NCBI RefSeq assembly: GCF_002105155.1
Contig: NW_019029001.1
Location: 579,845 to 643,844 of the forward strand
Direction of reading: 5' to 3'
Source: Lobosporangium transversale
Lineage: Eukaryota; Mortierellomycota; Mortierellomycetes; Mortierellales; Mortierellaceae
Length of the DNA: 64,000 bases
Of this stretch, positions 1 through 64,000 are shown one piece after another (within the stretch, counting starts at the first letter, position 1; each line of letters starts with the position of its first letter). The notes beneath the pieces are model-generated. The model was given only the letters and a program-made list of their open reading frames with translations, made no database searches and was not told the DNA's origin. The position numbers and the translations under genes were made by a program.

Positions 1-875
1 GTAAAAAGTCTAAGCTCGAGTTTGCAGTTTACCCTGCTCCTGAAATGGCCACTTCCGTGGTTGAACCTTACAATTCAATCTTAACTACCCACACCACGCT
101 TGAACATACCGACTGTGCCTTCATGGTTGACAACGAGGCCATCTATGATATTTGCAAGCGCAACTTGGATGTCTCGCGTCCAACCTATACCCATTTGAAC
201 CGCATGATTGCACAGGTTGTCTCATCCATCACCGCTTCGTTGCGCTTTGTTGGCTCTCTTAACGTTGACTTGACCGAGTTCCAGACCAATTTGGTACCTT
301 ACCCTCGTATTCACTTCCCCTTGGTCACCTATGCTCCTATCCTCTCGGCGAAGAAGGCGTACCACGAGCAGCTCTCTGTCAATGAGATTACTACTGCTTG
401 CTTTGACATCCAGAACCAGATGGTCAAGTGTGATCCACGCCAGGGCAAATACATGGCTTGCTGCCTTCTCTACCGTGGAGATGTTATCCCTAAGGATGTT
501 AGCGCCGCTATTGCGATTGTCAAGACTAAGAAGACAATCCAATTTGTCGATTGGTGTCCTACTGGGTTCAAGGTAGGAATTAATGACCAACCTCCTACTG
601 TTTTCCCCGGTGGAGAAGTCGCCAAGGTCCAGCGTGCTGTCTGCATGCTCTCTAATACTACTGCTATTGGCGAGGCATGGTCTCGCCTTGATCACAAGTT
701 TGATTTGATGTATGCCAAGCGTGCTTTTGTGCATTGGTATGTCGGCGAAGGTATGGAGGAAGGAGAGTTCTCGGAAGCCCGTGAAGACCTTGCTGCTTTA
801 GAGAAGGATTATGAAGAAGTTGCCTACGAGTCCGCTGATAATAACGTAGGCGAGGAGCTTAATGATGAGTATTAA
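1..875 (+). CDS. TUB1: Alpha-tubulin, C-terminal part (5' end outside window)
   Basis: This is the C-terminal ~290 residues of alpha-tubulin, which forms microtubules with beta-tubulin. The frame is open from base 3 ([14 protein letters not shown]) without a start codon, so the gene begins upstream of the window. Recognisable family blocks include [117 protein letters not shown] and an acidic tail ending in EEY, the usual terminal tyrosine. The visible part is a single exon with a stop at 873-875. The family usually reads GINYQPPTV where this protein has GINDQPPTV; this is a minor variant. The family call is certain; the isotype is not determined. Confidence 0.97.
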
Positions 876-1855
876 GAGTCATTTCTCACCCAATTGCAGA
901 GTCAAGCAAGTCTTTTTTTTACAGTCAACGATACTTAGGCAGCAAATCAAAACATATACAAATACATTGCAAATAGTTTACCTCATTTTATCGAAAAGCC
1001 TTTTTGTATTCTTATGATGTACAATACGTCTGTGAAGCGTTGTGATAGTATTTCATGTATTTTCCTAACCGAGTTACAAGCTGTTTGCAAGAAACTCTAG
1101 CGCTCAAGCTTAAGAGGCCCTTCAATTGTGATGTTCTATATATTTGCTGTTGAAATAGTCTATCAGATCAGCTTTGGAGCAATCATTCGTTAAATGTGGG
1201 TATTGTCCTAGATCCTTGATGTGTTCTTCAGTCCTTGAATCCTTCTCGTGGGCGGCGCTTCGGTATTGCCGCTATGGAAACTAAAGATTCAAAAATAACA
1301 ATACACCATTTTATTGCCTCGCCTATACTCTCTGTGAGAAGTGAAAGCTTCTAGCGCAAGTCGTGTGGTGTTCGATTCAATGGGAAGTTTAGTAAAAGGA
1401 AGAGAGAAAGATAGAGAGCAAAAGCTCGTGTACTGAGGAACAAAGCCCGTAAAACCACCTAAATCAACCTCGATATAGAGGGACAAATGACCAGTCTGAA
1501 GTGAAGTCGGATAATGTAGAGCAGACGAGTTAAATAAGCAATCAGTCTATTTGGTATGTTTTTCTGCAAAGTCGACGCTGGAGTGCTTCTTGCTACTGAT
1601 CTAGATGACCTTGGTGAATACTTCTAAACCACCGACTTTAAGTTGTTAGGCTAACTCTGTGTTATATCACGTGATAAGGAAGTGGCGTCACACCAACACG
1701 CATGTGTGTGTGCGTGTTCTCCCTGACGAGACGTAAAAAAATACGCGAAACAGCATTCGCGCTGTCTTCATTCTTTCATACTAATTCTTTTTTCTCATCA
1801 CATCCTATTACTTCAACACTACTTCTACACCACCACTAACTACTCAGGATAAACA
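876..1855. other. Intergenic region, tubulin 3' side and proteasome promoter
   Basis: About 980 bp between two genes on the same strand. I see no convincing ORF or RNA gene. The last ~190 bp before the proteasome start are pyrimidine-rich, with CATCACATCC and CTACACCACCACTAACTACT tracts typical of fungal 5' leaders. The first part should be the tubulin 3' UTR. Confidence 0.6.
1667..1674. promoter_or_regulatory. TCACGTGA palindrome (E-box type) upstream of the proteasome gene
   Basis: A perfect 8-bp palindrome lies 182 bp upstream of the proteasome alpha1 start codon. CACGTG cores bind Cbf1/Pho4-type bHLH factors in fungi. That this copy is used is inference only. Confidence 0.3.
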
Positions 1856-2966
1856 ATGAGTCGAGGAGCAGGTTACGACCGCCACATCACCGTCTTCTCT
1901 CCTGAAGGGCGGCTTTACCAAGTTGGTATGTGCATGTCTCCCAAAATTGCTTAGGAGAGAAACAGGATTATTTCAAAGGTGCTAGATAGAAGTAGTATAA
2001 CATACCATTCACCTTGCTAAGCCTAAATGTGTGCCGTGTATGCACGTGTTTTTCTATCTCCATTCCATAGAATACGCCTTCAAGGCTATCTCGAACTCAG
2101 GAATTACCTCTATCGGTGTTCGTGGCAAGGATTCCTGCGTTGTTGTCACTCAACATAAAGTTCCTGTAAGATAAGCTAAAGGAAGAAAAGTGTTTAAATT
2201 AAGAGAAGAACAAAAGAAAACTTTTGTATTGGTTCTTTTGCTTGTATTTTGCTTAATTGACCCTTTTATTATTTTTTGAATTTTCTGCGACTGCATTTGA
2301 CCAGGATAAATTGCTTGATGCATCAACTATCAGACACATTTATCCATTGACATCCAAGATTGGGTGTGTGATGACAGGACTGGTACCTGATGCTAGATCG
2401 GCTGTTTCAAGGGCGCAGCGGGAGGCAGCAGAGTTCCGGTACAAGTTTGGATATGAAATTCCTCCAGATATGCTGGCCAAGCGTATGGCCAACGTCAATC
2501 AGGTCTATACTCAACATGCTGCTATGCGACCTCTGGGTGTATCCATGATTTTGATTGGGTTGGATGATGAGCGTGGTCCTCAGCTGTTCAAAATTGATCC
2601 TGCAGGATACTTTGTTGGATTCAAGGCAACGGCAGCTGGCGCTAAACAAACAGAGAGTTTGAACCATCTGGAGAAGAAATTGAAAAAGGAGAAGGAGCTA
2701 AATGAAGAAGAGGCCATTGAGGTATGCTAAAATATTTTTCTTTGGAATTATTTTTCTTTATGTTGGGATTAATGATATCCATTTTACTGACCTTTTGTTG
2801 TTTATGTATATAGCTTGCGATTACGACATTATCCACTGTGCTGTCGTCTGATTTCAAGGCAACTGAGATCGAGGTTGGTGTTGTCTCACTCAGGGAGCCC
2901 AAGTTCCGTACCTTGGAAGTTTCTGAAATTGAGGATCATTTGCAGAGAATCGTTGAGAAGGACTGA
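1856..2966 (+). CDS. SCL1: 20S proteasome subunit alpha1 (PSMA6/Scl1)
   Basis: Four exons, 1856-1925, 2071-2165, 2305-2721 and 2814-2966, give 244 residues, the normal size for this subunit. All introns are GT-AG, and the joined protein reads through RLYQV|EYAFKA, HKVP|DKLLD and AIE|LAITTL. The N-terminus [21 protein letters not shown] is the alpha-subunit signature, and the sequence is closest to alpha1: [43 protein letters not shown], and MRPLGVSM. Alpha subunits are catalytically inactive; alpha1 sits in the outer ring of the 20S core and gates substrate entry in cytosol and nucleus. An AATAAA lies 8 bp after the stop. The start is the only ATG before the conserved block. Confidence 0.95.
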
Positions 2967-2973
2967 AGGATTA

Positions 2974-2979
2974 AATAAA
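2974..2979 (+). promoter_or_regulatory. AATAAA polyadenylation signal candidate
   Basis: A canonical hexamer immediately downstream of the proteasome alpha1 stop codon. A run of 30 T follows at 3104-3133, before the convergent PPE1 gene. Confidence 0.4.
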
Positions 2980-3100
2980 ACATGGAAAACCAAGGAAAAT
3001 ATATCGTTGTTCCTTTACAGCAAACTATAAAGTACTTTATTTTATGTCTGTGCTCAACTATGGGCTTATCTGAATTGACAGACATGACATGTATATGTGA

Positions 3101-3137
<37 letters not shown>

Positions 3138-3160
3138 GGATATACAGAATAAAATCATCG

Positions 3161-4425
3161 TCACTTCTCTTCCCAGAATGCTGCTAGTTCCTTGCCCATT
3201 CGGTCAGGCTCGTCTTCTTGTACTGCATGACCGGAATTCTCAAAGAAGGAGAGTTGGAAATTGCCCTGTTCATATGCGGCTTTCATTTCATCGTCCATGG
3301 CATTCCTGCCTTGTAGGATCAGAATCTTGGGTGGTTTGGCGCTCAGAAACTTTCTGTTCAAATTTTCAAACCATGTGTGCCAGTGGGCTTCTGAAAGCAT
3401 AAGATCAGTATACCAGGTGTACTTTGGCGGCGATCCGGGTATACGGCCAACCATGCCTGTAAACGAAATCCTGGCGGAATCCACGTTGTGGACTGTTCCT
3501 GATTCCACTCTTTATTTTATTTATTAAGAATATTAGAAATCGGATAACAAAAAAATGCAAAACTAAATTAGGTATCATGCTTACCCCCATTGAATTGCTT
3601 GCTCTACAGAGTCGCAAGTAACTGGACGACTTTCGCACCATTTTCGGACATAGAGCAATGCTATTTCCTTGTTCGCTAACGAATCCATTTAGGAAATGAA
3701 GACGATGACTCAATATTTTCTCTTTTTTTTCTCTACAATTGTGAATGAAAGAACCTCTTCTTTTGTCTTACTTTCTTGGATATCTAAGACCGCAAACCGT
3801 GCAACATTAGGTAAAAGACCTCGTGTGGCAACCTCAGTTACAACCGCGCCGCCCATGCTGTGGCCAACCAAGAAAAACGTTGGAAGCGATGATTCCTTCT
3901 TGCCTTGTTGGCCATACAGGGTCAAGATGATATTATGGAGATCTCTAGCCAGACGATCGATATGCAGATTATTCTGGTCATCTGAAGTTGTCTCACCTGT
4001 TTCGTGTAAAGGCATGTTAGAAGTTAAAAAAAAAAAAAAAAAAAAAAAAGTTCCCACGACTATTTGATTTATTTAAGCTTACCATGTCCACGAGCATCAT
4101 AACTCATGATCCTGACCTGATCACCCAGAATTCTGTGCAAAGCTCGAGCTGTCGCTGCAAACGATAAGGCGCAATGTCCCGCACCGTGATGCAAAACAAT
4201 GACAGGGAGGTCTCCCTTTTTGTCAGAGTTGATTTCGTAGATATTGAATGAGATGTTAGATGAATCTAATTCACTAGGAATGGACACCTTGCGGTTGGTC
4301 TCAAAGAATTCTGACCAAGAAAGCGGAGAGAAAGGACCAGCCTTGCCGTCACTCCCTGTCGTTGTAGTGACAGGAACGGGGTCTGGAGTAGGGGCATTCA
4401 AGGAAGATTCGATGTGAGAAGACAT
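3161..4425 (-). CDS. PPE1: Protein phosphatase methylesterase 1 (PPE1/PME-1)
   Basis: Alpha/beta hydrolase that removes the carboxyl-terminal methyl ester from the PP2A catalytic subunit. Exons in transcript order are 4425-4083, 3996-3772, 3675-3585 and 3509-3161 (335 residues, all GT-AG). Visible features: an oxyanion segment LHHGAGHCALSF; the nucleophile elbow VGHSMGG (Ser ~161); an Asp 25 residues later in VLDIQE, the same spacing I recall for the mammalian enzyme; and the C-terminal His in ENSGHAVQED (~314). SARISFTGMVGRIPGSPPKYTW is also family-like. The start chosen is the Met of MSSHIESSL at 4425; an in-frame ATG at 4491 would add a lysine-rich leader and looks like 5' UTR. Intron 1 carries a run of 24 A. 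Confidence 0.92.
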
Positions 4426-4767
4426 TTTTTTCTTAGATTCTTGTGATAATCGAGTGGGAAAAAAAAGGTAAAAAAAATATAGGGATGACATAACCGCTTT
4501 TATACCTTTCTTACAAGGGCCGCAGGTAATGGCTTATCTCCTCATATCCATATGCGTACACTCTCTATCCACTATTTGTAGTGCCAATATCGATATTTTC
4601 AGAACAGAGCTCTTGAGGCGGCGGAGCACAAGATGTAGTTATTAATGCATAACGATGGCCATAACAAACCCACCCTTGCGCAGTTTGTCTGAAACAAATT
4701 CTTTATTGATTTCACTGCTTTCCTACAAAGGGAATCCGAGGCGTAGAATAGGGTGAATGAGTACTTT
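4426..4767. other. Intergenic, 5' side of PPE1
   Basis: About 340 bp between the PPE1 start and the stop of the thioredoxin-like gene, both on the minus strand. It should hold the PPE1 promoter. No further feature is seen. Confidence 0.5.
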
Positions 4768-5100
4768 CTAATCCAACTCGAGCTGCGTAATTAACTTGGG
4801 AAGCCCCTCCAGTTCTTTAATTCCCTCACACTGCCCTATGAGGTCACGATTAGATAGCGCCAGGACTGTGGGTGTCGTAGTGATCTCATACCGCTTCTGG
4901 ACTTCTTGTAGCTGGTTAACATTAATTTTGATAAACTTGATAGCCGAGCATCTGGGATTTTTGGAAAACTGATTGAATTGATGATCAATGGCTTTGGACT
5001 CCTCAGAGTCTTCTGAATAAAACCCTAGCAGAATCTTGGTATGAGCATCCAGTGCAGAGTTGAGGTCTTCCATGTTGTTGATCGTCATGATGTTTGACAT
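4768..5100 (-). CDS. Thioredoxin-fold protein lacking the CxxC redox motif
   Basis: Single-exon protein of 110 residues. Length and layout match thioredoxin: beta strand KILLGFYSE, then a region where WCGPCK would lie, then FIKINVNQLQEVQKRYEITTTPTVLAL with the conserved cis-proline in TTPTV, and a final amphipathic helix. The redox site is replaced by SEDSEESK, and the only cysteines (RCSA, GQCEG) lie elsewhere, so disulfide exchange by the normal mechanism is not expected. It may act as a scaffold or chaperone, as some redox-dead thioredoxin-like proteins do; this is inference. No signal peptide is seen, suggesting a cytosolic or nuclear site. The start at 5100 is the first Met of the frame and leaves the fold complete. 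Confidence 0.75.
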   Translation of the reverse strand: MSNIMTINNMEDLNSALDAHTKILLGFYSEDSEESKAIDHQFNQFSKNPRCSAIKFIKINVNQLQEVQKRYEITTTPTVLALSNRDLIGQCEGIKELEGLPKLITQLELD

Positions 5101-5594
5101 TTTGTTTTCCTTCTTTTATTTTGCAGTGGTAGTAGTTGTGGTGGTTGTAGGAAAAGAATTCGTAATTACATTAAAAAAGAAAGAGGAAGAGAGGAAGAGG
5201 TAAATCATCAGGATGGCAATTATTGGTCAAAATTGCAATCATTCGAACGATCGGAACCTTCTGTTCTCTCGCATCGATTATCCCTGTCATCTGTCACCCC
5301 TGCTGCCTATTTAGGTTGCATTATAAAATAAAAAAAAATCGGTTCCTGGCCTAAGAACCATTAACGTTTTCAATAAATGCAAAGGCTTTTTTGGTTGAGA
5401 GTTATCTCGATATTGCATACAAGACATGTATTGAAACAAAGAAGTGGATGTACCATAAAATCATATGCGCATTTGGATTTTTTATTTTCTTATACTGGAA
5501 GTCGCGTTTCGCGAAATATATCAATGAGGTAACAAACAAAAATGAAGTGGAATTTACTACAGCTATTTGCATTGTCATTTTCCCTTCTTTCTAT
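5101..5594. other. Intergenic stretch without recognised gene
   Basis: About 490 bp between two minus-strand genes. It should contain the promoter of the thioredoxin-like gene and the 3' UTR of the ZIP gene. A plus-strand open frame here is antisense to the ZIP 3' end and has no coding character. Confidence 0.5.
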
Positions 5595-7249
5595 TCAAGC
5601 ATAAACTCCAATGATGGCCATGGCTGCAACCCCGGTCCAGAGGGATATAAAGCACATGGATTTGACTTTGGTGCTTTCTTTTCGGATTTCACCATTCATA
5701 TTGAACTCAACAGCCAACAAATTGACGTATCCCATATACAAAAGAATGCCAGTTGAGATAGCATCGAAAATGCCTTCAATCAAGATGGTAGATGCTGAGT
5801 ATGGATTGTAGGAGCTAGAGATTCCGATCCCAATTGCTGCTCCGATAGGCATAGTCAAAGAGAAGACCAAAGCTAGCAAATAGTGAGTATAGGTCTTTTC
5901 GAACTCCAAATCTGCGATCCTTGCGCCTAACGCGAAACCTGGATGAATAAAAAAAGAGACCGTTAAAAAGTTGGTGGTCATTCCAATAACGCTTGATATG
6001 CTCAAAGTACTCCACCTCATTTTTTACCTTCAAAGAACTGATGAAAGGCAAGTGCAGCCAAAAGACCTAGAAACTCGGTGCCTGAAGATACCCCTAAAGA
6101 AATCCCGACTATGACTGAATGTGCTGCTATACCTGCTTCCAAGATATAAGTCGAAATTCTCCGTTGTGAGCCATCAAGCAATTCTAGGTCATGCACATGG
6201 GAATGCCCTGTTTCTTTCAAACAACGACGATGATGATGGGCCGTTAACTTGGTTATATCTTGCGCATCATGGTCATTTTTGACGATCGGAATGGTCCCAT
6301 ATGATGCAAACTGTATCTTGAGCTTTTTTTTACAGGAAGGCGGATTGGACAGTGCAGAGGCCTTTAATGGACTCCTGGATGGCGATAAAGAGTCCGCTCC
6401 ATTCAATTCACCCACTATGATACTGTGATCGAGATCGCACGAAGACACCGATGTGCATGCTTGTTGCTTGCAAATGGTTTCATTGAGAATCGTGGCGATA
6501 TGTCTGGAGCACGGTACCGTCGCAAGGCCTGTGGTCCCTAGATCGTCCAAATCTACGTCAATACGTCCGACATCCCGCTCTGCACAACTACAAATATCTT
6601 CTTGGTGAGTCTTATGATTTGGGACTGGCGAGATCAATAAGCCTTCGAGAACTGCAGCCTCCTGCAACCTCTTCTGAGTACGCTCCACCGCTACAAACTC
6701 CATCCAATGCATGAACAATGAAGACGACAATATGAACAGTCCTCCTAATGCAGTGTAGTTTTCAGAGAAGAATGAACTGAGACAAGGAGAGGAAAGGTTG
6801 GACATAGCAGTAGGCATCATATGAATGAACGCCGTGGCCAAGATGATACCCGTTCCAAAGTGCTTGCCGAGAATGAGTAGCTTTTCTGGAAATAGGTATC
6901 TAGTTGAGTGGGAAGGATAGAGATGGTGATAGGAGCGACAACGGTGGCGGATACAGGAGGCCATGACGGGCATGAAGACGCCTGTTGTGCTAGCAGCTAG
7001 GATGATAAAGACACCTATGATGTGGAGATCAAGGTTATAGGGTTGTAGGTTTTCGCCACTGGGGTAGCCCTCGAAACCTTGGGACTCGTTTGAACATTCG
7101 TTTTGAAACAGTGAGCCTGTGAGATGCGCAAGAAACGGTCAGATATACTATTTAAAGTCTGCTCTGTGAACAGCCTCAAAGGATTTATTTCATTACTTCT
7201 TACCATAGCCTCCTTTAAGATGAAACGAGCTGAAGGTTGATGAAGCCAT
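5595..7249 (-). CDS. ZIP-family zinc/iron transporter
   Basis: Exons in transcript order: 7249-7204, 7116-6028 and 5938-5595 (492 residues). Introns are GT-AG and the junctions rebuild KGGYG|SLFQNEC and HQFFEG|FALGARIAD. The first membrane segment reads LHIIGVFIILAASTTGVFMPV, followed by LGKHFGTGIILATAFIHMMPTA with the metal-site His. A long cytosolic loop contains a His-rich stretch (AHHHRRC, GHSHVHD) that probably binds zinc. The signature helices are present: EAGIAAHSVIVGISLGVSSG and LAALAFHQFFEGFALGARI, both lining the transport path in this family. The last three membrane segments lie in the final exon. It should move Zn2+ into the cytosol from outside or from the vacuole; the N-terminus lacks a clear signal peptide. 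Which yeast Zrt it matches is undecided. Confidence 0.9.
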
Positions 7250-7993
7250 GTCTATTATCGCAAACAAGGAAAATAAGAGAATGAATGCTTGAAACCAGGT
7301 TGTGGCCGGAGAAGGGAGGAGGCAAAGATTGTTGTGAAAAGCAAAAAAATAATTTGGACAATATATTTATGACCAGTAAGGTACTCGCTAACCAACCTGT
7401 CATTTTATTTATTTTTGGTGGCGATGGATTGTGCGTTCGAAAGTTTGAACTGAAGCTTCTAAAGTCCAACCTTGCTGGAACTTCGCATGTGGCCTTCAAA
7501 TTGCTGCGCCGATATTTTTGTGCCTGCGTTGCTTATTGGCCTCACACATAAACATCGTTACAGGTACAGATTCAGATCAGAGACACTTAAGATACGTCAT
7601 TGCCTTCCGCAATGGACTAACCTCAACGAATAAGATGGAAATACCATTCAAAGAAAATTTTTTTCCAAAAGAATGAAACGGCTGTGACTAGCAAATAAGC
7701 AAATAGGGCTTTAGGCTTTCACGTACATATACATGAGTTAGTGACTGTTTCTTTACATCGCTATCAGCCGCAGTTTTTTTTGTGATGTGGACAAAAAGAA
7801 ATCAGATCGCTTATTTGAATCATCACCTCTTCTTTTCTCTTCATCCCTTTTCCTTCATCCCCTCCGCCATCTCGCCAGCATCTGACGTCGCACATCTCTC
7901 CACTCTTCCTTTCGTAGTTTTGATTTCCATCCTTTTTTGTGGTTGACGTCTTTTTTTTTTATCTTTTACCTTATTTCCGTTTTTAATCTCATA
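7250..7993. other. Divergent promoter region between ZIP transporter and ARB1
   Basis: About 740 bp between oppositely oriented genes, holding both promoters. The part near ARB1 is strongly pyrimidine-rich (CCTTTTCCTTCATCCCCTCC), as expected for a highly expressed translation-related gene. No ORF or RNA gene is supported. Confidence 0.5.
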
Positions 7994-10393
7994 ATGTCTG
8001 CTCTCTCAGCATCAAAGCAGAAACGTCTTGCAGCCAAGGCCGCAAAAGAGGCTGCCAAAAAGTCATCTGGTACTTCATCGCCTGCCACCACTAACGGTCG
8101 CAACACTCCCCTCCCAGGAGGCGATACTGTCGACGGGGATGATACTGTTGCCGATGCTATTATTCCTGGACTTAATGCTATGAACATCGCCAAGACGAAA
8201 TCTAACGACCGCAACTCGACTGGTGTCTTGACTTCTCAACCTTTGTCCCGTGATATCAAGATTGAGTCTTTCTCGCTCTCCTTCCACGGGCGTGAGCTCA
8301 TTTCCAACACAGACATTGATCTTAACTTCGGTCGTCGTTATGGTCTGATTGGTGCCAATGGATCTGGAAAGTCTACCTTTTTGGAGTGTCTTGCCGCTCG
8401 TGAGGTTCCCATTCCAGAACATATTGATGTAAGTTTCTTTGTTATTCTTCCCTATTTCTATAACCTTATTTCCTCAAAAGCACAATGGGTAGTTCTAGGA
8501 TGGATATGGGGTTTACACAATGTAACAGAGGAGACTGAATGAGAGAGAAATCTTGAAACAAAAGTGCACGGGCGAGAATACACTTTTTTCTTCGGAAAGC
8601 TTTTTTTAAAGCTTGTTGACATCATCTACAACATTACACATCACAGATATTACGTTTTTAACCCCTGTGTTTTGTACATGAGTATAACACATACAAACAT
8701 TGTCAATAGCACCTATATATAACTTATTGTGGCTATTTAAACTTCACCTAAGTGAATTTAGCCCTGCCATCTAGACCCATATGTCTAGTCTGACATTTCA
8801 GACGCTTTTTCTTGTTGGATCAGGCATATGGGATGTCTTTAATGTACCCCTTATGATGCACCCCTTATTTTTGTACTTGTCCATGGTTTTGTGGTCGCAA
8901 GTGGCTTTTTTTATATTTTATATTTATTTATTTATTTTTTTTTTCTTGGTTTGTTTTCATAGATTTATTTGCTGCAAGAAGAAGCAGCCCCTTCGGACCA
9001 CAACGCTATCGAAGCTGTTGTGGTCGAAGCCAAGCAGGAAGTTGAGCGTTTAGAAAAACTAGTCGAGGATATGTTGGCTGAGGTGAACGGTGCTGAAAAC
9101 CCACTTTTGGATGATGTCTATGAGCGTATTGAGCAACTGGATCCCGCTACCTTTGAGACCCGTGCTGGCACTCTTCTTCATGGTCTTGGTTTCTCCAAGA
9201 AGGATATGCTCAAACCCACCAAGGACATGTCCGGAGGATGGCGTATGCGTGTCGCTTTAGCCAAGGCTCTGTTCGTCAAGCCCACTCTCTTGCTTTTAGA
9301 TGAGCCCACCAACCACTTGGATTTGGAGGCTTGTGTGTGGCTTGAGGACTATCTTTCCAAGTATGACCGTATTTTGATCTTGATTTCGCATTCTCAGGAT
9401 TTCTTGAACGGAGTCTGCACCAACATCATGAACTTGAATCATAAGCGCAAGCTTGTGAACTATGGTGGTAATTACGATACCTATGTCAAGACCCGCGCTG
9501 AATTGGAGGTTAACCAGATGAAGGCTTATGTCAAGCAGCAGGACGAGATCGCACATATCAAGAAGTTCATTGCATCTGCTGGTACCTACTCAAACCTGGT
9601 CAGACAAGCCAAGTCCAAGCAAAAGATTATTGATAAGATGGAGGCTGCTGGATTAGTCGAGAAAGTCGATCCCCCTCACCTCTTCAAGTTCAAGTTCTCA
9701 GATGCTGACAAACTGCCTCCACCAGTCTTGGCCTTTGATGAGGTTGGATTTGCTTACTCTGGAGACATGAAAGATGCCCTTTATAGAGGTGTAAACCTTG
9801 GAATTGATATGGACTCACGTGTTGCTTTGGTCGGACCTAACGGAGCTGGAAAGTCAACTTTGCTCAAGTTAATGACTGGCGAGCTTACTGCTACGGAGGG
9901 ACGCATTCAGCGCCACATGCAGCTCAAGCTCGGCAAATACAACCAGCACTCTGCTGATCAACTCGATATGGACCTTTCACCTATTGATTACTTGCGCAAG
10001 AAGTTCCCTGAGATGCCTCAGGATATCGATCACTGGCGTCAACAGATTGGTCGCTATGGTCTTACTGGTGCTCATCAGACCGCTCCTATCGGCACTCTAT
10101 CCCATGGTCTTCAAACCCGTCTTGTCTTTGCAGAGTTGGCATTGTCTCGTCCACACATGCTTCTTTTGGATGAACCTACCAATCACTTGGATATGGAGTC
10201 TATTGACTCTTTAGCTGAGGCGATCAAGAGCTTCTCTGGAGGAGTCGTCTTGGTATCTCACGACTTCCGTCTCTTGAAGGAAGTTGCAGATCAAATTATT
10301 GTTGTTGATAAGGGTGTCTCAATCTTTGATGGCACGATCCTCGAGTATAAGAAGATTTTACAGAAAAAGTCGCGCGAGTCTACCCTTGCTTAA
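7994..10393 (+). CDS. ARB1: ABC-F ATPase ARB1 (ABCF2-type ribosome biogenesis factor)
   Basis: Two exons, 7994-8428 and 8963-10393 (621 residues), with a 534-bp GT-AG intron rebuilding PIPEHID|IYLLQEE. No membrane segments; two ABC domains joined by a linker, as in ABC-F proteins. Domain 1: Walker A GANGSGKST (~120-128), signature DMSGGWRMR (~233-241), Walker B LLLLDEP (~254-260). Domain 2: Walker A GPNGAGKST (~436-444) and Walker B MLLLDEP (~544-550). HIKKFIASAGTYSNLVRQAKSKQKI and SHSQDFLNGVCTNI are close to yeast Arb1, which acts in 40S/60S subunit assembly and export. The second signature reads LSHGLQ (~524-529) where LSGGQ or LSEGQ is usual. The lysine/alanine-rich N-terminus MSALSASKQKRLAAKAAKEA fits the family. 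Confidence 0.94.
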
Positions 10394-10601
10394 ATTCTTT
10401 TCTTTTTTTTTATTCATTTCACCATCCCTTGCATTCGCTTTCGAAAGAGGTTTCCAGCATAACACATCAATCAATAAGAACATGAAAAAATAAATTAACA
10501 AAAAAATAAGCAAATTATATATATACTTTATTACTCTATACATTTCAAAAAGATCTTGCCAATCAGATGTTGTAAATGTTAATATTCATCCTGTCTATTT
10601 C

Positions 10602-12974
10602 TCACACATACCACTCTGCAAAGAAGTGGTCATCGAGATCTCGTGGAGGCTCATCGTCGCTTTGGCGATACCATCCCATCTCGATAGGATCTTCAACATC
10701 AGCATGAAAATCTAGGACGGAACTAAAGCGTGACATGGCTTGGTGATAATGACTTGGCCCTGATGTGAGATGTCGTGATGCTGTTGATGTCGAAGAGTAA
10801 GAGCGGGCAGTGGAAGATGAGAGTGATGAAGCGGAGGCATGTGAAGCTGCCCTCCAGGCTTGAAGGATAAGGTCCATGAATTCTTGAGATATTACGCCAC
10901 AGCCAAACATTCGTACACGCTGAATTGACTGCCATCGTACCCCCTTGATCCCTCTTCCTGTCATAAGTGCGCAATCTCTGATATCCAATGTTTGTAGACT
11001 CCAGAGATCCGCGATCGCCTCCAGGACTGCATCTCCTAAGAGCCGTTGTCCTGAAATATTGATAGTTTGTAGTTCGTGACAGGCTTTAATAACTGGAATC
11101 AAATCATCATCCGTAAGGACAGGTTTAGGTCCAGAAAGGAGCTGAATGAACGGGATAGAAAGCGACGTCAAGTTTTTGCAATAGGGGGCAATCCCTTCAC
11201 GAAGAACAGGACCTTGTATTGGTCGACGTCCCTGCAAAACCGTTAGACCACGGAGTCGAGAACCCAAAGAGCTCAATAAATAAATCCAAACCTGGTTACT
11301 CCAACAAGAGTCAAATACACAGAGGTTCTCCAATAAAGATAATGAGATAATGGCTCTGAGGAGAGGCCAATCGCGACTAGAGTAACCCAAGATCAGAACC
11401 CGAAGATCCTGTAATGCAGAAATCAAGTTGAGCATCCCGGGAAAAGTGGGGACAGTGCAATACATAGGCGAAGGCATATCTAGCTCCTGGATGCCAGCAC
11501 CTTGAACCCCACGAACAATGGCGTCCAGGATGGGAAGAGAAGCAGATTCTGTCAGAATTTCTGCAGCACCATATTCAATCTCTTGGGGTAATTGAATCGA
11601 GAGTGTACGGAAGGGCGAGACGTATTCAAGGATCGTTGTAATGTTGTCAGTCATGGCTGCAATGTCGGTAGCAATGGTAACACCAGTTCCTGCAGCCGGT
11701 GCTGAGGGTGGTGACAATGACGGGGTGAATGGTTCTGAGGATGTTGATTCTTCTGCTGGTATGGCTGCTGTTGATGTCACTGTTGCTGCTGCTTCCGCCG
11801 CTATAGCTATATCATTTGTATCCTCATGTTCTTGTGCTCCTGCTAATAATCTGGCGACTTCAAATTCTTTTTCTCCCTCGGCTGCTTCATACTCCTTTTC
11901 TTCTGTCAATAGTTCCGCAGCCTCTAAAAGATCGACTTCCACGCGCTGAATAATTTCAGTAATGTCATAATTTTTGCTTGTGATCTGTGCAGAAGCATGT
12001 GAGGAAGCCACGAGGTGCAAAAGACGTCGACAAGATCGGTCAAATGGATCAGGGAGGACAATAGTCTGCCAAATTGTCGAGAGGGCGGCGATGCGCCAGG
12101 CCATATTGACTCTGGAGCAAGCGAGCAGATCAGAGGGTTGCATACGGTCATAATACTGCTGAGCATTGGCTCTGGAAGGCAGATGTGAAAAAATTGCAAG
12201 AAGGATGTCGTGAGGGACATAAAGACTTGGTCGCCCCTTATCAAGCTGTACTTTCCCTGCAATAGTGGCATTGACATCCAAAATCATCTCATTTCCTCCA
12301 GTAGTAGAAGACGCCGCTAACGAAGTCATAGAGATCGATGTCGACGGCAAATCCTGAGAAGCATTGTTGTTGCTACTGCTGGGTAGTCGTTTAGTAGCTG
12401 TTTTGCGCGACACAATCTCTGGACGGGTTCTCCTCCATGGCTGCTTGTGCTTGGCTTGCAGGCGCCTCGATGTGGCTGCTTGACTTACAAGATGGTTACG
12501 ACGAGCTGGATGATGTCGTGGGGGAGGCTGTGTAGCATTGGGCAATGGTGATGCTAATGTTTGTTGATGAAGTGAAAGAGGAAGAGAATGAGATAGTAAG
12601 GGTGTGATCGTATCAGATGTGGTCATTCGTTCAAGTCGTGGCACGAGCACTGAAATGTCGCCTGAAATGTCGCCTGAAATAGAGACAGATGGGACAGTAA
12701 TGATAGAGGAGGTTGGAATGGAAGTGGGCCAAGTAGAAGACGAATGAGGCGGACGGAAGAGAGTATCCAAGGCCCAATCTGGCAGCTCTTCGTCGTGCTG
12801 TGATGCACTGCCAGTAGTAAACTGCATCTGTTGTTCTGTCTGTGCTTGTGCTCGTCGTCTACGTGCTCGGTGTTCCTTGAGCCAGGCAGAGAGACGAAGT
12901 GCAAATTTTGAGGATGGTCTTGCTGTGTTGGTGCCGCCAGCAGTCCGTGCATGGTAAACCTGGCGATTATGCAT
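10602..12974 (-). CDS. F-box / leucine-rich-repeat protein
   Basis: A single exon encodes 790 residues. The first ~245 are low complexity (Ser, Pro, Arg rich). Residues ~251-305 form an F-box (LYVPHDILLAIFSHLPSR ... DLLACSRVNMAWRIAAL), interrupted by a short extra loop, NAQQYYDRMQP. The C-terminal half contains LRR-like units such as LRVLILGYSSRDWPLL, LQTINISGQRLLGDAVLEAI and LQTLDIRDCALMTGRGIKGV. This layout suggests the substrate-recognition subunit of an SCF ubiquitin ligase, with the F-box binding Skp1 and the LRRs the target. The target cannot be predicted. An acidic, Ala/Thr-rich spacer (~360-430) separates the two parts. The start is the first Met; later in-frame Mets would also keep both domains. 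Confidence 0.8.
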   Translation of the reverse strand: MHNRQVYHARTAGGTNTARPSSKFALRLSAWLKEHRARRRRAQAQTEQQMQFTTGSASQHDEELPDWALDTLFRPPHSSSTWPTSIPTSSIITVPSVSISGDISGDISVLVPRLERMTTSDTITPLLSHSLPLSLHQQTLASPLPNATQPPPRHHPARRNHLVSQAATSRRLQAKHKQPWRRTRPEIVSRKTATKRLPSSSNNNASQDLPSTSISMTSLAASSTTGGNEMILDVNATIAGKVQLDKGRPSLYVPHDILLAIFSHLPSRANAQQYYDRMQPSDLLACSRVNMAWRIAALSTIWQTIVLPDPFDRSCRRLLHLVASSHASAQITSKNYDITEIIQRVEVDLLEAAELLTEEKEYEAAEGEKEFEVARLLAGAQEHEDTNDIAIAAEAAATVTSTAAIPAEESTSSEPFTPSLSPPSAPAAGTGVTIATDIAAMTDNITTILEYVSPFRTLSIQLPQEIEYGAAEILTESASLPILDAIVRGVQGAGIQELDMPSPMYCTVPTFPGMLNLISALQDLRVLILGYSSRDWPLLRAIISLSLLENLCVFDSCWSNQVWIYLLSSLGSRLRGLTVLQGRRPIQGPVLREGIAPYCKNLTSLSIPFIQLLSGPKPVLTDDDLIPVIKACHELQTINISGQRLLGDAVLEAIADLWSLQTLDIRDCALMTGRGIKGVRWQSIQRVRMFGCGVISQEFMDLILQAWRAASHASASSLSSSTARSYSSTSTASRHLTSGPSHYHQAMSRFSSVLDFHADVEDPIEMGWYRQSDDEPPRDLDDHFFAEWYV

Positions 12975-13210
12975 CCTGATGAATCTTGTGTATGCAATTT
13001 ACTTTAAATCTGTTAATAAGATGACGAGATATGTGTTTATGAGGTATCTGTCTTGTGTGTGTTTGTAAAAAGAGTGATGGCATGCCAAGAGGAGAGATGG
13101 GATGGGGAAAGTGAAGTGTGACCTGCGCAAAAAAAGAAAAATTGGTTGATCTTGTTTACATTGCTAAGGCCATCTTTAAATAATGAACAAGCAAAGACTC
13201 AATCTTAATT

Positions 13211-13290
<80 letters not shown>

Positions 13291-13379
13291 TGTATTCTGA
13301 ATACAGTAACATATGACTTAGAGCCTTAAGGCAAGAATAATATTCATTCAATTCAACCTTTATACCCTATTACATTGTC
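12975..13379. other. Divergent intergenic region with a long CT repeat
   Basis: About 405 bp between the divergent F-box and carrier genes. It holds the 76-bp CT microsatellite at 13213-13288 and both promoters. No ORF is supported. Confidence 0.55.
13213..13288. repeat. (CT)38 microsatellite
   Basis: An uninterrupted run of 38 CT units in the promoter gap, about 90 bp before the carrier start codon. Long CT (GAGA-like) tracts can keep promoters nucleosome-poor; here that is only a possibility. Confidence 0.97.
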
Positions 13380-14594
13380 ATGACTCCATCTACAGCAGCA
13401 ACAAAACCCCAAGGAGCAATTACAGGAGACATTCATAATAAAGATAATAACACCTTCAACACCCTTATAGCCTCCTCTATTGCAGCTTTTACCTCACGTC
13501 TTTGCACTCACCCTCTCGACACCCTCAAGACTCGTGTCCAGGCCTCAAACTCGCCACTTCCTCTATTGCCTACATTTGTTAACCTTGTCAAGAATAAAGA
13601 GCTTTATCGGGGTCTTCCGATTGCTTTGACACTTAGTGTCCCTGCTTTATCCGTTTATTTGACTGCATATGATCTTTCCAAGGACCGACTATCAAAACAT
13701 TTCTCTTATTTTGGAAGCAACACAGTCATCAACCACATGGCCAGCGCAGTTGTGGCCGAGATCTCCTCTGGACTCTTTTGGACGCCTATGGAGGTGCTTA
13801 AATCAAAGCAACAAGTAGAGAATATGTCTTCCCATTCACTGTCGTCCCTTTCTTCAATCCCCTCAGCAGCAACCTCTGCTTCTTTACCAAAATCACCACA
13901 ATCGCGTTCATCCACTGGAGCATTGCCAAGCTCCAAAACCAAAGCTTGTCACATACCAACCGCTTCGTTTTCAACGACCAGAACAACCGCAACGGGATTG
14001 CGAACAGCCGTCAGGACTTTCGATCTTGCAAAGATGATTTATCGCCAAGAAGGACTACGGGGATTCTATCGTGGGTATTTTATTACTTTGGGGGTTTTTG
14101 TGTAAGTACTGAGCTTTTTTTGTTGCTACTATTGTAGTTGTTTGTCGCATCATATTTATACTTGCTGAATCTCATTTTACATAATAACCTTTTTTTTTAT
14201 CAGACCATATTCGATAATATACTTTACAACATATGAGCACCTCAAGAAGATGGCATGGCGTGAGCAGCAGCGATCTGCAACTATCATAGCTGAGGGACAT
14301 GAAAAAGATACACTACCATTCATGACAATTGTCACATGTGCTGCTGTCGCTGCAGGGATCGCTGGAGCTATCTCCAACATCGTTGACATCGTCAAAACGC
14401 GTTGGCAGATCTCTGTACTCGCCACAGCTGAGGATAACTCATCAACAAAGAACATCATCCGTCAAATGTTTCGTCAGGGAGGACTGGCAAGCTTCACACG
14501 AGGCATGGGAGCACGCGTCCTATGGATGGTTCCAAGTGTTACTATCTCTATGTCTACATTTGAATGGTTAAAGGCACAAGGATTTGCAGCATGA
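13380..14594 (+). CDS. Mitochondrial carrier family (SLC25) protein
   Basis: Two exons, 13380-14101 and 14204-14594 (370 residues), GT-AG, rebuilding TLGVFV|PYSIIYFTTYEHL. Three repeats are visible, each with the carrier signature: HPLDTLKTR, TPMEVLKSK and NIVDIVKTR. After the first two signatures come LYRGLPIALTLSVPALSVYLTAYD and GFYRGYFITLGVFVPYSIIYFTTYEH, the usual second helix of each repeat; the third is SFTRGMGARVLWMVPSVTISMSTFEW. It should be an inner mitochondrial membrane exchanger. A Ser/Thr-rich insert of about 70 residues between the second signature and RTFDLAKMIYRQEG is unusual, since matrix loops are normally short. The substrate cannot be assigned. Confidence 0.9.
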
Positions 14595-14651
14595 TAATGT
14601 ATGAACTATAGAAAACTATTGCATTTATAAAAAAATTACGACCCATGGGTT

Positions 14652-15926
14652 TTATTTCCTGGTTTTTTTGCTACTAGAATTCTCAAAATCTTCTGCCTTG
14701 CGCTTTTTACCCTTTTTGCTTGATGAATTTTCATCTATTGACTTTTTTTCCTTTTTGTCTTTTTTACTATCCTTCTTCTCCTTCTTCTCTTTTTTGGCCT
14801 TCTTGTCTTCCTTGCTTGTTTCTGAAGTAGATGCCGGTGTTGCAACAATTATCTGTTCTTCTATATTGGTTTCCACTGTGGCAGGCGTCACAGAGACAGT
14901 AGCCTTGACAAATCCGAGGCCACGTAGCCCTCTATTATTAAATCCTGAAGCCCCTATACCCTGAGAAGTGGAGAACCCAAGACCGCCAAAAGCAGGTCTG
15001 ACTGGTTCGTCATTGTTATCATCGCTAGTGGAGGCATTGCTTTGCTGCAATTGTGCGGCAAAAATGTCAGAAGAAGTCATAGCCGTTTCAACAATAGGAG
15101 TCGATGTCCCTGAAGTTGCAGGCGAGACAGTTTCGGATTTGATGCCCAAGATTTCGTTAAGACGTTCATTATTCTGCATAGCAGCAAGCTTGTTCTTGAG
15201 ATATTTGTGCCTTGACCTGGAAAATAATTAAAGAAATGTAACAACGCTATCAGAAATCATTTGAATTGGTGGTCCTTAATTGAATCACCACATGTATTTT
15301 GAAAAATTTAAACTTACGCCTTGCGACCAGTGATCGCTGCCATAGCACTATTCTTATCGACACTCTCCTCCTGGCTCGACTTCCTTTCTTTCTTGTCTTT
15401 TTTTTCCTTCTTGTTTTTCTTCTTCTCCTTGCTCTCTTTTCTAGATTTCTTTTTTGACTTCTTTTCTTTCTCACTGTCCGATTTTTCAGATTCTGTCTCG
15501 CTATCACTGCTATTATAACTATTGTTTTTGCTTTCATTTTCCTGCGTCTCTTTCTCGACTCGCTCGTTTAAATCGGCGAGCAACCTGCTGAAAGCATCTG
15601 TGTTACCTAGCCAGTTGTCGCTCGTCTTCTTTGTTGCGCCTACTCCAAGATTATTTTCCTTCAGGCGAACCTTCACATGTTCCTGAACACCATCCTCCTT
15701 GGCTCCAAGTCCCTTTCCTTGTGACCAGCCCATCTTCTCCATCATCTTATATCCAAACTTATTGGTATCTATACAGTTTAAACACAGGAAGAATAAGTGA
15801 TTGATACCTTAAAGATAATACAAAATCGCCCCAAATCCCTAAAAAATACATACCGTTTGCCCAATGCAAATTACGAGGGTCAGGCGCTAGCCTCTGCTTC
15901 GCATGACGAACGGCTTTCAAAGACAT
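14652..15926 (-). CDS. PXR1: G-patch protein PXR1/PINX1
   Basis: Exons in transcript order 15926-15854, 15768-15318 and 15216-14652 (362 residues). GT-AG junctions rebuild NLHWAN|DTNKFGYKMMEKMGW and ITGRKA|SRHKYLKNKLAAM. The N-terminus RLAPDPRNLHWANDTNKFGYKMMEKMGWSQGKGLGAKEDG is the PinX1-type G-patch, followed by HVKVRLKENNLGVGATKKTSDNWLGNTDAFSRLLADLN, as in PINX1. The middle and tail are very long Lys/Glu/Ser tracts (KKD and KKE units), as in yeast Pxr1. The family binds the DEAH helicase Prp43 through the G-patch, works in rRNA and snoRNA maturation in the nucleolus, and can inhibit telomerase. It lies tail to tail with the mitochondrial carrier, only 57 bp apart. Confidence 0.9.
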
Positions 15927-16279
15927 TGTATGAATGGACGGAAAGGTGAAGGTTGAAGTTTGTTTGTTTATTTTATTTTATGTTTTTTAAACAATAACAA
16001 AGAAAGTCGTCCTTCCATGTGACTATATCACATGACCTGAACTTATTTCCGGCACGACACAACCTGTCATCTTTACCATCTCTGCTTGTACATCTGTGTT
16101 CTTAGCAACTCTTTACTTTACCTACCAGTCTTTGGACCTCTGCTCGAATCGACTCGGCCCGAATCCAATCTGGACTCGACTATTAGTCTGGTTGGGCATT
16201 GTAATGTGCTTCATGCACAAATCACTTATTCAACTATAGATCAAAGTACACATCACAAATAAAGACAAACACATACGCC
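15927..16279. other. Divergent promoter between PXR1 and CTR9
   Basis: About 350 bp shared by two nuclear RNA-metabolism genes pointing away from each other, so co-regulation is possible. It contains ATGTGACTATATCACATGAC, an imperfect inverted repeat near 16018-16037. No ORF is supported. Confidence 0.5.
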
Positions 16280-18656
16280 ATGTATCATCCACACTCCAGT
16301 AGTACACTTGAGATCCCTTTAAAGGGGTCCGATAATGTACTAGAGATCTCGCGTTCGAGCCTCCCCACGCCTGCAGAGCTTTTTGACATCCTGAAGGCTG
16401 AAGAAGCACCATTAAGGAACTATGTTTTATTTGCAGTAAGAACGACATCTGCATTGCAAGAGACTAATTTTGTCAACTTTATGAGACGTTCTAATCTCTA
16501 TCAATTTCTCATGCTATTAGCTTGAATATGCTCGACAGAACAATGTGGACTCGGCTATTAAAGTCTTAATCGACGGTCTTAATGGTAATATGACTCCATT
16601 CTTCCTTCTTTCTCTTAGTCAACTATCTTCATTACTAAGCGATTCCATTTATTTCATCTCCAACAGTCGAATATGAGCCAAATCCAAGGCCGCGTCTCCC
16701 CCTCCACAACCTCCTTGCATCCCTTTACATACGAAAGGCATATCAACCAGGGATTAACCCTCACGACCGCAACACACTATGGTCGGAGGCGACGAAACAT
16801 CTTGGCGCTGCTGAGAAGATTAATCCCAAGGATGACACGACATGGATCAGCAAAGGTACAAGACAGCTACAACACTTTTTTATTGTATGAAGCCCTCAAG
16901 GAAAGGACTGCAAGCTTGACTCAAAGAACATGTACTAATCAAATGGTCCAAAATTAAAAACTAGGTCTTCTTTTGCTCTCACGTAATTCTTTGGATGAAG
17001 CATATCGCCACTTTAAACAAGTCTTGGGAGAGAATAGCAGAAGCATTCCGGCCTTACTTGGCACCGCACGTATCCACTTCATCCGCGAGAACTACGTGCA
17101 AGCGTTGAACTGCTATCGCAATGTGCTAAAACTTCAACCAGACTGTATACCTAATCCACGCATCGGTATGGGCTTATGCTTCTATAAGCTTGGAATGGTT
17201 GAACATGCACAAAAGGCATTCACACGTTGTATTGAAATGGATGGACATGATGCCACAGCGCATGTTTTATTGGGGATCATTGAATTCAACAAATGCAAAC
17301 ACCCTGACCTCTCAGAAGATGATATGAAACAACATTACAAAGCCGGATTTCTGCATCTGAAAGACGCCTATGCTGCAGACAAGAATCATCCAGTTGTCGG
17401 GCTGTATATGAGTAGACATTTTGCAGTCATAAAGAATGTAGATAAGGCAATGGCCTTTGCAACTAAAGCTTCAAACGCGAATGGTTTGAAAAATGTTCAG
17501 TCAGAAGGTTTTTACATTTTAGGCAGGATTCATCATCAGAACGAGCGATATCTCGACGCTGTAGCCTGTTATCAGAAGGCTGTTACATACAATCCAGACA
17601 ACCTCTTGGCTCAGTTCGGATTTGGTCAGACGCTTCTGTTCAAGCAGGATATTGCTGCTGCCATTTCTGCATTTGAGCGGATTCTCAGCAAAGAACCAAA
17701 ATGTGTTGAGGCTATTGCTGTAAGTTCCCCCAAAGGTGTTATGTTGCGGACGACTCTATTGCTGTTCATTACGGATAATAATACTGCTATAATCCGAAAT
17801 AGATTCTAGGATCAATTTATTCTCGCTCCTCAGCATCCAAAGGCAAAGCTTTGGAATTTTTTGACAGAGCTACTAATATCATACATGAGCGTAACACACT
17901 CTCAATTCAGGACCCACTCATGTTTACAGAGATGGCACAGCTGCTGGAACAGACAGATATCCCTAAAACACTCAAAGCATACATGTTTGCGCTCGGAATC
18001 TGTGGACAGAAAATTGATAGAGGTGAATTTGTAGAATACATGCCAGAGCTTTTAAATAACGTTGCTGCGATCAATCACATGGATGGACGCCTGGACGCTG
18101 CTGAAGGAAGTTATAACAAAGCGTTAGATCTCTGTGCTGCTAAAGGAGATGATGTTGATATGGCAACGGAGGCAACCATCACTACCATCCGATATAACCT
18201 GGCCCGTTTATATGAAGAGCGAAACGAAATCCAACGTGCGGAAGAAATCTACAAGGACATTGCGGCTAGGTACCACGGTTATGCTGATGCGCATTTACGA
18301 CTTGGAGTTATTGAGCAGTCGCGTGGTAACTTTGAGCAGGCGGCTGAACTGTATAAGGACGTGTTTGGTATGATTGACAACAAGAATGTGGATGCCTGGA
18401 CATTGATGGGCATGTTGCAACAGAAGCAAAACCAAATCAGGAATTCACGTAAGACACTAGAAAGGATTGTCAAGGAGATCAATCGCCACGATGTATACGC
18501 TCTGTTGGCACTTGGAAATAATCATCTTGGTATTGCTCGTGAAGAAAAAGATAATATGGCAATGGTGAGTGTCATCTTAAATCAACATCAGTTTCAGCCA
18601 TTACTGTGGTGAGGTATCAAGGCTTTTGTTTATGTTGAGCCGCAAGCGCTTATCTA

Positions 18657-18697
<41 letters not shown>

Positions 18698-20255
18698 CGG
18701 ATTGTAGAAACAAGAGTTGTACAAGAAGGCGTTCGAATTTTTTGATAAGGTCCTCAAAATAGATGCATATAATGCATACGCAGCAAATGGAATAGCTATC
18801 TCTTTGGCAGTTCACGGCCATCATACGGAAGCAAGAGAAATGTTTCTTCAGCTCCGCGAAGCTGCTTCAGCGATTCCAACGATTTGGCTCAATTTGGCCT
18901 TAGTGTCTGCTGATATGGGACAGTATCGGAATGCTGTCTTGTTGGTAAGTGCTCTCGTCTTTACTAAAGTTATGTCAGGGTCACATGTACTGAGCCTATG
19001 GTAGTGTTCAATAATCCTCGCTCAATTCACTCACTCTTTCTTTTTCATTTTCTCTAGTATCAAAGCGTCTCGAAAAAGTTTTTTAATAATGAAGATGAGA
19101 ATGTCATTTTGTCGATGGCTAAAGCACAGTACTGCTTAGCCAAGCAAGAAAAGAGTCCAGAGAAGATGCAGCAGGCTTTAGCAATGGCACAAAGAGCTTT
19201 TCGTCTGAATCCAAGCGATAAAACTGCACTGTATGATATTGCATTGATTCAACAATCCTATGCTCAGCTTGTATCTGATCGTGCCTCCAGCGAACGTACT
19301 GTTGAGGATATCAATAACGCCATGGCCGGCTTGAATGTAGCCAAGAGGTAAGTGCAAAATATCAAACATGTCCACTTGGCAAATATGACTGATTTAAAAA
19401 AATAAAAAAAAAAAAAACATGGTGAGGTATTAAAGCTTTCTGATATATCATTCAAATGGCTCTATAGTATCCTCAAATCATTAATCGCTGTCCCCGCAAA
19501 GGAACATGTCTATTATGAACGTGATATTGCTGCACAACGCGAGAAGCATGGAGATTCATTACTGAACATGCTCCAGCGAAAACTTAAAGACCAGGAAGAA
19601 TTTGAGGCAGGGAAGAAGAAAGCTATGGATGAAACACGTAGGAAACGTGAAGAGGAAAAAGCAAAGAAGGACGAAGAGGAGCGTAATGAACGTGAAAGAC
19701 GAGAAGCAGAAGAGCGTGCGATCTTGGAAAGGCGTCGTGCTTTGGATGAGGGAGCCAAGGAAACACAGAGAGAGCTGGATGAGATGAACCGAGAGCGTGC
19801 GGAGCGCAAGCGAATGGTAGTGAGTGAAGATGATTTGAGTGATGATGGTCTGGACGCCAATGGTGAGCGCGAATCCAAGAAACAGAAGAAGGATCGAAAG
19901 CCAAGAGAGCCGAAGGAACCAAAGGAGCCTAAAGAACCCAAGGAGGCACGGAAAGGCAAACTCCGCAAGAAATCAGAGCTTGAAGGACGAGCACGGAGTA
20001 AGAGCATGGATCGGGATGACGATGGTATACATGATGATCCTACATCACAGAAATCATCGTCAAAGAAATAGTAAGTGTGGATTGTTCTCTCAGCTGTTAG
20101 GACCCTTATTCTCAGAAAAAAATGTGAGACAAGATGAATTAACCAATTTGTTCCTGCATACATTTTATTTTATTTTATTTTATTTTCTTTATGCATATGT
20201 TCACAGCAAATCCAAGGAGACCATTGAATCTGATGAGGATGAAATGTCTGATTGA
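16280..20255 (+). CDS. CTR9: Paf1 complex subunit CTR9
   Basis: Nine exons: 16280-16435, 16521-16584, 16667-16855, 16965-17719, 17803-18564, 18708-18944, 19058-19347, 19468-20070 and 20207-20255 (1034 residues; yeast Ctr9 is of similar size). All introns are GT-AG. The start MYHPHSSSTLEIPLKGSDNVLEI leads into LEYARQNNVDSAIKVL and a long array of TPR units (for example AHVLLGIIEFNKCKHPDLSEDD, VSEGFYILGRIHHQNERYLDAVACYQKA read as QSEGFYILGR.., AHLRLGVIEQSRGNFEQAAELYKD). The tail is a Lys/Glu coiled coil with EPKEPKEPKEPKE, ending in ESDEDEMSD. CTR9 scaffolds the Paf1 complex on elongating RNA polymerase II and is needed for H2B ubiquitination and H3 methylation. Intron 5 contains T12 followed by A29. 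Confidence 0.95.
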
Positions 20256-20310
20256 AGAACTTGCGCAGGACGGAATAGACGATAATTGCAATTTTCAATG
20301 TAAACCTGCA

Positions 20311-20363
<53 letters not shown>

Positions 20364-20801
20364 AGCATCTAATCTACACAGCCCCTTGATGCAAGGACCA
20401 TCAAAACAATTTGAATCTGGATAGTTGTAATATTATGATTTTATGAATTTTATGATATCCCTTTGTCTTCTGTGTTCAGTAATCATTATCATTCTGATCG
20501 TCAGGGACATGCGACCAACTTCAACATGGCTTGAATTTGCATTGTTACTTTTGGGGTCAAACAGTCACTGGAATATTTTTTCCTGGTTCTGGATGGTGCT
20601 GCAGGAAGCAAATGTGCCTTTCTTTTCTCTCTTTTTTCTCCATTGACTCCCATCAACATAATCTCACGCCCTTTTCAACATTTGACACCACAAACCGTTG
20701 GGAACAAAAGGCAAAATAAAAAAGGATAAACTTGCCCCGCTCGATTTCACTTACCGAATTATAATAAAAAAAGTCTTACCTCTACGCATTCACCACTAAC
20801 A
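20256..20801. other. Intergenic region after CTR9
   Basis: About 545 bp between two genes on the same strand. It contains a TA repeat joined to a long T run, then the pyrimidine- and A-rich promoter of the next gene. No convincing ORF. Confidence 0.5.
20311..20361. repeat. (TA)n microsatellite joined to T29
   Basis: About 11 TA units run directly into 29 T within the CTR9 3' flank. Confidence 0.95.
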
Positions 20802-23800
20802 ATGACTTCGACCAAGAAGAGCAAAACTCGTGCCATGCCTATGCTTCCAACGTCGTCAACAGCTCCCTGTCTAGCACATTCATTGCAGAACGAGGACTGG
20901 CCAGCAGAAGCACAAAAGGTCAAGGACGAGCAGATGCAAGCCTTCTACCAAGAGTATATTAAGGTAAAAGAGAAGGACTCTGCAACAATCTCTTAGTGTT
21001 TTTTTTCTGTTGTTATGAATCGATTTGGCTATCTGTCTGTTCAAGAGATAGGAGAGTAGCTCGAATCCAATGCTCATGTCTTACAACAACGATCCATCAT
21101 ATGCTCCTCCGCTTACAATTCGATATTACCTCTATTCACTTTGGCATCTTAGACTGTACCCGAGAAAGGAACAGTCGTGGATCCAGACGATCATATTCGG
21201 GTAATTCAATAAAAAAGAAAGAAGTGGTGATTCTTTACAAATATATATTGGCGTGCCTTCTCATCGATTCCTTTGCTATCTCTTAGAGACTTACAACTGC
21301 CCTTACTCAGTATACGAGCAGAGGAATGCCAGAGGATAAAGCTGTATCAGAAGAGTTTTTACGCCAAGGTTCTGAACATATCTTGACTCCTTCTCCAGAG
21401 GAACTCATGGAGCTGTATGCGACAGTCCTTCGTGAGAATTTAGGTAATACGATGGGTCCCTCAATTGCACAAAATGCTCTACCACATGAATCCTAAACAA
21501 TCTTGTGTATCCCACATGTTACCTTATTATGATGGTGGTAAACACTATAGACTTGAATCCTAAAATGAAGGAAATACTTACGGATCAAAACTTTGCGGCA
21601 TCTACATTACTACATGGAGAAGAGCTCATCCAGCATTTTCGTCATCATCAGCAACGTCAACATGCAGCAGCGTCTCAACAACACGCTCCTTGCGGATGTG
21701 GTGTAGACCATGGAGATGAGGCCCTTGGCTTTCCGGAAGACAGCTATGAGGACGAGCCGGATGAGGAAGAGGAAGAAGAAGACGACGAAGGAGGCGAAGG
21801 AGATGAGGGAGAAGAGGATGATGGTGAAGAGGAGGAGGAAGAGGAGGAGAGCATGGATGATGAAGAGTATGATGATGACGATGGACAGGATGTTGTAGAT
21901 GGGTATGCACATCACTATGAAGAGAACAGCATCAAAATGATGGCCTATGAAGAAGAGAAACTTAAGCTAGAGACAGTCCGCAGAGTCCGTGAGGAAGAAC
22001 GACGTCTCAAGGAGGAGTTTCGCAAGAAAAGGCTATCCGAGAGGATAAAGCAGAAGCAAGAAAAGGGTAGGCATTTTCTTGATTCTTGGCATTGATATCA
22101 TGGTTTAAGTACCGCCACGCCATCGCTTAGATCAGCCATTGGACTATGAAACTAATATCCTTTTTGGTGTGTACTTTTACTCTTTTATAACCATCATCGC
22201 TATTGCTTTTAGAGAGAATTCAACTACTGCAACGATTACGTCTAGAAGATGAAGAGCGCCGCAGGCGCGAAGTACTGGAAAAGCAGCGTCGGGAAAAACT
22301 TGAAGAAGAGATGCGGAAGAAGCGAGAGGCGGGTATGTCTTGGCTACATTAAGGTCTCTGGATCATCTTGACATAGGCATGTAGATGCTTGGTCCTCTCC
22401 TAACGGCACTATATCATCATTATTATGGATCGTAATAGCTGAAGCCGACCAAAAGGCCCGTTCATTCTTATTTCAATGCACGATGCGGTCACAGGTTGAG
22501 ACTGTAAAACAAATCATTAGCGCTACTCCGGATGAATCTTGTTCCTTGACAGGCGTACCACGCTTCGTCACAACTGCCGCGACGCGCCTATTTGGATGGG
22601 AGTTCATGACCATGGTAGAAGGCGTTGGTGAAGTTAGTGAGGAAAAGGGCGTCCAGGAGACACTGCTTCACGTCGCTGTACGAGTAGGATGTGTTGACTT
22701 GGCGATATTCTTTATTAGCAAAGGTATTATATATTGTTCTCGCTATCAAAGCCCATTTTCAGTATTTGATGACCAGCTATAGCTCTTTTATTTTTATTTT
22801 TATCCTTATTTTTTTCTTGTCTAATGGATGCTCCTTTATTGGTTACCTATAGGTGCGCCGTTAGATGCTCTTGATAAGGATGGGCTAACGCCACTCCATA
22901 CTGCAGCAAAACATTCTTCGCCTTTTGAGATATGCAAAGTGCTTGTAGAGAAGACTGCGCATCATATTGATCAGACATGCATTCTCGACGGCAAGACAGC
23001 ACTTCACTATGCAGCCCAGACTGGATATGCCGATCTCGTATTGTTGTTGTTACAATACCATGCTCGGATTAATCCACAAGACCTTAAGGGCAACACACCA
23101 GAATTCCTTGCAAAAGTGGGGTTGGAGAGTGTATTATCAGAAAAGTCAACAAAGGCCAATACGAAGCAGGCCAACGCAACCAAAGCACAGAAATTTCGAA
23201 ATGTAATACAGCACCTCCAAAAAGCGATAATTGCAGCTAAGGAGGCTCAAAGTCGGAAGGATGCACAGCTTGAGGAACAAAGGCGAAGAGACGAAGCTCT
23301 TGCGCGCGAAGAAGCAGAGAAGGATAATGCTGCTCGAAGAAAACAGGAGGAGAAGCTCGAAGCGGATTTGAGGAGACGCTTGGAGGAAGAGAAGGAGTTA
23401 GAACGTTTGAAGGCGATAGCGTCGGACCCAAGCGGAAATAACAACACTAGCAACAAGAAAAAGAAGAAGAAAAAAGGCGGCAACAAAAATGAAGCAGCAT
23501 CCACTGCAAAAGAGACACCACCAATAACATCTTCCCCGTCTAAAAAAGGAAAGGAATCTTTCTCCGAACTATCCAACGTTGATACTAAAATGGTTCAAAG
23601 TTCAGCAGAATCGACGTCAATCTCAAATCAACCTATAAAAATCATTGACCCTCCATTACCGACTGCAAAGCCTTCCGGGGCCAATACAAAACCGTCGACA
23701 TCAGCTAAAATAGTATCAGCTGTTAGCTCACAGCCCACCATAATAAGAATTCCAAAACCCAAAACAACATATCGTCCTTCACAACTGGTCGTCACTCGCA

Positions 23801-25957
23801 TGACAGATATGGGATTTCCATTGCGTGAATCTCGGAAAGCGCTAATTCAGACTGAAGGACGTGTGGAGGATGCAATCGACCTCTTAACCAGTGGAGCACA
23901 ACTCGCAGATGATTCTGAGGATGAAGCAGAGCAGGCAGCAGAGAGAGCTAAAGCCAAGGCAGCCAAACTTAGCGCTATGAATGCAAAGGCGCAGCCAGCA
24001 AAGTCGTCGGAAGGTCATGTGAATGGTCATGCCAATATTGTACGGTCACCGCAGCAGCCCAACTCCGATCCTGCACAGAACCACCATGCTCAGTCTACAT
24101 CTCAACAGCAACAGCAGTCGCAGGCACATCAGCGCACATTTTCTCAGTCCCATGCTCCTCTGGGGATGCAACAAATATCTCCACGGCCTGCTAACCATCC
24201 CGTACAGATCTTGCAACGGACTCAGGCGGTGGCTCCCCATGTCCAATCCCGATCAGTACCTACGCAAGTGCTTCAGCGACCCTCAGCTCATGTTCAACAG
24301 CTGCAGCATCCACAGTCCCATATCAACGCACAAATTGCAAAAGCAGGGAAGTCACTATCCAGCCAAGGAGCGGTACTAGCAACCTTGAACCCAGTGCTGC
24401 ATCAAACTCCGGCGATTACAGGCTTCATCGCCCCTAGGGCAGCTCAGCCGATATCTTCTACACGTACTCCCTATTCTTATGGGCCAGCGACACCATACTC
24501 TCATAATAGTAAGCCTTTGACACCTTCAGTTAGCACGAGCCATGTCAACAATCCCAACCTAACTTCTAACAGAATACCAGTGTCTCCATCCGCTTCTGGC
24601 ATGGATCGAAGTGTCCCTGGACATGGGCCTGTAAATGACGCTGGAGCGATTGGGGTGGTGCATAAGTTGGGAGACATGAACCTCTCAGATCATCAAGGCT
24701 TTGGTACTGGCTCGGATTTTTCTGGATTTGCGGCAGTGGCATCTACGTGGGATGTCAGTATTGGTAGCAAGGGACCGGTGACCTCAGCTTCACAGGAGCT
24801 TCCAATGCCTATGAGTGCAGGATATCAGTCTTCGCCTATGACTGGGCATAATCTATGGTCAACCTCTGGCTTACCCCTATCTACAACATCTTTGCTTTCT
24901 AACGTTGCCGATAACAATATTGGATCTGCGTTCGGATCCCCATTCTTGACCAGTTTACCGACAGCCCACCACCAGCAACAGCAAACACAGTGCCAACCGG
25001 TACATCAACCAACATTACGCCAACAACAGCATCCAGGCTCGTCAGTCATGGGTTCTCCTTTGGATGGGCTGCAGGCTTTTGGTGATAATGATCTAGATCT
25101 TGGGAATGCGGGCGATGAAATGATCAAGGACGTACTTGCCATGACAGGCGCTATCGACTCTGAAGAGTTTGCGGAACTTCAGGCAGAGTACTCACTCTTG
25201 GGCTCTGGGCCCTCAAACAACAGTAATAGCAATGGTACTTCCAGCAACGTCAGCAATGGGCCTTCGAGAACTGTTGGAGATGGACGAAACAGCAATCAGA
25301 ATAGTAATAGTGGGCAGCCCATGGCAAGTTTGTGGGACATGTCTACAACTGGCTCCTTTAATGGTGAAGGTAATCATGGACTGCCATCGCCTATTGGCCC
25401 TCTAGGTGGGCATGCACGACGTGGTATGGATTCAGGTTTTAATGGCAATGACCCCTATGGTATTTTTTTTTTCAAAGAGGGAAAGAGGAAGGTTTTGGCT
25501 TTCGAACTTATTGATAAAGTCTTTTTTTCGTGTAACAGCTTTCTTACCGGACACCAGAAGAGATATACCCGAATACAGCCAATGGAACTCGGGATTCATA
25601 TTGGATCAAAGCATGTATCCATCCTCACAGCACAACATTGGCTCATCTACATTCCTTGATAGCTTCTTTGGATCGAGTGTTGGTGTCTCCACGTCACTCT
25701 ATAGCCAACAGCCTCAAGTACAGCCTCATCATTTTCCACACCAACCACAACCGCTATCGCCGTTTGACTATTCAAATTTCGGAGGATTAGGTAATTCAAC
25801 AACCTCGAACACTCCATCATTGACATCGCCTACATCGTCTGGAGTTGTATCCATGTCTGCAATTGGGAGCAGCCGACAACATTTCTCATCGCAGCAGCCT
25901 ATAGGCTCCATACCAACCAAGAGTAATAATGATAGTCAAAACCCCAAACACTATTAA
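20802..25957 (+). CDS. Large coiled-coil protein with ankyrin repeats and a UBA-like domain
   Basis: Eight exons: 20802-20963, 21153-21200, 21287-21443, 21551-22066, 22213-22332, 22439-22723, 22853-25459 and 25539-25957 (1437 residues; all GT-AG). The N-terminus (LTTALTQYTSRGMPEDKAV, then CGCGVD and a long Glu/Asp tract) leads to a charged helix of Arg/Glu/Lys repeats. This part resembles the fungal stress protein Nst1 in style, but that is a weak match. Residues ~396-520 hold ankyrin units (ETLLHVAVRVGCVDLAIFFISKG, DGLTPLHTAAKH, GKTALHYAAQTGYADLVLLLL). A second coiled coil follows, then a UBA-like domain at ~736-778 (VVTRMTDMGFPLRESRKALIQ..GRVEDAIDLL) and a ~650-residue Gln/Ser/Asn-rich tail. 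A role as a ubiquitin-binding adaptor is inference. Exon 2 (48 bp) was placed by frame and splice sites only. Confidence 0.75.
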
Positions 25958-26046
25958 AATTTTGCCCTTCAATGGGAAATGTTTCTCTTCAATTTGTTGA
26001 TTGCCGTTTTTTATCTAAAAAAAAAAAAAAAAAAAAAAAAAAACCT

Positions 26047-27858
26047 CTAATATGAAACCTGATTAGAGTAAAGCTCTCTAGCCTGTGCCTGTTTGAGTTC
26101 CTTTCGAGAATTAAAGGATCTGCGATCGATCTTTGCTGTTGAATGTTTATAAGGCTCCATGATGTAAAATTTTGGAGGAAAGGGCTTTCTTATCGTTGTG
26201 TTAGATATGGGAGTCGATTGTACGGTAGTAGTTTTATGAATGGTTGAAGAAGGCAAAAATGGAAGTGAAGACGAGCAGGTTGAGGAGGATAAATAAGATG
26301 AAGGCGGACTTAAGATGGGTTGTGCTGATGAATATGAAATAGTGTTTGTGGGTAATGCCAGTAATGATGATGCTATATATGAAGGATGGGGTACCCAACT
26401 AGGCGTCGGAGAACTCGAACTCGTTATTGAAGAGGATGGTGAGGATGACTTTATGGAGCTTCCTTGGTTCAAAGATCTGCGCGTCCTGCGACGTTCGCTT
26501 TTACTGTGGGGGGACAAGTATCTATTTCTTTCTCCTACATCCTCTTTTGCTTCTCTTGTCCCTTCGTTGACTACAGTCCTTTGGGCTAGATTCATTGCTC
26601 CATCAGTGTTAAACATAGTATCAGTAGCACTTATACTATCAACGCAAGAATGCACCATGCATTGAAGGAACGGCATTGGCGATGTAGAACCATATACCTG
26701 ACAGCATGGGATGAACGCATTGGTAGTTATTGAGGATGATGGAAGCTGTGATGACATCAAGGCTCCGTTAACGCCACCAGCAATAGGCATCATCCAAGGG
26801 GAAATTAACGACCGATACTGCTGCTGCTGTTGTTGTTGTTGGTGCTGGCCCCGTTGTTCTTGATGTATTGACTGATGAAAAAGAGGAAGCAAAGGTGAGT
26901 CCAAAATGACCATTGATGGTAATAGAGAATAAGGTAATGTTGTTGGTACCATAGTGGTTGTAGTAGTAGTCACAGTCGCAGTCGCAGTCGCAGTGGTAGT
27001 TGTAATCGCTGTTTGACTTTGATGTTGCATAGCTGTGGTTGTTGCTCCAGAGGATAGTTGCATGGGCACCTCGGGATCTAATCCTAAAGAAGTTTGCGAT
27101 GTCAGTGTCTCTTCGATGGCTCCTGGGATCTGGATTTGACACAACAAAGGCTCAAGTTTAATTTTGCTGCTGTCTTGTACAGACAGATCGTCTCGCTCCA
27201 CATAACCGAGATCGAAGGCTGAGGTTGAAACAAGTGACGCCTGGTTACCAAAAGTATCAATAGCTGTAGTAACAGTGCTAATAGAAGCGTCATCTGTGCT
27301 AAAGGAAGTGGTAATGGCATTAACGATATCTATGGCCAAAATCTCATCAACCCTTTTCTCTAAATCATGATCCTCTACGCCGATCAAGGATGGAGAGACA
27401 TTCACAATATTCCGACTCGGCAGCACTGCAGCTTGGTTTGTACTCAGATAATCATTGTTGGTGTTGCTATCCTTGTTGCTGTCGCCATCATTATCATTGC
27501 AATTACCATCGTCATTGTCACTTTTATTGTCGTAGGCGTCAAAATGGGCAAGGCTGCTATGGAGATCTTGAAAAAAATCAAACTCGTGGAGAGAAATACT
27601 AGCAGTGCTGTTGTTTCTACGTTTGCCATCACGATGGTACATGTTTTTACTGTTCGTTTCCGTTGCCACCTCCATTTCCGATGTATATGAGCTTGACGTA
27701 CCCAAAAATGATGGTTTGGAAAGATCATTCTCCCAACTGTTCATCTCTTTCAGAAACTCTGCTACCTCCATTTCTTTATCGTGCCCGTTGCTTTGTACTT
27801 GACAACCGATGTCTTCAAGGACTACCATCGTAATTAGCGTTGCTAGGACCTTTTTCAA
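26047..27858 (-). CDS. Low-complexity hypothetical protein
   Basis: A single open frame of 603 residues that I do not recognise. The N-terminal third is acidic with Asp/Asn tracts. The middle has a Thr/Ala stretch (ATATATVTTTTTTM) and a Gln run (~9 Q). The C-terminal third is Ser-rich and ends in a more ordered basic segment, PFPPKFYIMEPYKHSTAKID then RRSFNSRKELKQAQARELYS, which is the likeliest conserved part. No membrane segment or signal peptide is convincing. It lies tail to tail with the ankyrin/UBA gene, 90 bp apart, with 24 A between the stops. Such composition is common in fungal regulatory proteins, but nothing specific supports that. The start could also be Met11. Confidence 0.6.
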   Translation of the reverse strand: MKKVLATLITMVVLEDIGCQVQSNGHDKEMEVAEFLKEMNSWENDLSKPSFLGTSSSYTSEMEVATETNSKNMYHRDGKRRNNSTASISLHEFDFFQDLHSSLAHFDAYDNKSDNDDGNCNDNDGDSNKDSNTNNDYLSTNQAAVLPSRNIVNVSPSLIGVEDHDLEKRVDEILAIDIVNAITTSFSTDDASISTVTTAIDTFGNQASLVSTSAFDLGYVERDDLSVQDSSKIKLEPLLCQIQIPGAIEETLTSQTSLGLDPEVPMQLSSGATTTAMQHQSQTAITTTTATATATVTTTTTTMVPTTLPYSLLPSMVILDSPLLPLFHQSIHQEQRGQHQQQQQQQQYRSLISPWMMPIAGGVNGALMSSQLPSSSITTNAFIPCCQVYGSTSPMPFLQCMVHSCVDSISATDTMFNTDGAMNLAQRTVVNEGTREAKEDVGERNRYLSPHSKSERRRTRRSLNQGSSIKSSSPSSSITSSSSPTPSWVPHPSYIASSLLALPTNTISYSSAQPILSPPSSYLSSSTCSSSLPFLPSSTIHKTTTVQSTPISNTTIRKPFPPKFYIMEPYKHSTAKIDRRSFNSRKELKQAQARELYSNQVSY

Positions 27859-28432
27859 GTTCTTTGTTGGTTCTTTTTTTTATGTAAAGTGATGCAAATC
27901 GTTACCACTCGTTCATCTTTTTATGGGTGTGCGAGGCTTAAAAAGCTCTCTTCTAACCTTCTTGCCCTCTTCTTTTAAGGGAGTTAGGCCAATGACATCC
28001 TTACTGCATTCATTTTATTAAATTTCCATGTCGGAATGTAAAGTAGACTAAAAAGACATCAGTACACCGCTCAAAATTAATCGTATCCACGGGAGGGGAA
28101 AAAACACATCCACCAATTATCAAAGATGGGAAGCGCATAATTTTATTCTCGGTTAAAGATTGCAAATAAGCCGCGCTACGCACTGCGGATCAAGGTATGC
28201 TTTGAAAATAAAAATAATAAAATAAAATAAACTTGGTATGGTGGTATATTTGTTCGTGGATTTTCATGCGTCCTATGCAAGTAAACGATTCTAGGTTTCT
28301 TTTTCTTGTACCGCAGTCCTGACAAGTCCACATCTGATCGTTTGCGCTACATGCACATAAATTGTGGTCATACGTAAAAAATTGAGAGCATACCATTTTA
28401 TTTTCAACATACTACGCTTCCGATACAAGTTG
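27859..28432. other. Intergenic, no recognised feature
   Basis: About 570 bp between two minus-strand genes, holding the promoter of the low-complexity gene. A 68-codon frame with a few Cys residues is present on the minus strand, but it has no support as a gene. Confidence 0.5.
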
Positions 28433-28732
28433 TCAGTTTAAAGGTGTGGTTATGGCCTTATTAAATATTTTCTAGAAAAAAAAAAAAAAAAAAAAAAAAA
28501 CCTGGGTCAATTCAGAAAAAAGTTGCTATCCTTTCATTACCACGGTCTAACTTACCAATACTTTCGAATCAATAAATTTCCCTACGGCCTTGACGCGTTC
28601 TTTATGTTCCATAGCTATAAATTCCTTTAGCGAACATAATGACAAGATCAGCTGAATCGAAAACGGATTGAACAATTGAAAGGAAGTCAGGAACCGCTCA
28701 TGCTATATATGTGGCAATAAAGCCAGTGTGAT

Positions 28733-28767
<35 letters not shown>

Positions 28768-30253
28768 ATACTTGGTTATATGAGAACGGCACTTACAGTA
28801 CTATCTTGCTCATTTAACCAATCTCTCCAAACCCATTCTTCCCGGTCCTGCCAGCCATCCTGCTCTCGCCTTATCCCCATCCGCTTTTCGTTTTCAATTC
28901 TAGTCGTAATCTCCTCGCCAATTGCTCGTGCCATCCATGCAGCGCACTGCTCGTCAGAGGCAAAGAGTACCTTCACTTCAAACTCTAGTTCATTAACATC
29001 TGGGAGCTCATGCGGCAATGGAGGGGCTAGATAGTAGCCCTGGGGGCCTTGATGATCCCATCTCCTCTGATAACCACAGCTATCATCATTATTCATAGCA
29101 TTACTCTGTCTCCTTTGCCATCCACACCGGTTGTATGTGAATGGGAGCCATGCCAACAACTTGTTCAATTGTACTGTAACTGGTCCTGGGTATGGGTCCA
29201 CTCGGGTCATAATAGTTTCTTTCCCATTTAGTGCCGCTGCTGGGCTTGCCATCATAGTAAAAGCCGATGATCCACCTCTATCTATGTTTGTAATATAGGA
29301 GACTGGTAAACCATTACTTCTATCACAGGCTTTGATGCGATTGTTATTGTTTTCCTCTAGTATGAGCCACAATGCTTTGTATCTAGGTCCAATCCTGGCT
29401 ATTGTTGCAACTAGCTCATTCAAGCCTGCATTAGGGTCTTGTGCAGTTGATTGACCAATCTCACGAAGTGGATACAGGATAATTGCTGTCTTTTCGTCCA
29501 GTATAATATCGGCCTCGATTCGGGTCGTGAGTCGGTTGGGTAACGTGTTTGGTAAAAAGGCCTATTCTTTCCAAACAACGAAGCGTATTTGTAAGGTTAA
29601 TTTAGAGTAAACAGGGGACTTAGCATCTAGCCCGTCCACCTTTGCAAAAAGATATATATATCTAGGCGCAGTCAAGAGAAAAAGAAAATAATCGAGTAGT
29701 TTACTCTCAAGTATTCTACATCCCGCTCCACCAACTGAATATTCGCACATTGAGGATCAAACAGAGCACGAACAAGACGCGTGTTCTGTAGTAGACGGGT
29801 TGAACCAATGTATTTGTAGGTATCTGGCCTGGGAGGCAGCAAAGGGTCATATGAGCGGAAAGCATTGGCCTTGTTGTCTCTTGATGAAATAATATTCTCT
29901 TTTATATCCTCCTGGAGCAGGGCTCTTGATCCGATTTTAGACACAGAAGGACGTACGCCGTTGTATGGCAACGATGATGATGATTTGGATGTCGATGGTG
30001 ATGTCTGAGATGAGGCTGCTGCCGTTGCTATTGATGGCAGTATCTTTTCTGATTTATTCAAAGGTCGGTACTGTTTTGAGCTTAGCATGCAGGGTGGTGG
30101 CGTCAATGACTGAGGATATTTTCCCAGCTTATGAAGAGCTCTAAACCTGTCTACTGCAGAAGAAGGTAGAAACTGTGGTTGAGTACTAGGGGACGACGCT
30201 AAGGGGTCGTAACGGTTTAAAGGCGATTGTCGCTTCTCTACTTTGCGTAACAT
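28433..30253 (-). CDS. SHOC1/ZIP2-like XPF-fold meiotic crossover protein (tentative)
   Basis: Exons in transcript order: 30253-29705, 29561-28797, 28702-28556 and 28471-28433 (499 residues, all GT-AG). The first ~165 residues are Ser/Pro-rich. Then come QLVERDVEYLR, EADIILDEKTAIILYPLREI and NELVATIARIGPRYKALWLILEE, which look like a nuclease-dead XPF/ERCC4 domain. ELEFEVKVLFASDEQCAAWMARAI and LTSFQLFNPFSIQLILSLCS then resemble the C-terminal part of vertebrate SHOC1 (LDVKVLIAPGVEATALIIRQ, and a FPCINPLVAQL block), as I recall it. SHOC1/Zip2 partners Spo16 and stabilises crossover intermediates in meiosis. The catalytic ERKxxxD motif of active XPF is not seen. The introns hold T29 and A23 runs. 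The family call rests on motif memory only; the gene model is better supported than the function. Confidence 0.6.
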
Positions 30254-30426
30254 TACAATATGATCAAAAGAAAGTAAACCAAAGGAAAGAAAAAGAAAAG
30301 GTAAGGAAGAATAGAACAGTAGAAAAAATTCTATTATCAAAATTTATTGAATTTAGTGGTATCAGTATAATATCTGTCTTTGGTATTATAGGATCTGTAC
30401 CATTAAGCCAATGCCTAAGGGCTTAA

Positions 30427-31793
30427 TTATGAGACAGCAACAGGAACTCGAGCGCTTGGAGGGTTGTTGCCGGACCCATTGTAGCCCTGCACTCTAGCTA
30501 CGACATTGTTGTCCAACAAAGGCTCCCTTTCTGAGCTCTCAAAGTCACTATAGCCGTGGCTCTTAGCCTGGTAATGATAATAGATACACATCACCAGCAA
30601 TATTCCCTGCAAGCAGCCCGTTACAGCATAAACAATCCACGTTGTCCAATTGGTACCTGGCCTGAGCGCCAGCGACAATGTCAAAAGAGCTGCTCCTGGT
30701 GTCTGCATCATCATCATAGGAATACTCAGTGCTCCAACTGACTTGCGCTTATATGTTCTGTGGATCTGAGGCATATATTGAATCACAGCCAAAACAACAC
30801 TCGTAATACCCAAGAAACCAGCCCAGCCTGAAGTCCAATGATTTTCAGGGCCTCCAATAAAGACTAATAGGCCTATCGTGACAAATGTGCAAACAACCAA
30901 GTGAATTGTTACCACATGAGCAATGAGAAGCGACAGTTTCCACTCTTCACTCCGTGCAGGTAAAAACGAGTAGTGACGAATATGCTGCTGGTCTCTCTCG
31001 GCCTCGATCTTATAACTGGGGTAATAAATGAGATACAAGACAAAACTATAGGTGGAAAAAGATTTAACACAAGTTAATATGTCGAGATCTTTGCTTATTA
31101 TTTCTCATCTCCTATTTTACATCTCCTGATCTTCTCATCTCTCTGACTTCTTGATCTCTTTTTCTCTACTTTCTCTCCGAATCTTCAGCTATATAATACA
31201 TCACGTTTATGCGCCTCCTTACACTAATCCGAACATCACGAACTGGATTCCGAGTTGGGCAATGCCAAGAGTACTTTCTAGACACGGTCCCAGATCCTGT
31301 CAAAGGACAATATACAGAAATTAATACTTATTCTTGTGCCAAATAGTTTGCAATAACCTGCTTTTAATAATTAAGGATAGATGGCTTACAAGGATTTTGC
31401 AGCATAAAATAACCTTCCACTGCAGAATAACGATGTTCAGGAAGGTAGAACTAGCAGAAACAGTGCCAAGAAGCAAGAACCATGGACTAATTCCTTCACT
31501 GGTGCCCTTGTGAATGATACGAATGTGCTATTGAGATGAAAACGTTAGAAAACAATATAAGTTAATGGACTGGTTTTATAGAACCATATGGTAACTAAAT
31601 GAAAGAAGGCTTACACCTTGACATTATAAAATTTATAATATATATGAGTAAACACCTGGGGTAGGTAAGATACGACCATGCCAACAAGGATAAACAAGGA
31701 TAAGGCCAGCTTAAAACTGTCGTGGTCATGGATGCACTGAGGGCCTTCTGGCTCTGAAGAGTCTGGGCTCGCTAAGTACGAAGTAAGCCTCAT
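30427..31793 (-). CDS. PQ-loop repeat membrane protein
   Basis: Exons in transcript order: 31793-31617, 31527-31390, 31296-31223 and 31045-30427 (335 residues, all GT-AG). Seven hydrophobic segments are expected. The first PQ loop is in VGMVVSYLPQVFTHIYYKFY and the second in LAVIQYMPQIHRTYKRKSVGALSIPMM. The block RIIHKGTSEGISPWFLLLGTVSA between them is typical of the fungal branch of this family, and FLNIVILQW follows it. PQ-loop proteins (cystinosin and Ypq types) export amino acids or related solutes from the vacuole or lysosome with protons; the substrate here is unknown. It is divergently transcribed from DSN1 with 462 bp between the starts. Confidence 0.85.
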
Positions 31794-32255
31794 GGTAAAT
31801 GCCGGTAGAAAAGAAAGTCTAAATGAAGCGAATTGATGTGGGAAGAATAAATGGCAAAAAAGAAAAAGTGGAAAGCTCGCGTATGTCTATCAATATTTTA
31901 GGCTCTCTGACCACCCATGTGTGCAGTGTTGCACTACACTATGTGTGAGCCTAAATCACGTGCATTACAGTGTGATAGACACCAGTCACGTTTTTCCTTG
32001 ATGGAGGAATAAGTCTGCGGGTTGCGCTTACTTTTATTATACCTCTTGATAACACTATCAATGTCTCATCCTTGAGACCTTTGCTTTTAGCACTTTCCTT
32101 CGTAACGACTAATCCCATCATTTATAATAAGCTAATAAGCCGTCTACATGTATTTTGACGCGCTAAAGTTCGTTCACGTTTGAAAAATTCAATTCATCTC
32201 AGCCATCTTTACATCCTCCCTCTACCAGTCACATCAGTTCATTCCTTTTCAAACC
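31794..32255. promoter_or_regulatory. Divergent promoter with CACGTG site (PQ-loop gene / DSN1)
   Basis: A 462-bp gap between divergent starts. A CACGTG core lies at 31957-31962 and a partial TCACGTTT follows ~25 bp later. The DSN1-proximal part is pyrimidine-rich. No ORF or RNA gene is seen. Confidence 0.45.
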
Positions 32256-34502
32256 ATGCCACCAAGAAATAATGCCTCTAATGTGGCCAGCTACGCCGAT
32301 AATGATCAATATGATAGCCTGACTAATCCTAAGACCACCATCACTCTCAGAGCTAAGAAAAGAAAGAATTTAGAGAAAAACGACAGTGATGACGATTCAG
32401 ATTTCGACCATACCCATCGACAGCACAGATTACCTCAATATTCTCGTCCATCGAAATTGAAAAACGAACAGTCTCAGCAAAAACAGCGTACCTCACCGCC
32501 GCTCGCGTTAAATAAGAACAATGAGTCTGCTAAAGGCCAAGAAACATGGAGGGCAGAATCATCAAAATCGGTGTGTTGTGAGAGAACTTTGAAGTTGCTT
32601 TTAATCACTCATTCATTCAAGATTAGTTGACAATTCCTTTACTAACAATTTAATCTTCACAAACCGACCATCACCAATAGAAGCGGACGAAACGATGTAG
32701 GGACTTTTTTTTTTGGTACTTATTTTCAATCAAGAATATCAACTGCTTTTCATGAATAGATGAATCTAATATTTCTTATACATGATATAATATTCAACAG
32801 TTACAGAGGAGGATCGAGGATTCGTGTTTACTAGGAAGAAGCCAATCACAACAACTACGGTTGAGAGTACACCCTTAACAGCAACTCTACGGCCACCATT
32901 ATCATCAAGAAACAAACAGGATGTAGATAATTCCCACGACGTTGATAATCCGCTTTTAGCAACGCCAAACCCACCAATGACGCCAGAAGGGACACCTTCG
33001 CGGGACAGAATATATGATGTTCAAGCAGTACGAGTCAAAAAGACGTCAAAACCCACAACAACGAGGCAATACCAGCACCAGTCGCGGCGGCAGCAGCAAG
33101 GCTACCAACAAAATCCACAAACTCCACAGAGGAATCACGAATCGATTGTGGCCATCCCAATGCGAGAAACCCCCATGATTAAGCGGAATAAAGACATGAG
33201 GAATGATGCAAGTCGGCGATCGAGCTTTACTTTAAGAGGAAAGAGGGCTTCATCAATTGGAAATGGTTTTAGTGGTATGAAAAAGTTTTTTTTAAGGAAA
33301 AAAAAAAAAAAAAAAAAAAAAATTAAAGACGACTGATCAATTGCTCTTTTTTTATGTTCTTAATCCTCAACTTTCGTTTTTAACCCATATCAATAGCGTT
33401 GCCCCATCCATCTATTGATCCAAAAAATTTCTTCCGTCATATTGCACCGGACGATCCACAGCCAATACGGATGAAGCAACTTATGACATGGTGCGCACGC
33501 AAAACTATTGATTTACAAAAGACCCATCATCAATCCGCACTCAAGGTCGCGAAAGGAGTTGAAGAAGATGTATTGGAGATGTTGATTGCGGGACAAATCA
33601 GTGTATCATGGTATAATCGACCTGCGGATGCAGCACCGATTCAAACGGTACCTAAAAAGCCCCACCAACAAAACGTTGATAATCTCCGGAAACTGCAGGA
33701 ATGTGAGGCACAAATTGCAAAACTTCAGCAAGAGGACGAGGAGTGGACACAACTCATTAGCTCCTTCAACACATTTCATGCATCGTTGCTGGATAATGGT
33801 CCCACATTACCACCAGATAATCAGCCTATTGTTGCTGGTGATAGATTCGCGAATGAGATTGACATAGGGATGTTAACCGCAGACGAGCGGAGCTTGTGGG
33901 AGAAGTATTGCAAGGATAAGGACTCAATGTCAATGCCAGAATCAGCATCTGGGGGAGTACAAGACACTGCAGTAGAAAATATTCAAAAATCTACCAACGA
34001 GAATAACAAATGGATGATAGAGATAATGGGCTCAGTTGAAAAAGAGGTAAATCATTTTGCGACACTGTTTTTGCTGAGTAATTACCTTACATTCATCAAG
34101 AAGTCCTTCTTGTGGAATAAAGACTTTTTTTTTTTTTTTTTTTTTTTTTCCTTACATGTCTAACATTCCTAGGTGGATACCCTTCAGGATACCTTATATA
34201 CAGCCTCACAATTCGATAAGGTTGCAAAAAAATACGCCGATCAGGTTTTAGAACAGATCGCAATGGCTTTGGATGAGCGGCAACGGCCGACGGAAACTTT
34301 AGCATTGTTGCCAGCATTAACGTCGAGGCCACTAATGTTGGATCTTTTTTCTGGAAAAAAAGCGGCATCAACATTGTCAGAAGCACTAGGCGCTAACTCT
34401 TCCTCTGTGACGACCTCATTACTGAAGACGCAGAGTATAGGTGGTGATAGTCCAGACGATCCCCGGCAAATTTTGCGTGCACTTTCACGGCTTAGTCTAT
34501 GA
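32256..34502 (+). CDS. DSN1: Mis12/MIND kinetochore complex subunit DSN1 (Mis13)
   Basis: Exons 32256-32570, ~32809-33274, 33397-34046 and 34173-34502 (about 586 residues). The first ~260 residues are disordered and basic. The conserved core starts at ASRRSSFTLRGKRASSIGNG and continues through ALPHPSIDPKNFFRHIAPDDPQPIRMKQLMTWCARKTIDLQ, the Dsn1 signature. Downstream are coiled-coil helices (NLRKLQECEAQIAKLQQEDEEW) and VDTLQDTLYTASQFDKVAKKYADQVLEQI. DSN1 links the inner kinetochore to Ndc80, and the RRSSF segment corresponds to the Aurora B-regulated region. The intron 1 acceptor is ambiguous: CAACAG at 32800 would need a different donor (32574), while CAGAG at 32808 keeps the frame with the donor at 32570. 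Introns 2 and 3 carry long A and T runs. Confidence 0.88.
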
Positions 34503-34516
34503 AGCAGTGGCAGAAT

Positions 34517-34555
<39 letters not shown>

Positions 34556-35650
34556 CAACCGTGCACAAAATTGATGTGAGGAATGTCTATTGTTACACAA
34601 GTTTTTTAAACATTGGCTTTGTCAGTCAAACTGTTCGCTGTTCCATGAATGTATGCTTTCTATACACGAACCATGACTGAGTAATGTCTATCAAATAATT
34701 ATAAAAAAAAAATAAAAAAAAAAAAGCGGAACATTCATGTTTTCAAGATCCTCAACAACGGTTCTAGTTAACATGGTGTTTATGAAGATGGAAACACATC
34801 TGTGCCTTTTTTTCTTTTTGCTATTGTTGTAAATCCAATTTTACTGATAGTTTAATTTACCTCTGTCCAGCGATCACTCGAGACGAGTTATGGATATCCT
34901 TTCTCTTACTTTCGCCTACCCAGTCTTTCTACGTTTTTTTTTTTTTTTTTGTCATGTTAACGGAGTAAAAATTTTGCTTTATATTTTATTTCCCGCCTTT
35001 TTCATGATATCTATACATTATATTGCTGTTATTAAAAGTGATTTCTCAGGACGCTACGCACGCACGTAAAAAAAAAAAAAAAATCACCTCTACTGCGGTA
35101 CTCAGATGTTGCTTACATGATCTTTACAGCCCATCTATTAAACTAAAGAGACACATCTTTCAGATCTGCATCTAAAAAAAAATAAAACCCTTTCAACCTC
35201 CACACAAAGATCCTTTGTGGAAGAATTAACCGTCAATCAAGCTTAATAATGAGAACCAGCACTGATTACTAAGGATAAAACACTTGGCAGGAAGCCAACA
35301 TACATGCACTTTATGCTAATAACATTATACTCCATGCTGATGAATGTTTTTATTATTGTTGCGTTTGTTGGCGAGAAATAAATAGAGTGAATCGATGAGT
35401 AAACAAAACAAAGGAAAAAAAAAAAAAAAAAAAAAAAAACTAGCCTCTCTTTATCCAGTGTCGAATGCTTCGAATAATGGATGACGGATGCTGAGGAACC
35501 TATCTACTGCTCCTATGCTTAAGTAGTAAAGGAAATATATGTATATATATAAAAGAAAAGAAGGAAAGACAAGCTGGTGTTTTCAGAATGAAATGGATAC
35601 ATGCTGGGGAGGTTTTTTTTTTTTTTCCGAGTCGATCCCTTCGTACGTGT
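34503..35650. other. Convergent intergenic region with homopolymer runs
   Basis: About 1.15 kb between the convergent DSN1 and VTC1 genes. It contains T8A30 at 34516-34553, several shorter A and T runs, and A24 near 35416. No ORF of coding character or RNA gene is recognised. Confidence 0.55.
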
Positions 35651-36067
35651 CTAGTTATGGTGGTCATCAGCAAACCGAAGACCAAAGTTGATTACAATAG
35701 CAGCCAAGATGAAGACACAGAGAACTGTAGGTCCGAAACGGTCATCATAAGGACCAGGTAGTCTTTTACGGATCCTGTCTGCTCTCCAGTGGAAGGTTGC
35801 CAGTGCATAAACCATGACAAGTAGAGCTACCAATGTAAAGATGCCTGCTGCGATGCGACCGATCCTGTCACCAAAATTCAATAGGCCAATAGCGAGAGAT
35901 CCGAGCAAGACTGTGAAGTTGAGCCACGACAAGAAGGTGCGCTCGTTAGCAAAAAAGACCTTTGGTTCCACACGGACAGGAAGAGCAATACGTTTGCCGG
36001 GAGTGGCCTGCAGCAATGGCTGCGAGGAGGAGGTGGGCATGGTCGTTGAGTGAATGTGTCCTGACAT
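35651..36067 (-). CDS. VTC1: Vacuolar transporter chaperone subunit VTC1
   Basis: A single-exon protein of 138 residues, matching the small VTC subunit (~130 residues). The conserved block begins [39 protein letters not shown], continues [16 protein letters not shown] with a second membrane helix, and ends [28 protein letters not shown]. It has three membrane segments and no SPX domain. VTC1 with Vtc4 and Vtc2/3 makes inorganic polyphosphate from ATP and moves it into the vacuole; its conserved basic residues line the channel. The first Met is at 36067; Met10 is an alternative. Confidence 0.95.
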
Positions 36068-36183
36068 AGCTGGCTATGTGTTATTATTTAGAGGTTGAGA
36101 GAAGAGTGGAGTGGGGGTATCGATTGCGTTTCGTTGTTCGTAAAATATTCTTTATCCCCAAGTCAAGGCTATTTTCTCATGAG

Positions 36184-36216
<33 letters not shown>

Positions 36217-37732
36217 GTTAATGCTGAAATTTTTTTCCTGCGCTTTCTCTCCATCACATCCTCAGAATTGATCATGGAATATAAAAAAAAAAAAAAAAGC
36301 AGATCACCTTACAGAATGAGTAAGCAAGGAGAATAAAATGTGTGAGAAAGAGGGAAAGAGGGTAAGACAAAGAATGAGAAGAATGAGAAATGAATAAGTG
36401 TGTAATGAGAGTAAGAGGGTAAGAGGAAAAGAGAAGAGAAAAAAAGATTTTTTTTTTACACACAAATATCCATCTGCATCTTAACCATTACAGACAAGCA
36501 AAGTGATCCTTTAGCAAACGTGATAAACTATCAAGTAATAGAGAATCCCAATTGATTTTCATTCATCCATAAACATAAAGCTTATATATAACATGTACAT
36601 GCTTGGATATGTAGACATTGTATGTCTCAAACGAATGTGTTCATAATTGCTGATCATTTTTGTTTGCTTGTCATCTGACTGACATTCAAAAAACGCTCTT
36701 GTCAACAAATTTCTGCCCTCATTCATTTGACTGGCTGGATCTGAACAAAAAGTCAAGTCCTCTAATCGCCCTCATCCGAGATCACGTTCTGAGAGAATGC
36801 TCTTTCATAGGCTAACTGCAGTCTAAGCAAATTCATTTATCAGCAATTGAAAAACACAAAAATCCATCTCTCATCAACGTTTCTTTAAAAGACTGCGAAA
36901 AGTTTAAACCAACGCCCACATCTCCAACTTCAGTTTGTTTTGAGCAAGTGTCTGATAAGCATGGCTCTATTGGCTAGGACATTGGGACATCTTCAACCTT
37001 ATTCCCCTATGCTATTGCTTGCTCAGTTCAAACTGCTCCAGCTTCAACTCAGCCTTTTAGGGCCTTGGCCGGTGCATTTTTGTTTATTCATCTCCACTAC
37101 CTCCTTTTAATCTCAAGATCTTTAGTATCACAAATATCACGCATCTATTCATTCCTCTTTTAACACTCTACTGTATGTGTACATTACACATACCAACTTC
37201 GCTCCATCCTAAATAACGCACCTTCTCAACATCGTCTTCCATTTCGGATCTGATTTATGCTTAGGATAAATTCAACAGGCAACGAGGAAAAAAAAAAAAA
37301 AAAGAATAAACAAGATGGAAAAAATCTCGTACTCAATATACTTGACCTTATTATACAGGATGAAGAGCATTGGGCCAGCTCTCATTAATAGTTGTCACAT
37401 CCCCTCTTTCCCTAAATCAGATGCTTCCGTGCTGGTGCCAAAAAAAGGAAGCACATAACAACTCATAGGACCTTAATTCAGACATGAACCCATAACACAA
37501 TTTGACTATCAAATATGGATTTTGTTCGTATAGTTACAGATAGATAGAAATAGTTTAATTATACTGTACAAATTATAGCTAGTAAAAAAAAAAAAAAAAA
37601 AAAAAACTAGATAGTGTGAAAGGTGTCTTAATAAATTATAAAAAATTATATATATGAATGAAGATCGGCTGAAGAAAGTACATGGGATACTATATCTGTC
37701 CATATTAGTTTTCAGTTTTTAAGAATATTAAA
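36068..37732. other. Intergenic region, AT-rich, no recognised gene
   Basis: About 1.67 kb upstream of VTC1 and downstream of the membrane glycosyltransferase-like gene. It contains A31 at 36184-36214 and A23 near 37583. Short open frames here have no domain and biased composition. The part next to VTC1 should be its promoter. Confidence 0.55.
36184..36214. repeat. A31 homopolymer run
   Basis: An uninterrupted A run about 120 bp upstream of the VTC1 start (gene on the minus strand). Confidence 0.95.
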
Positions 37733-40227
37733 TTAGAGAGAATGTACATCGGGCAGACCATTCTGTTTGGTAATAAGATAAAGAAAAGAAAAATATCTGT
37801 CAGCCTTTGTCATCAAAGTATGTTTAGATAGTCGTGCATGGCACAAAAAAAAAACTTACAAAGGGCTGTCTCCATCCACACTGGAATTCATCCTCGTCAT
37901 AGCCATCCCTGCTGGATGAAGAGTTATAGCCAAGATGTCTTTGAAGTAGCGTCTTGCTTGTCACAATGGTTCCAGCACAGCTCGAGCAAAAGTCATGTTC
38001 ACCCAGCATACAGTTCTGAAGCGTGATATCTGGTGGAGGAGGTAACATTCCATTGGCAAAGACCTGCATATCATTCTCGAGGATGAACGATGCTGTCAAG
38101 GCCACTGATCGTTTAAAGATTAACCCACTACCTCCAGTGCCAACAAACACGCCACAGTGGTCCTGGACTTGTCGATTAGCAGCATAAATCGTATTTAGCA
38201 TCTCTTGCCATCCACCCTCACAAAAAGGGAAATCGTCCTCCATAATACCTAAATAGACAGATTCCTCCATAGTTCCGATCTTGCGAATTGCACTCAAGAG
38301 ATGCAATCGATGATTCTTTTCGAAACCCGCCTCCCGCATCCACTTGACATGCTTACGCGCCTTGGGGATTTTATCAAAGTATGCGTTGGCCTCATCATAG
38401 GCTGGGAAGTCTGAGAAATGAGTATAAACCACAATCTGAATTCTAGAATACAAAGGATCTACTTCCTCATCTGGGAAATTGTTGAGGTAAGAGGTGAGAG
38501 TTTCTTTGATATATGCAGCTCCCTGTTTCCTGGGCGCAGTCATCAGAATGAGTGTCAAAAGATAAGGCGTCTGTGGCTCGATGCTGCTGTTGAGGATAGC
38601 ATTGGGTACATCAGGCTGGAAGGTGTGAATCTGATTGCTGCTGATAAGGATTAAGAGTCCAATGAGAAAAGTTGGAATCACATGTGCCAGAGCGATCCAG
38701 CAAGAGACCCCAGCCTTCTTCTCTCTGAATGGGGCGGCACTCTCTCCTGCCAAAGTAGAATCTGAAAATGCTTCGTCATCTTCTAAAATGTTCTCAAAAA
38801 CTTCTGCCTCCCAAAATTGCTTTTCCGCTGCTGAAGCTTTCACTTTGCCTCCCCATCGACCTCTCTGGCGCTGAAACCAAATGATCATGGCACTGAAAAA
38901 TCCAACAACCATGCCTGTTCCAGCCCACCATACAATAGTCTTGGGCACAACATTGATCAAGCATAAAAATAATTGAATGTGCGAGCGACGCAAGTTCCAA
39001 AGCGACGTTGGCTTTTCATTTGAGATGGGAAACAACGCCTGAATAATAAGCAGAGCAAAGAGATATGGTGCGAGTCCTAGATATAAATTAAGTACAAACG
39101 GACAAGGATTAGTGTGGAGCAAGCTAATGACATTCTGTAATGTGAAGTCCCTTCATTATTGCCCAGATTGATGATAAAACTAAATATATGCTAAAGTTGT
39201 GGCGTGTTGTCGATAGTTTTGATATAAGCCCCATCACTTGGATGTTTTGCCCTAGACATAATGATGCACTCAGATCCTTAGCGTTTTCCAGGAAACTATG
39301 TCAAATGTTGTCCTCTTCACTTCGAGTAAGGAAGAACAAAGTCTCTCTCTTTTTACGTTTTGAGGATCCGTCCGTAATCAACATTTTTTTTTTTTTTTAC
39401 TTACCAAGATTGCATTCATACATGCTGTCACTGAAAAACAATACTGGAATAGCCCATCCTGTCGACCGTGAAAAGATGAAGCCTGAGAGCTGTCGAAAGG
39501 CCATAGTCAAAACCATAATGATCACAAAGAGATTACGAAAAATTCTCGAGCCATCTCCGTTGAAAATCGATGTCAGATGGTCCTCAAAGATCGCCAGCGA
39601 AAGGATATTGGATACCGCAAGGACAAGTGACGATACTAGATTAAGTTGAGCCCCAATCAGAATAGAAGGGGCCAATGGCACCACAAACGGAGAGGCTAGG
39701 AGTGAGAGATACTCGCGAGAGTGAATTACATGTGTAGGTGCAGTGCAATGCTCTGGGAATTTCCCTCCGAGTGCCACCGCTGATATGATGAAGGTTAGAA
39801 CCAAAACCATTCTGGTCACAGGCTGTGTAAGGAGTGAGAGTAATGATACGCTCGTGCTTTGGGGTGGAGCAGTATTAACATTGGGAAAGTAAGATGAAGA
39901 TGAAGATGATGGCGTAAGGTTGTTTGGTGTACCAACGTTGATCACAGTACTAACGGGTGGTGTTGAAGGTGCAGAGGAAACGAACGTCTTCAACTGGTAT
40001 GCTGTAGGAGATGGGGGAGGCGATGGCACATTAATTGTGATTCCTGCATTCATGGATGCTGGAGAGGCTGGACGAGACCCAGGCACAGAGGATATTGAGG
40101 AGGCATAGGAAGAGTAGGCAGAATTGGATGAGTGAGGGTTAAGGTGATTTGGGGACAAGGCGGAATGGAGCTGCTGGCTGAAATTGCGCTGCTGCGACAA
40201 TGAAGATGACGAGGAAGGAACAACCAT
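37733..40227 (-). CDS. Multipass membrane protein with C-terminal glycosyltransferase-like domain
   Basis: Exons in transcript order: 40227-39405, 39076-37860 and 37762-37733 (689 residues, all GT-AG). The first ~135 residues are Ser/Pro-rich. At least seven hydrophobic segments follow (for example MVLVLTFIISAVAL, LVVSNILSLAIF as LVLAVSNILSLAIF, NLFVIIMVLTMAF, APYLFALLIIQALF, TGMVVGFFSAMIIWF, IPTFLIGLLILIS). A hydrophilic domain of ~250 residues then contains YLLTLILMTAPRKQGAAYI, SRIQIVVYTH, ESVYLGIMEDDFPFCEGGWQ with an EDD metal-type motif, and GVFVGTGGSGLIFKRS. This resembles the MGAT4/PGAP4 clan of Golgi N-acetylhexosamine transferases; the multi-helix part could be rhomboid-like. The last exon adds only nine codons and is placed by splice signals. 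Family assignment is tentative. Confidence 0.65.
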
Positions 40228-43200
40228 TGAATAGGTTGTATAATCCGGATCGACGGACTAGGCAAAATCAGGAGATTCTATTGGGAGGCAATAAGAAAGA
40301 ACGTTGTGTTAGCGGTGCTGGTTATTGTTTAGTAAGTAATGAACGATGGAGAAAGTGCTGATGAGATAGCATGCTGCCAAATGCCGACCTGGATCGTGCA
40401 CACGCGCTAGTCCCTTCTGTTGCTTTTTTTTTTTTTTTTCTTAATCCACAGGCTACAACATGAGCAAACAAACTCGCTGCATGTAAACCTCGTTTTATTT
40501 TTATTTTTTTACGCTGTATTCTCCTTTGCTGCTGATGGCGTCAAGATCAACAAGTCGACCACACTTGGATAGGGCACTCTTAATTGTAAGGCCAAGGAGA
40601 AGATTAAAAAAAGAGGGGGGAAGGAGGAGACGGGCAGAAGAAAGAGTGATTGAGAAAATGAGCGGACCAGGAGGACTTTTTTCTGCAAGTGTCACTGGTG
40701 TCTGCAAGGAGACATTTTTCCCACTTCTGACCCCTGGCAGTTTTTTTTGTAATGTTGGTCCCAATTGATGCTACTATTCCTATTATTGTTATTATTGCTG
40801 TTGTTGCTGTTGTTGCTGTTGTTATTGGTTACTATTGTTGGACTGTACCTCTGTTCAAAAAAAGGATGCCAGAACAAAAAAAAAAAAAAAGCGGAATGAG
40901 ATGCAGATGCTATAGTAGTGAGATGACAATGAGAGCAGAAAATATGAAACAAAAAAAAAGGTCGTAACAAAGGAAAATGACACTTAAGAACAAGAAAATA
41001 AAGTAAAATAGAAACACATCGGTAAGGAGGATGAGTAAAGAAAAAAAAAAAGAAAGAGTGTAAAGAACAAGAAAAAAAGAGAGAAAGAAAAAGAAAAAGA
41101 GTCAGTCTTCTAATCCGCACCTGCTTGGCTATGTCTACAACAGTCTAAAAAGTATATGTGAATAGGGGGGATCCGCAGAAAAAAAGACAAAAAAAAAATT
41201 GGAGTTCTATTCTTACAGAACCATAACTGTCTTTTACTTTTTTACAGCAATAAACAAAACAAAACAAACAAACAAACAAACACAACGGTTCTCTCTCTCT
41301 CTATAGTCGACAGCTACACTCTTTGTACGCTCTACTTTCGGTCGTGTCAAGGAAATTCAGTACACTTTTTGCATGTGGTTAGAAGTGCTCTCTTTTTTCT
41401 TTTACAATCTGTATGCCGTGCGACATTGACTGACATTTACACACCATCCACTCTCCCCTTCCTGGCGATTGCAAGGTTGCAAGCGCCAACTATAACCTTC
41501 TTCCAATCATATTAAACCTTCTAGCTCCCAGGCGCCAGCGATATACATGTACCTCTGACTGCAGTCTACATGGCATCATTGTTATAAAGAAGTGAGCACA
41601 TTTGGTGATCCAAAACGTGGCCAATGTCGTGCAAGAATATCCAGCTTTCTCTTGCGTTATGAATCTTTAATCCTCCTAGAGCAACCTAGACATATCTTAG
41701 ACACAAAGAGTGTAGCACAGTTTGACAAAGAAAGGGAACCATCCCCCAACACTCGTATACGCTCGATCATCAGCATTTATTCTTGAAAATCTGAGATGGA
41801 GGAAACAACGTTTGAGACGGTTACCTTTTCTCCTTTCTTCTTTTCTTGTTTCTTCTAACAAGCAAGTGTTCTAAATTCACTTTCAACGTGGCCCGTATCT
41901 ACACCACGTTTAGCTTACTGTCCTTTGAAGGCTCGTCCCTTGGACGAAAACAACTTTTCTACTTGTGCAGTACAGCAGCAAGGAACATGTTTGGATTAAA
42001 AGATCGGTTGGAACTTGGAAGTGGTTCCTACCTAGAACAGTCAGCCAGTGAATATTCATTTTACGAAATGGTTGGTTAGACTTCATCGCCTTGGAAGTAA
42101 TCAACATGAGAGCCCTAATCTGGGATAAAAACTGAAAAAAATAAGGCTTAAATGTGGATAAGATAAACTTGCGCCGCTTCATACACGATGCACCTTCATT
42201 AAATTAAAGCATACTCTACCCAACCAGCAGGCGCCCCATTAAACACTTTGACGGCCCTCCTCTTTTATGACTTGCTTCATTTTGTTGCATTGATTCCTTT
42301 ACAACGCTGCATGTATGATTTACAGAGCGTAAATGGACTGCTGCAGAATCTGTTAAAGGTGTTAGAACTCTCTACGCGTCCAAGTTTCTCTAAAGTTTAT
42401 GGTCATGACGCCTACTGAATTGGTTTAGTGATATGTACACTTCAAGAGTCGGGAAGACCCTGCTGGGATAATGACTCCTATTTCCCCCTCCTCTATTGCC
42501 GATGTTATTCTTAACACGATCTAACATTAAGGGTGTGACATGCTGGCTTGTTTTTTTTTTTTAGGGCCTGGCATCTTTAGTTTATTCTGAATAGTCTAGT
42601 GTTACTTCCAATCACTTGATCTATTTTCGTTCTTCAAAAACCGAGTAAAGCCTCGAAGCGTAACGAACAATCCCTTGACCAACGGATTCTGACTTTTCAG
42701 GGCATTAGCGCAGATATATCAATATGATATTAAACCAAGTAGTTATCAAAGCATTAAATAAATGATAATTACAATAGTCCCCAGCCACCAATCTCCCCAT
42801 CCGCTTGATTCCTTTGTTGGATTATGATGTGGACATTGTGTAGTCCAGGCCAAAGTGGGGGGTAAGCGGAGGAATTCTATTTTTACAAGCTTCTTTCTCT
42901 AGTATGCATGTATAAACACTTTGCCATTTATTTCACATAGTAATTTGTTTATTCTATGGATGATTTGTGAAAGAGACACCCATCGGTTGAACTATGGATA
43001 AACATGCCAATATCGTGCAATTGAAAGATTGAAAGCGATACAATGTTTGTGTTAATATATTGGCATGTCAGCCATGTTAAAGCATGGACAATTTCGTATA
43101 CATAAGGAAACACTGCCACTGAACCACTTTGATATCTGTCTGGTTTTTTTGGCTGTGGCTCCACAGAGTCTTCAGGGCAAAAAACAAATTACATTAATCT

Positions 43201-43396
43201 ATGTCACAATCTGGATGGCAGACAGGGCACTGCCCCGGCGCAGGAAATGGGCTTATTGATTAGTGTTATTTTAGTATCCTCAGTCCTCACATTCATTTAT
43301 TCATTCTTTCTCCATTTCCTCCATTCACTTCATATTCATTTCACTTTTTGACTTCTCGTCTTGCATCATATTTATTCACTCTTCAAATATATCATT
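40228..43396. other. 3.2-kb divergent intergenic region without recognised gene
   Basis: It separates the divergent membrane-protein and PLC-like genes. Contents are purine-rich low-complexity stretches (AAAGAAAAAGAAAAAGAG near 41080), a trinucleotide tract of GTT/GCT type near 40785-40830, and an AAAC tandem near 41255. No frame has coding character over more than ~70 codons, and no RNA gene is evident. Confidence 0.55.
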
Positions 43397-44958
43397 ATGC
43401 GCTCCTCTTTGGTCCTCTCAGTCGCCACTACCCTGCTATCTGCTTCTCTGGTTCAACAAACTCATGCCCAACAACTGTGCAATGGATATGCAGGTCTTTG
43501 TGCAAAGACTTATGACCAGGTTGCGTACCCCACAACCCATAACGCATATGCCTACCAACCAGCAGATGCACTTGCTCTGAACCAACATAATGATATTCCC
43601 ACTCAGCTGGGTGATGGCATCCGCGCATTCATGCTGGATGCTTATAAATCCACTAACCCTAATGATATTCAACTTTGTCACACTTCCTGTAAGCACAAGA
43701 TTCAGAAAGATTTAATGGAGAAAATGGACGTATCATGTCAATCTCTTACACCGTTTTGTTGTGATATTCTTTTACTATGTTGATTGATAGGCAATTTGTT
43801 GGATGCTGGCCCACTATCGAAGGTTTTGAGCCAGATCAAGTCTTTCTTGGATGACAACAAAAACGAAGTATGTGTGCTTTTTTTTTTTTTTTTTTTTTTT
43901 CAATGATAAAACTGGTATTAATTGATACTCTTTGTTTATTGACAGGTTATCACCATCTTCTGGGAGAATTCTGCAGATTTGGCAGCTTCTCAGTTCCAGG
44001 TAAGACATCAACTCTTCTTTCACAACTAGTTTGTTGGAGGTTTTTGCTTTTGAATCCTTCCCATTTGCTGAGTTTTTATATTTTTTTATCAGACCGTATA
44101 TGCAGCCGCAGGATTAAGCGATTATCTGTATACACAATCTGCCGGGACCACAAAATGGCCTACATTAGCAGAGATGATCTCGTCTGGCAAGCGTCTTGTG
44201 AACTTCATTGCTTCGGGCGCAGATGCCTCTGTCCCATGGTATGTTATGTGTCTTAATATAAGCCCAGATTCAATGTTTTTCCTTGTTGCCCCCTCATTTT
44301 CTATAACTCGGGAATAAATTTGTAAAACATCATGCTAAATGACATAATACCTTTGTTTAGGCTTATGAACGAATATGATTACGTGTTCGAGACCCCATAC
44401 CAGATCACAAAAGGTGCAGAGTTCCCATGTACAATTGATCGCCCAAGTGGCGAACGCAAGCAGGTAACATTACTATACTCTTGATGCACATTGACGTTGC
44501 TTTTAGAGGAGCAAAAAAAAAAAAAAAAAAAAAAAAAATCATGCGCTAATGAATTTTTTGATCTCTTCATTTAGATGTATGTCCTTAATCACTTCATTTC
44601 GCAAACCCTTGCAACTGGCGGACAAAATATCGATGTGCCTCAACCAGACGCAGCAGCTCAGACAAATGGCGAAGATTTGGTCACACATATCAACAGCTGT
44701 CAGTCAACCTTTAGTCAGGTTCCCAATTTTGTGGCTGTGGACTTTTATGAAAAAGGAACACTCTTGCAAACAGTTGCTCAGATCAATGATGTCCCTTTCA
44801 ACAACAAGACGCCTACACAACCCAAGAACTCTGGGTCATCTGGAAACAATGGAAAGGGCAAGGGAAATGGAGGTGAGGTTTTGATGTCGAAGGGAGCTGA
44901 TCTCAAGGCTATCGGTGTAGCTGCGATGGCTGTTGTATGTGGTTATATGGCTTTTTAA
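43397..44958 (+). CDS. Secreted, probably GPI-anchored, PLC-like phosphodiesterase
   Basis: Six exons: 43397-43688, 43791-43867, 43946-43999, 44093-44238, 44361-44463 and 44575-44958 (351 residues, all GT-AG). The N-terminus MRSSLVLSVATTLLSASLVQQTHAQ is a signal peptide. The mature part starts LCNGYAGLCAKTYDQVAYPTTHNAYAY, where the His resembles the first catalytic His of PI-PLC-X TIM barrels. QLGDGIRAFMLDAY, LCHTSC, LLDAGPLSKVLSQIKSFLDDNKNEVITIFWEN and WPTLAEMISSGKRLVNFI follow. The C-terminus has a Gly/Ser/Lys spacer and a final hydrophobic helix (AIGVAAMAVVCGYMAF), fitting a GPI signal. Such fungal cell-surface PLC-like proteins are common, but their substrate is unsettled. An ATG 36 bp upstream would extend the signal peptide. 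Confidence 0.88.
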
Positions 44959-47900
44959 ATAGACAAAAAAATTTAGAACTTTATAAACTATTTAACTGAA
45001 TAAACGAGTATCATGTCACTCGAGAAAGGTGCGCAATGTGCACCATTTATGATTAATGCTTTAGTATATATATAAATATATGCATACTTCTGGAGAAAAA
45101 TATCTGATATTTTACTTCTCTGACCAAACTGACGATACAAGTTATAGTAATATCAAATTACAAAAAAAAAAAAAAAAAGCAGAGCCTGAGCGCCAGATAC
45201 TCTTGTCGTTCAAAACCATGAAGCATTCTCTTGTTAACTTGTATCTGTAACGAGCCTCAAGGGCTCCTGAGTCCTAAACACGTTTCTTTTTAATGGAAGC
45301 CTTCTATGTATCCTATATGTACCCATCCACCATGCTGCCTTCTTACTGTCTAAGAAGCCAAGAATAGTAGGATGGAGGATAGAGTATAAAAAATCCTCTG
45401 GTTGGTAGGTTGGTAATGTCTTCGTTGCCTCCGCGCTCCCTTTTTTGCTTACGTTCCCTATACAAATCCTCGACATACCCGACTTCCCTTCCTGTTTTTT
45501 TTACGAGTATCCATAGTGAAAATCAGTAATTCGTCATTGAGCACTTCATATTCTCCATATCTCGGCTGCTACCGCCATTTTGTTTCAACAATGATGTTGC
45601 TCCCTATCGTTAAGGACTTGGTTCGACGATCAGAAGTTTATTTTTGGATTGACGGTATCGGTTAGAGGCCAAAAACCTTGAGAATGCCCGGATGGAGTGG
45701 CAATGGTGGTCACTATGAATGTTACTATCGAGGTTACTGTCGTCGATCCCTCTCGGTCATGTACTTGGAGCCCTCTGTTTAAGTTGATCTACCATACCAC
45801 TACCGGTAAGACAATGAAAGCATAGACTCTACGTCGCCTTGTAGCCTTGTGTCAATTGATATTGACTGACTCTGGTTGATGCCCCAAGAAAACGTATATA
45901 AAGAGATCCACAGCAAGATGACATTCTGTATACGTCGGCCAGAGAGAGAAGAGCGAGGACACACCAAAGTCTGGACCAATTTATCTAAGAGTGTCGATGA
46001 CAAGGTTTCAGTATAACAAGGATACGGTCAAGATACTTCTATATAAGAACTGTGGGTGAGCCTCTACAACAGATAGAGGAAATCTTTGGGTGGGTGCTAT
46101 CAGAGGTTTGTTCATGCCTCGAGAAGATACTCGATGTAGTAGCATTGAATACTGAACTCCAAGCGAGTGGTATACAAGCAATGTTGAAAGACGAAAAGCT
46201 TATTTTCGTAGACAACGCGTCATATACCAATACAAACGCTTCTTTGTTCCTATCCAAGACATTGAGATTGGTCCAGGGGCTGGAAGCAATAGTATATGTA
46301 CAAATGAAGTTCGAGTCGGGTCACAGGTCATAGGAACAAGATCGGAGTCTACGAAAGGAGAAAGAGGAGAAGGGGGATAGAAAGACAACTGGAGAAATCC
46401 AAGAAAGCATGTGGCATGGATCGATAAAATGTCCCGTGCGCATAAATTGCGCACTGTGATCCCTGATGTAACATTTGCTTTCGCCTCTTTTGTAATTTGG
46501 AAATACCAGACCCTGGTTATGCATAGATGTATACATGTATACTGTACGAGGGAACGAGGGGTTCGAGTTTGTCAGATCTTAACGTCTCTTGCATCTGTTT
46601 GCAATAGTTTAAATGTCAATACTCCCTGGACACAATAGCCTCGTGTCCAAAACAATATGTATAAAAAATATATAGTACTTTTTTATGCCATTACTTTATG
46701 ATGATCTCCCAGTCCCTCCCGTGCATGCCCCATGTGTTTGATTGTGTACTTTATAAAGGGGTAATTTTGTAACTACTGAACATTCAAAACTTGAAACACC
46801 CAAATGCCCCCTTTGTCCATCCAAATTAGTTTCATAAAGTTCAAGTTACAAAAGTATTAATAATAAATGTGTCTTTTCCCTGTGTTCAAAACATTAGATG
46901 ACAATGATCAACGCAATTTTTTTCGCCTCCATCTTTGTGTAAGTATCCCTGTAAAAAGCTGTTGCACATACCGCGTGGTGATCTGGTTTATTGGAATGTT
47001 GAATGTATCACTCCAATATTTTTATTCATCATCCATCAATCGATCTTTATTACGCCCAATCGGTTTTTTTTTTTTTTTTTTTTTTTTTTTAATGAATAAA
47101 TCCATCACCGTGCGCCATTGATTCCAACTGGCGCCCAGATGTTTAAAAACCATTATGAGCACTACAGTTTCAGTCGCAACTAAATAAAGCCATTTTACTC
47201 AGCGACACCATATTTCAATCCATTTGCTGTGCTCCATGAATAATAATAATATATATATAATAATAAAGATGTGAAATAAATTTCTAGATTTTTTTTCCTT
47301 TCCTTTCAAATTGTCGCACGTTTGGATTTCGAGGAATGAAAAGGAAATGAATGGCCTGAGGATCCGAGAAGGTTTATGCTAGACTAGATGCACTAGAATG
47401 ACAATTAATCAGTCGTAAATATATCTCTCTCCTTCCCGTCAACCATCTTTTGTTTTCACTTTATGCCAAGTTTTTCTGTCATTAATTATCAGGCCTTTTT
47501 GACGTGAACCGGAGAAATCAAATAAACCAATGAGACAGAGTTCGGCAATGGCATGTAAATCATCCAGCATTCATTTATTACAGTTTAAAATAATTTCTAA
47601 AAATGATCATGGCACACTGTGGCTTTGATGAAAGCCAAATGAATACCGCCAAATTAAAAATACAAAAACCATTAGAAATCGTTTACCGCAACCTGTTATG
47701 CATTTTGCTTTGGACTGAACATTTTTCTCCTAAACGCTTGTTGAAGTATATACATCTAACCTATTTTTTTTTTTTGAGGTTAAGAACTCTATCCCGATGA
47801 GATACATGTACATGTACAAATATACTCACAATTCTTTGTACGACATTTTTGGTAAGGATGATTTTTATAATACTCAGGATACAATAAATCTTTCTCATTT

Positions 47901-48081
47901 TTCCATCCTTTCTTTTAAACAAATTGAGCAAAAAAACAATAACGCTGCACAGTTAGAATGGTTAGTTGAACAGGGGACAGAATGGAGAAAATATTTTATG
48001 GGATAAGGAAAAAGGGGGAACAACACCCCCACGTCTGTTCATGCATAGTTGCCGTACTGACTGCACTGTAATATCACCAAT

Positions 48082-48088
<7 letters not shown>

Positions 48089-48120
<32 letters not shown>
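48089..48120. repeat. (TA)16 microsatellite
   Basis: 32 bp of uninterrupted TA units inside the gene-poor region. Confidence 0.95.
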
Positions 48121-48123
<3 letters not shown>

Positions 48124-48733
48124 TCATTTGTTTTTCCACTAGTGTACTTAGACTTTTATTGTCATCATCGTCCGCCTCTCCTTCTCTTGTCACCAGAAAC
48201 AACCCGGAACTTATCTTTTGATCATTTGGTCCTCGATTGACGAAGGGAAAGGCGCATCGGCATAGATTCAATACAGTGATCGAAGCCCATATCTTTTTAT
48301 TTGCTTACATAGTTGAGAAAAAAGAGCTGCTGGAATGCCAGTTGAAAAAACAAGATTAAATTAAATATTACATTTTGGAACGAGATGTTTATCTCATTCT
48401 TGTCCTAAGCCTCGCCACCCATCTCTCCTCCTTCTTTCATGCCGCTGTGTAGAATAAATGCGTTGATTAAGGGGGGAAGAGCTTGTGCAGAAACCACTGT
48501 CTTTCGGAGAGAAACTAAAAGGCCATATCTCACTCTCAGACAACAGTTGCTCCGTGTAGATATGCTGTAGCTGCCCTACGGAAGAAAAGAAAAAAGATAG
48601 TGGAGAGACAGAATGCTCATGCATGCTCTCTTTGTTCGCTCTCTGGCTCAACATAGGCTTAGCTACCGTAAGCCATAAATCAAAATCCTAAAAAAAACTC
48701 GTTGATATGCCCGCTATAGATGCCTAGAACTAG

Positions 48734-48768
<35 letters not shown>

Positions 48769-49945
48769 TGAGCAATGAACACTGCTTTGGTGGAGAACAT
48801 GGAGAAATTAAACATGAACGTCCTCAAAGCTCACATTTATGACTCGTCTCGTTATTCCACCATTCTGCCTTCACCTTGTATTCACTTGATTTTTTTTCTT
48901 TTGAGCGTACAAAAAAAAAAAAAAAAAAAAAGAACAAATAACCGAGAAGGAATGAATTGTAGTTGTGTGAGTTGTTCGCTCAGAAATTAGAATGCTCAAT
49001 CAGATTTTTTTTTAAAACATTCCCATAGGCCCATAGGGTTGAAGATTGTAAAATGATGAGGAAATCATATAGGGGATAGAGAGAGAAGGATATACAAAAA
49101 AAACTAGCTAGAGAGAGTTTAAAGTGGCTAGAAGACCTAGACCTTGAGTAATAACACTACTATACTGCTAATAAATGAATAAAAAAGTTTCATCAAGGAG
49201 GGGGATGTTTGTTGATCAAGCACAGGGGCCCTTCTGAAAACTGAGTTGATTGTTGAGTTGTTTCGACAACCAGGGGATCTAGAAATTTGTATTGAATAGG
49301 ACACATGAATCCACGAATGTAACAAATAAGGGAGCTTAATAACCTCTTAGTGTCAAGAGCCAAGACAATGATTACAAGAAAACCATTTTGCAAGACAAAA
49401 TTAAAGTAGAAAGCATTTGCACACCTTATGAATGTCAACAAGTGGATTCATTAAAATAAAGCGACGAAAAATAAAAAACCAGTCGATGAACTCCTCGTAT
49501 TTTTTATCAATGGAGTACAAAACCAAATTTCCTCAGAGAAATGAATATGTCTGTTTTACATAAAAGCTGGTTTGAGAGATGTTGCTGTATAGACATGTGC
49601 AACGGACTAAGCCGAGTCGATAGGTTTGCGCCACGCTCAGAAAAGACCTTGTGGTACCTTCCTCTTTGACAAATGGATTGGAGCATGTCTGTAGAGCCAA
49701 TATCAATTAATGTCCTATATTCAATACTTGAAACAATTGAGTACACAAGCCATTTGGTTTGAAAATTAAGTTTAATTGCGCCGGCCTTGTTGTGTGCCTG
49801 AGAGGGAGTGTGTGGAAATTTATCCCTCTGCTAATAACACTAAGACCAAACAAAAAAGTAAATAAACAATTGATATATCTGTATTCAGTTGCCAATTAAA
49901 ATAACAAAGTTTGTGCAATCTTAATGTCTCCAGACCAACCAAAGG

Positions 49946-49984
<39 letters not shown>
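49946..49984. repeat. A39 homopolymer run
   Basis: The longest homopolymer in the window, about 70 bp upstream of the TATA box of the secreted LPMO-like gene. Confidence 0.95.
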
Positions 49985-49986
<2 letters not shown>

Positions 49987-50053
49987 AGAAAGACAAGCGG
50001 TATGTGAATGGAAAGAGCAACTGCCCCTATGCCTTCCTACTCCTCCCCTGGAG

Positions 50054-50061
50054 TATAAATA
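50054..50061 (+). promoter_or_regulatory. TATA box of the secreted LPMO-like gene
   Basis: TATAAATA sits 218 bp before the ATG and is followed by a long pyrimidine-rich tract (CTCCTCTCTTGCCCTCTTCT) and then an adenine-rich leader. This layout is typical of highly expressed inducible fungal genes. Confidence 0.6.
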
Positions 50062-50278
50062 CCTCCTCTCTTGCCCTCTTCTCTATTTTTTTATTCCTCA
50101 TCACTCTCACCTTCTTACAAATTCTCCCCTTACACGCTATTGTCATAGCTACACCCACCACAAGCTAAGCACAGCAACCCCACACAGTTCTTTACGAACA
50201 AACCTTTTTGCAGAAAGAAAAAAAAAAAACCTAGGAACCTTCCCATCTCCGTCTCTCATCCAAAACCTATAACCAACC

Positions 50279-50965
50279 ATGGTCCTCAAACTCTCCTTCA
50301 CCATCGTCTTGATCGCCACTTTGGCTCTTTTCACCTCCTACACTCCCCAAGCTGAGGCTCACTCCTGGGCTGATTGCATTGACTGGAAGGGTGCAAACGG
50401 AAGAAATGACTTTAAGAACGGAAAATGCAATGGCTACGCCCGTCGCTTCCCCACTAGCAAGAAGTACTCATTCGGCTCGCTCGACAGCGCCTCCCCTAAC
50501 CGCCACTACGAACAGGACCATGATAACCCCAACAGCGCCTTGCCTTGCTCCGATGGCAAGCATGGTGAGGAAACCGGTGCTAACGAGACCCGTGCAAAGA
50601 ACATTAAGGATGCCTATGACCCCAAGAAGGGTTACGGTAAGATGACGGTTGCCCGTGCTGGTCAGACTCTCTGTGTCCGCTGGCCCGCTAAGAATCACTC
50701 CAAAGAGTACAAGGTCCCCAACGTTCAGATCCACATGGCTCGTGTCCCCAACCGCTCTGATATCTCTCAACGTGAGTTGATCCGCAACACCATCGCTAAC
50801 TTGCCTTACGGAAACTGCAACTCTGGCTCCTCTGACCGTCGCCCCTGCGGTGGATGCTTCAAGGTCCCCACCAACCGTAAGCCCGGTGTCTACCTCCTCC
50901 AGTGGCGCTGGATGTTGAACAAGAACGAGTGGTACACCTCTTGCGCCGATGTCCAGATCCGTTAA
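50279..50965 (+). CDS. Secreted LPMO-like protein with N-terminal histidine
   Basis: A single-exon protein of 228 residues. Residues 1-27 form a signal peptide ending QAEA, so signal peptidase would expose His28 (HSWADCIDW) as the new N-terminus, the hallmark of copper histidine-brace enzymes. More His residues (HYEQDHDNP, VQIHMARVP) could complete the brace. The end YLLQWRWMLNKNEWYTSCADVQI resembles LPMO C-terminal strands with their axial Tyr/Phe. At least six Cys suggest disulfides, with no GPI signal or carbohydrate-binding module. LPMOs cleave chitin or cellulose oxidatively, but the AA family is not decided, and a non-catalytic copper-binding relative is possible. Codons are biased to C-ending forms (AAC, GCC, CGT/CGC), unlike the AT-rich flanks, suggesting high expression. 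Confidence 0.82.
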   Translation: MVLKLSFTIVLIATLALFTSYTPQAEAHSWADCIDWKGANGRNDFKNGKCNGYARRFPTSKKYSFGSLDSASPNRHYEQDHDNPNSALPCSDGKHGEETGANETRAKNIKDAYDPKKGYGKMTVARAGQTLCVRWPAKNHSKEYKVPNVQIHMARVPNRSDISQRELIRNTIANLPYGNCNSGSSDRRPCGGCFKVPTNRKPGVYLLQWRWMLNKNEWYTSCADVQIR

Positions 50966-51696
50966 ATCATTTCTCATCGCTCTTTTTTTACAGTCATTCA
51001 TAAAACAGCAAAAATAGTCTAAAAAAAAATATAGATCAGCTTTTACCTCAACATAGAGTTTAGTGATGTATTAGTTGTCTCTTGTCTTTTTTTATCTTGT
51101 CATTATTGAATGTTGAAAATACCTGTATCTTTGCATCTTTGCTGGTCAAGACGCGCTGATCAGCTTTCATTATTTTTAAAAAAAGAAATAAAAAGAATAT
51201 TCTCCACTCAGATTCTGCTCTTTCTGTTCATTAACAAGATCCTCAAGTGGTCGTAGAACATTCGCTCTTGCTTTGTGAAATTCACCGCTTAAATAACACT
51301 GCCCAAAGATTACATGGTATGCGACTTGAAAATAGTTATTTCTGAAAACTACTTGTGATACCACATTAATAACGATATTAATTTAAAAACACTAACCACA
51401 TATATATTAAAAGATAAAGCAGAAGAAAAAACAGAAAAGTTTGTGTGTCTTTTAAACATTACCACTTTAATAATAATAAAGCATATTCGGTTTGAATGAG
51501 CAAGGCATTATAAATGGCGTATAAAACTGGATACTTTTTTTTTAGCATGATAGTAAACACCCAATATGAATGGTCAAGAAAGGTATATACCCATTTGTAC
51601 ACTCAGATTTATCTTCCCACCTTTTTTTTTTTTTTTTAGAAAACAAGAATAGTTTCAGCACTCTATGGACAAAGTGCCTCAGACATAATATGTAGC
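50966..51696. other. Intergenic, 3' flank of LPMO-like gene
   Basis: About 730 bp between the secreted protein and the transposon cluster. It is AT-rich with T and A runs. No gene is recognised. Confidence 0.5.
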
Positions 51697-52255
51697 TTTT
51701 TTTTATAACAAGGACCTACGAGGTCATGTGGGAACTAGCAGTAAACAGTCATTGCTGCATAAACGGCTAGAGCCGTAATATTCATGATCTCATAAACTCT
51801 GAACGTCTTTTCTTTTACAACATCCTGTTCATAAATCACGTCAGCATTGGGTAGACTTCCTTGGATCCCTGGGGACCTATGGCACGGCTCTACCCCCTAC
51901 TTGGCCTGTTCTGCGCGAAGGTCATCCTTTAACCGCAGTCCTCAATCATCAAAAATTTGCAACTTCCCAGGCGCTCCATAACCTGTCTGTTCCAGATTTC
52001 AGTCATGCTGAGCTCCTCAATTGACTTGACAAAGCGGCAAACAATGTACCTTGAGATCGATGCTGTGGTCCTGAAGATCGCCTTCCATTTCTGTATCCCA
52101 TATCTCATCCTCATCATCGCCGTTCCTATCATCATGGCGTCGTACTTCCCGCACACCATCGATATGCATCTCTATAGTTCCTCAGATGTAATCCTCCTCT
52201 GCCGCAGTAAAAGTTGGCTCTTTTGTCCTTAGCGGGTCTACCTCTCTGTCTGTCT

Positions 52256-52256
<1 letters not shown>
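51697..52256 (-). mobile_element. LINE copy A: short, internally deleted, apparently mosaic non-LTR fragment
   Basis: The 3' end (low coordinate) is a short T run plus ATAACAAGGACC, the same terminal motif as the two larger copies. The 3' UTR (51705-51930) and the segment WKAIFRTTASISRYIVCRFVKSIEEL match the 53875-55348 copy. The other end (about 52100-52240) instead matches the X element (TFTAAEEDYI, HIDGVREVRR), with a TGG-to-TGA stop and a frame change at the junction near 52100. A second deletion near 51985 removes about 90-100 codons before VMERLGSCKFLMIEDCG. The 5' end abuts the poly-T of element X. It is a dead copy. Confidence 0.8.
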
Positions 52257-52288
<32 letters not shown>

Positions 52289-52485
52289 ATAACAAGGACC
52301 CTCAGGGTCATGGGATTTATTTTCTACATTCTATGAACAAAATGCTCCAGAAACTATAGTCAATAAATAGCTATTACTGCACAAACGACAAGAGCCGCTG
52401 TATCCATGATTTCATAAACCCTGACCGCCGTGGTTGGTACTCAAAGTCCACCTTTCCGACGTGGCCTGTTGCGCAACGCGACAAA

Positions 52486-53871
52486 TTATCCGCTATCCAT
52501 AGTCATCAAAAACTTCATTCCACCTAGCCGCTCCATCACGTCCAGTTTGGCTTTCCCAAGGTAAATGTCCCGGACTCGGTCATCCGCGATCTTGTAGATC
52601 TCTTTTACATTCAGCTTCTGTCTTTGTCTGAGGGAAGGGACAAGGAAATCATTGCTACTACGTCTGTGCTCCCCAACACAGTTGCGTCCTCTGGCGCGTT
52701 TGCTCAAAGCAGTGATTCCACGAGCCTTTTCCCATTCAACGGTGACTTTACACCGTTTGTTCCAGATTTCTGTACGACCGAATTCCTCTATGGCCTTGAC
52801 GAAGCGCCCTGCCATATATGTAGCTATCCTTGTTGTTGTCTTGAAGCCAACTTTCCAACTCTGAGCAATGGACTTGGGCGTAAGTCCATGGTAAATGTCC
52901 TGCACAGACCAATCTGGTGTGTGCTCTCTCTCTTCCTCATCATCGCCGTTCCTATCACCACGGCGTCGTACTTCTCGCACACCATCGATATGCATCTCCA
53001 GAGTTCCCCAAATGTAGTCCTCCTCTGCCGCAGTAAAAGTTGGCTCTTTTGTCCTTGGTGGGTCTACACCTCTCTCTCTGGCCCTTTGTGCTTGCTCCTG
53101 CACTGCTTTCAACTCTTTCCTCCATGTCCTCTCCCCTATCACATTCACATTTTGGATTATCTCCTTCCACTTCTCGGCCTGAGTCTCCATCGTCCTTGGA
53201 CATCTCCAGATGTGCGATGTATCTTCATCCTCTGTCCCACACACTCTGCAGTTGCCGTCTTCATAAAGGTCCGGCCTCCAGTGTCTCATATATAACTGTG
53301 TAGGCAACATTCCATGGAGTTTCTTGATCCTGTGCGCTCGCTTTTGGCAGTCCGCTGGGCTGGTGAAGAGTCCTTTCGGTAGGTTGCTATCATGAACAAT
53401 GTTCATAGTAGCTCGCCAATCAATTTTTGTCCAATCCTTAACATGCTCCTGCATCCTGTTCTGAGCGATCCACGTGTGATGTGTACGAGTTGTTGACTGT
53501 AACTTAAGGATCTGCCTTAAGTCATCTTCCGCTGGTACACCGTTGAACTTTGCATGGCAGTACATGTCATTATGCTCCGTTATGTTGATATCCCATAGCT
53601 CGCCATAATGTCCATGTTTTGCTGCTTCGTCCGCTTCTTCGTTCCCTCGGTTGCCGGCATGTCCTTTGACCCACTCGACCGTGACTTCCGATCCTTGTTG
53701 AATAAATGCGTTGTGTATAGCTGCCCACCATACTGCATACGGTGATCTAATACGTTGTCGCAACGTGCTATCCACTCTGCCTCGGACCAATGCTCGGAAT
53801 TGAGTCATAACTGCGCTGTTATCAAGTCGGATTGTCATAGGTCTGTTTCGTAGGCTGATAAGTATTCCTGC

Positions 53872-53874
<3 letters not shown>
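52486..53874 (-). pseudogene. LINE X ORF2 C-terminal part: RNase H and zinc-knuckle-like region
   Basis: About 460 codons are open. The RNase H part shows TIRLDNSAVMTQF with a catalytic-type Asp, then VTVEWVKGHAGNRGNEEADEAAK with the conserved His and Asp of type I RNase H in retrotransposons. The following domain contains RAHRIKKLHGMLPTQLYMRHWRPDLY and a CCHC-like knuckle, CRVCGTEDEDTSHIWRCP. The end is RLGGMKFLMTMDSG. The N-terminal part of the RNase H (MAFGVVVQTQEGDFYTALSG ... STKAELAGLLAGILI) lies at 55349-55460, on the far side of the inserted LINE. The frame is broken by that insertion, and reverse transcriptase is not present in the window. Confidence 0.85.
53857..53874. repeat. Target-site duplication, left copy (18 bp)
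   Basis: GATAAGTATTCCTGCCAA, identical to 55349-55366. It flanks the inserted LINE and continues the X reading frame on both sides. Confidence 0.93.
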
Positions 53875-53905
<31 letters not shown>

Positions 53906-55348
53906 ATAACAAGGACCCACGAGGTCATGTAGGATTTATTTAGATGTTAGCTCTATAAATGGGTTGCCCCATTACTGGGGTCGCAAATAAAGCGGTATCC
54001 AATAATCGACCGAAGCCGCATCGTCATACTGCCACAGTACTACATCCTGTTCATAAACCACGTCAGCATTGAATAGACTTCCTTGGTCCCAGAGGACCTG
54101 TGGCACGGCTCTACTCCCTACTTGGCCTGTTGTGCGCGAAGGTCATCCTTTAGCCGCTGTCCTCAATCATCAAAAATTTACAGCTTTCCAGGCGCTCCAT
54201 AATCGCCAATTCCACCTGCTGCCGGTAGCTTTCCGCCACTCGCCGGTCTGCCTCAGTCCTGATCACCTTCACATCTGCTGTTCGTCGTTGTCCCTGGTGA
54301 GAGCCAAAGAATTCACCTCTGCTACGTCTGTGCCTCCCAACACAGTTGCGTCCCCTGGCGCGTTTGCTCACAGAGGTGATACCATTGTCTCTTTCCCAGT
54401 TGACGGTGACTTTGCAGCGTCTGTTCCAGATTTCAGTCCTGCCGAGTTCCTCGATTGACTTGACAAAGCGGCAAACAATGTACCTTGAGATCGATGCTGT
54501 GGTTCTGAAGATCGTCTTCCATTTTTGTATCAGTTCCTTCGGCACCAAACCGTGGTACAAGTCTTGGACAGTCCAGTGGGCATCCTCACCCTCGTTCCTC
54601 CGTCCCATATCCACATCTTCCTCACCAAACAGAGTGCTCGCATGTCGAATCTCTCTGACGCCCTTGAACATCGCTTCCAAAGAGCCCCAAATCACGTTGT
54701 CGGCTACAGGTGTAAACGAGGGGCCTCCTTTATTCAGGTTTGGCTCCTGTGTTTTCCCTTGTTTGTCTTCCCGGAGCTTCTTCTCCTTCACTAATGCTCT
54801 TTTGCCATCCTTCGTGATGAGTTCTATGGCCTGCTTCCAACCTTTCAATTGCTCGTCCAGTGTCATGGGACATCGCCAGAGGTGTTCTATGTCCTCCTGC
54901 TCCTGTTCACACATCCTGCAGATGTCAGTCTCATACAGGTCCGGTCGCCACTGCCTCATATAAGTGAGTGTAGGAAGCATGCCATGGACCTTTTTTATTC
55001 TGTGCGCTCTCTTGTGACAATCTGCTGGGCTGGTGAAGAGGCCTCTAGGCGTGTTGCCATCGTGAAGAATATGCAGGCTTGCTTTCCATTCTACTTCTCG
55101 CCAGTCTGCAATATAATTCCTGACTCTGTTCTGAGATGCCCACAAGTAATGTGTTCTCACTGCTGATTGGAGTTTTAGCAGGTGTCTAAGATCATCCTCC
55201 ACCACCTCGTTCTCGAAAATAGCGTGACAGCGCAGATCGTTGTGTTCCAGTCCTTTGATTGTCCACATTTCGCTAAAATGAGCATCTTTGGCGGCTTGGT
55301 CTGCCCTTATACTGCCTCTATTCCCAGCATGGCCCTTGACCCATTTCA
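53875..55348 (-). mobile_element. Inserted 5'-truncated LINE (sister subfamily) inside element X
   Basis: A 1474-bp insertion on the minus strand. Its 3' end is a 30-nt poly-A (T run 53875-53904) preceded by the same terminal motif as X. Its 5' end begins abruptly inside the RNase H coding region (LKWVKGHAGNRG). Perfect 18-bp direct repeats flank it, so this is a target-primed reverse transcription event into X. At protein level it is clearly diverged from X, so it belongs to a related but distinct subfamily. Confidence 0.9.
54150..55348 (-). pseudogene. ORF2 C-terminal fragment of the inserted LINE
   Basis: About 400 codons remain open from WVKGHAGNRG to the end, ESCKFLMIEDSG, without internal stops. 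It carries the same domain order as X: an RNase H tail, FTSPADCHKRAHRIKKVHGMLPTLTYMRQWRPDLYE, a CCHC-like knuckle CRMCEQEQEDIEHLWRCP, then RNCVGRHRRSRGEFFG. The RNase H front, reverse transcriptase and any ORF1 are absent because of 5' truncation, so the copy cannot act on its own. The open frame suggests a recent insertion. Confidence 0.85.
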
Positions 55349-55366
55349 GATAAGTATTCCTGCCAA
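55349..55366. repeat. Target-site duplication, right copy (18 bp)
   Basis: Identical to 53857-53874. Bases on either side differ, so the duplication is exactly 18 bp. Confidence 0.93.
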
Positions 55367-55499
55367 CAAACCAGCTAGCTCTGCCTTTGTCGAGGATGCG
55401 TTGCCTGCTACTCTACCAGATAGCGCAGTGTAAAAATCACCCTCTTGTGTCTGGACTACTACACCAAATGCCATATTTACTCTTTCAGTGCCAATATCT

Positions 55500-55519
55500 T
55501 AGTATTATTTAGAATCATT
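55500..55519. repeat. Target-site duplication of SINE-like insert, left copy (20 bp)
   Basis: TAGTATTATTTAGAATCATT, perfectly repeated at 56137-56156. Confidence 0.92.
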
Positions 55520-56136
55520 TTTTTTCCTGTTAACAAGAACCCACAGAGGTGAGGAATTTTATTTCATAATCTCGCTCTAAAGTAATGATATCGCCCTCAA
55601 CTATGAAACAAGCGAAACTCTCAAAGTTCGCACGGGATGGCTGTGAAGAGCCAATTCGTATCCATGTTTTTCTCTACCAATGTACACCGTGATCGGTACT
55701 CGAAGTCCATCCTTCCGATGTGGCCTGTTGCGCCCGTGAAAAGCCGCGGAGGCTGGCGTGCCGACTCTAGCTAAGGACGACTTTTAATTTTTTCTATTCG
55801 ATCAAATCCACTGGCATGTGGACCCAAATCTTGCGGGATTGGTCTGAAATTTCTACTTTGGACTCCTTCAAACTTTGTGATCATCGCTGTCCTAGTCAAG
55901 TGGATAGATGGGGATGTGCTGCCAGATGTACCGCTGGTTCGGCCGGGGGGTGGAATATATAGCTAAGACGTGTGCCCAGCCAGGCGACTTAGGGTAGTGC
56001 ACCCACGATCTTAGCCTTAGCGGAGAACACTAGGCTGTCTCGGAGAGAAAGTATAAAAACTCAAGCAAATCCCTGACCTGGCACATGTTTGCTTCACTTT
56101 ATGTGCCTTAACCAGGACTCGAACCCGGCCCCTGGG
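55520..56136 (-). mobile_element. tRNA-derived SINE-like element with LINE 3' tail
   Basis: A 617-bp insert bounded by perfect 20-bp direct repeats. On the minus strand its head is GGGGCC followed by GGGTTCGAGTCCTGG: a polymerase III B box that folds as a T-arm (CCGGG, loop TTCGAGT, CCTGG), then TTAAGGCA like an acceptor 3' strand. The tRNA 5' half is missing, so the copy is 5'-truncated. The body (~55740-56100) is unrelated to other sequence here. The last ~230 bp resemble the 3' UTR of LINE X (GCAACAGGCCACATCGGAA, GGACTTCGAGTACC and CATGGATACGAATTGGCTC, against X near 52428-52475). It ends CCTCTGTGGGTTCTTGTTAAC and a short A tail, like the LINE terminus. This suggests it moves with the LINE machinery. 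No coding frame. Confidence 0.8.
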
Positions 56137-56156
56137 TAGTATTATTTAGAATCATT
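56137..56156. repeat. Target-site duplication of SINE-like insert, right copy (20 bp)
   Basis: Identical to 55500-55519 and adjacent to the tRNA-like head of the insert. Confidence 0.92.
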
Positions 56157-56425
56157 ATCGTAACCCAAAACTACGAGGCTCTTGCCCAATTCTTCATATT
56201 CATCATTTACCTACTAGTTTTCAGAGATCACTAGTAGATGCACCACGACATCTGAAAAAATCACTGTCTTAAGAACCGGGGGTTTATACTGAGATGCCCT
56301 TAAAACCGCAACGAGACGCAAATACATAGAACACACTGAAGTGTTGTACCAAGATAAAGGTAAGGAACACTTCAGGGACGGAGAGTCCACTATTTATTAT
56401 AGCGGGGAGGATCGGGTGGCTGAGC
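56157..56425. other. Junction between LINE X and the gypsy element
   Basis: The part near 56157 probably still belongs to X, since it supplies the codons before YDNDSK. The part near 56425 is the gypsy 3' flank and may hold its LTR, but no second LTR copy exists in the window to define it. A perfect 9-bp inverted repeat (56337-56345 with 56366-56374) could form a hairpin. Confidence 0.45.
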
Positions 56426-59400
56426 TCACGTCCAGGCAGGACGGGGTGGGTTTGAGGGTACCACTATAGGTATACCTCTGGTCCTACCTACCATGACGTC
56501 ACTTGTTATAGGACGTGAGCTTAAGTTGCCTCGATTTAGGACAGACTCCCCACGAGAAATCCAAGCCGCCCCTGCGGCGTCAATCTTTGGATTGGGCCTT
56601 GAGAGGGAACGTGGTGGTCGCGCAGGAGGGGGCGATGCGGTAGCTGCGGGCCTTGCTGATGATGATGGGGCCGTTGTACGCGATGAACCTTCGAGGGGTA
56701 TGGGTTGCACTGCTGTACCTACTTCTGGCTCCGACTGAGGCCCTCGCTCGTCTTCTTCTTGAATGGTCTCCATGGGGATGGTGAGTTCATCGCGACTGTT
56801 GCGGGTTTTATACCATGCGCGCGTCGGTTCTGGACTACCCGCGGGTAGATTCACTGGTTTCAGACGGTCTTTATGCACAAGGTCCATTTTCGCTTTTCCA
56901 TCGGGCCAGATAAGCTTGTAGGCGCCAAAAGGGGTAATCGTCTCGACACGCAATGGTCCATACCAAGGGTATTCAAATTTCCTTTTCGCTATGTTTTTTA
57001 CTAAAACCCAGTCGCCAATCTCGTACACTTGCCTCGGAGCTTCGGGGTCGATGTCATGTCTCTCATTATACCTTTCCTCCATGAGCCTTGCGGCTTCCTG
57101 TTGCCGCTCCTCGTTTGATAGCCTCTCAAGTCTCAATCTTTCAAGCTCGGCCTCTCTCGCGGCTTGAACCTCTGTAAAAACCGCTCCATCGAATACATAA
57201 GGACGAGTGAGGTCGCCAGGTATCGTGGGCTCGATTCCATAGACTAGGTAGAATGGTGACTTCTTAGATACGCTATGTATTCTGGTGCGGCAGGCGAAAA
57301 GTGCCTGATCTAGAAAGAGGTCCCACTTGTGCTTCATCTTATCACCGACGTATTTTGTTAATGCGGCGCCGAGGATGCCATTAGTGCGTTCGGTTTTGCC
57401 ATTTGTGCGCGGGTGATACGCGGAGGTGAGCCGGTGTTTAACTTTCATCTTCTTAAGATATTCTCGCAGGACCTCTGACATGAACTGACTGCCTCTATCG
57501 GAAATCAGCTCTGCGGGGCAACCAAAGTTCATGACAATTTCCTCATAAATGAAATTTGAGACTGTCTCGGCAGTGGCGTCAGGCGTAGCTTTGGCTATTG
57601 TCCAGCTAGTGGCGTAATCTACAGCGACTATTATCCACATGTTTCCATTCTTAGTCTTGGGACAGCGTCCGATGAAATCGATACCCCAGCGTTGGAAGGG
57701 TTTAGCCACCGAGAAAGTGTGGAGAGGTTCGGTGACCGTTGCTCCTCCGCGAGTCAGCTGGCATTCCTTGCAAGTACGGCATGCTTCTTGAATGCTCTCA
57801 CGCATACGAGGCCACCAATATCTAGGCTGGATGCGTTCAAATAAGCCTTGCACACCGGGGTGTCCCATACTTTCATGCATTTTGGCCATGTAATCTGCGC
57901 GCCGAGCGAAATTTAAAAATTCTACTTGCGTATCACCCATCACTCTAAACACTTTCCCGTCTTCCACCACAAAATTATCCTCTTCCTCCCTCATTAAACC
58001 TAGGAAATCCTGGTGTGCGGGGTCAGCGAGGGTGCCCGTTTCCTTATACTCGACCATTAATAGAGGCCAATCCATATCTTCCAATGTCTCGTCAAACTCT
58101 GCCTCTTCCATGGCCATCAATAATGCCTCCTCGAACGCCTCAACACCTGCGTCGTGGTTACTCTCTTTTATTCCGAGCTCCCCGTTGGCGAGTTCCATGA
58201 AGTTGCAGGTGACGTCCTTGGTATTCTCCTCATTAGGCCTAGAAAGAGCATCGGCAACAGGGTTATCCTTGCCCGGACGATAGATGATAACATGATCTTG
58301 TTGCTCCATGTGTTGGCTCCATCCCGCCATGCGTCTGCTCATGCCTTTTTGTCGTTTTAAGAACACCAAACTGTGATTGTCGGTCAAGATGTTGACTGTT
58401 CTGCCCTGGATATAAGTACGCCATTCGTCGCAAGCGCGCACAATTGCATACAATTCGCGCTCATGTGTTGGCCATTTCTGCTGACCCTCATCTAATTTCC
58501 TCGACATGAAAGCGATAGGGTGCATTTCCTTCCGGCCGTTTGAACCAAAGTCCTGACTCAGGACGGCACCAATGGCAGTGAGGGACGCATCAGTCTCGAT
58601 GAAAAAGGGGCGAGAAAAATCGGCAAGGCGTAGAACGGGAGCTGAGGCGAGGGCTTGCTTGAGGTCGTCGAAGGCAGCTTGTTCTCTCTCGCCCCACGGC
58701 GAGGGGAGAGGTCTGGTCTTGATTTTGTTGTTGTCTTTTTCTTTTGTGAGATCTGTGAGGGGAGCGGCCCGAGAGGCATAATTTTTAATAAATTTGCGGT
58801 AGTAGCCAGCCATACCTAAAAATCGACGAACCTCTTGAACATTGGTGGGCGCCGTCAATGATTGGATGCTTTCTGTCTTTGAGGGGTCGACTTTCAAGCC
58901 TTCACCGCTCACAACGTGGCCTAAGAAGAGGAGTTCAGGCTTGCCGAATTCGCATTTGGACATCTTGACCTTGAGTTGATATTTCGCCAGACGTTCAAGT
59001 ACCCAACGCAAATGTTCCTTATGGTCCTCAGGGTTGCGACTGAATACTAGGATATCATCCATGAAGACTAAACAAAATTTATCTAGACCGCCTTGCAGAA
59101 CTTCATTCATCATCCCCTGGAAGGACGCAGGTGCGTTAGTCAAACCAAAAGGCATCACCAAATATTCAAAGTGACCATAGCGGGTACCAAAAGCGGTCTT
59201 TTCCACGTCGCTGGGGTTAACTCGAATCTGATTGAAGCCTGATTGCAAATCGAGTTTAGAAAACTCGGTTGCACCTGAGAGTCGGTCGAAGAATTCATCA
59301 ATGAGTGGCAGAGGGTACTTATTCTTGACGGTAATTGCATTGAGCGCGCGGTAGTCTACACACAGACGGAGGCTTCCGTCTTTCTTCCTAGCGAATACAA

Positions 59401-60842
59401 CGGGCGCTGACCAAGGGGAAATACTGGGCCGAATGAAGCCTTTCTTCTGCAGCTCTTCTAATTGCTCCTTTAATGCATCCAGTTCCTCAGGCGACATCCT
59501 CCGCACCGGCATGGCGATAGGGAGGGCCGAGCCAGTCTCGATGCGATGATCAACGTGACGGTGTGGGGGAAGTTTGTTCAAGTCGGCGAAGACGGAGTCT
59601 GCGAATTCCTCTATCAGCGCGCGGTATCTCTCTGGGACCTTTTCTGCTCCCTCACCGGCGGCGTCAACGGAATTGACCACTAACTCTACTTCGTCCCCAC
59701 TGGTAAAGCAAACTCCATAATCCTCTGTAGTATTCAGGATCTTCTTGAAATGCTTCACTCCGACGAGGCGAACGTCTGTACGGTTCTTGGCCTCATGCTC
59801 TGCAGAGGTTGAGATCAGATGATCTTTTTCTTTTTCTGTAGATTCCCCATTTTTTGTCTCCTCATTTGCTTTCACCATTTCTACTTGCTCCATTCCATCG
59901 CTCTTCACATTTCCCATTGTTGCTTCCTCGCCCTCTCTTACTGTCGTATTCCACAGTTCGTCTGTGCCTGCCACTGTCTCTGCGACACTTTCTATGACGT
60001 CTCCTTCCATTGTCCTTTCTGCAGTTTCCTTAACGCTCTTATTGTCGCTCGCCCCGGTAGATTCAATATTTGAAGCCAGCTGGCCATTATTTTCCTCCCT
60101 TACGCTGCGTATCGCCTGCCAACCTTTTCGACCTTGCCATTTGTATATTCCAGTACGCCAATTTACCTGCGGGTTCCACTTTCGCAGCCAGGGTTGCCCT
60201 AGGATGATATCGTATCTCAAATTATCAACGACGACTCCCGTTTCTCTCATTACCTCGTCGCCCATACTGAGAGCAAGAGTAGCCGTGGTTGACGAGACAG
60301 AGCTCTGGCCACGAGCCATCAGGATCCTGACTGGTTTAGGTAAGGGTAGTAAACGGTAGTCTTCCTTCTTGAGATCCCTTATGAATTCAGAGCAGACGAA
60401 GTTACCGGAAGCACCGGAGTCGATCAGCACGCGTGCCCCTAAGGTTCCGACCTTTGCGCGTACTTCGTGCACCGGCCGGTTCAACTCTTTATAATTTTCT
60501 GGGGTATTGCCATTCTTTAGGTGATAGGACTGTAAAATATACGATGAAGAATTGCGACCTTTATTGCCAGGGCAGTACTCTATTCTATGTCCAGGGATCC
60601 CACAGCCGTAGCATCGCGGCTTACTTCTATCTGGACAGTTTGCCTTGATATGGCCGTTCTTGCCGCAGTGGAAGCACTTTCGACCCTCACTATGCTGGCG
60701 AGTCTGCATGGCCGCAACCTCAAGCTCTTCCTCCGTGAAACGCTGCCGGACATGGTCCAAATCCATGGACATGTCTGGCGCACTTGGCACACTGGACCTG
60801 GGGGCGCCGGCATTAGTACTAGCGAAGTGAGATGTTTTTCAG
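56426..60842 (-). mobile_element. Ty3/gypsy retrotransposon, gag-truncated, intact pol frame
   Basis: One frame of 1454 codons counted from the Met at 60790; it is open up to a TGA near 60843. In order: two CCHC knuckles (C39-C52 and C60-C73); aspartic protease VLIDSGASGNFV (~121-132); a Glu/Thr-rich spacer; reverse transcriptase with LCVDYRALN, YLVMPFGLTNAPASFQ and FMDDILVFS (catalytic pair ~578-579); RNase H FIETDASLTAIGAVLSQ; and an integrase with an HHCC zinc region (MHESMGHPG, CRTCKECQ) and Asp ~1038 (WGIDFIG), Asp ~1098 (LISDRGSQF) and Glu ~1134 (HPRTNGKTERTNG). A GPY/F-like module (YGPLRVETITPFGAYKL) closes it; no chromodomain is seen. Capsid and matrix gag, the 5' LTR and primer site are absent, and the 3' LTR is not delimited. 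Pol looks undamaged, so truncation is probably recent. Confidence 0.9.
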
Positions 60843-60961
60843 ATATTAGAAGTCAAGGAGATCAAAAGTTGTTTTTATTATTGTCAAACGAGAGCCTTTT
60901 ATCAAGGACTCTCTATGACCGTCACATGATATTCTGACCTTTTGAATAAAGAATTAATCTA
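60843..60961. other. Short flank between gypsy and the DNA transposon
   Basis: About 120 bp without coding character. In the gypsy frame there is a stop at its edge, so gag does not continue here. Confidence 0.4.
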
Positions 60962-60975
60962 TTTGACAACCCGGG

Positions 60976-61010
60976 TTGTCACTCTTATTTGACAACCCCC
61001 CCCCTTAATT
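60976..61010 (+). repeat. Outer terminal inverted repeat, left
   Basis: TTGTCACTCTTATTTGACAA followed by nine C and TTAATT. It is the reverse complement of the window's last ~34 bases, differing in the length of the C run and by one base after it. Confidence 0.88.
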
Positions 61011-61035
61011 ATTTTTCTCAATTTTTTTTCTTTGC

Positions 61036-61058
61036 GTGACAACCCGGGTTGCCAAATA
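61036..61058. repeat. TTTGACAACCC palindrome variant
   Basis: GTGACAACCCGGGTTGCCAA, an imperfect inverted dimer of the half-site found throughout the element ends. Confidence 0.85.
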
Positions 61059-61548
61059 GTAAAATATCTAATTTGACAACCCCAAGCTCACTATTATTTG
61101 ACAACCCTTTTTTTATTGGCAAGATTATTATGTGAAAATCGTTTCTATTGCTATCCCTCAGCAACACGAAATCCCTCCAGCAATCTAAAAGCTTCCATCA
61201 AATAACAAACTTTTTTTTTTTGGTTACGAGATGTTGTTTTTTTATTACAACTGATTTCTAAAACAAGGGTTGCTTTTATAGAAAATGTGCCTATACGGGT
61301 AACATGCACTAAGGGGTTTTTTTGGATATATAAGCATGCATAAATTCGGAGTGGTTATGCGACGCTTGATGGCGCATGCGTAAGACGCGGAAAGGAAAAA
61401 AAAGAGAGACAGAAGAAGCTATAACCACAGTCATGATAATGGAGTGTTGTCACCATTTTAGAAATCCAGCTGAGAAAGGCTCTCCATAAGTACAAGAGGG
61501 TGAAGACTTGTCATGTGACAGGTTGAAAAAGACAGTTTTTCTTCTTTT

Positions 61549-61570
61549 TTTGACAACCCGGGTTGTCAAA
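61549..61570. repeat. Perfect 22-bp palindrome of TTTGACAACCC
   Basis: The half-site TTTGACAACCC is followed directly by its own complement. The next two bases are the TA target of the inner transposon. Confidence 0.95.
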
Positions 61571-61572
61571 TA

Positions 61573-61609
61573 GAGTCCTCGCCAAAAAGTCATAAACTGG
61601 ATATATTTT
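61573..61609 (+). repeat. Inner TIR, left (37 bp)
   Basis: The reverse complement of 63874-63910 without mismatch; the next bases differ (TTC against ACA). Confidence 0.95.
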
Positions 61610-61617
61610 TCAGGCTT

Positions 61618-63726
61618 TTAAATTGAATAGAATACTTCCACTTTTAGACGCAGGAAAAATACGTACAAACTCAAAATTTTAATTTTTACGAGAGCGTTTT
61701 CGATAAGAGGCTCGTCCTCAGACTCGCTATCCTCTATCACATTAAACATGCTTCCAGCATCTAGCGTAAGATCCACTATCTCAGGGCCTAGGGTAACAGC
61801 TTCAGCTCGCTCTTGATTTAGTACTCTAATGAGTTCTGCATCCCACTCACTATTGTCGACTTTGAAAGTGTCACTAAGGTCCACAATAGGCTCGTTTTCA
61901 TCAAAAACCTCTTGATAAACCTCTTCGACTATTTCTTCCTGTGCATGACTCCTCTCGTTATAGTATCTCATGCCAATTTTCACAGACTTCTTCCATACAG
62001 AGTAAAAGACTTTACACGGAATCTGGGAAAACAAGCTTAGTAGCCTTTTTTTCAGCAAGATGGATGTCATTGTCACCATTGCTCTCGAGGCAATTATGTT
62101 TTTCACAACTGCCCAGATCTTCTCAATAGGTTGTAGCTCGCAATGGTAGGGTGGAGTCTTGAGGATTTCATGTCCACCATTCTCCTGGGCTATTTTACTG
62201 ATAGAGAAATACGACTCATCAGGAAGAGCGTTAACCAATTCCATAAGCTCGTTTTTGTTCAGTGCTTTTCCATTTTCCCTTGTTGGAATAACAATCTCCT
62301 TGCCCGTGAGCCACTCTTTGATAGTTTTCACAGTGTCGCTCTTGGTTGGTTTCCTGTTTTTCTTGTGAAAGTGATATGAAGCGCCATCAAGATGGATTTT
62401 ACAAGGGCCAAGTCCCATCTTATTGAGATTCTCACAAAGTCGCTTAAAGATACTATCGAACAAACTAGCGTTGAAGTTTCCATGATAATCGTGATCTGTT
62501 GCCACGACCCCTGCATTCCTGATCTCCTCAGGTACGTCATCCCACAGTTCAGCCTCCTGCTCTTGGCCTTTTTTTGATTGAGGCTTTGGTCCCTTTGATG
62601 GCCAAACATACACGCTATCATTAACGAATTTGCCTTCAACCTTTTTAGCAGCTTCATCATAATATACAATGAAGGCTGCAAATATAACCATGATTGGTTT
62701 CCTTCCTGCATCGTTAATGACACCACCGCCACTTTGCACCCAACGTCTTGCTGCAGCATGGTCAATGTGGCAGTAAGACTCGTCCAAGAAGACCTCTGGA
62801 GTCCTAGGCACCCAACTGCCGTCTACTAGTTTTAAATTCTTAAGACGGCGCTTCAGGTAAGTAGCTCGGAAGGCAATATTCTCCTTGGAGTCGTGCAAAA
62901 AGTTCTGTCGGATCCCTTTACCCCAATACAGTCCCATTTTACGGAGGTCGCGAGTGATTGATCTTGCTGATCTGTCGATTTCAAAGTCTTCTTTCAGTTG
63001 GTTTGCAATTAAACCCGCAGAATTAGGAGTCCCGCTCTTGTTTGATTCAACTATGATATTCAGCACCTTCGAGTTTAAATCCTTGTCCGCTTCTTTTTTA
63101 GGGCGTCCAGTTCTTCCTCGCCCTGTCATTTCGACGATGCCTGTTTGTGCATATTTAATTGCTGCCACACAAGTGTTTCTCCCTACACCCATCAGAATCG
63201 AAAGGTCCATTGCTCTGTTGTCTGTCTTCTTAAACCAGTCTTGGACTGCTGGTGGCGCATTCATTATAGCATTATATGTATGAGCTATTATCGCGTATTC
63301 GTCTTTAGTAACGGACGCTTTACTGCGTGTAAATGCCTTTTTTCTCTCTCCAGTTTGTTTGTCTGACAAGAATGGATTTAAATCGAGGGTATTGGGACGC
63401 TCACCGAATTGCTCTAATGAGGTAGAACTCCTTGGCTCGTTTCTGGGAGGAGTAATCCATTGATATTCGGTAGGAGACCTAATAGGGGAGAGATCGGCTT
63501 CAGTGGGCAGTTGTGGCGATCTTCGAGGCGGAGTGAAGGGTGTGCCTGAAATCATTTGGTCGATATTTCCTTCGCTATACCAACCACCAAGATCGTTGTA
63601 TGAGAGTAGGTTATTGATATCAAAAGGGAAAGACATTTTACTATCTGAAGATTGCGAATAAAGTAGGTTGACAATGAGGATGAGATCGAGAATGAGATTG
63701 AGAATGATGTTGCCCATTTCTCGCAA
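61618..63726 (-). CDS. DDE transposase of Tc1/mariner-IS630 superfamily
   Basis: 702 codons from the first Met, or 672 from the Met of MSFPFDINN at 63636, which I prefer because the leading 30 residues are a spurious hydrophobic stretch. After ~110 Pro/Ser-rich residues come helix-turn-helix regions (RAMDLSILMGVGRNTCVAAI, then GRGRTGRPKKEAD, an AT-hook-like GRPKK). The catalytic core shows Asp315 in EVFLDESYCHIDHA, Asp447 in KIHLDGASYHFH and Glu535 in PPYHCELQPIEKIWAVVKN (numbering from the first Met). The second Asp to Glu spacing is ~87 residues, against about 34-40 in classic Tc1/mariner, due to a charged insert. An acidic C-terminal tail of ~120 residues follows. No frameshift or stop. 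Confidence 0.9.
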   Translation of the reverse strand: MREMGNIILNLILDLILIVNLLYSQSSDSKMSFPFDINNLLSYNDLGGWYSEGNIDQMISGTPFTPPRRSPQLPTEADLSPIRSPTEYQWITPPRNEPRSSTSLEQFGERPNTLDLNPFLSDKQTGERKKAFTRSKASVTKDEYAIIAHTYNAIMNAPPAVQDWFKKTDNRAMDLSILMGVGRNTCVAAIKYAQTGIVEMTGRGRTGRPKKEADKDLNSKVLNIIVESNKSGTPNSAGLIANQLKEDFEIDRSARSITRDLRKMGLYWGKGIRQNFLHDSKENIAFRATYLKRRLKNLKLVDGSWVPRTPEVFLDESYCHIDHAAARRWVQSGGGVINDAGRKPIMVIFAAFIVYYDEAAKKVEGKFVNDSVYVWPSKGPKPQSKKGQEQEAELWDDVPEEIRNAGVVATDHDYHGNFNASLFDSIFKRLCENLNKMGLGPCKIHLDGASYHFHKKNRKPTKSDTVKTIKEWLTGKEIVIPTRENGKALNKNELMELVNALPDESYFSISKIAQENGGHEILKTPPYHCELQPIEKIWAVVKNIIASRAMVTMTSILLKKRLLSLFSQIPCKVFYSVWKKSVKIGMRYYNERSHAQEEIVEEVYQEVFDENEPIVDLSDTFKVDNSEWDAELIRVLNQERAEAVTLGPEIVDLTLDAGSMFNVIEDSESEDEPLIENALVKIKILSLYVFFLRLKVEVFYSI

Positions 63727-63873
63727 ATTCTAATATTTCTAATTAAAAACGAAGATTGAATTGGTTTGGTGGCCATGCATCTAATTCATTCCTTCTATTC
63801 AAAAAATATATGCATTTTTGTCTTCGTACGTAAATTTTTATTTTTCAAATTTTTAATTCAAATTGAGTATTGT

Positions 63874-63910
63874 AAAATATATCCAGTTTATGACTTTTTG
63901 GCGAGGACTC
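63874..63910 (-). repeat. Inner TIR, right (37 bp)
   Basis: The mate of 61573-61609, followed by the TA duplication. Confidence 0.95.
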
Positions 63911-63965
63911 TAACAAAAAAGTGAAAATTGAAGACCTGGGTTGCCAAATAAGCCGGTGTGACTGC

Positions 63966-64000
63966 TAAATTAGGGGGGGGTTGTCAAATAAGAGTGACAA
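63966..64000 (-). repeat. Outer terminal inverted repeat, right (cut by window end)
   Basis: Ends GTCAAATAAGAGTGACAA. By symmetry with the left end, about 15-20 more bases (CCC plus the other half-site) are expected just beyond the window. Confidence 0.85.

Follow-up and report, generated by a model that had tools for sequence, protein, structure and literature searches.

Is the 617-bp non-coding insert that lies beside a cluster of LINE fragments in Lobosporangium transversale DNA a SINE, and if it is, which element moves it and what decides where it lands? The insert was found in a stretch of 64,000 nucleotides, referred to here as the window, and a sequence-only reading had described it as a 5'-truncated copy of a fungal SINE, with a head that starts in a tRNA T-arm and carries a Pol III box B, a private body, a LINE-like end and perfect 20-bp TSDs on either side. 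The flanking repeats are identical, the head does begin in a T-arm with a box B that scores 11/11, and the truncation is evident from complete copies elsewhere in the genome, which add 46 nt at the 5' end. The A-run of the window copy, at 55520-55525, runs on into the TSD. The features of the window and the joints between SINE and LINE sequences found across the genome are collected in Table 1.

Table 1. Features of the window (positions count from its first letter) and candidate SINE-LINE joints elsewhere in the genome (by locus).
Feature	Position or locus	Strand	Basis or detail
SINE copy, 5'-truncated, without first 46 nt of head	55520..56136	-	TSDs, genome copies
TSD, 20 bp, 3' side of SINE	55500..55519	.	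TAGTATTATTTAGAATCATT
TSD, 20 bp, 5' side of SINE	56137..56156	.	TAGTATTATTTAGAATCATT, identical copy
Pol III box B, GGTTCGAGTCC, 11/11	56115..56125	-	
SINE tail common to LINE-1 3' UTR	55531..55742	-	alignment
LINE-1 3' UTR matching SINE tail	52290..52484	-	alignment and best 40 of 161 genome candidates
3' portion of LINE-1, with 3' UTR and the ORF2 end that encodes RNase H	52288..53873	-	
Further 5' piece of same LINE-1, separated by nested LINE-2 copy	55356..55500	-	
3' portion of LINE-2, lying inside LINE-1 and oriented like it	53901..55355	-	
Remnant of LTR-like repeat family B	56137..56253	.	elsewhere starts 13-34 bp from tRNA genes
Repeat family A, interpreted as LTR of adjoining Ty3-like element	56254..56545	.	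single copy within window
SINE-LINE joint	L104		SINE 1-131 on LINE-1 5' UTR
SINE-LINE joint	L052=L054		about 22 nt of SINE head on same LINE-1 start as L104
SINE-LINE joint	L065		SINE 1-170 with LINE-1
SINE-LINE joint	L123		SINE 1-166 on LINE-2 5' UTR
SINE-LINE joint	L124		SINE 1-34 with internal LINE-2
SINE-LINE joint	L129=L130		SINE 1-112 with LINE-2, two places

The insert is not alone. A search of the organism's own genome (42.7 Mb in 127 contigs; best 40 of 117 candidates scored) gave at least 44 matches on many contigs, of which at least 40 are near full length. Four short or partial matches, additional SINE pieces within L030 and L036, stand outside these 40 copies, and duplicated-looking regions (C37:403k/C96:155k and C34:298k/C114:78k; L044=L045, L022=L040) leave about 38 independent ones. 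Pairwise identity among the 40 averages 99.1% with a minimum of 96.9% (780 pairs), indicating a young family. The complete element is about 663 nt long plus poly(A), short, non-coding, dispersed and present in many copies with an A-rich 3' end and TSDs. These TSDs were resolved with an exact-match script in 29 of the 40 copies and measure 18-21 bp in 27, 17 bp in one and 13 bp in another; among the other 11, eight yielded none and three yielded poly(A) artefacts. No common motif was seen when the TSD sequences were inspected by eye.

The complete copies supply the box A that the window copy lacks. Scored against the familiar consensus of the Pol III promoter boxes, box A reaches 11/12 at nt 7-18 and box B 11/11 at nt 58-68, and the genome has 62 occurrences of the box-B head and 55 of the box-A head (up to two mismatches; none for a reversed-pattern control). 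Among 39 tRNAs of the same genome the head is most like tRNA-Thr-TGT, with a score of 21.5 where 300 mononucleotide shuffles reached 13.1 at most, yet the Rfam tRNA model gave no match at E<=10. By its sequence, the element is best described as a SINE family, putatively tRNA-derived, whose tRNA-like head contains predicted A and B boxes. An internal T5 run at nt 124-128 could stop Pol III transcription early.

The tail connects the SINE to its neighbor. Within the window, blastn matched merely 47 bp of the SINE (87%) to the LINE 3' UTR, and a gapped search with a full SINE copy (L037) against a LINE-1 copy (L098) gave 66.5% identity over 218 bp (E 3e-18). The window SINE tail aligns locally with the 3' UTR of the window LINE-1 with a score of 54, compared with a mean of 10.8 and a maximum of 19 in 500 dinucleotide shuffles. 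The matching part is the last ~215 nt, close to the ~230 terminal bases first proposed, and the body is indeed private, scoring 10 against the LINE-1 3' UTR and matching none of the LINE segments compared. SINE and LINE-1 are a pair with significant 3' similarity in the same genome, and the reading of the insert as a fungal SINE copy is supported by its copies, head, TSDs and tail alike. To LINE-2 the SINE is similar in the last ~55 nt alone (score 21, shuffle maximum 17). A conserved hairpin at the 3' end was considered for the SINE and LINE tails and rejected (SINE z 0.29, its fold being equalled or surpassed in stability by 119 of 200 shuffles; LINE-1 z -1.07; LINE-2 z -1.54).

LINE-1 encodes an APE endonuclease, a reverse transcriptase (RT) and RNase H, and its ORF1 has a weak RRM match below the cut-off. 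LINE-2 shares 56-64% identity with it across the RT region, judged from six long matches, and its ORF1 has an RRM match at the cut-off and a CCHC match below it. RT relatives comprise 18 proteins, among them some from Mortierellaceae and Geosiphon, and a third related LINE sequence lies near a tRNA-Ile gene (L107).

The surroundings of the SINE copies lie outside the insert itself and beyond anything the sequence-only reading had claimed. A tRNA gene is located on the 5' side of 37 of the 40 copies, and is divergent from the SINE in all 37; together these tRNAs represent 17 isotypes. It lies within the 300-bp flank in 23 copies and within 575 bp in 11 more (34 in total); for three others it is found at 5.9-8.2 kb, with an RVT_1 match in between. 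No tRNA was found for the remaining three, namely the window copy, which is at a contig end, L015 and L047. The distance could be measured in 21 copies whose head is complete and whose flank contains a tRNA (L031 and L042 were excluded as they have no head start), and in 17 of these the SINE starts 125-132 bp from the 5' end of the mature tRNA (mean 128.1 bp, SD 1.9); the remaining four stand at 140-163 bp. L022 and L040 are apparently one duplicated locus, which leaves 16 independent copies at 125-132 bp. The SD of the 17 is smaller from the tRNA 5' end than from the 3' end (3.8), which suggests that the distance is set from that side of the Pol III complex where the start site lies, although the contrast comes largely from two long tRNAs (Leu and Ser).

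A test on coordinates used 55 SINE heads and the best 63 of 1628 tRNA candidates. Twelve of the 55 heads lie 125-130 bp from a tRNA, where 0.0005 were expected for 123-134 bp, and 19 lie within 300 bp, where 0.05 were expected. A listed tRNA occurs within 10 kb of 24 heads, and each of these 24 is divergent from it and on its 5' side. The DNA between SINE and tRNA varies, consisting of one of five families of LTR-like repeats or of none that is recognised. The SINE/LINE pair, judged by position, looks targeted to tRNA genes, presumably with the involvement of a host factor and of mobilisation by LINE-1. Five matches to 5S rRNA genes lie on C20, C22, C27 and C29, contigs that carry none of these SINE heads, and are too few to judge such genes as targets.

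CACGTG was considered as the ruler for this distance and dropped, the SINE distance being the same where repeats displace the motif. It occurs within 130 bp upstream of 21 of 31 tRNA genes that have no recognised LTR-like repeat (e.g., L098, L032, L037, L127), mostly at 44-83 bp, where mononucleotide shuffling predicts 0.43, and is a possible shared promoter element of tRNA genes. One of the tRNA loci (L011, C51:904787-904859) is tRNA-Lys-like with anticodon CTA, possibly an amber-reading tRNA.

The LINEs are found on the same side of tRNA genes. In a set of 30 tRNA genes selected by tRNA score alone, 21 have a SINE or LINE within 1.5 kb upstream and three have one downstream, and every matched base upstream points away from the tRNA. 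Counts at tRNA loci were made without the exact-match TSD script, which caught some insertions only. LINE-1 in L067 begins 127 bp from its tRNA. Among the LINE-1 tails (best 40 of 161), a listed tRNA is found within 9 kb of 13; eleven of the 13 lie on its 5' side in divergent orientation, and two do not have this arrangement. The fixed upstream distance and opposite orientation hold for the SINE, and for the LINEs it is mainly the orientation that does; few LINE 5' ends are verified by TSDs, which makes the precise distance less certain for the LINEs than for the SINE.

Closer to the tRNA genes lies a second kind of repeat. The LTR-like repeats of the five families start 8-34 bp upstream of the tRNA in at least 31 of 62 distinct upstream regions, as in L011, L014, L023, L036 and L009; regions alike in their first 150 bp were counted once, and the exact repeat patterns used miss some repeats (e.g., L004). 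Only family A of the five is found beside a Ty3-like frame, and the window has such repeats at 56137-56545. On the other side, downstream of tRNA-Thr in L060, L061 and L077, a direct repeat TATTTGGCAGCCCA has its copies spaced by ~445-511 bp, and in L060 and L077, the loci read out, a TTATC-A(n) tail precedes the second of them; this is perhaps another retroelement on the tRNA 3' side.

The window can be placed within this arrangement. Its LINE-2 lies inside LINE-1 and the SINE to the right of both, all three on the minus strand, and the SINE sits in family B at the place where, by eye, L014 and L024 carry the SINE 132 and 128 bp from a tRNA. ARAGORN found no tRNA gene in the window; 29 calls at the window end, obtained with loosened thresholds and mostly intron-bearing, were discarded. 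Repeat family A stands between the stack and its presumed tRNA anchor, and to the right a Ty3-like element and a DDE transposon extend up to the contig end. We infer that the window cluster is a tRNA-anchored stack, cut off by a later Ty3-like insertion and the end of the contig. The stretch at 60960-64000 bears DDE_3, has TTGTCAAATAAGAGTGACAA-like ends and lies beside the Ty3-like frame, and the contig ends in that repeat.

Standard SINE copies do not enter LINE coding sequence, consistent with the earlier view that the element is more than a rearranged LINE, although a few heads are joined to or interrupted by a LINE. There are six candidate fusion joints, in which the SINE part is 5' and the LINE part 3'. 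At four of these loci (L104, L129, L130 and L065) a LINE merely nested in a SINE is disfavoured because no SINE remainder follows the LINE tail, the search at L065 covering 1.5 kb. The order of the parts is a candidate outcome of template switching during reverse transcription, as expected from such a process, and the joints hint at machinery common to the SINE and the LINEs. The fused copies may, however, have originated by recombination, since no TSDs were seen around those examined. At L129/L137 and L130/L138 (C35:740k and C44:75k) the same joint of SINE 1-112 with LINE-2 is present, with 5' flanks that are alike and 3' flanks that differ, and this fused element may itself have moved. The joint at L104, at SINE nt 131, is just behind the T5 run. 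A further candidate, L125, was dropped, as a box-B head ~2 kb behind it (C119:32164) suggests a LINE-2 nested in a SINE. In L103/L056 a short LINE tail of ~22 nt plus poly(A), with its own TSD, is inserted in a SINE head as a near-minimal insertion. In eight fetched LINE 5' ends (L119-L122, L126-L128 and L131) no SINE head is directly joined.

It is likely that the insert belongs to a tRNA-derived SINE whose tail is recognised by LINE-1, and perhaps by LINE-2, and which is delivered ~128 bp upstream of tRNA genes. The SINE would probably be transcribed by Pol III from its own boxes A and B, starting at GCCCAATGG. LINE-1, and perhaps LINE-2 too, would then recognise the common 3' tail, as the homology suggests and the joints lend support to. 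Insertion would proceed by target-primed reverse transcription, and the TSDs, the 5' truncation and the poly(A) end that were observed fit this process. Delivery would be to a point ~128 bp upstream of the tRNA, with the SINE directed away from it, as position and orientation show, and would most likely be brought about by a LINE protein that touches either the Pol III initiation complex (TFIIIB/TFIIIC) or a nucleosome positioned by that complex. Because new copies would insert at a constant distance from the tRNA, one-way stacks may build up in which the newest copy is closest to the tRNA, in keeping with the common orientation and the nesting.

The rival that survives best accepts the target and is unlikely, though it carries some weight: neither LINE-1 nor LINE-2 would move the SINE, but an additional LINE that has escaped notice. 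An identity of just 66.5% between its tail and LINE-1 leaves room for such a partner, as do the likeness of the last ~55 nt to LINE-2 (21 against a shuffle maximum of 17), the third related LINE near tRNA-Ile, and fusions that, having no visible TSD, could come from recombination. Weighing against it, the SINE head is found joined to LINE-1 as well as to LINE-2, and such joints are most simply derived from one reverse-transcription reaction.

Far less probable is an indirect route, in which LTR elements target tRNA starts and the SINE prefers a site within the LTRs. Several SINE copies do use the same site in repeat A as their TSD (e.g., TTGTACCAAGATAAAGGTC), but the distance is the same across five LTR-like families and in DNA where none is recognised (L018, L032 and L037), this route is contradicted by copies that stand 125-132 bp from a tRNA without a recognised LTR in between, and the TSDs share no motif by eye. 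Slightly more doubtful still is the proposal that what looks like a SINE is a LINE with an internal deletion or rearrangement. That the element's tail is common to LINE-1 and part of its head is found at the 5' end of some LINEs would be accounted for in this way; against this, the body has no counterpart in the LINE segments compared, the head joints fall at differing SINE positions and on two LINE families, the eight fetched LINE 5' ends lack a directly joined head, and one structure is common to at least 40 copies. The least credible proposal is that insertion is random and selection keeps copies in gene-poor DNA near tRNA genes, for although tRNA flanks are often safe places for insertions and LTR-like families are found there too (at least 31 of 62 upstream regions), this leaves unexplained the 128.1 ± 1.9 bp spacing in 17 of 21 copies, the single orientation shared by all 37 copies that have a tRNA, and the downstream scarcity (3/30 versus 21/30 upstream), and the family is young (99.1% mean identity).

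The proposed delivery of the SINE by a LINE of its own genome to a point upstream of tRNA genes combines elements that are each known: SINEs, LINEs and Pol III targeting are familiar, and it is their combination and the -128 position that appear new. No report of a fungal SINE or LINE at tRNA genes was found in the open-licence literature, including that on Mortierella and Lobosporangium, or in the available portions of PMC10886601, PMC13269885 and PMC4700185. This is likely to be the first SINE, and these the first fungal LINEs, with a molecular ruler upstream of tRNA genes, the targeting being inherited from the LINE and the LTR and non-LTR elements occupying distinct niches, at ~-15 and ~-128, in front of the same tRNA genes. 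As an independent case in an early-diverging fungus, with a different and very exact distance, the pair offers a comparison of how Pol III genes are found, and raises the question of whether a SINE can take over the target choice of its partner. Targeting of this kind may explain the build-up of insertions near tRNA genes in Lobosporangium transversale, and it provides a natural integration site that is defined by distance from a promoter and not by sequence.

SIDEs, non-LTR elements that use R2, insert at a fixed place close to RNA genes. Dewa of zebrafish, located in a tRNA-Leu spacer (PMC3706591, as far as its available text goes), likewise has a fixed target near RNA genes, but it occupies one spacer, whereas the distance found here holds across 17 tRNA isotypes. 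Pairs of SINEs and LINEs with a common 3' tail are also established, with 58 such SINEs counted in PMC3747384; the tail is common to the LINE 3' end there as it is here, where it has diverged (66.5%), and the accessible sections of that paper do not mention an inherited Pol III-gene target. The fungal SINEs Mg-SINE, Foxy, Egr1 and AfuSINE2 are ~0.47-0.9 kb long, and older fungal families have 11 to ~160 copies (PMC5063351). Compared by description, those so described are tRNA-derived, as the Lobosporangium SINE probably is, and the accessible part of PMC5063351 mentions neither tRNA-gene targeting nor a partner LINE.

The closest parallels are found in amoebae. In the available part of a 2018 review (PMC5911963), tRNA-targeted non-LTR elements are listed for dictyostelid amoebae only, hosts that differ from the fungus described here. 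TRE5-A of Dictyostelium and NLTR-B of Polysphondylium are also non-LTR elements that insert at a set distance upstream of tRNA genes, and TRE5 has the same opposite orientation to the tRNA as the Lobosporangium SINE; the table of that review names no SINE partner for TRE5-A or NLTR-B. Their distances are 40-54 or 39-64 bp upstream versus ~128 bp for the SINE, so that the 128.1 ± 1.9 bp seen in 17 of 21 copies does not match the TRE5-type 40-54 bp. TRE5-A has a zinc finger where the Lobosporangium LINEs have RNase H, which NLTR-B has as well (PMC5911963); by domain content (APE, RT and RNase H) the Lobosporangium LINEs lack the APE-RT-zinc finger ORF2 of the TRE lineage. A further trait of TRE5-type elements is an ORF1 that binds TFIIIB. 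Within fungi, Ty3, Tj1, Tyl6 and other LTR elements target Pol III genes, as the elements studied here appear to do, and these LTR elements stay close to the start site (PMC5911963), which is like the LTR-like repeats at 8-34 bp and unlike the SINE.
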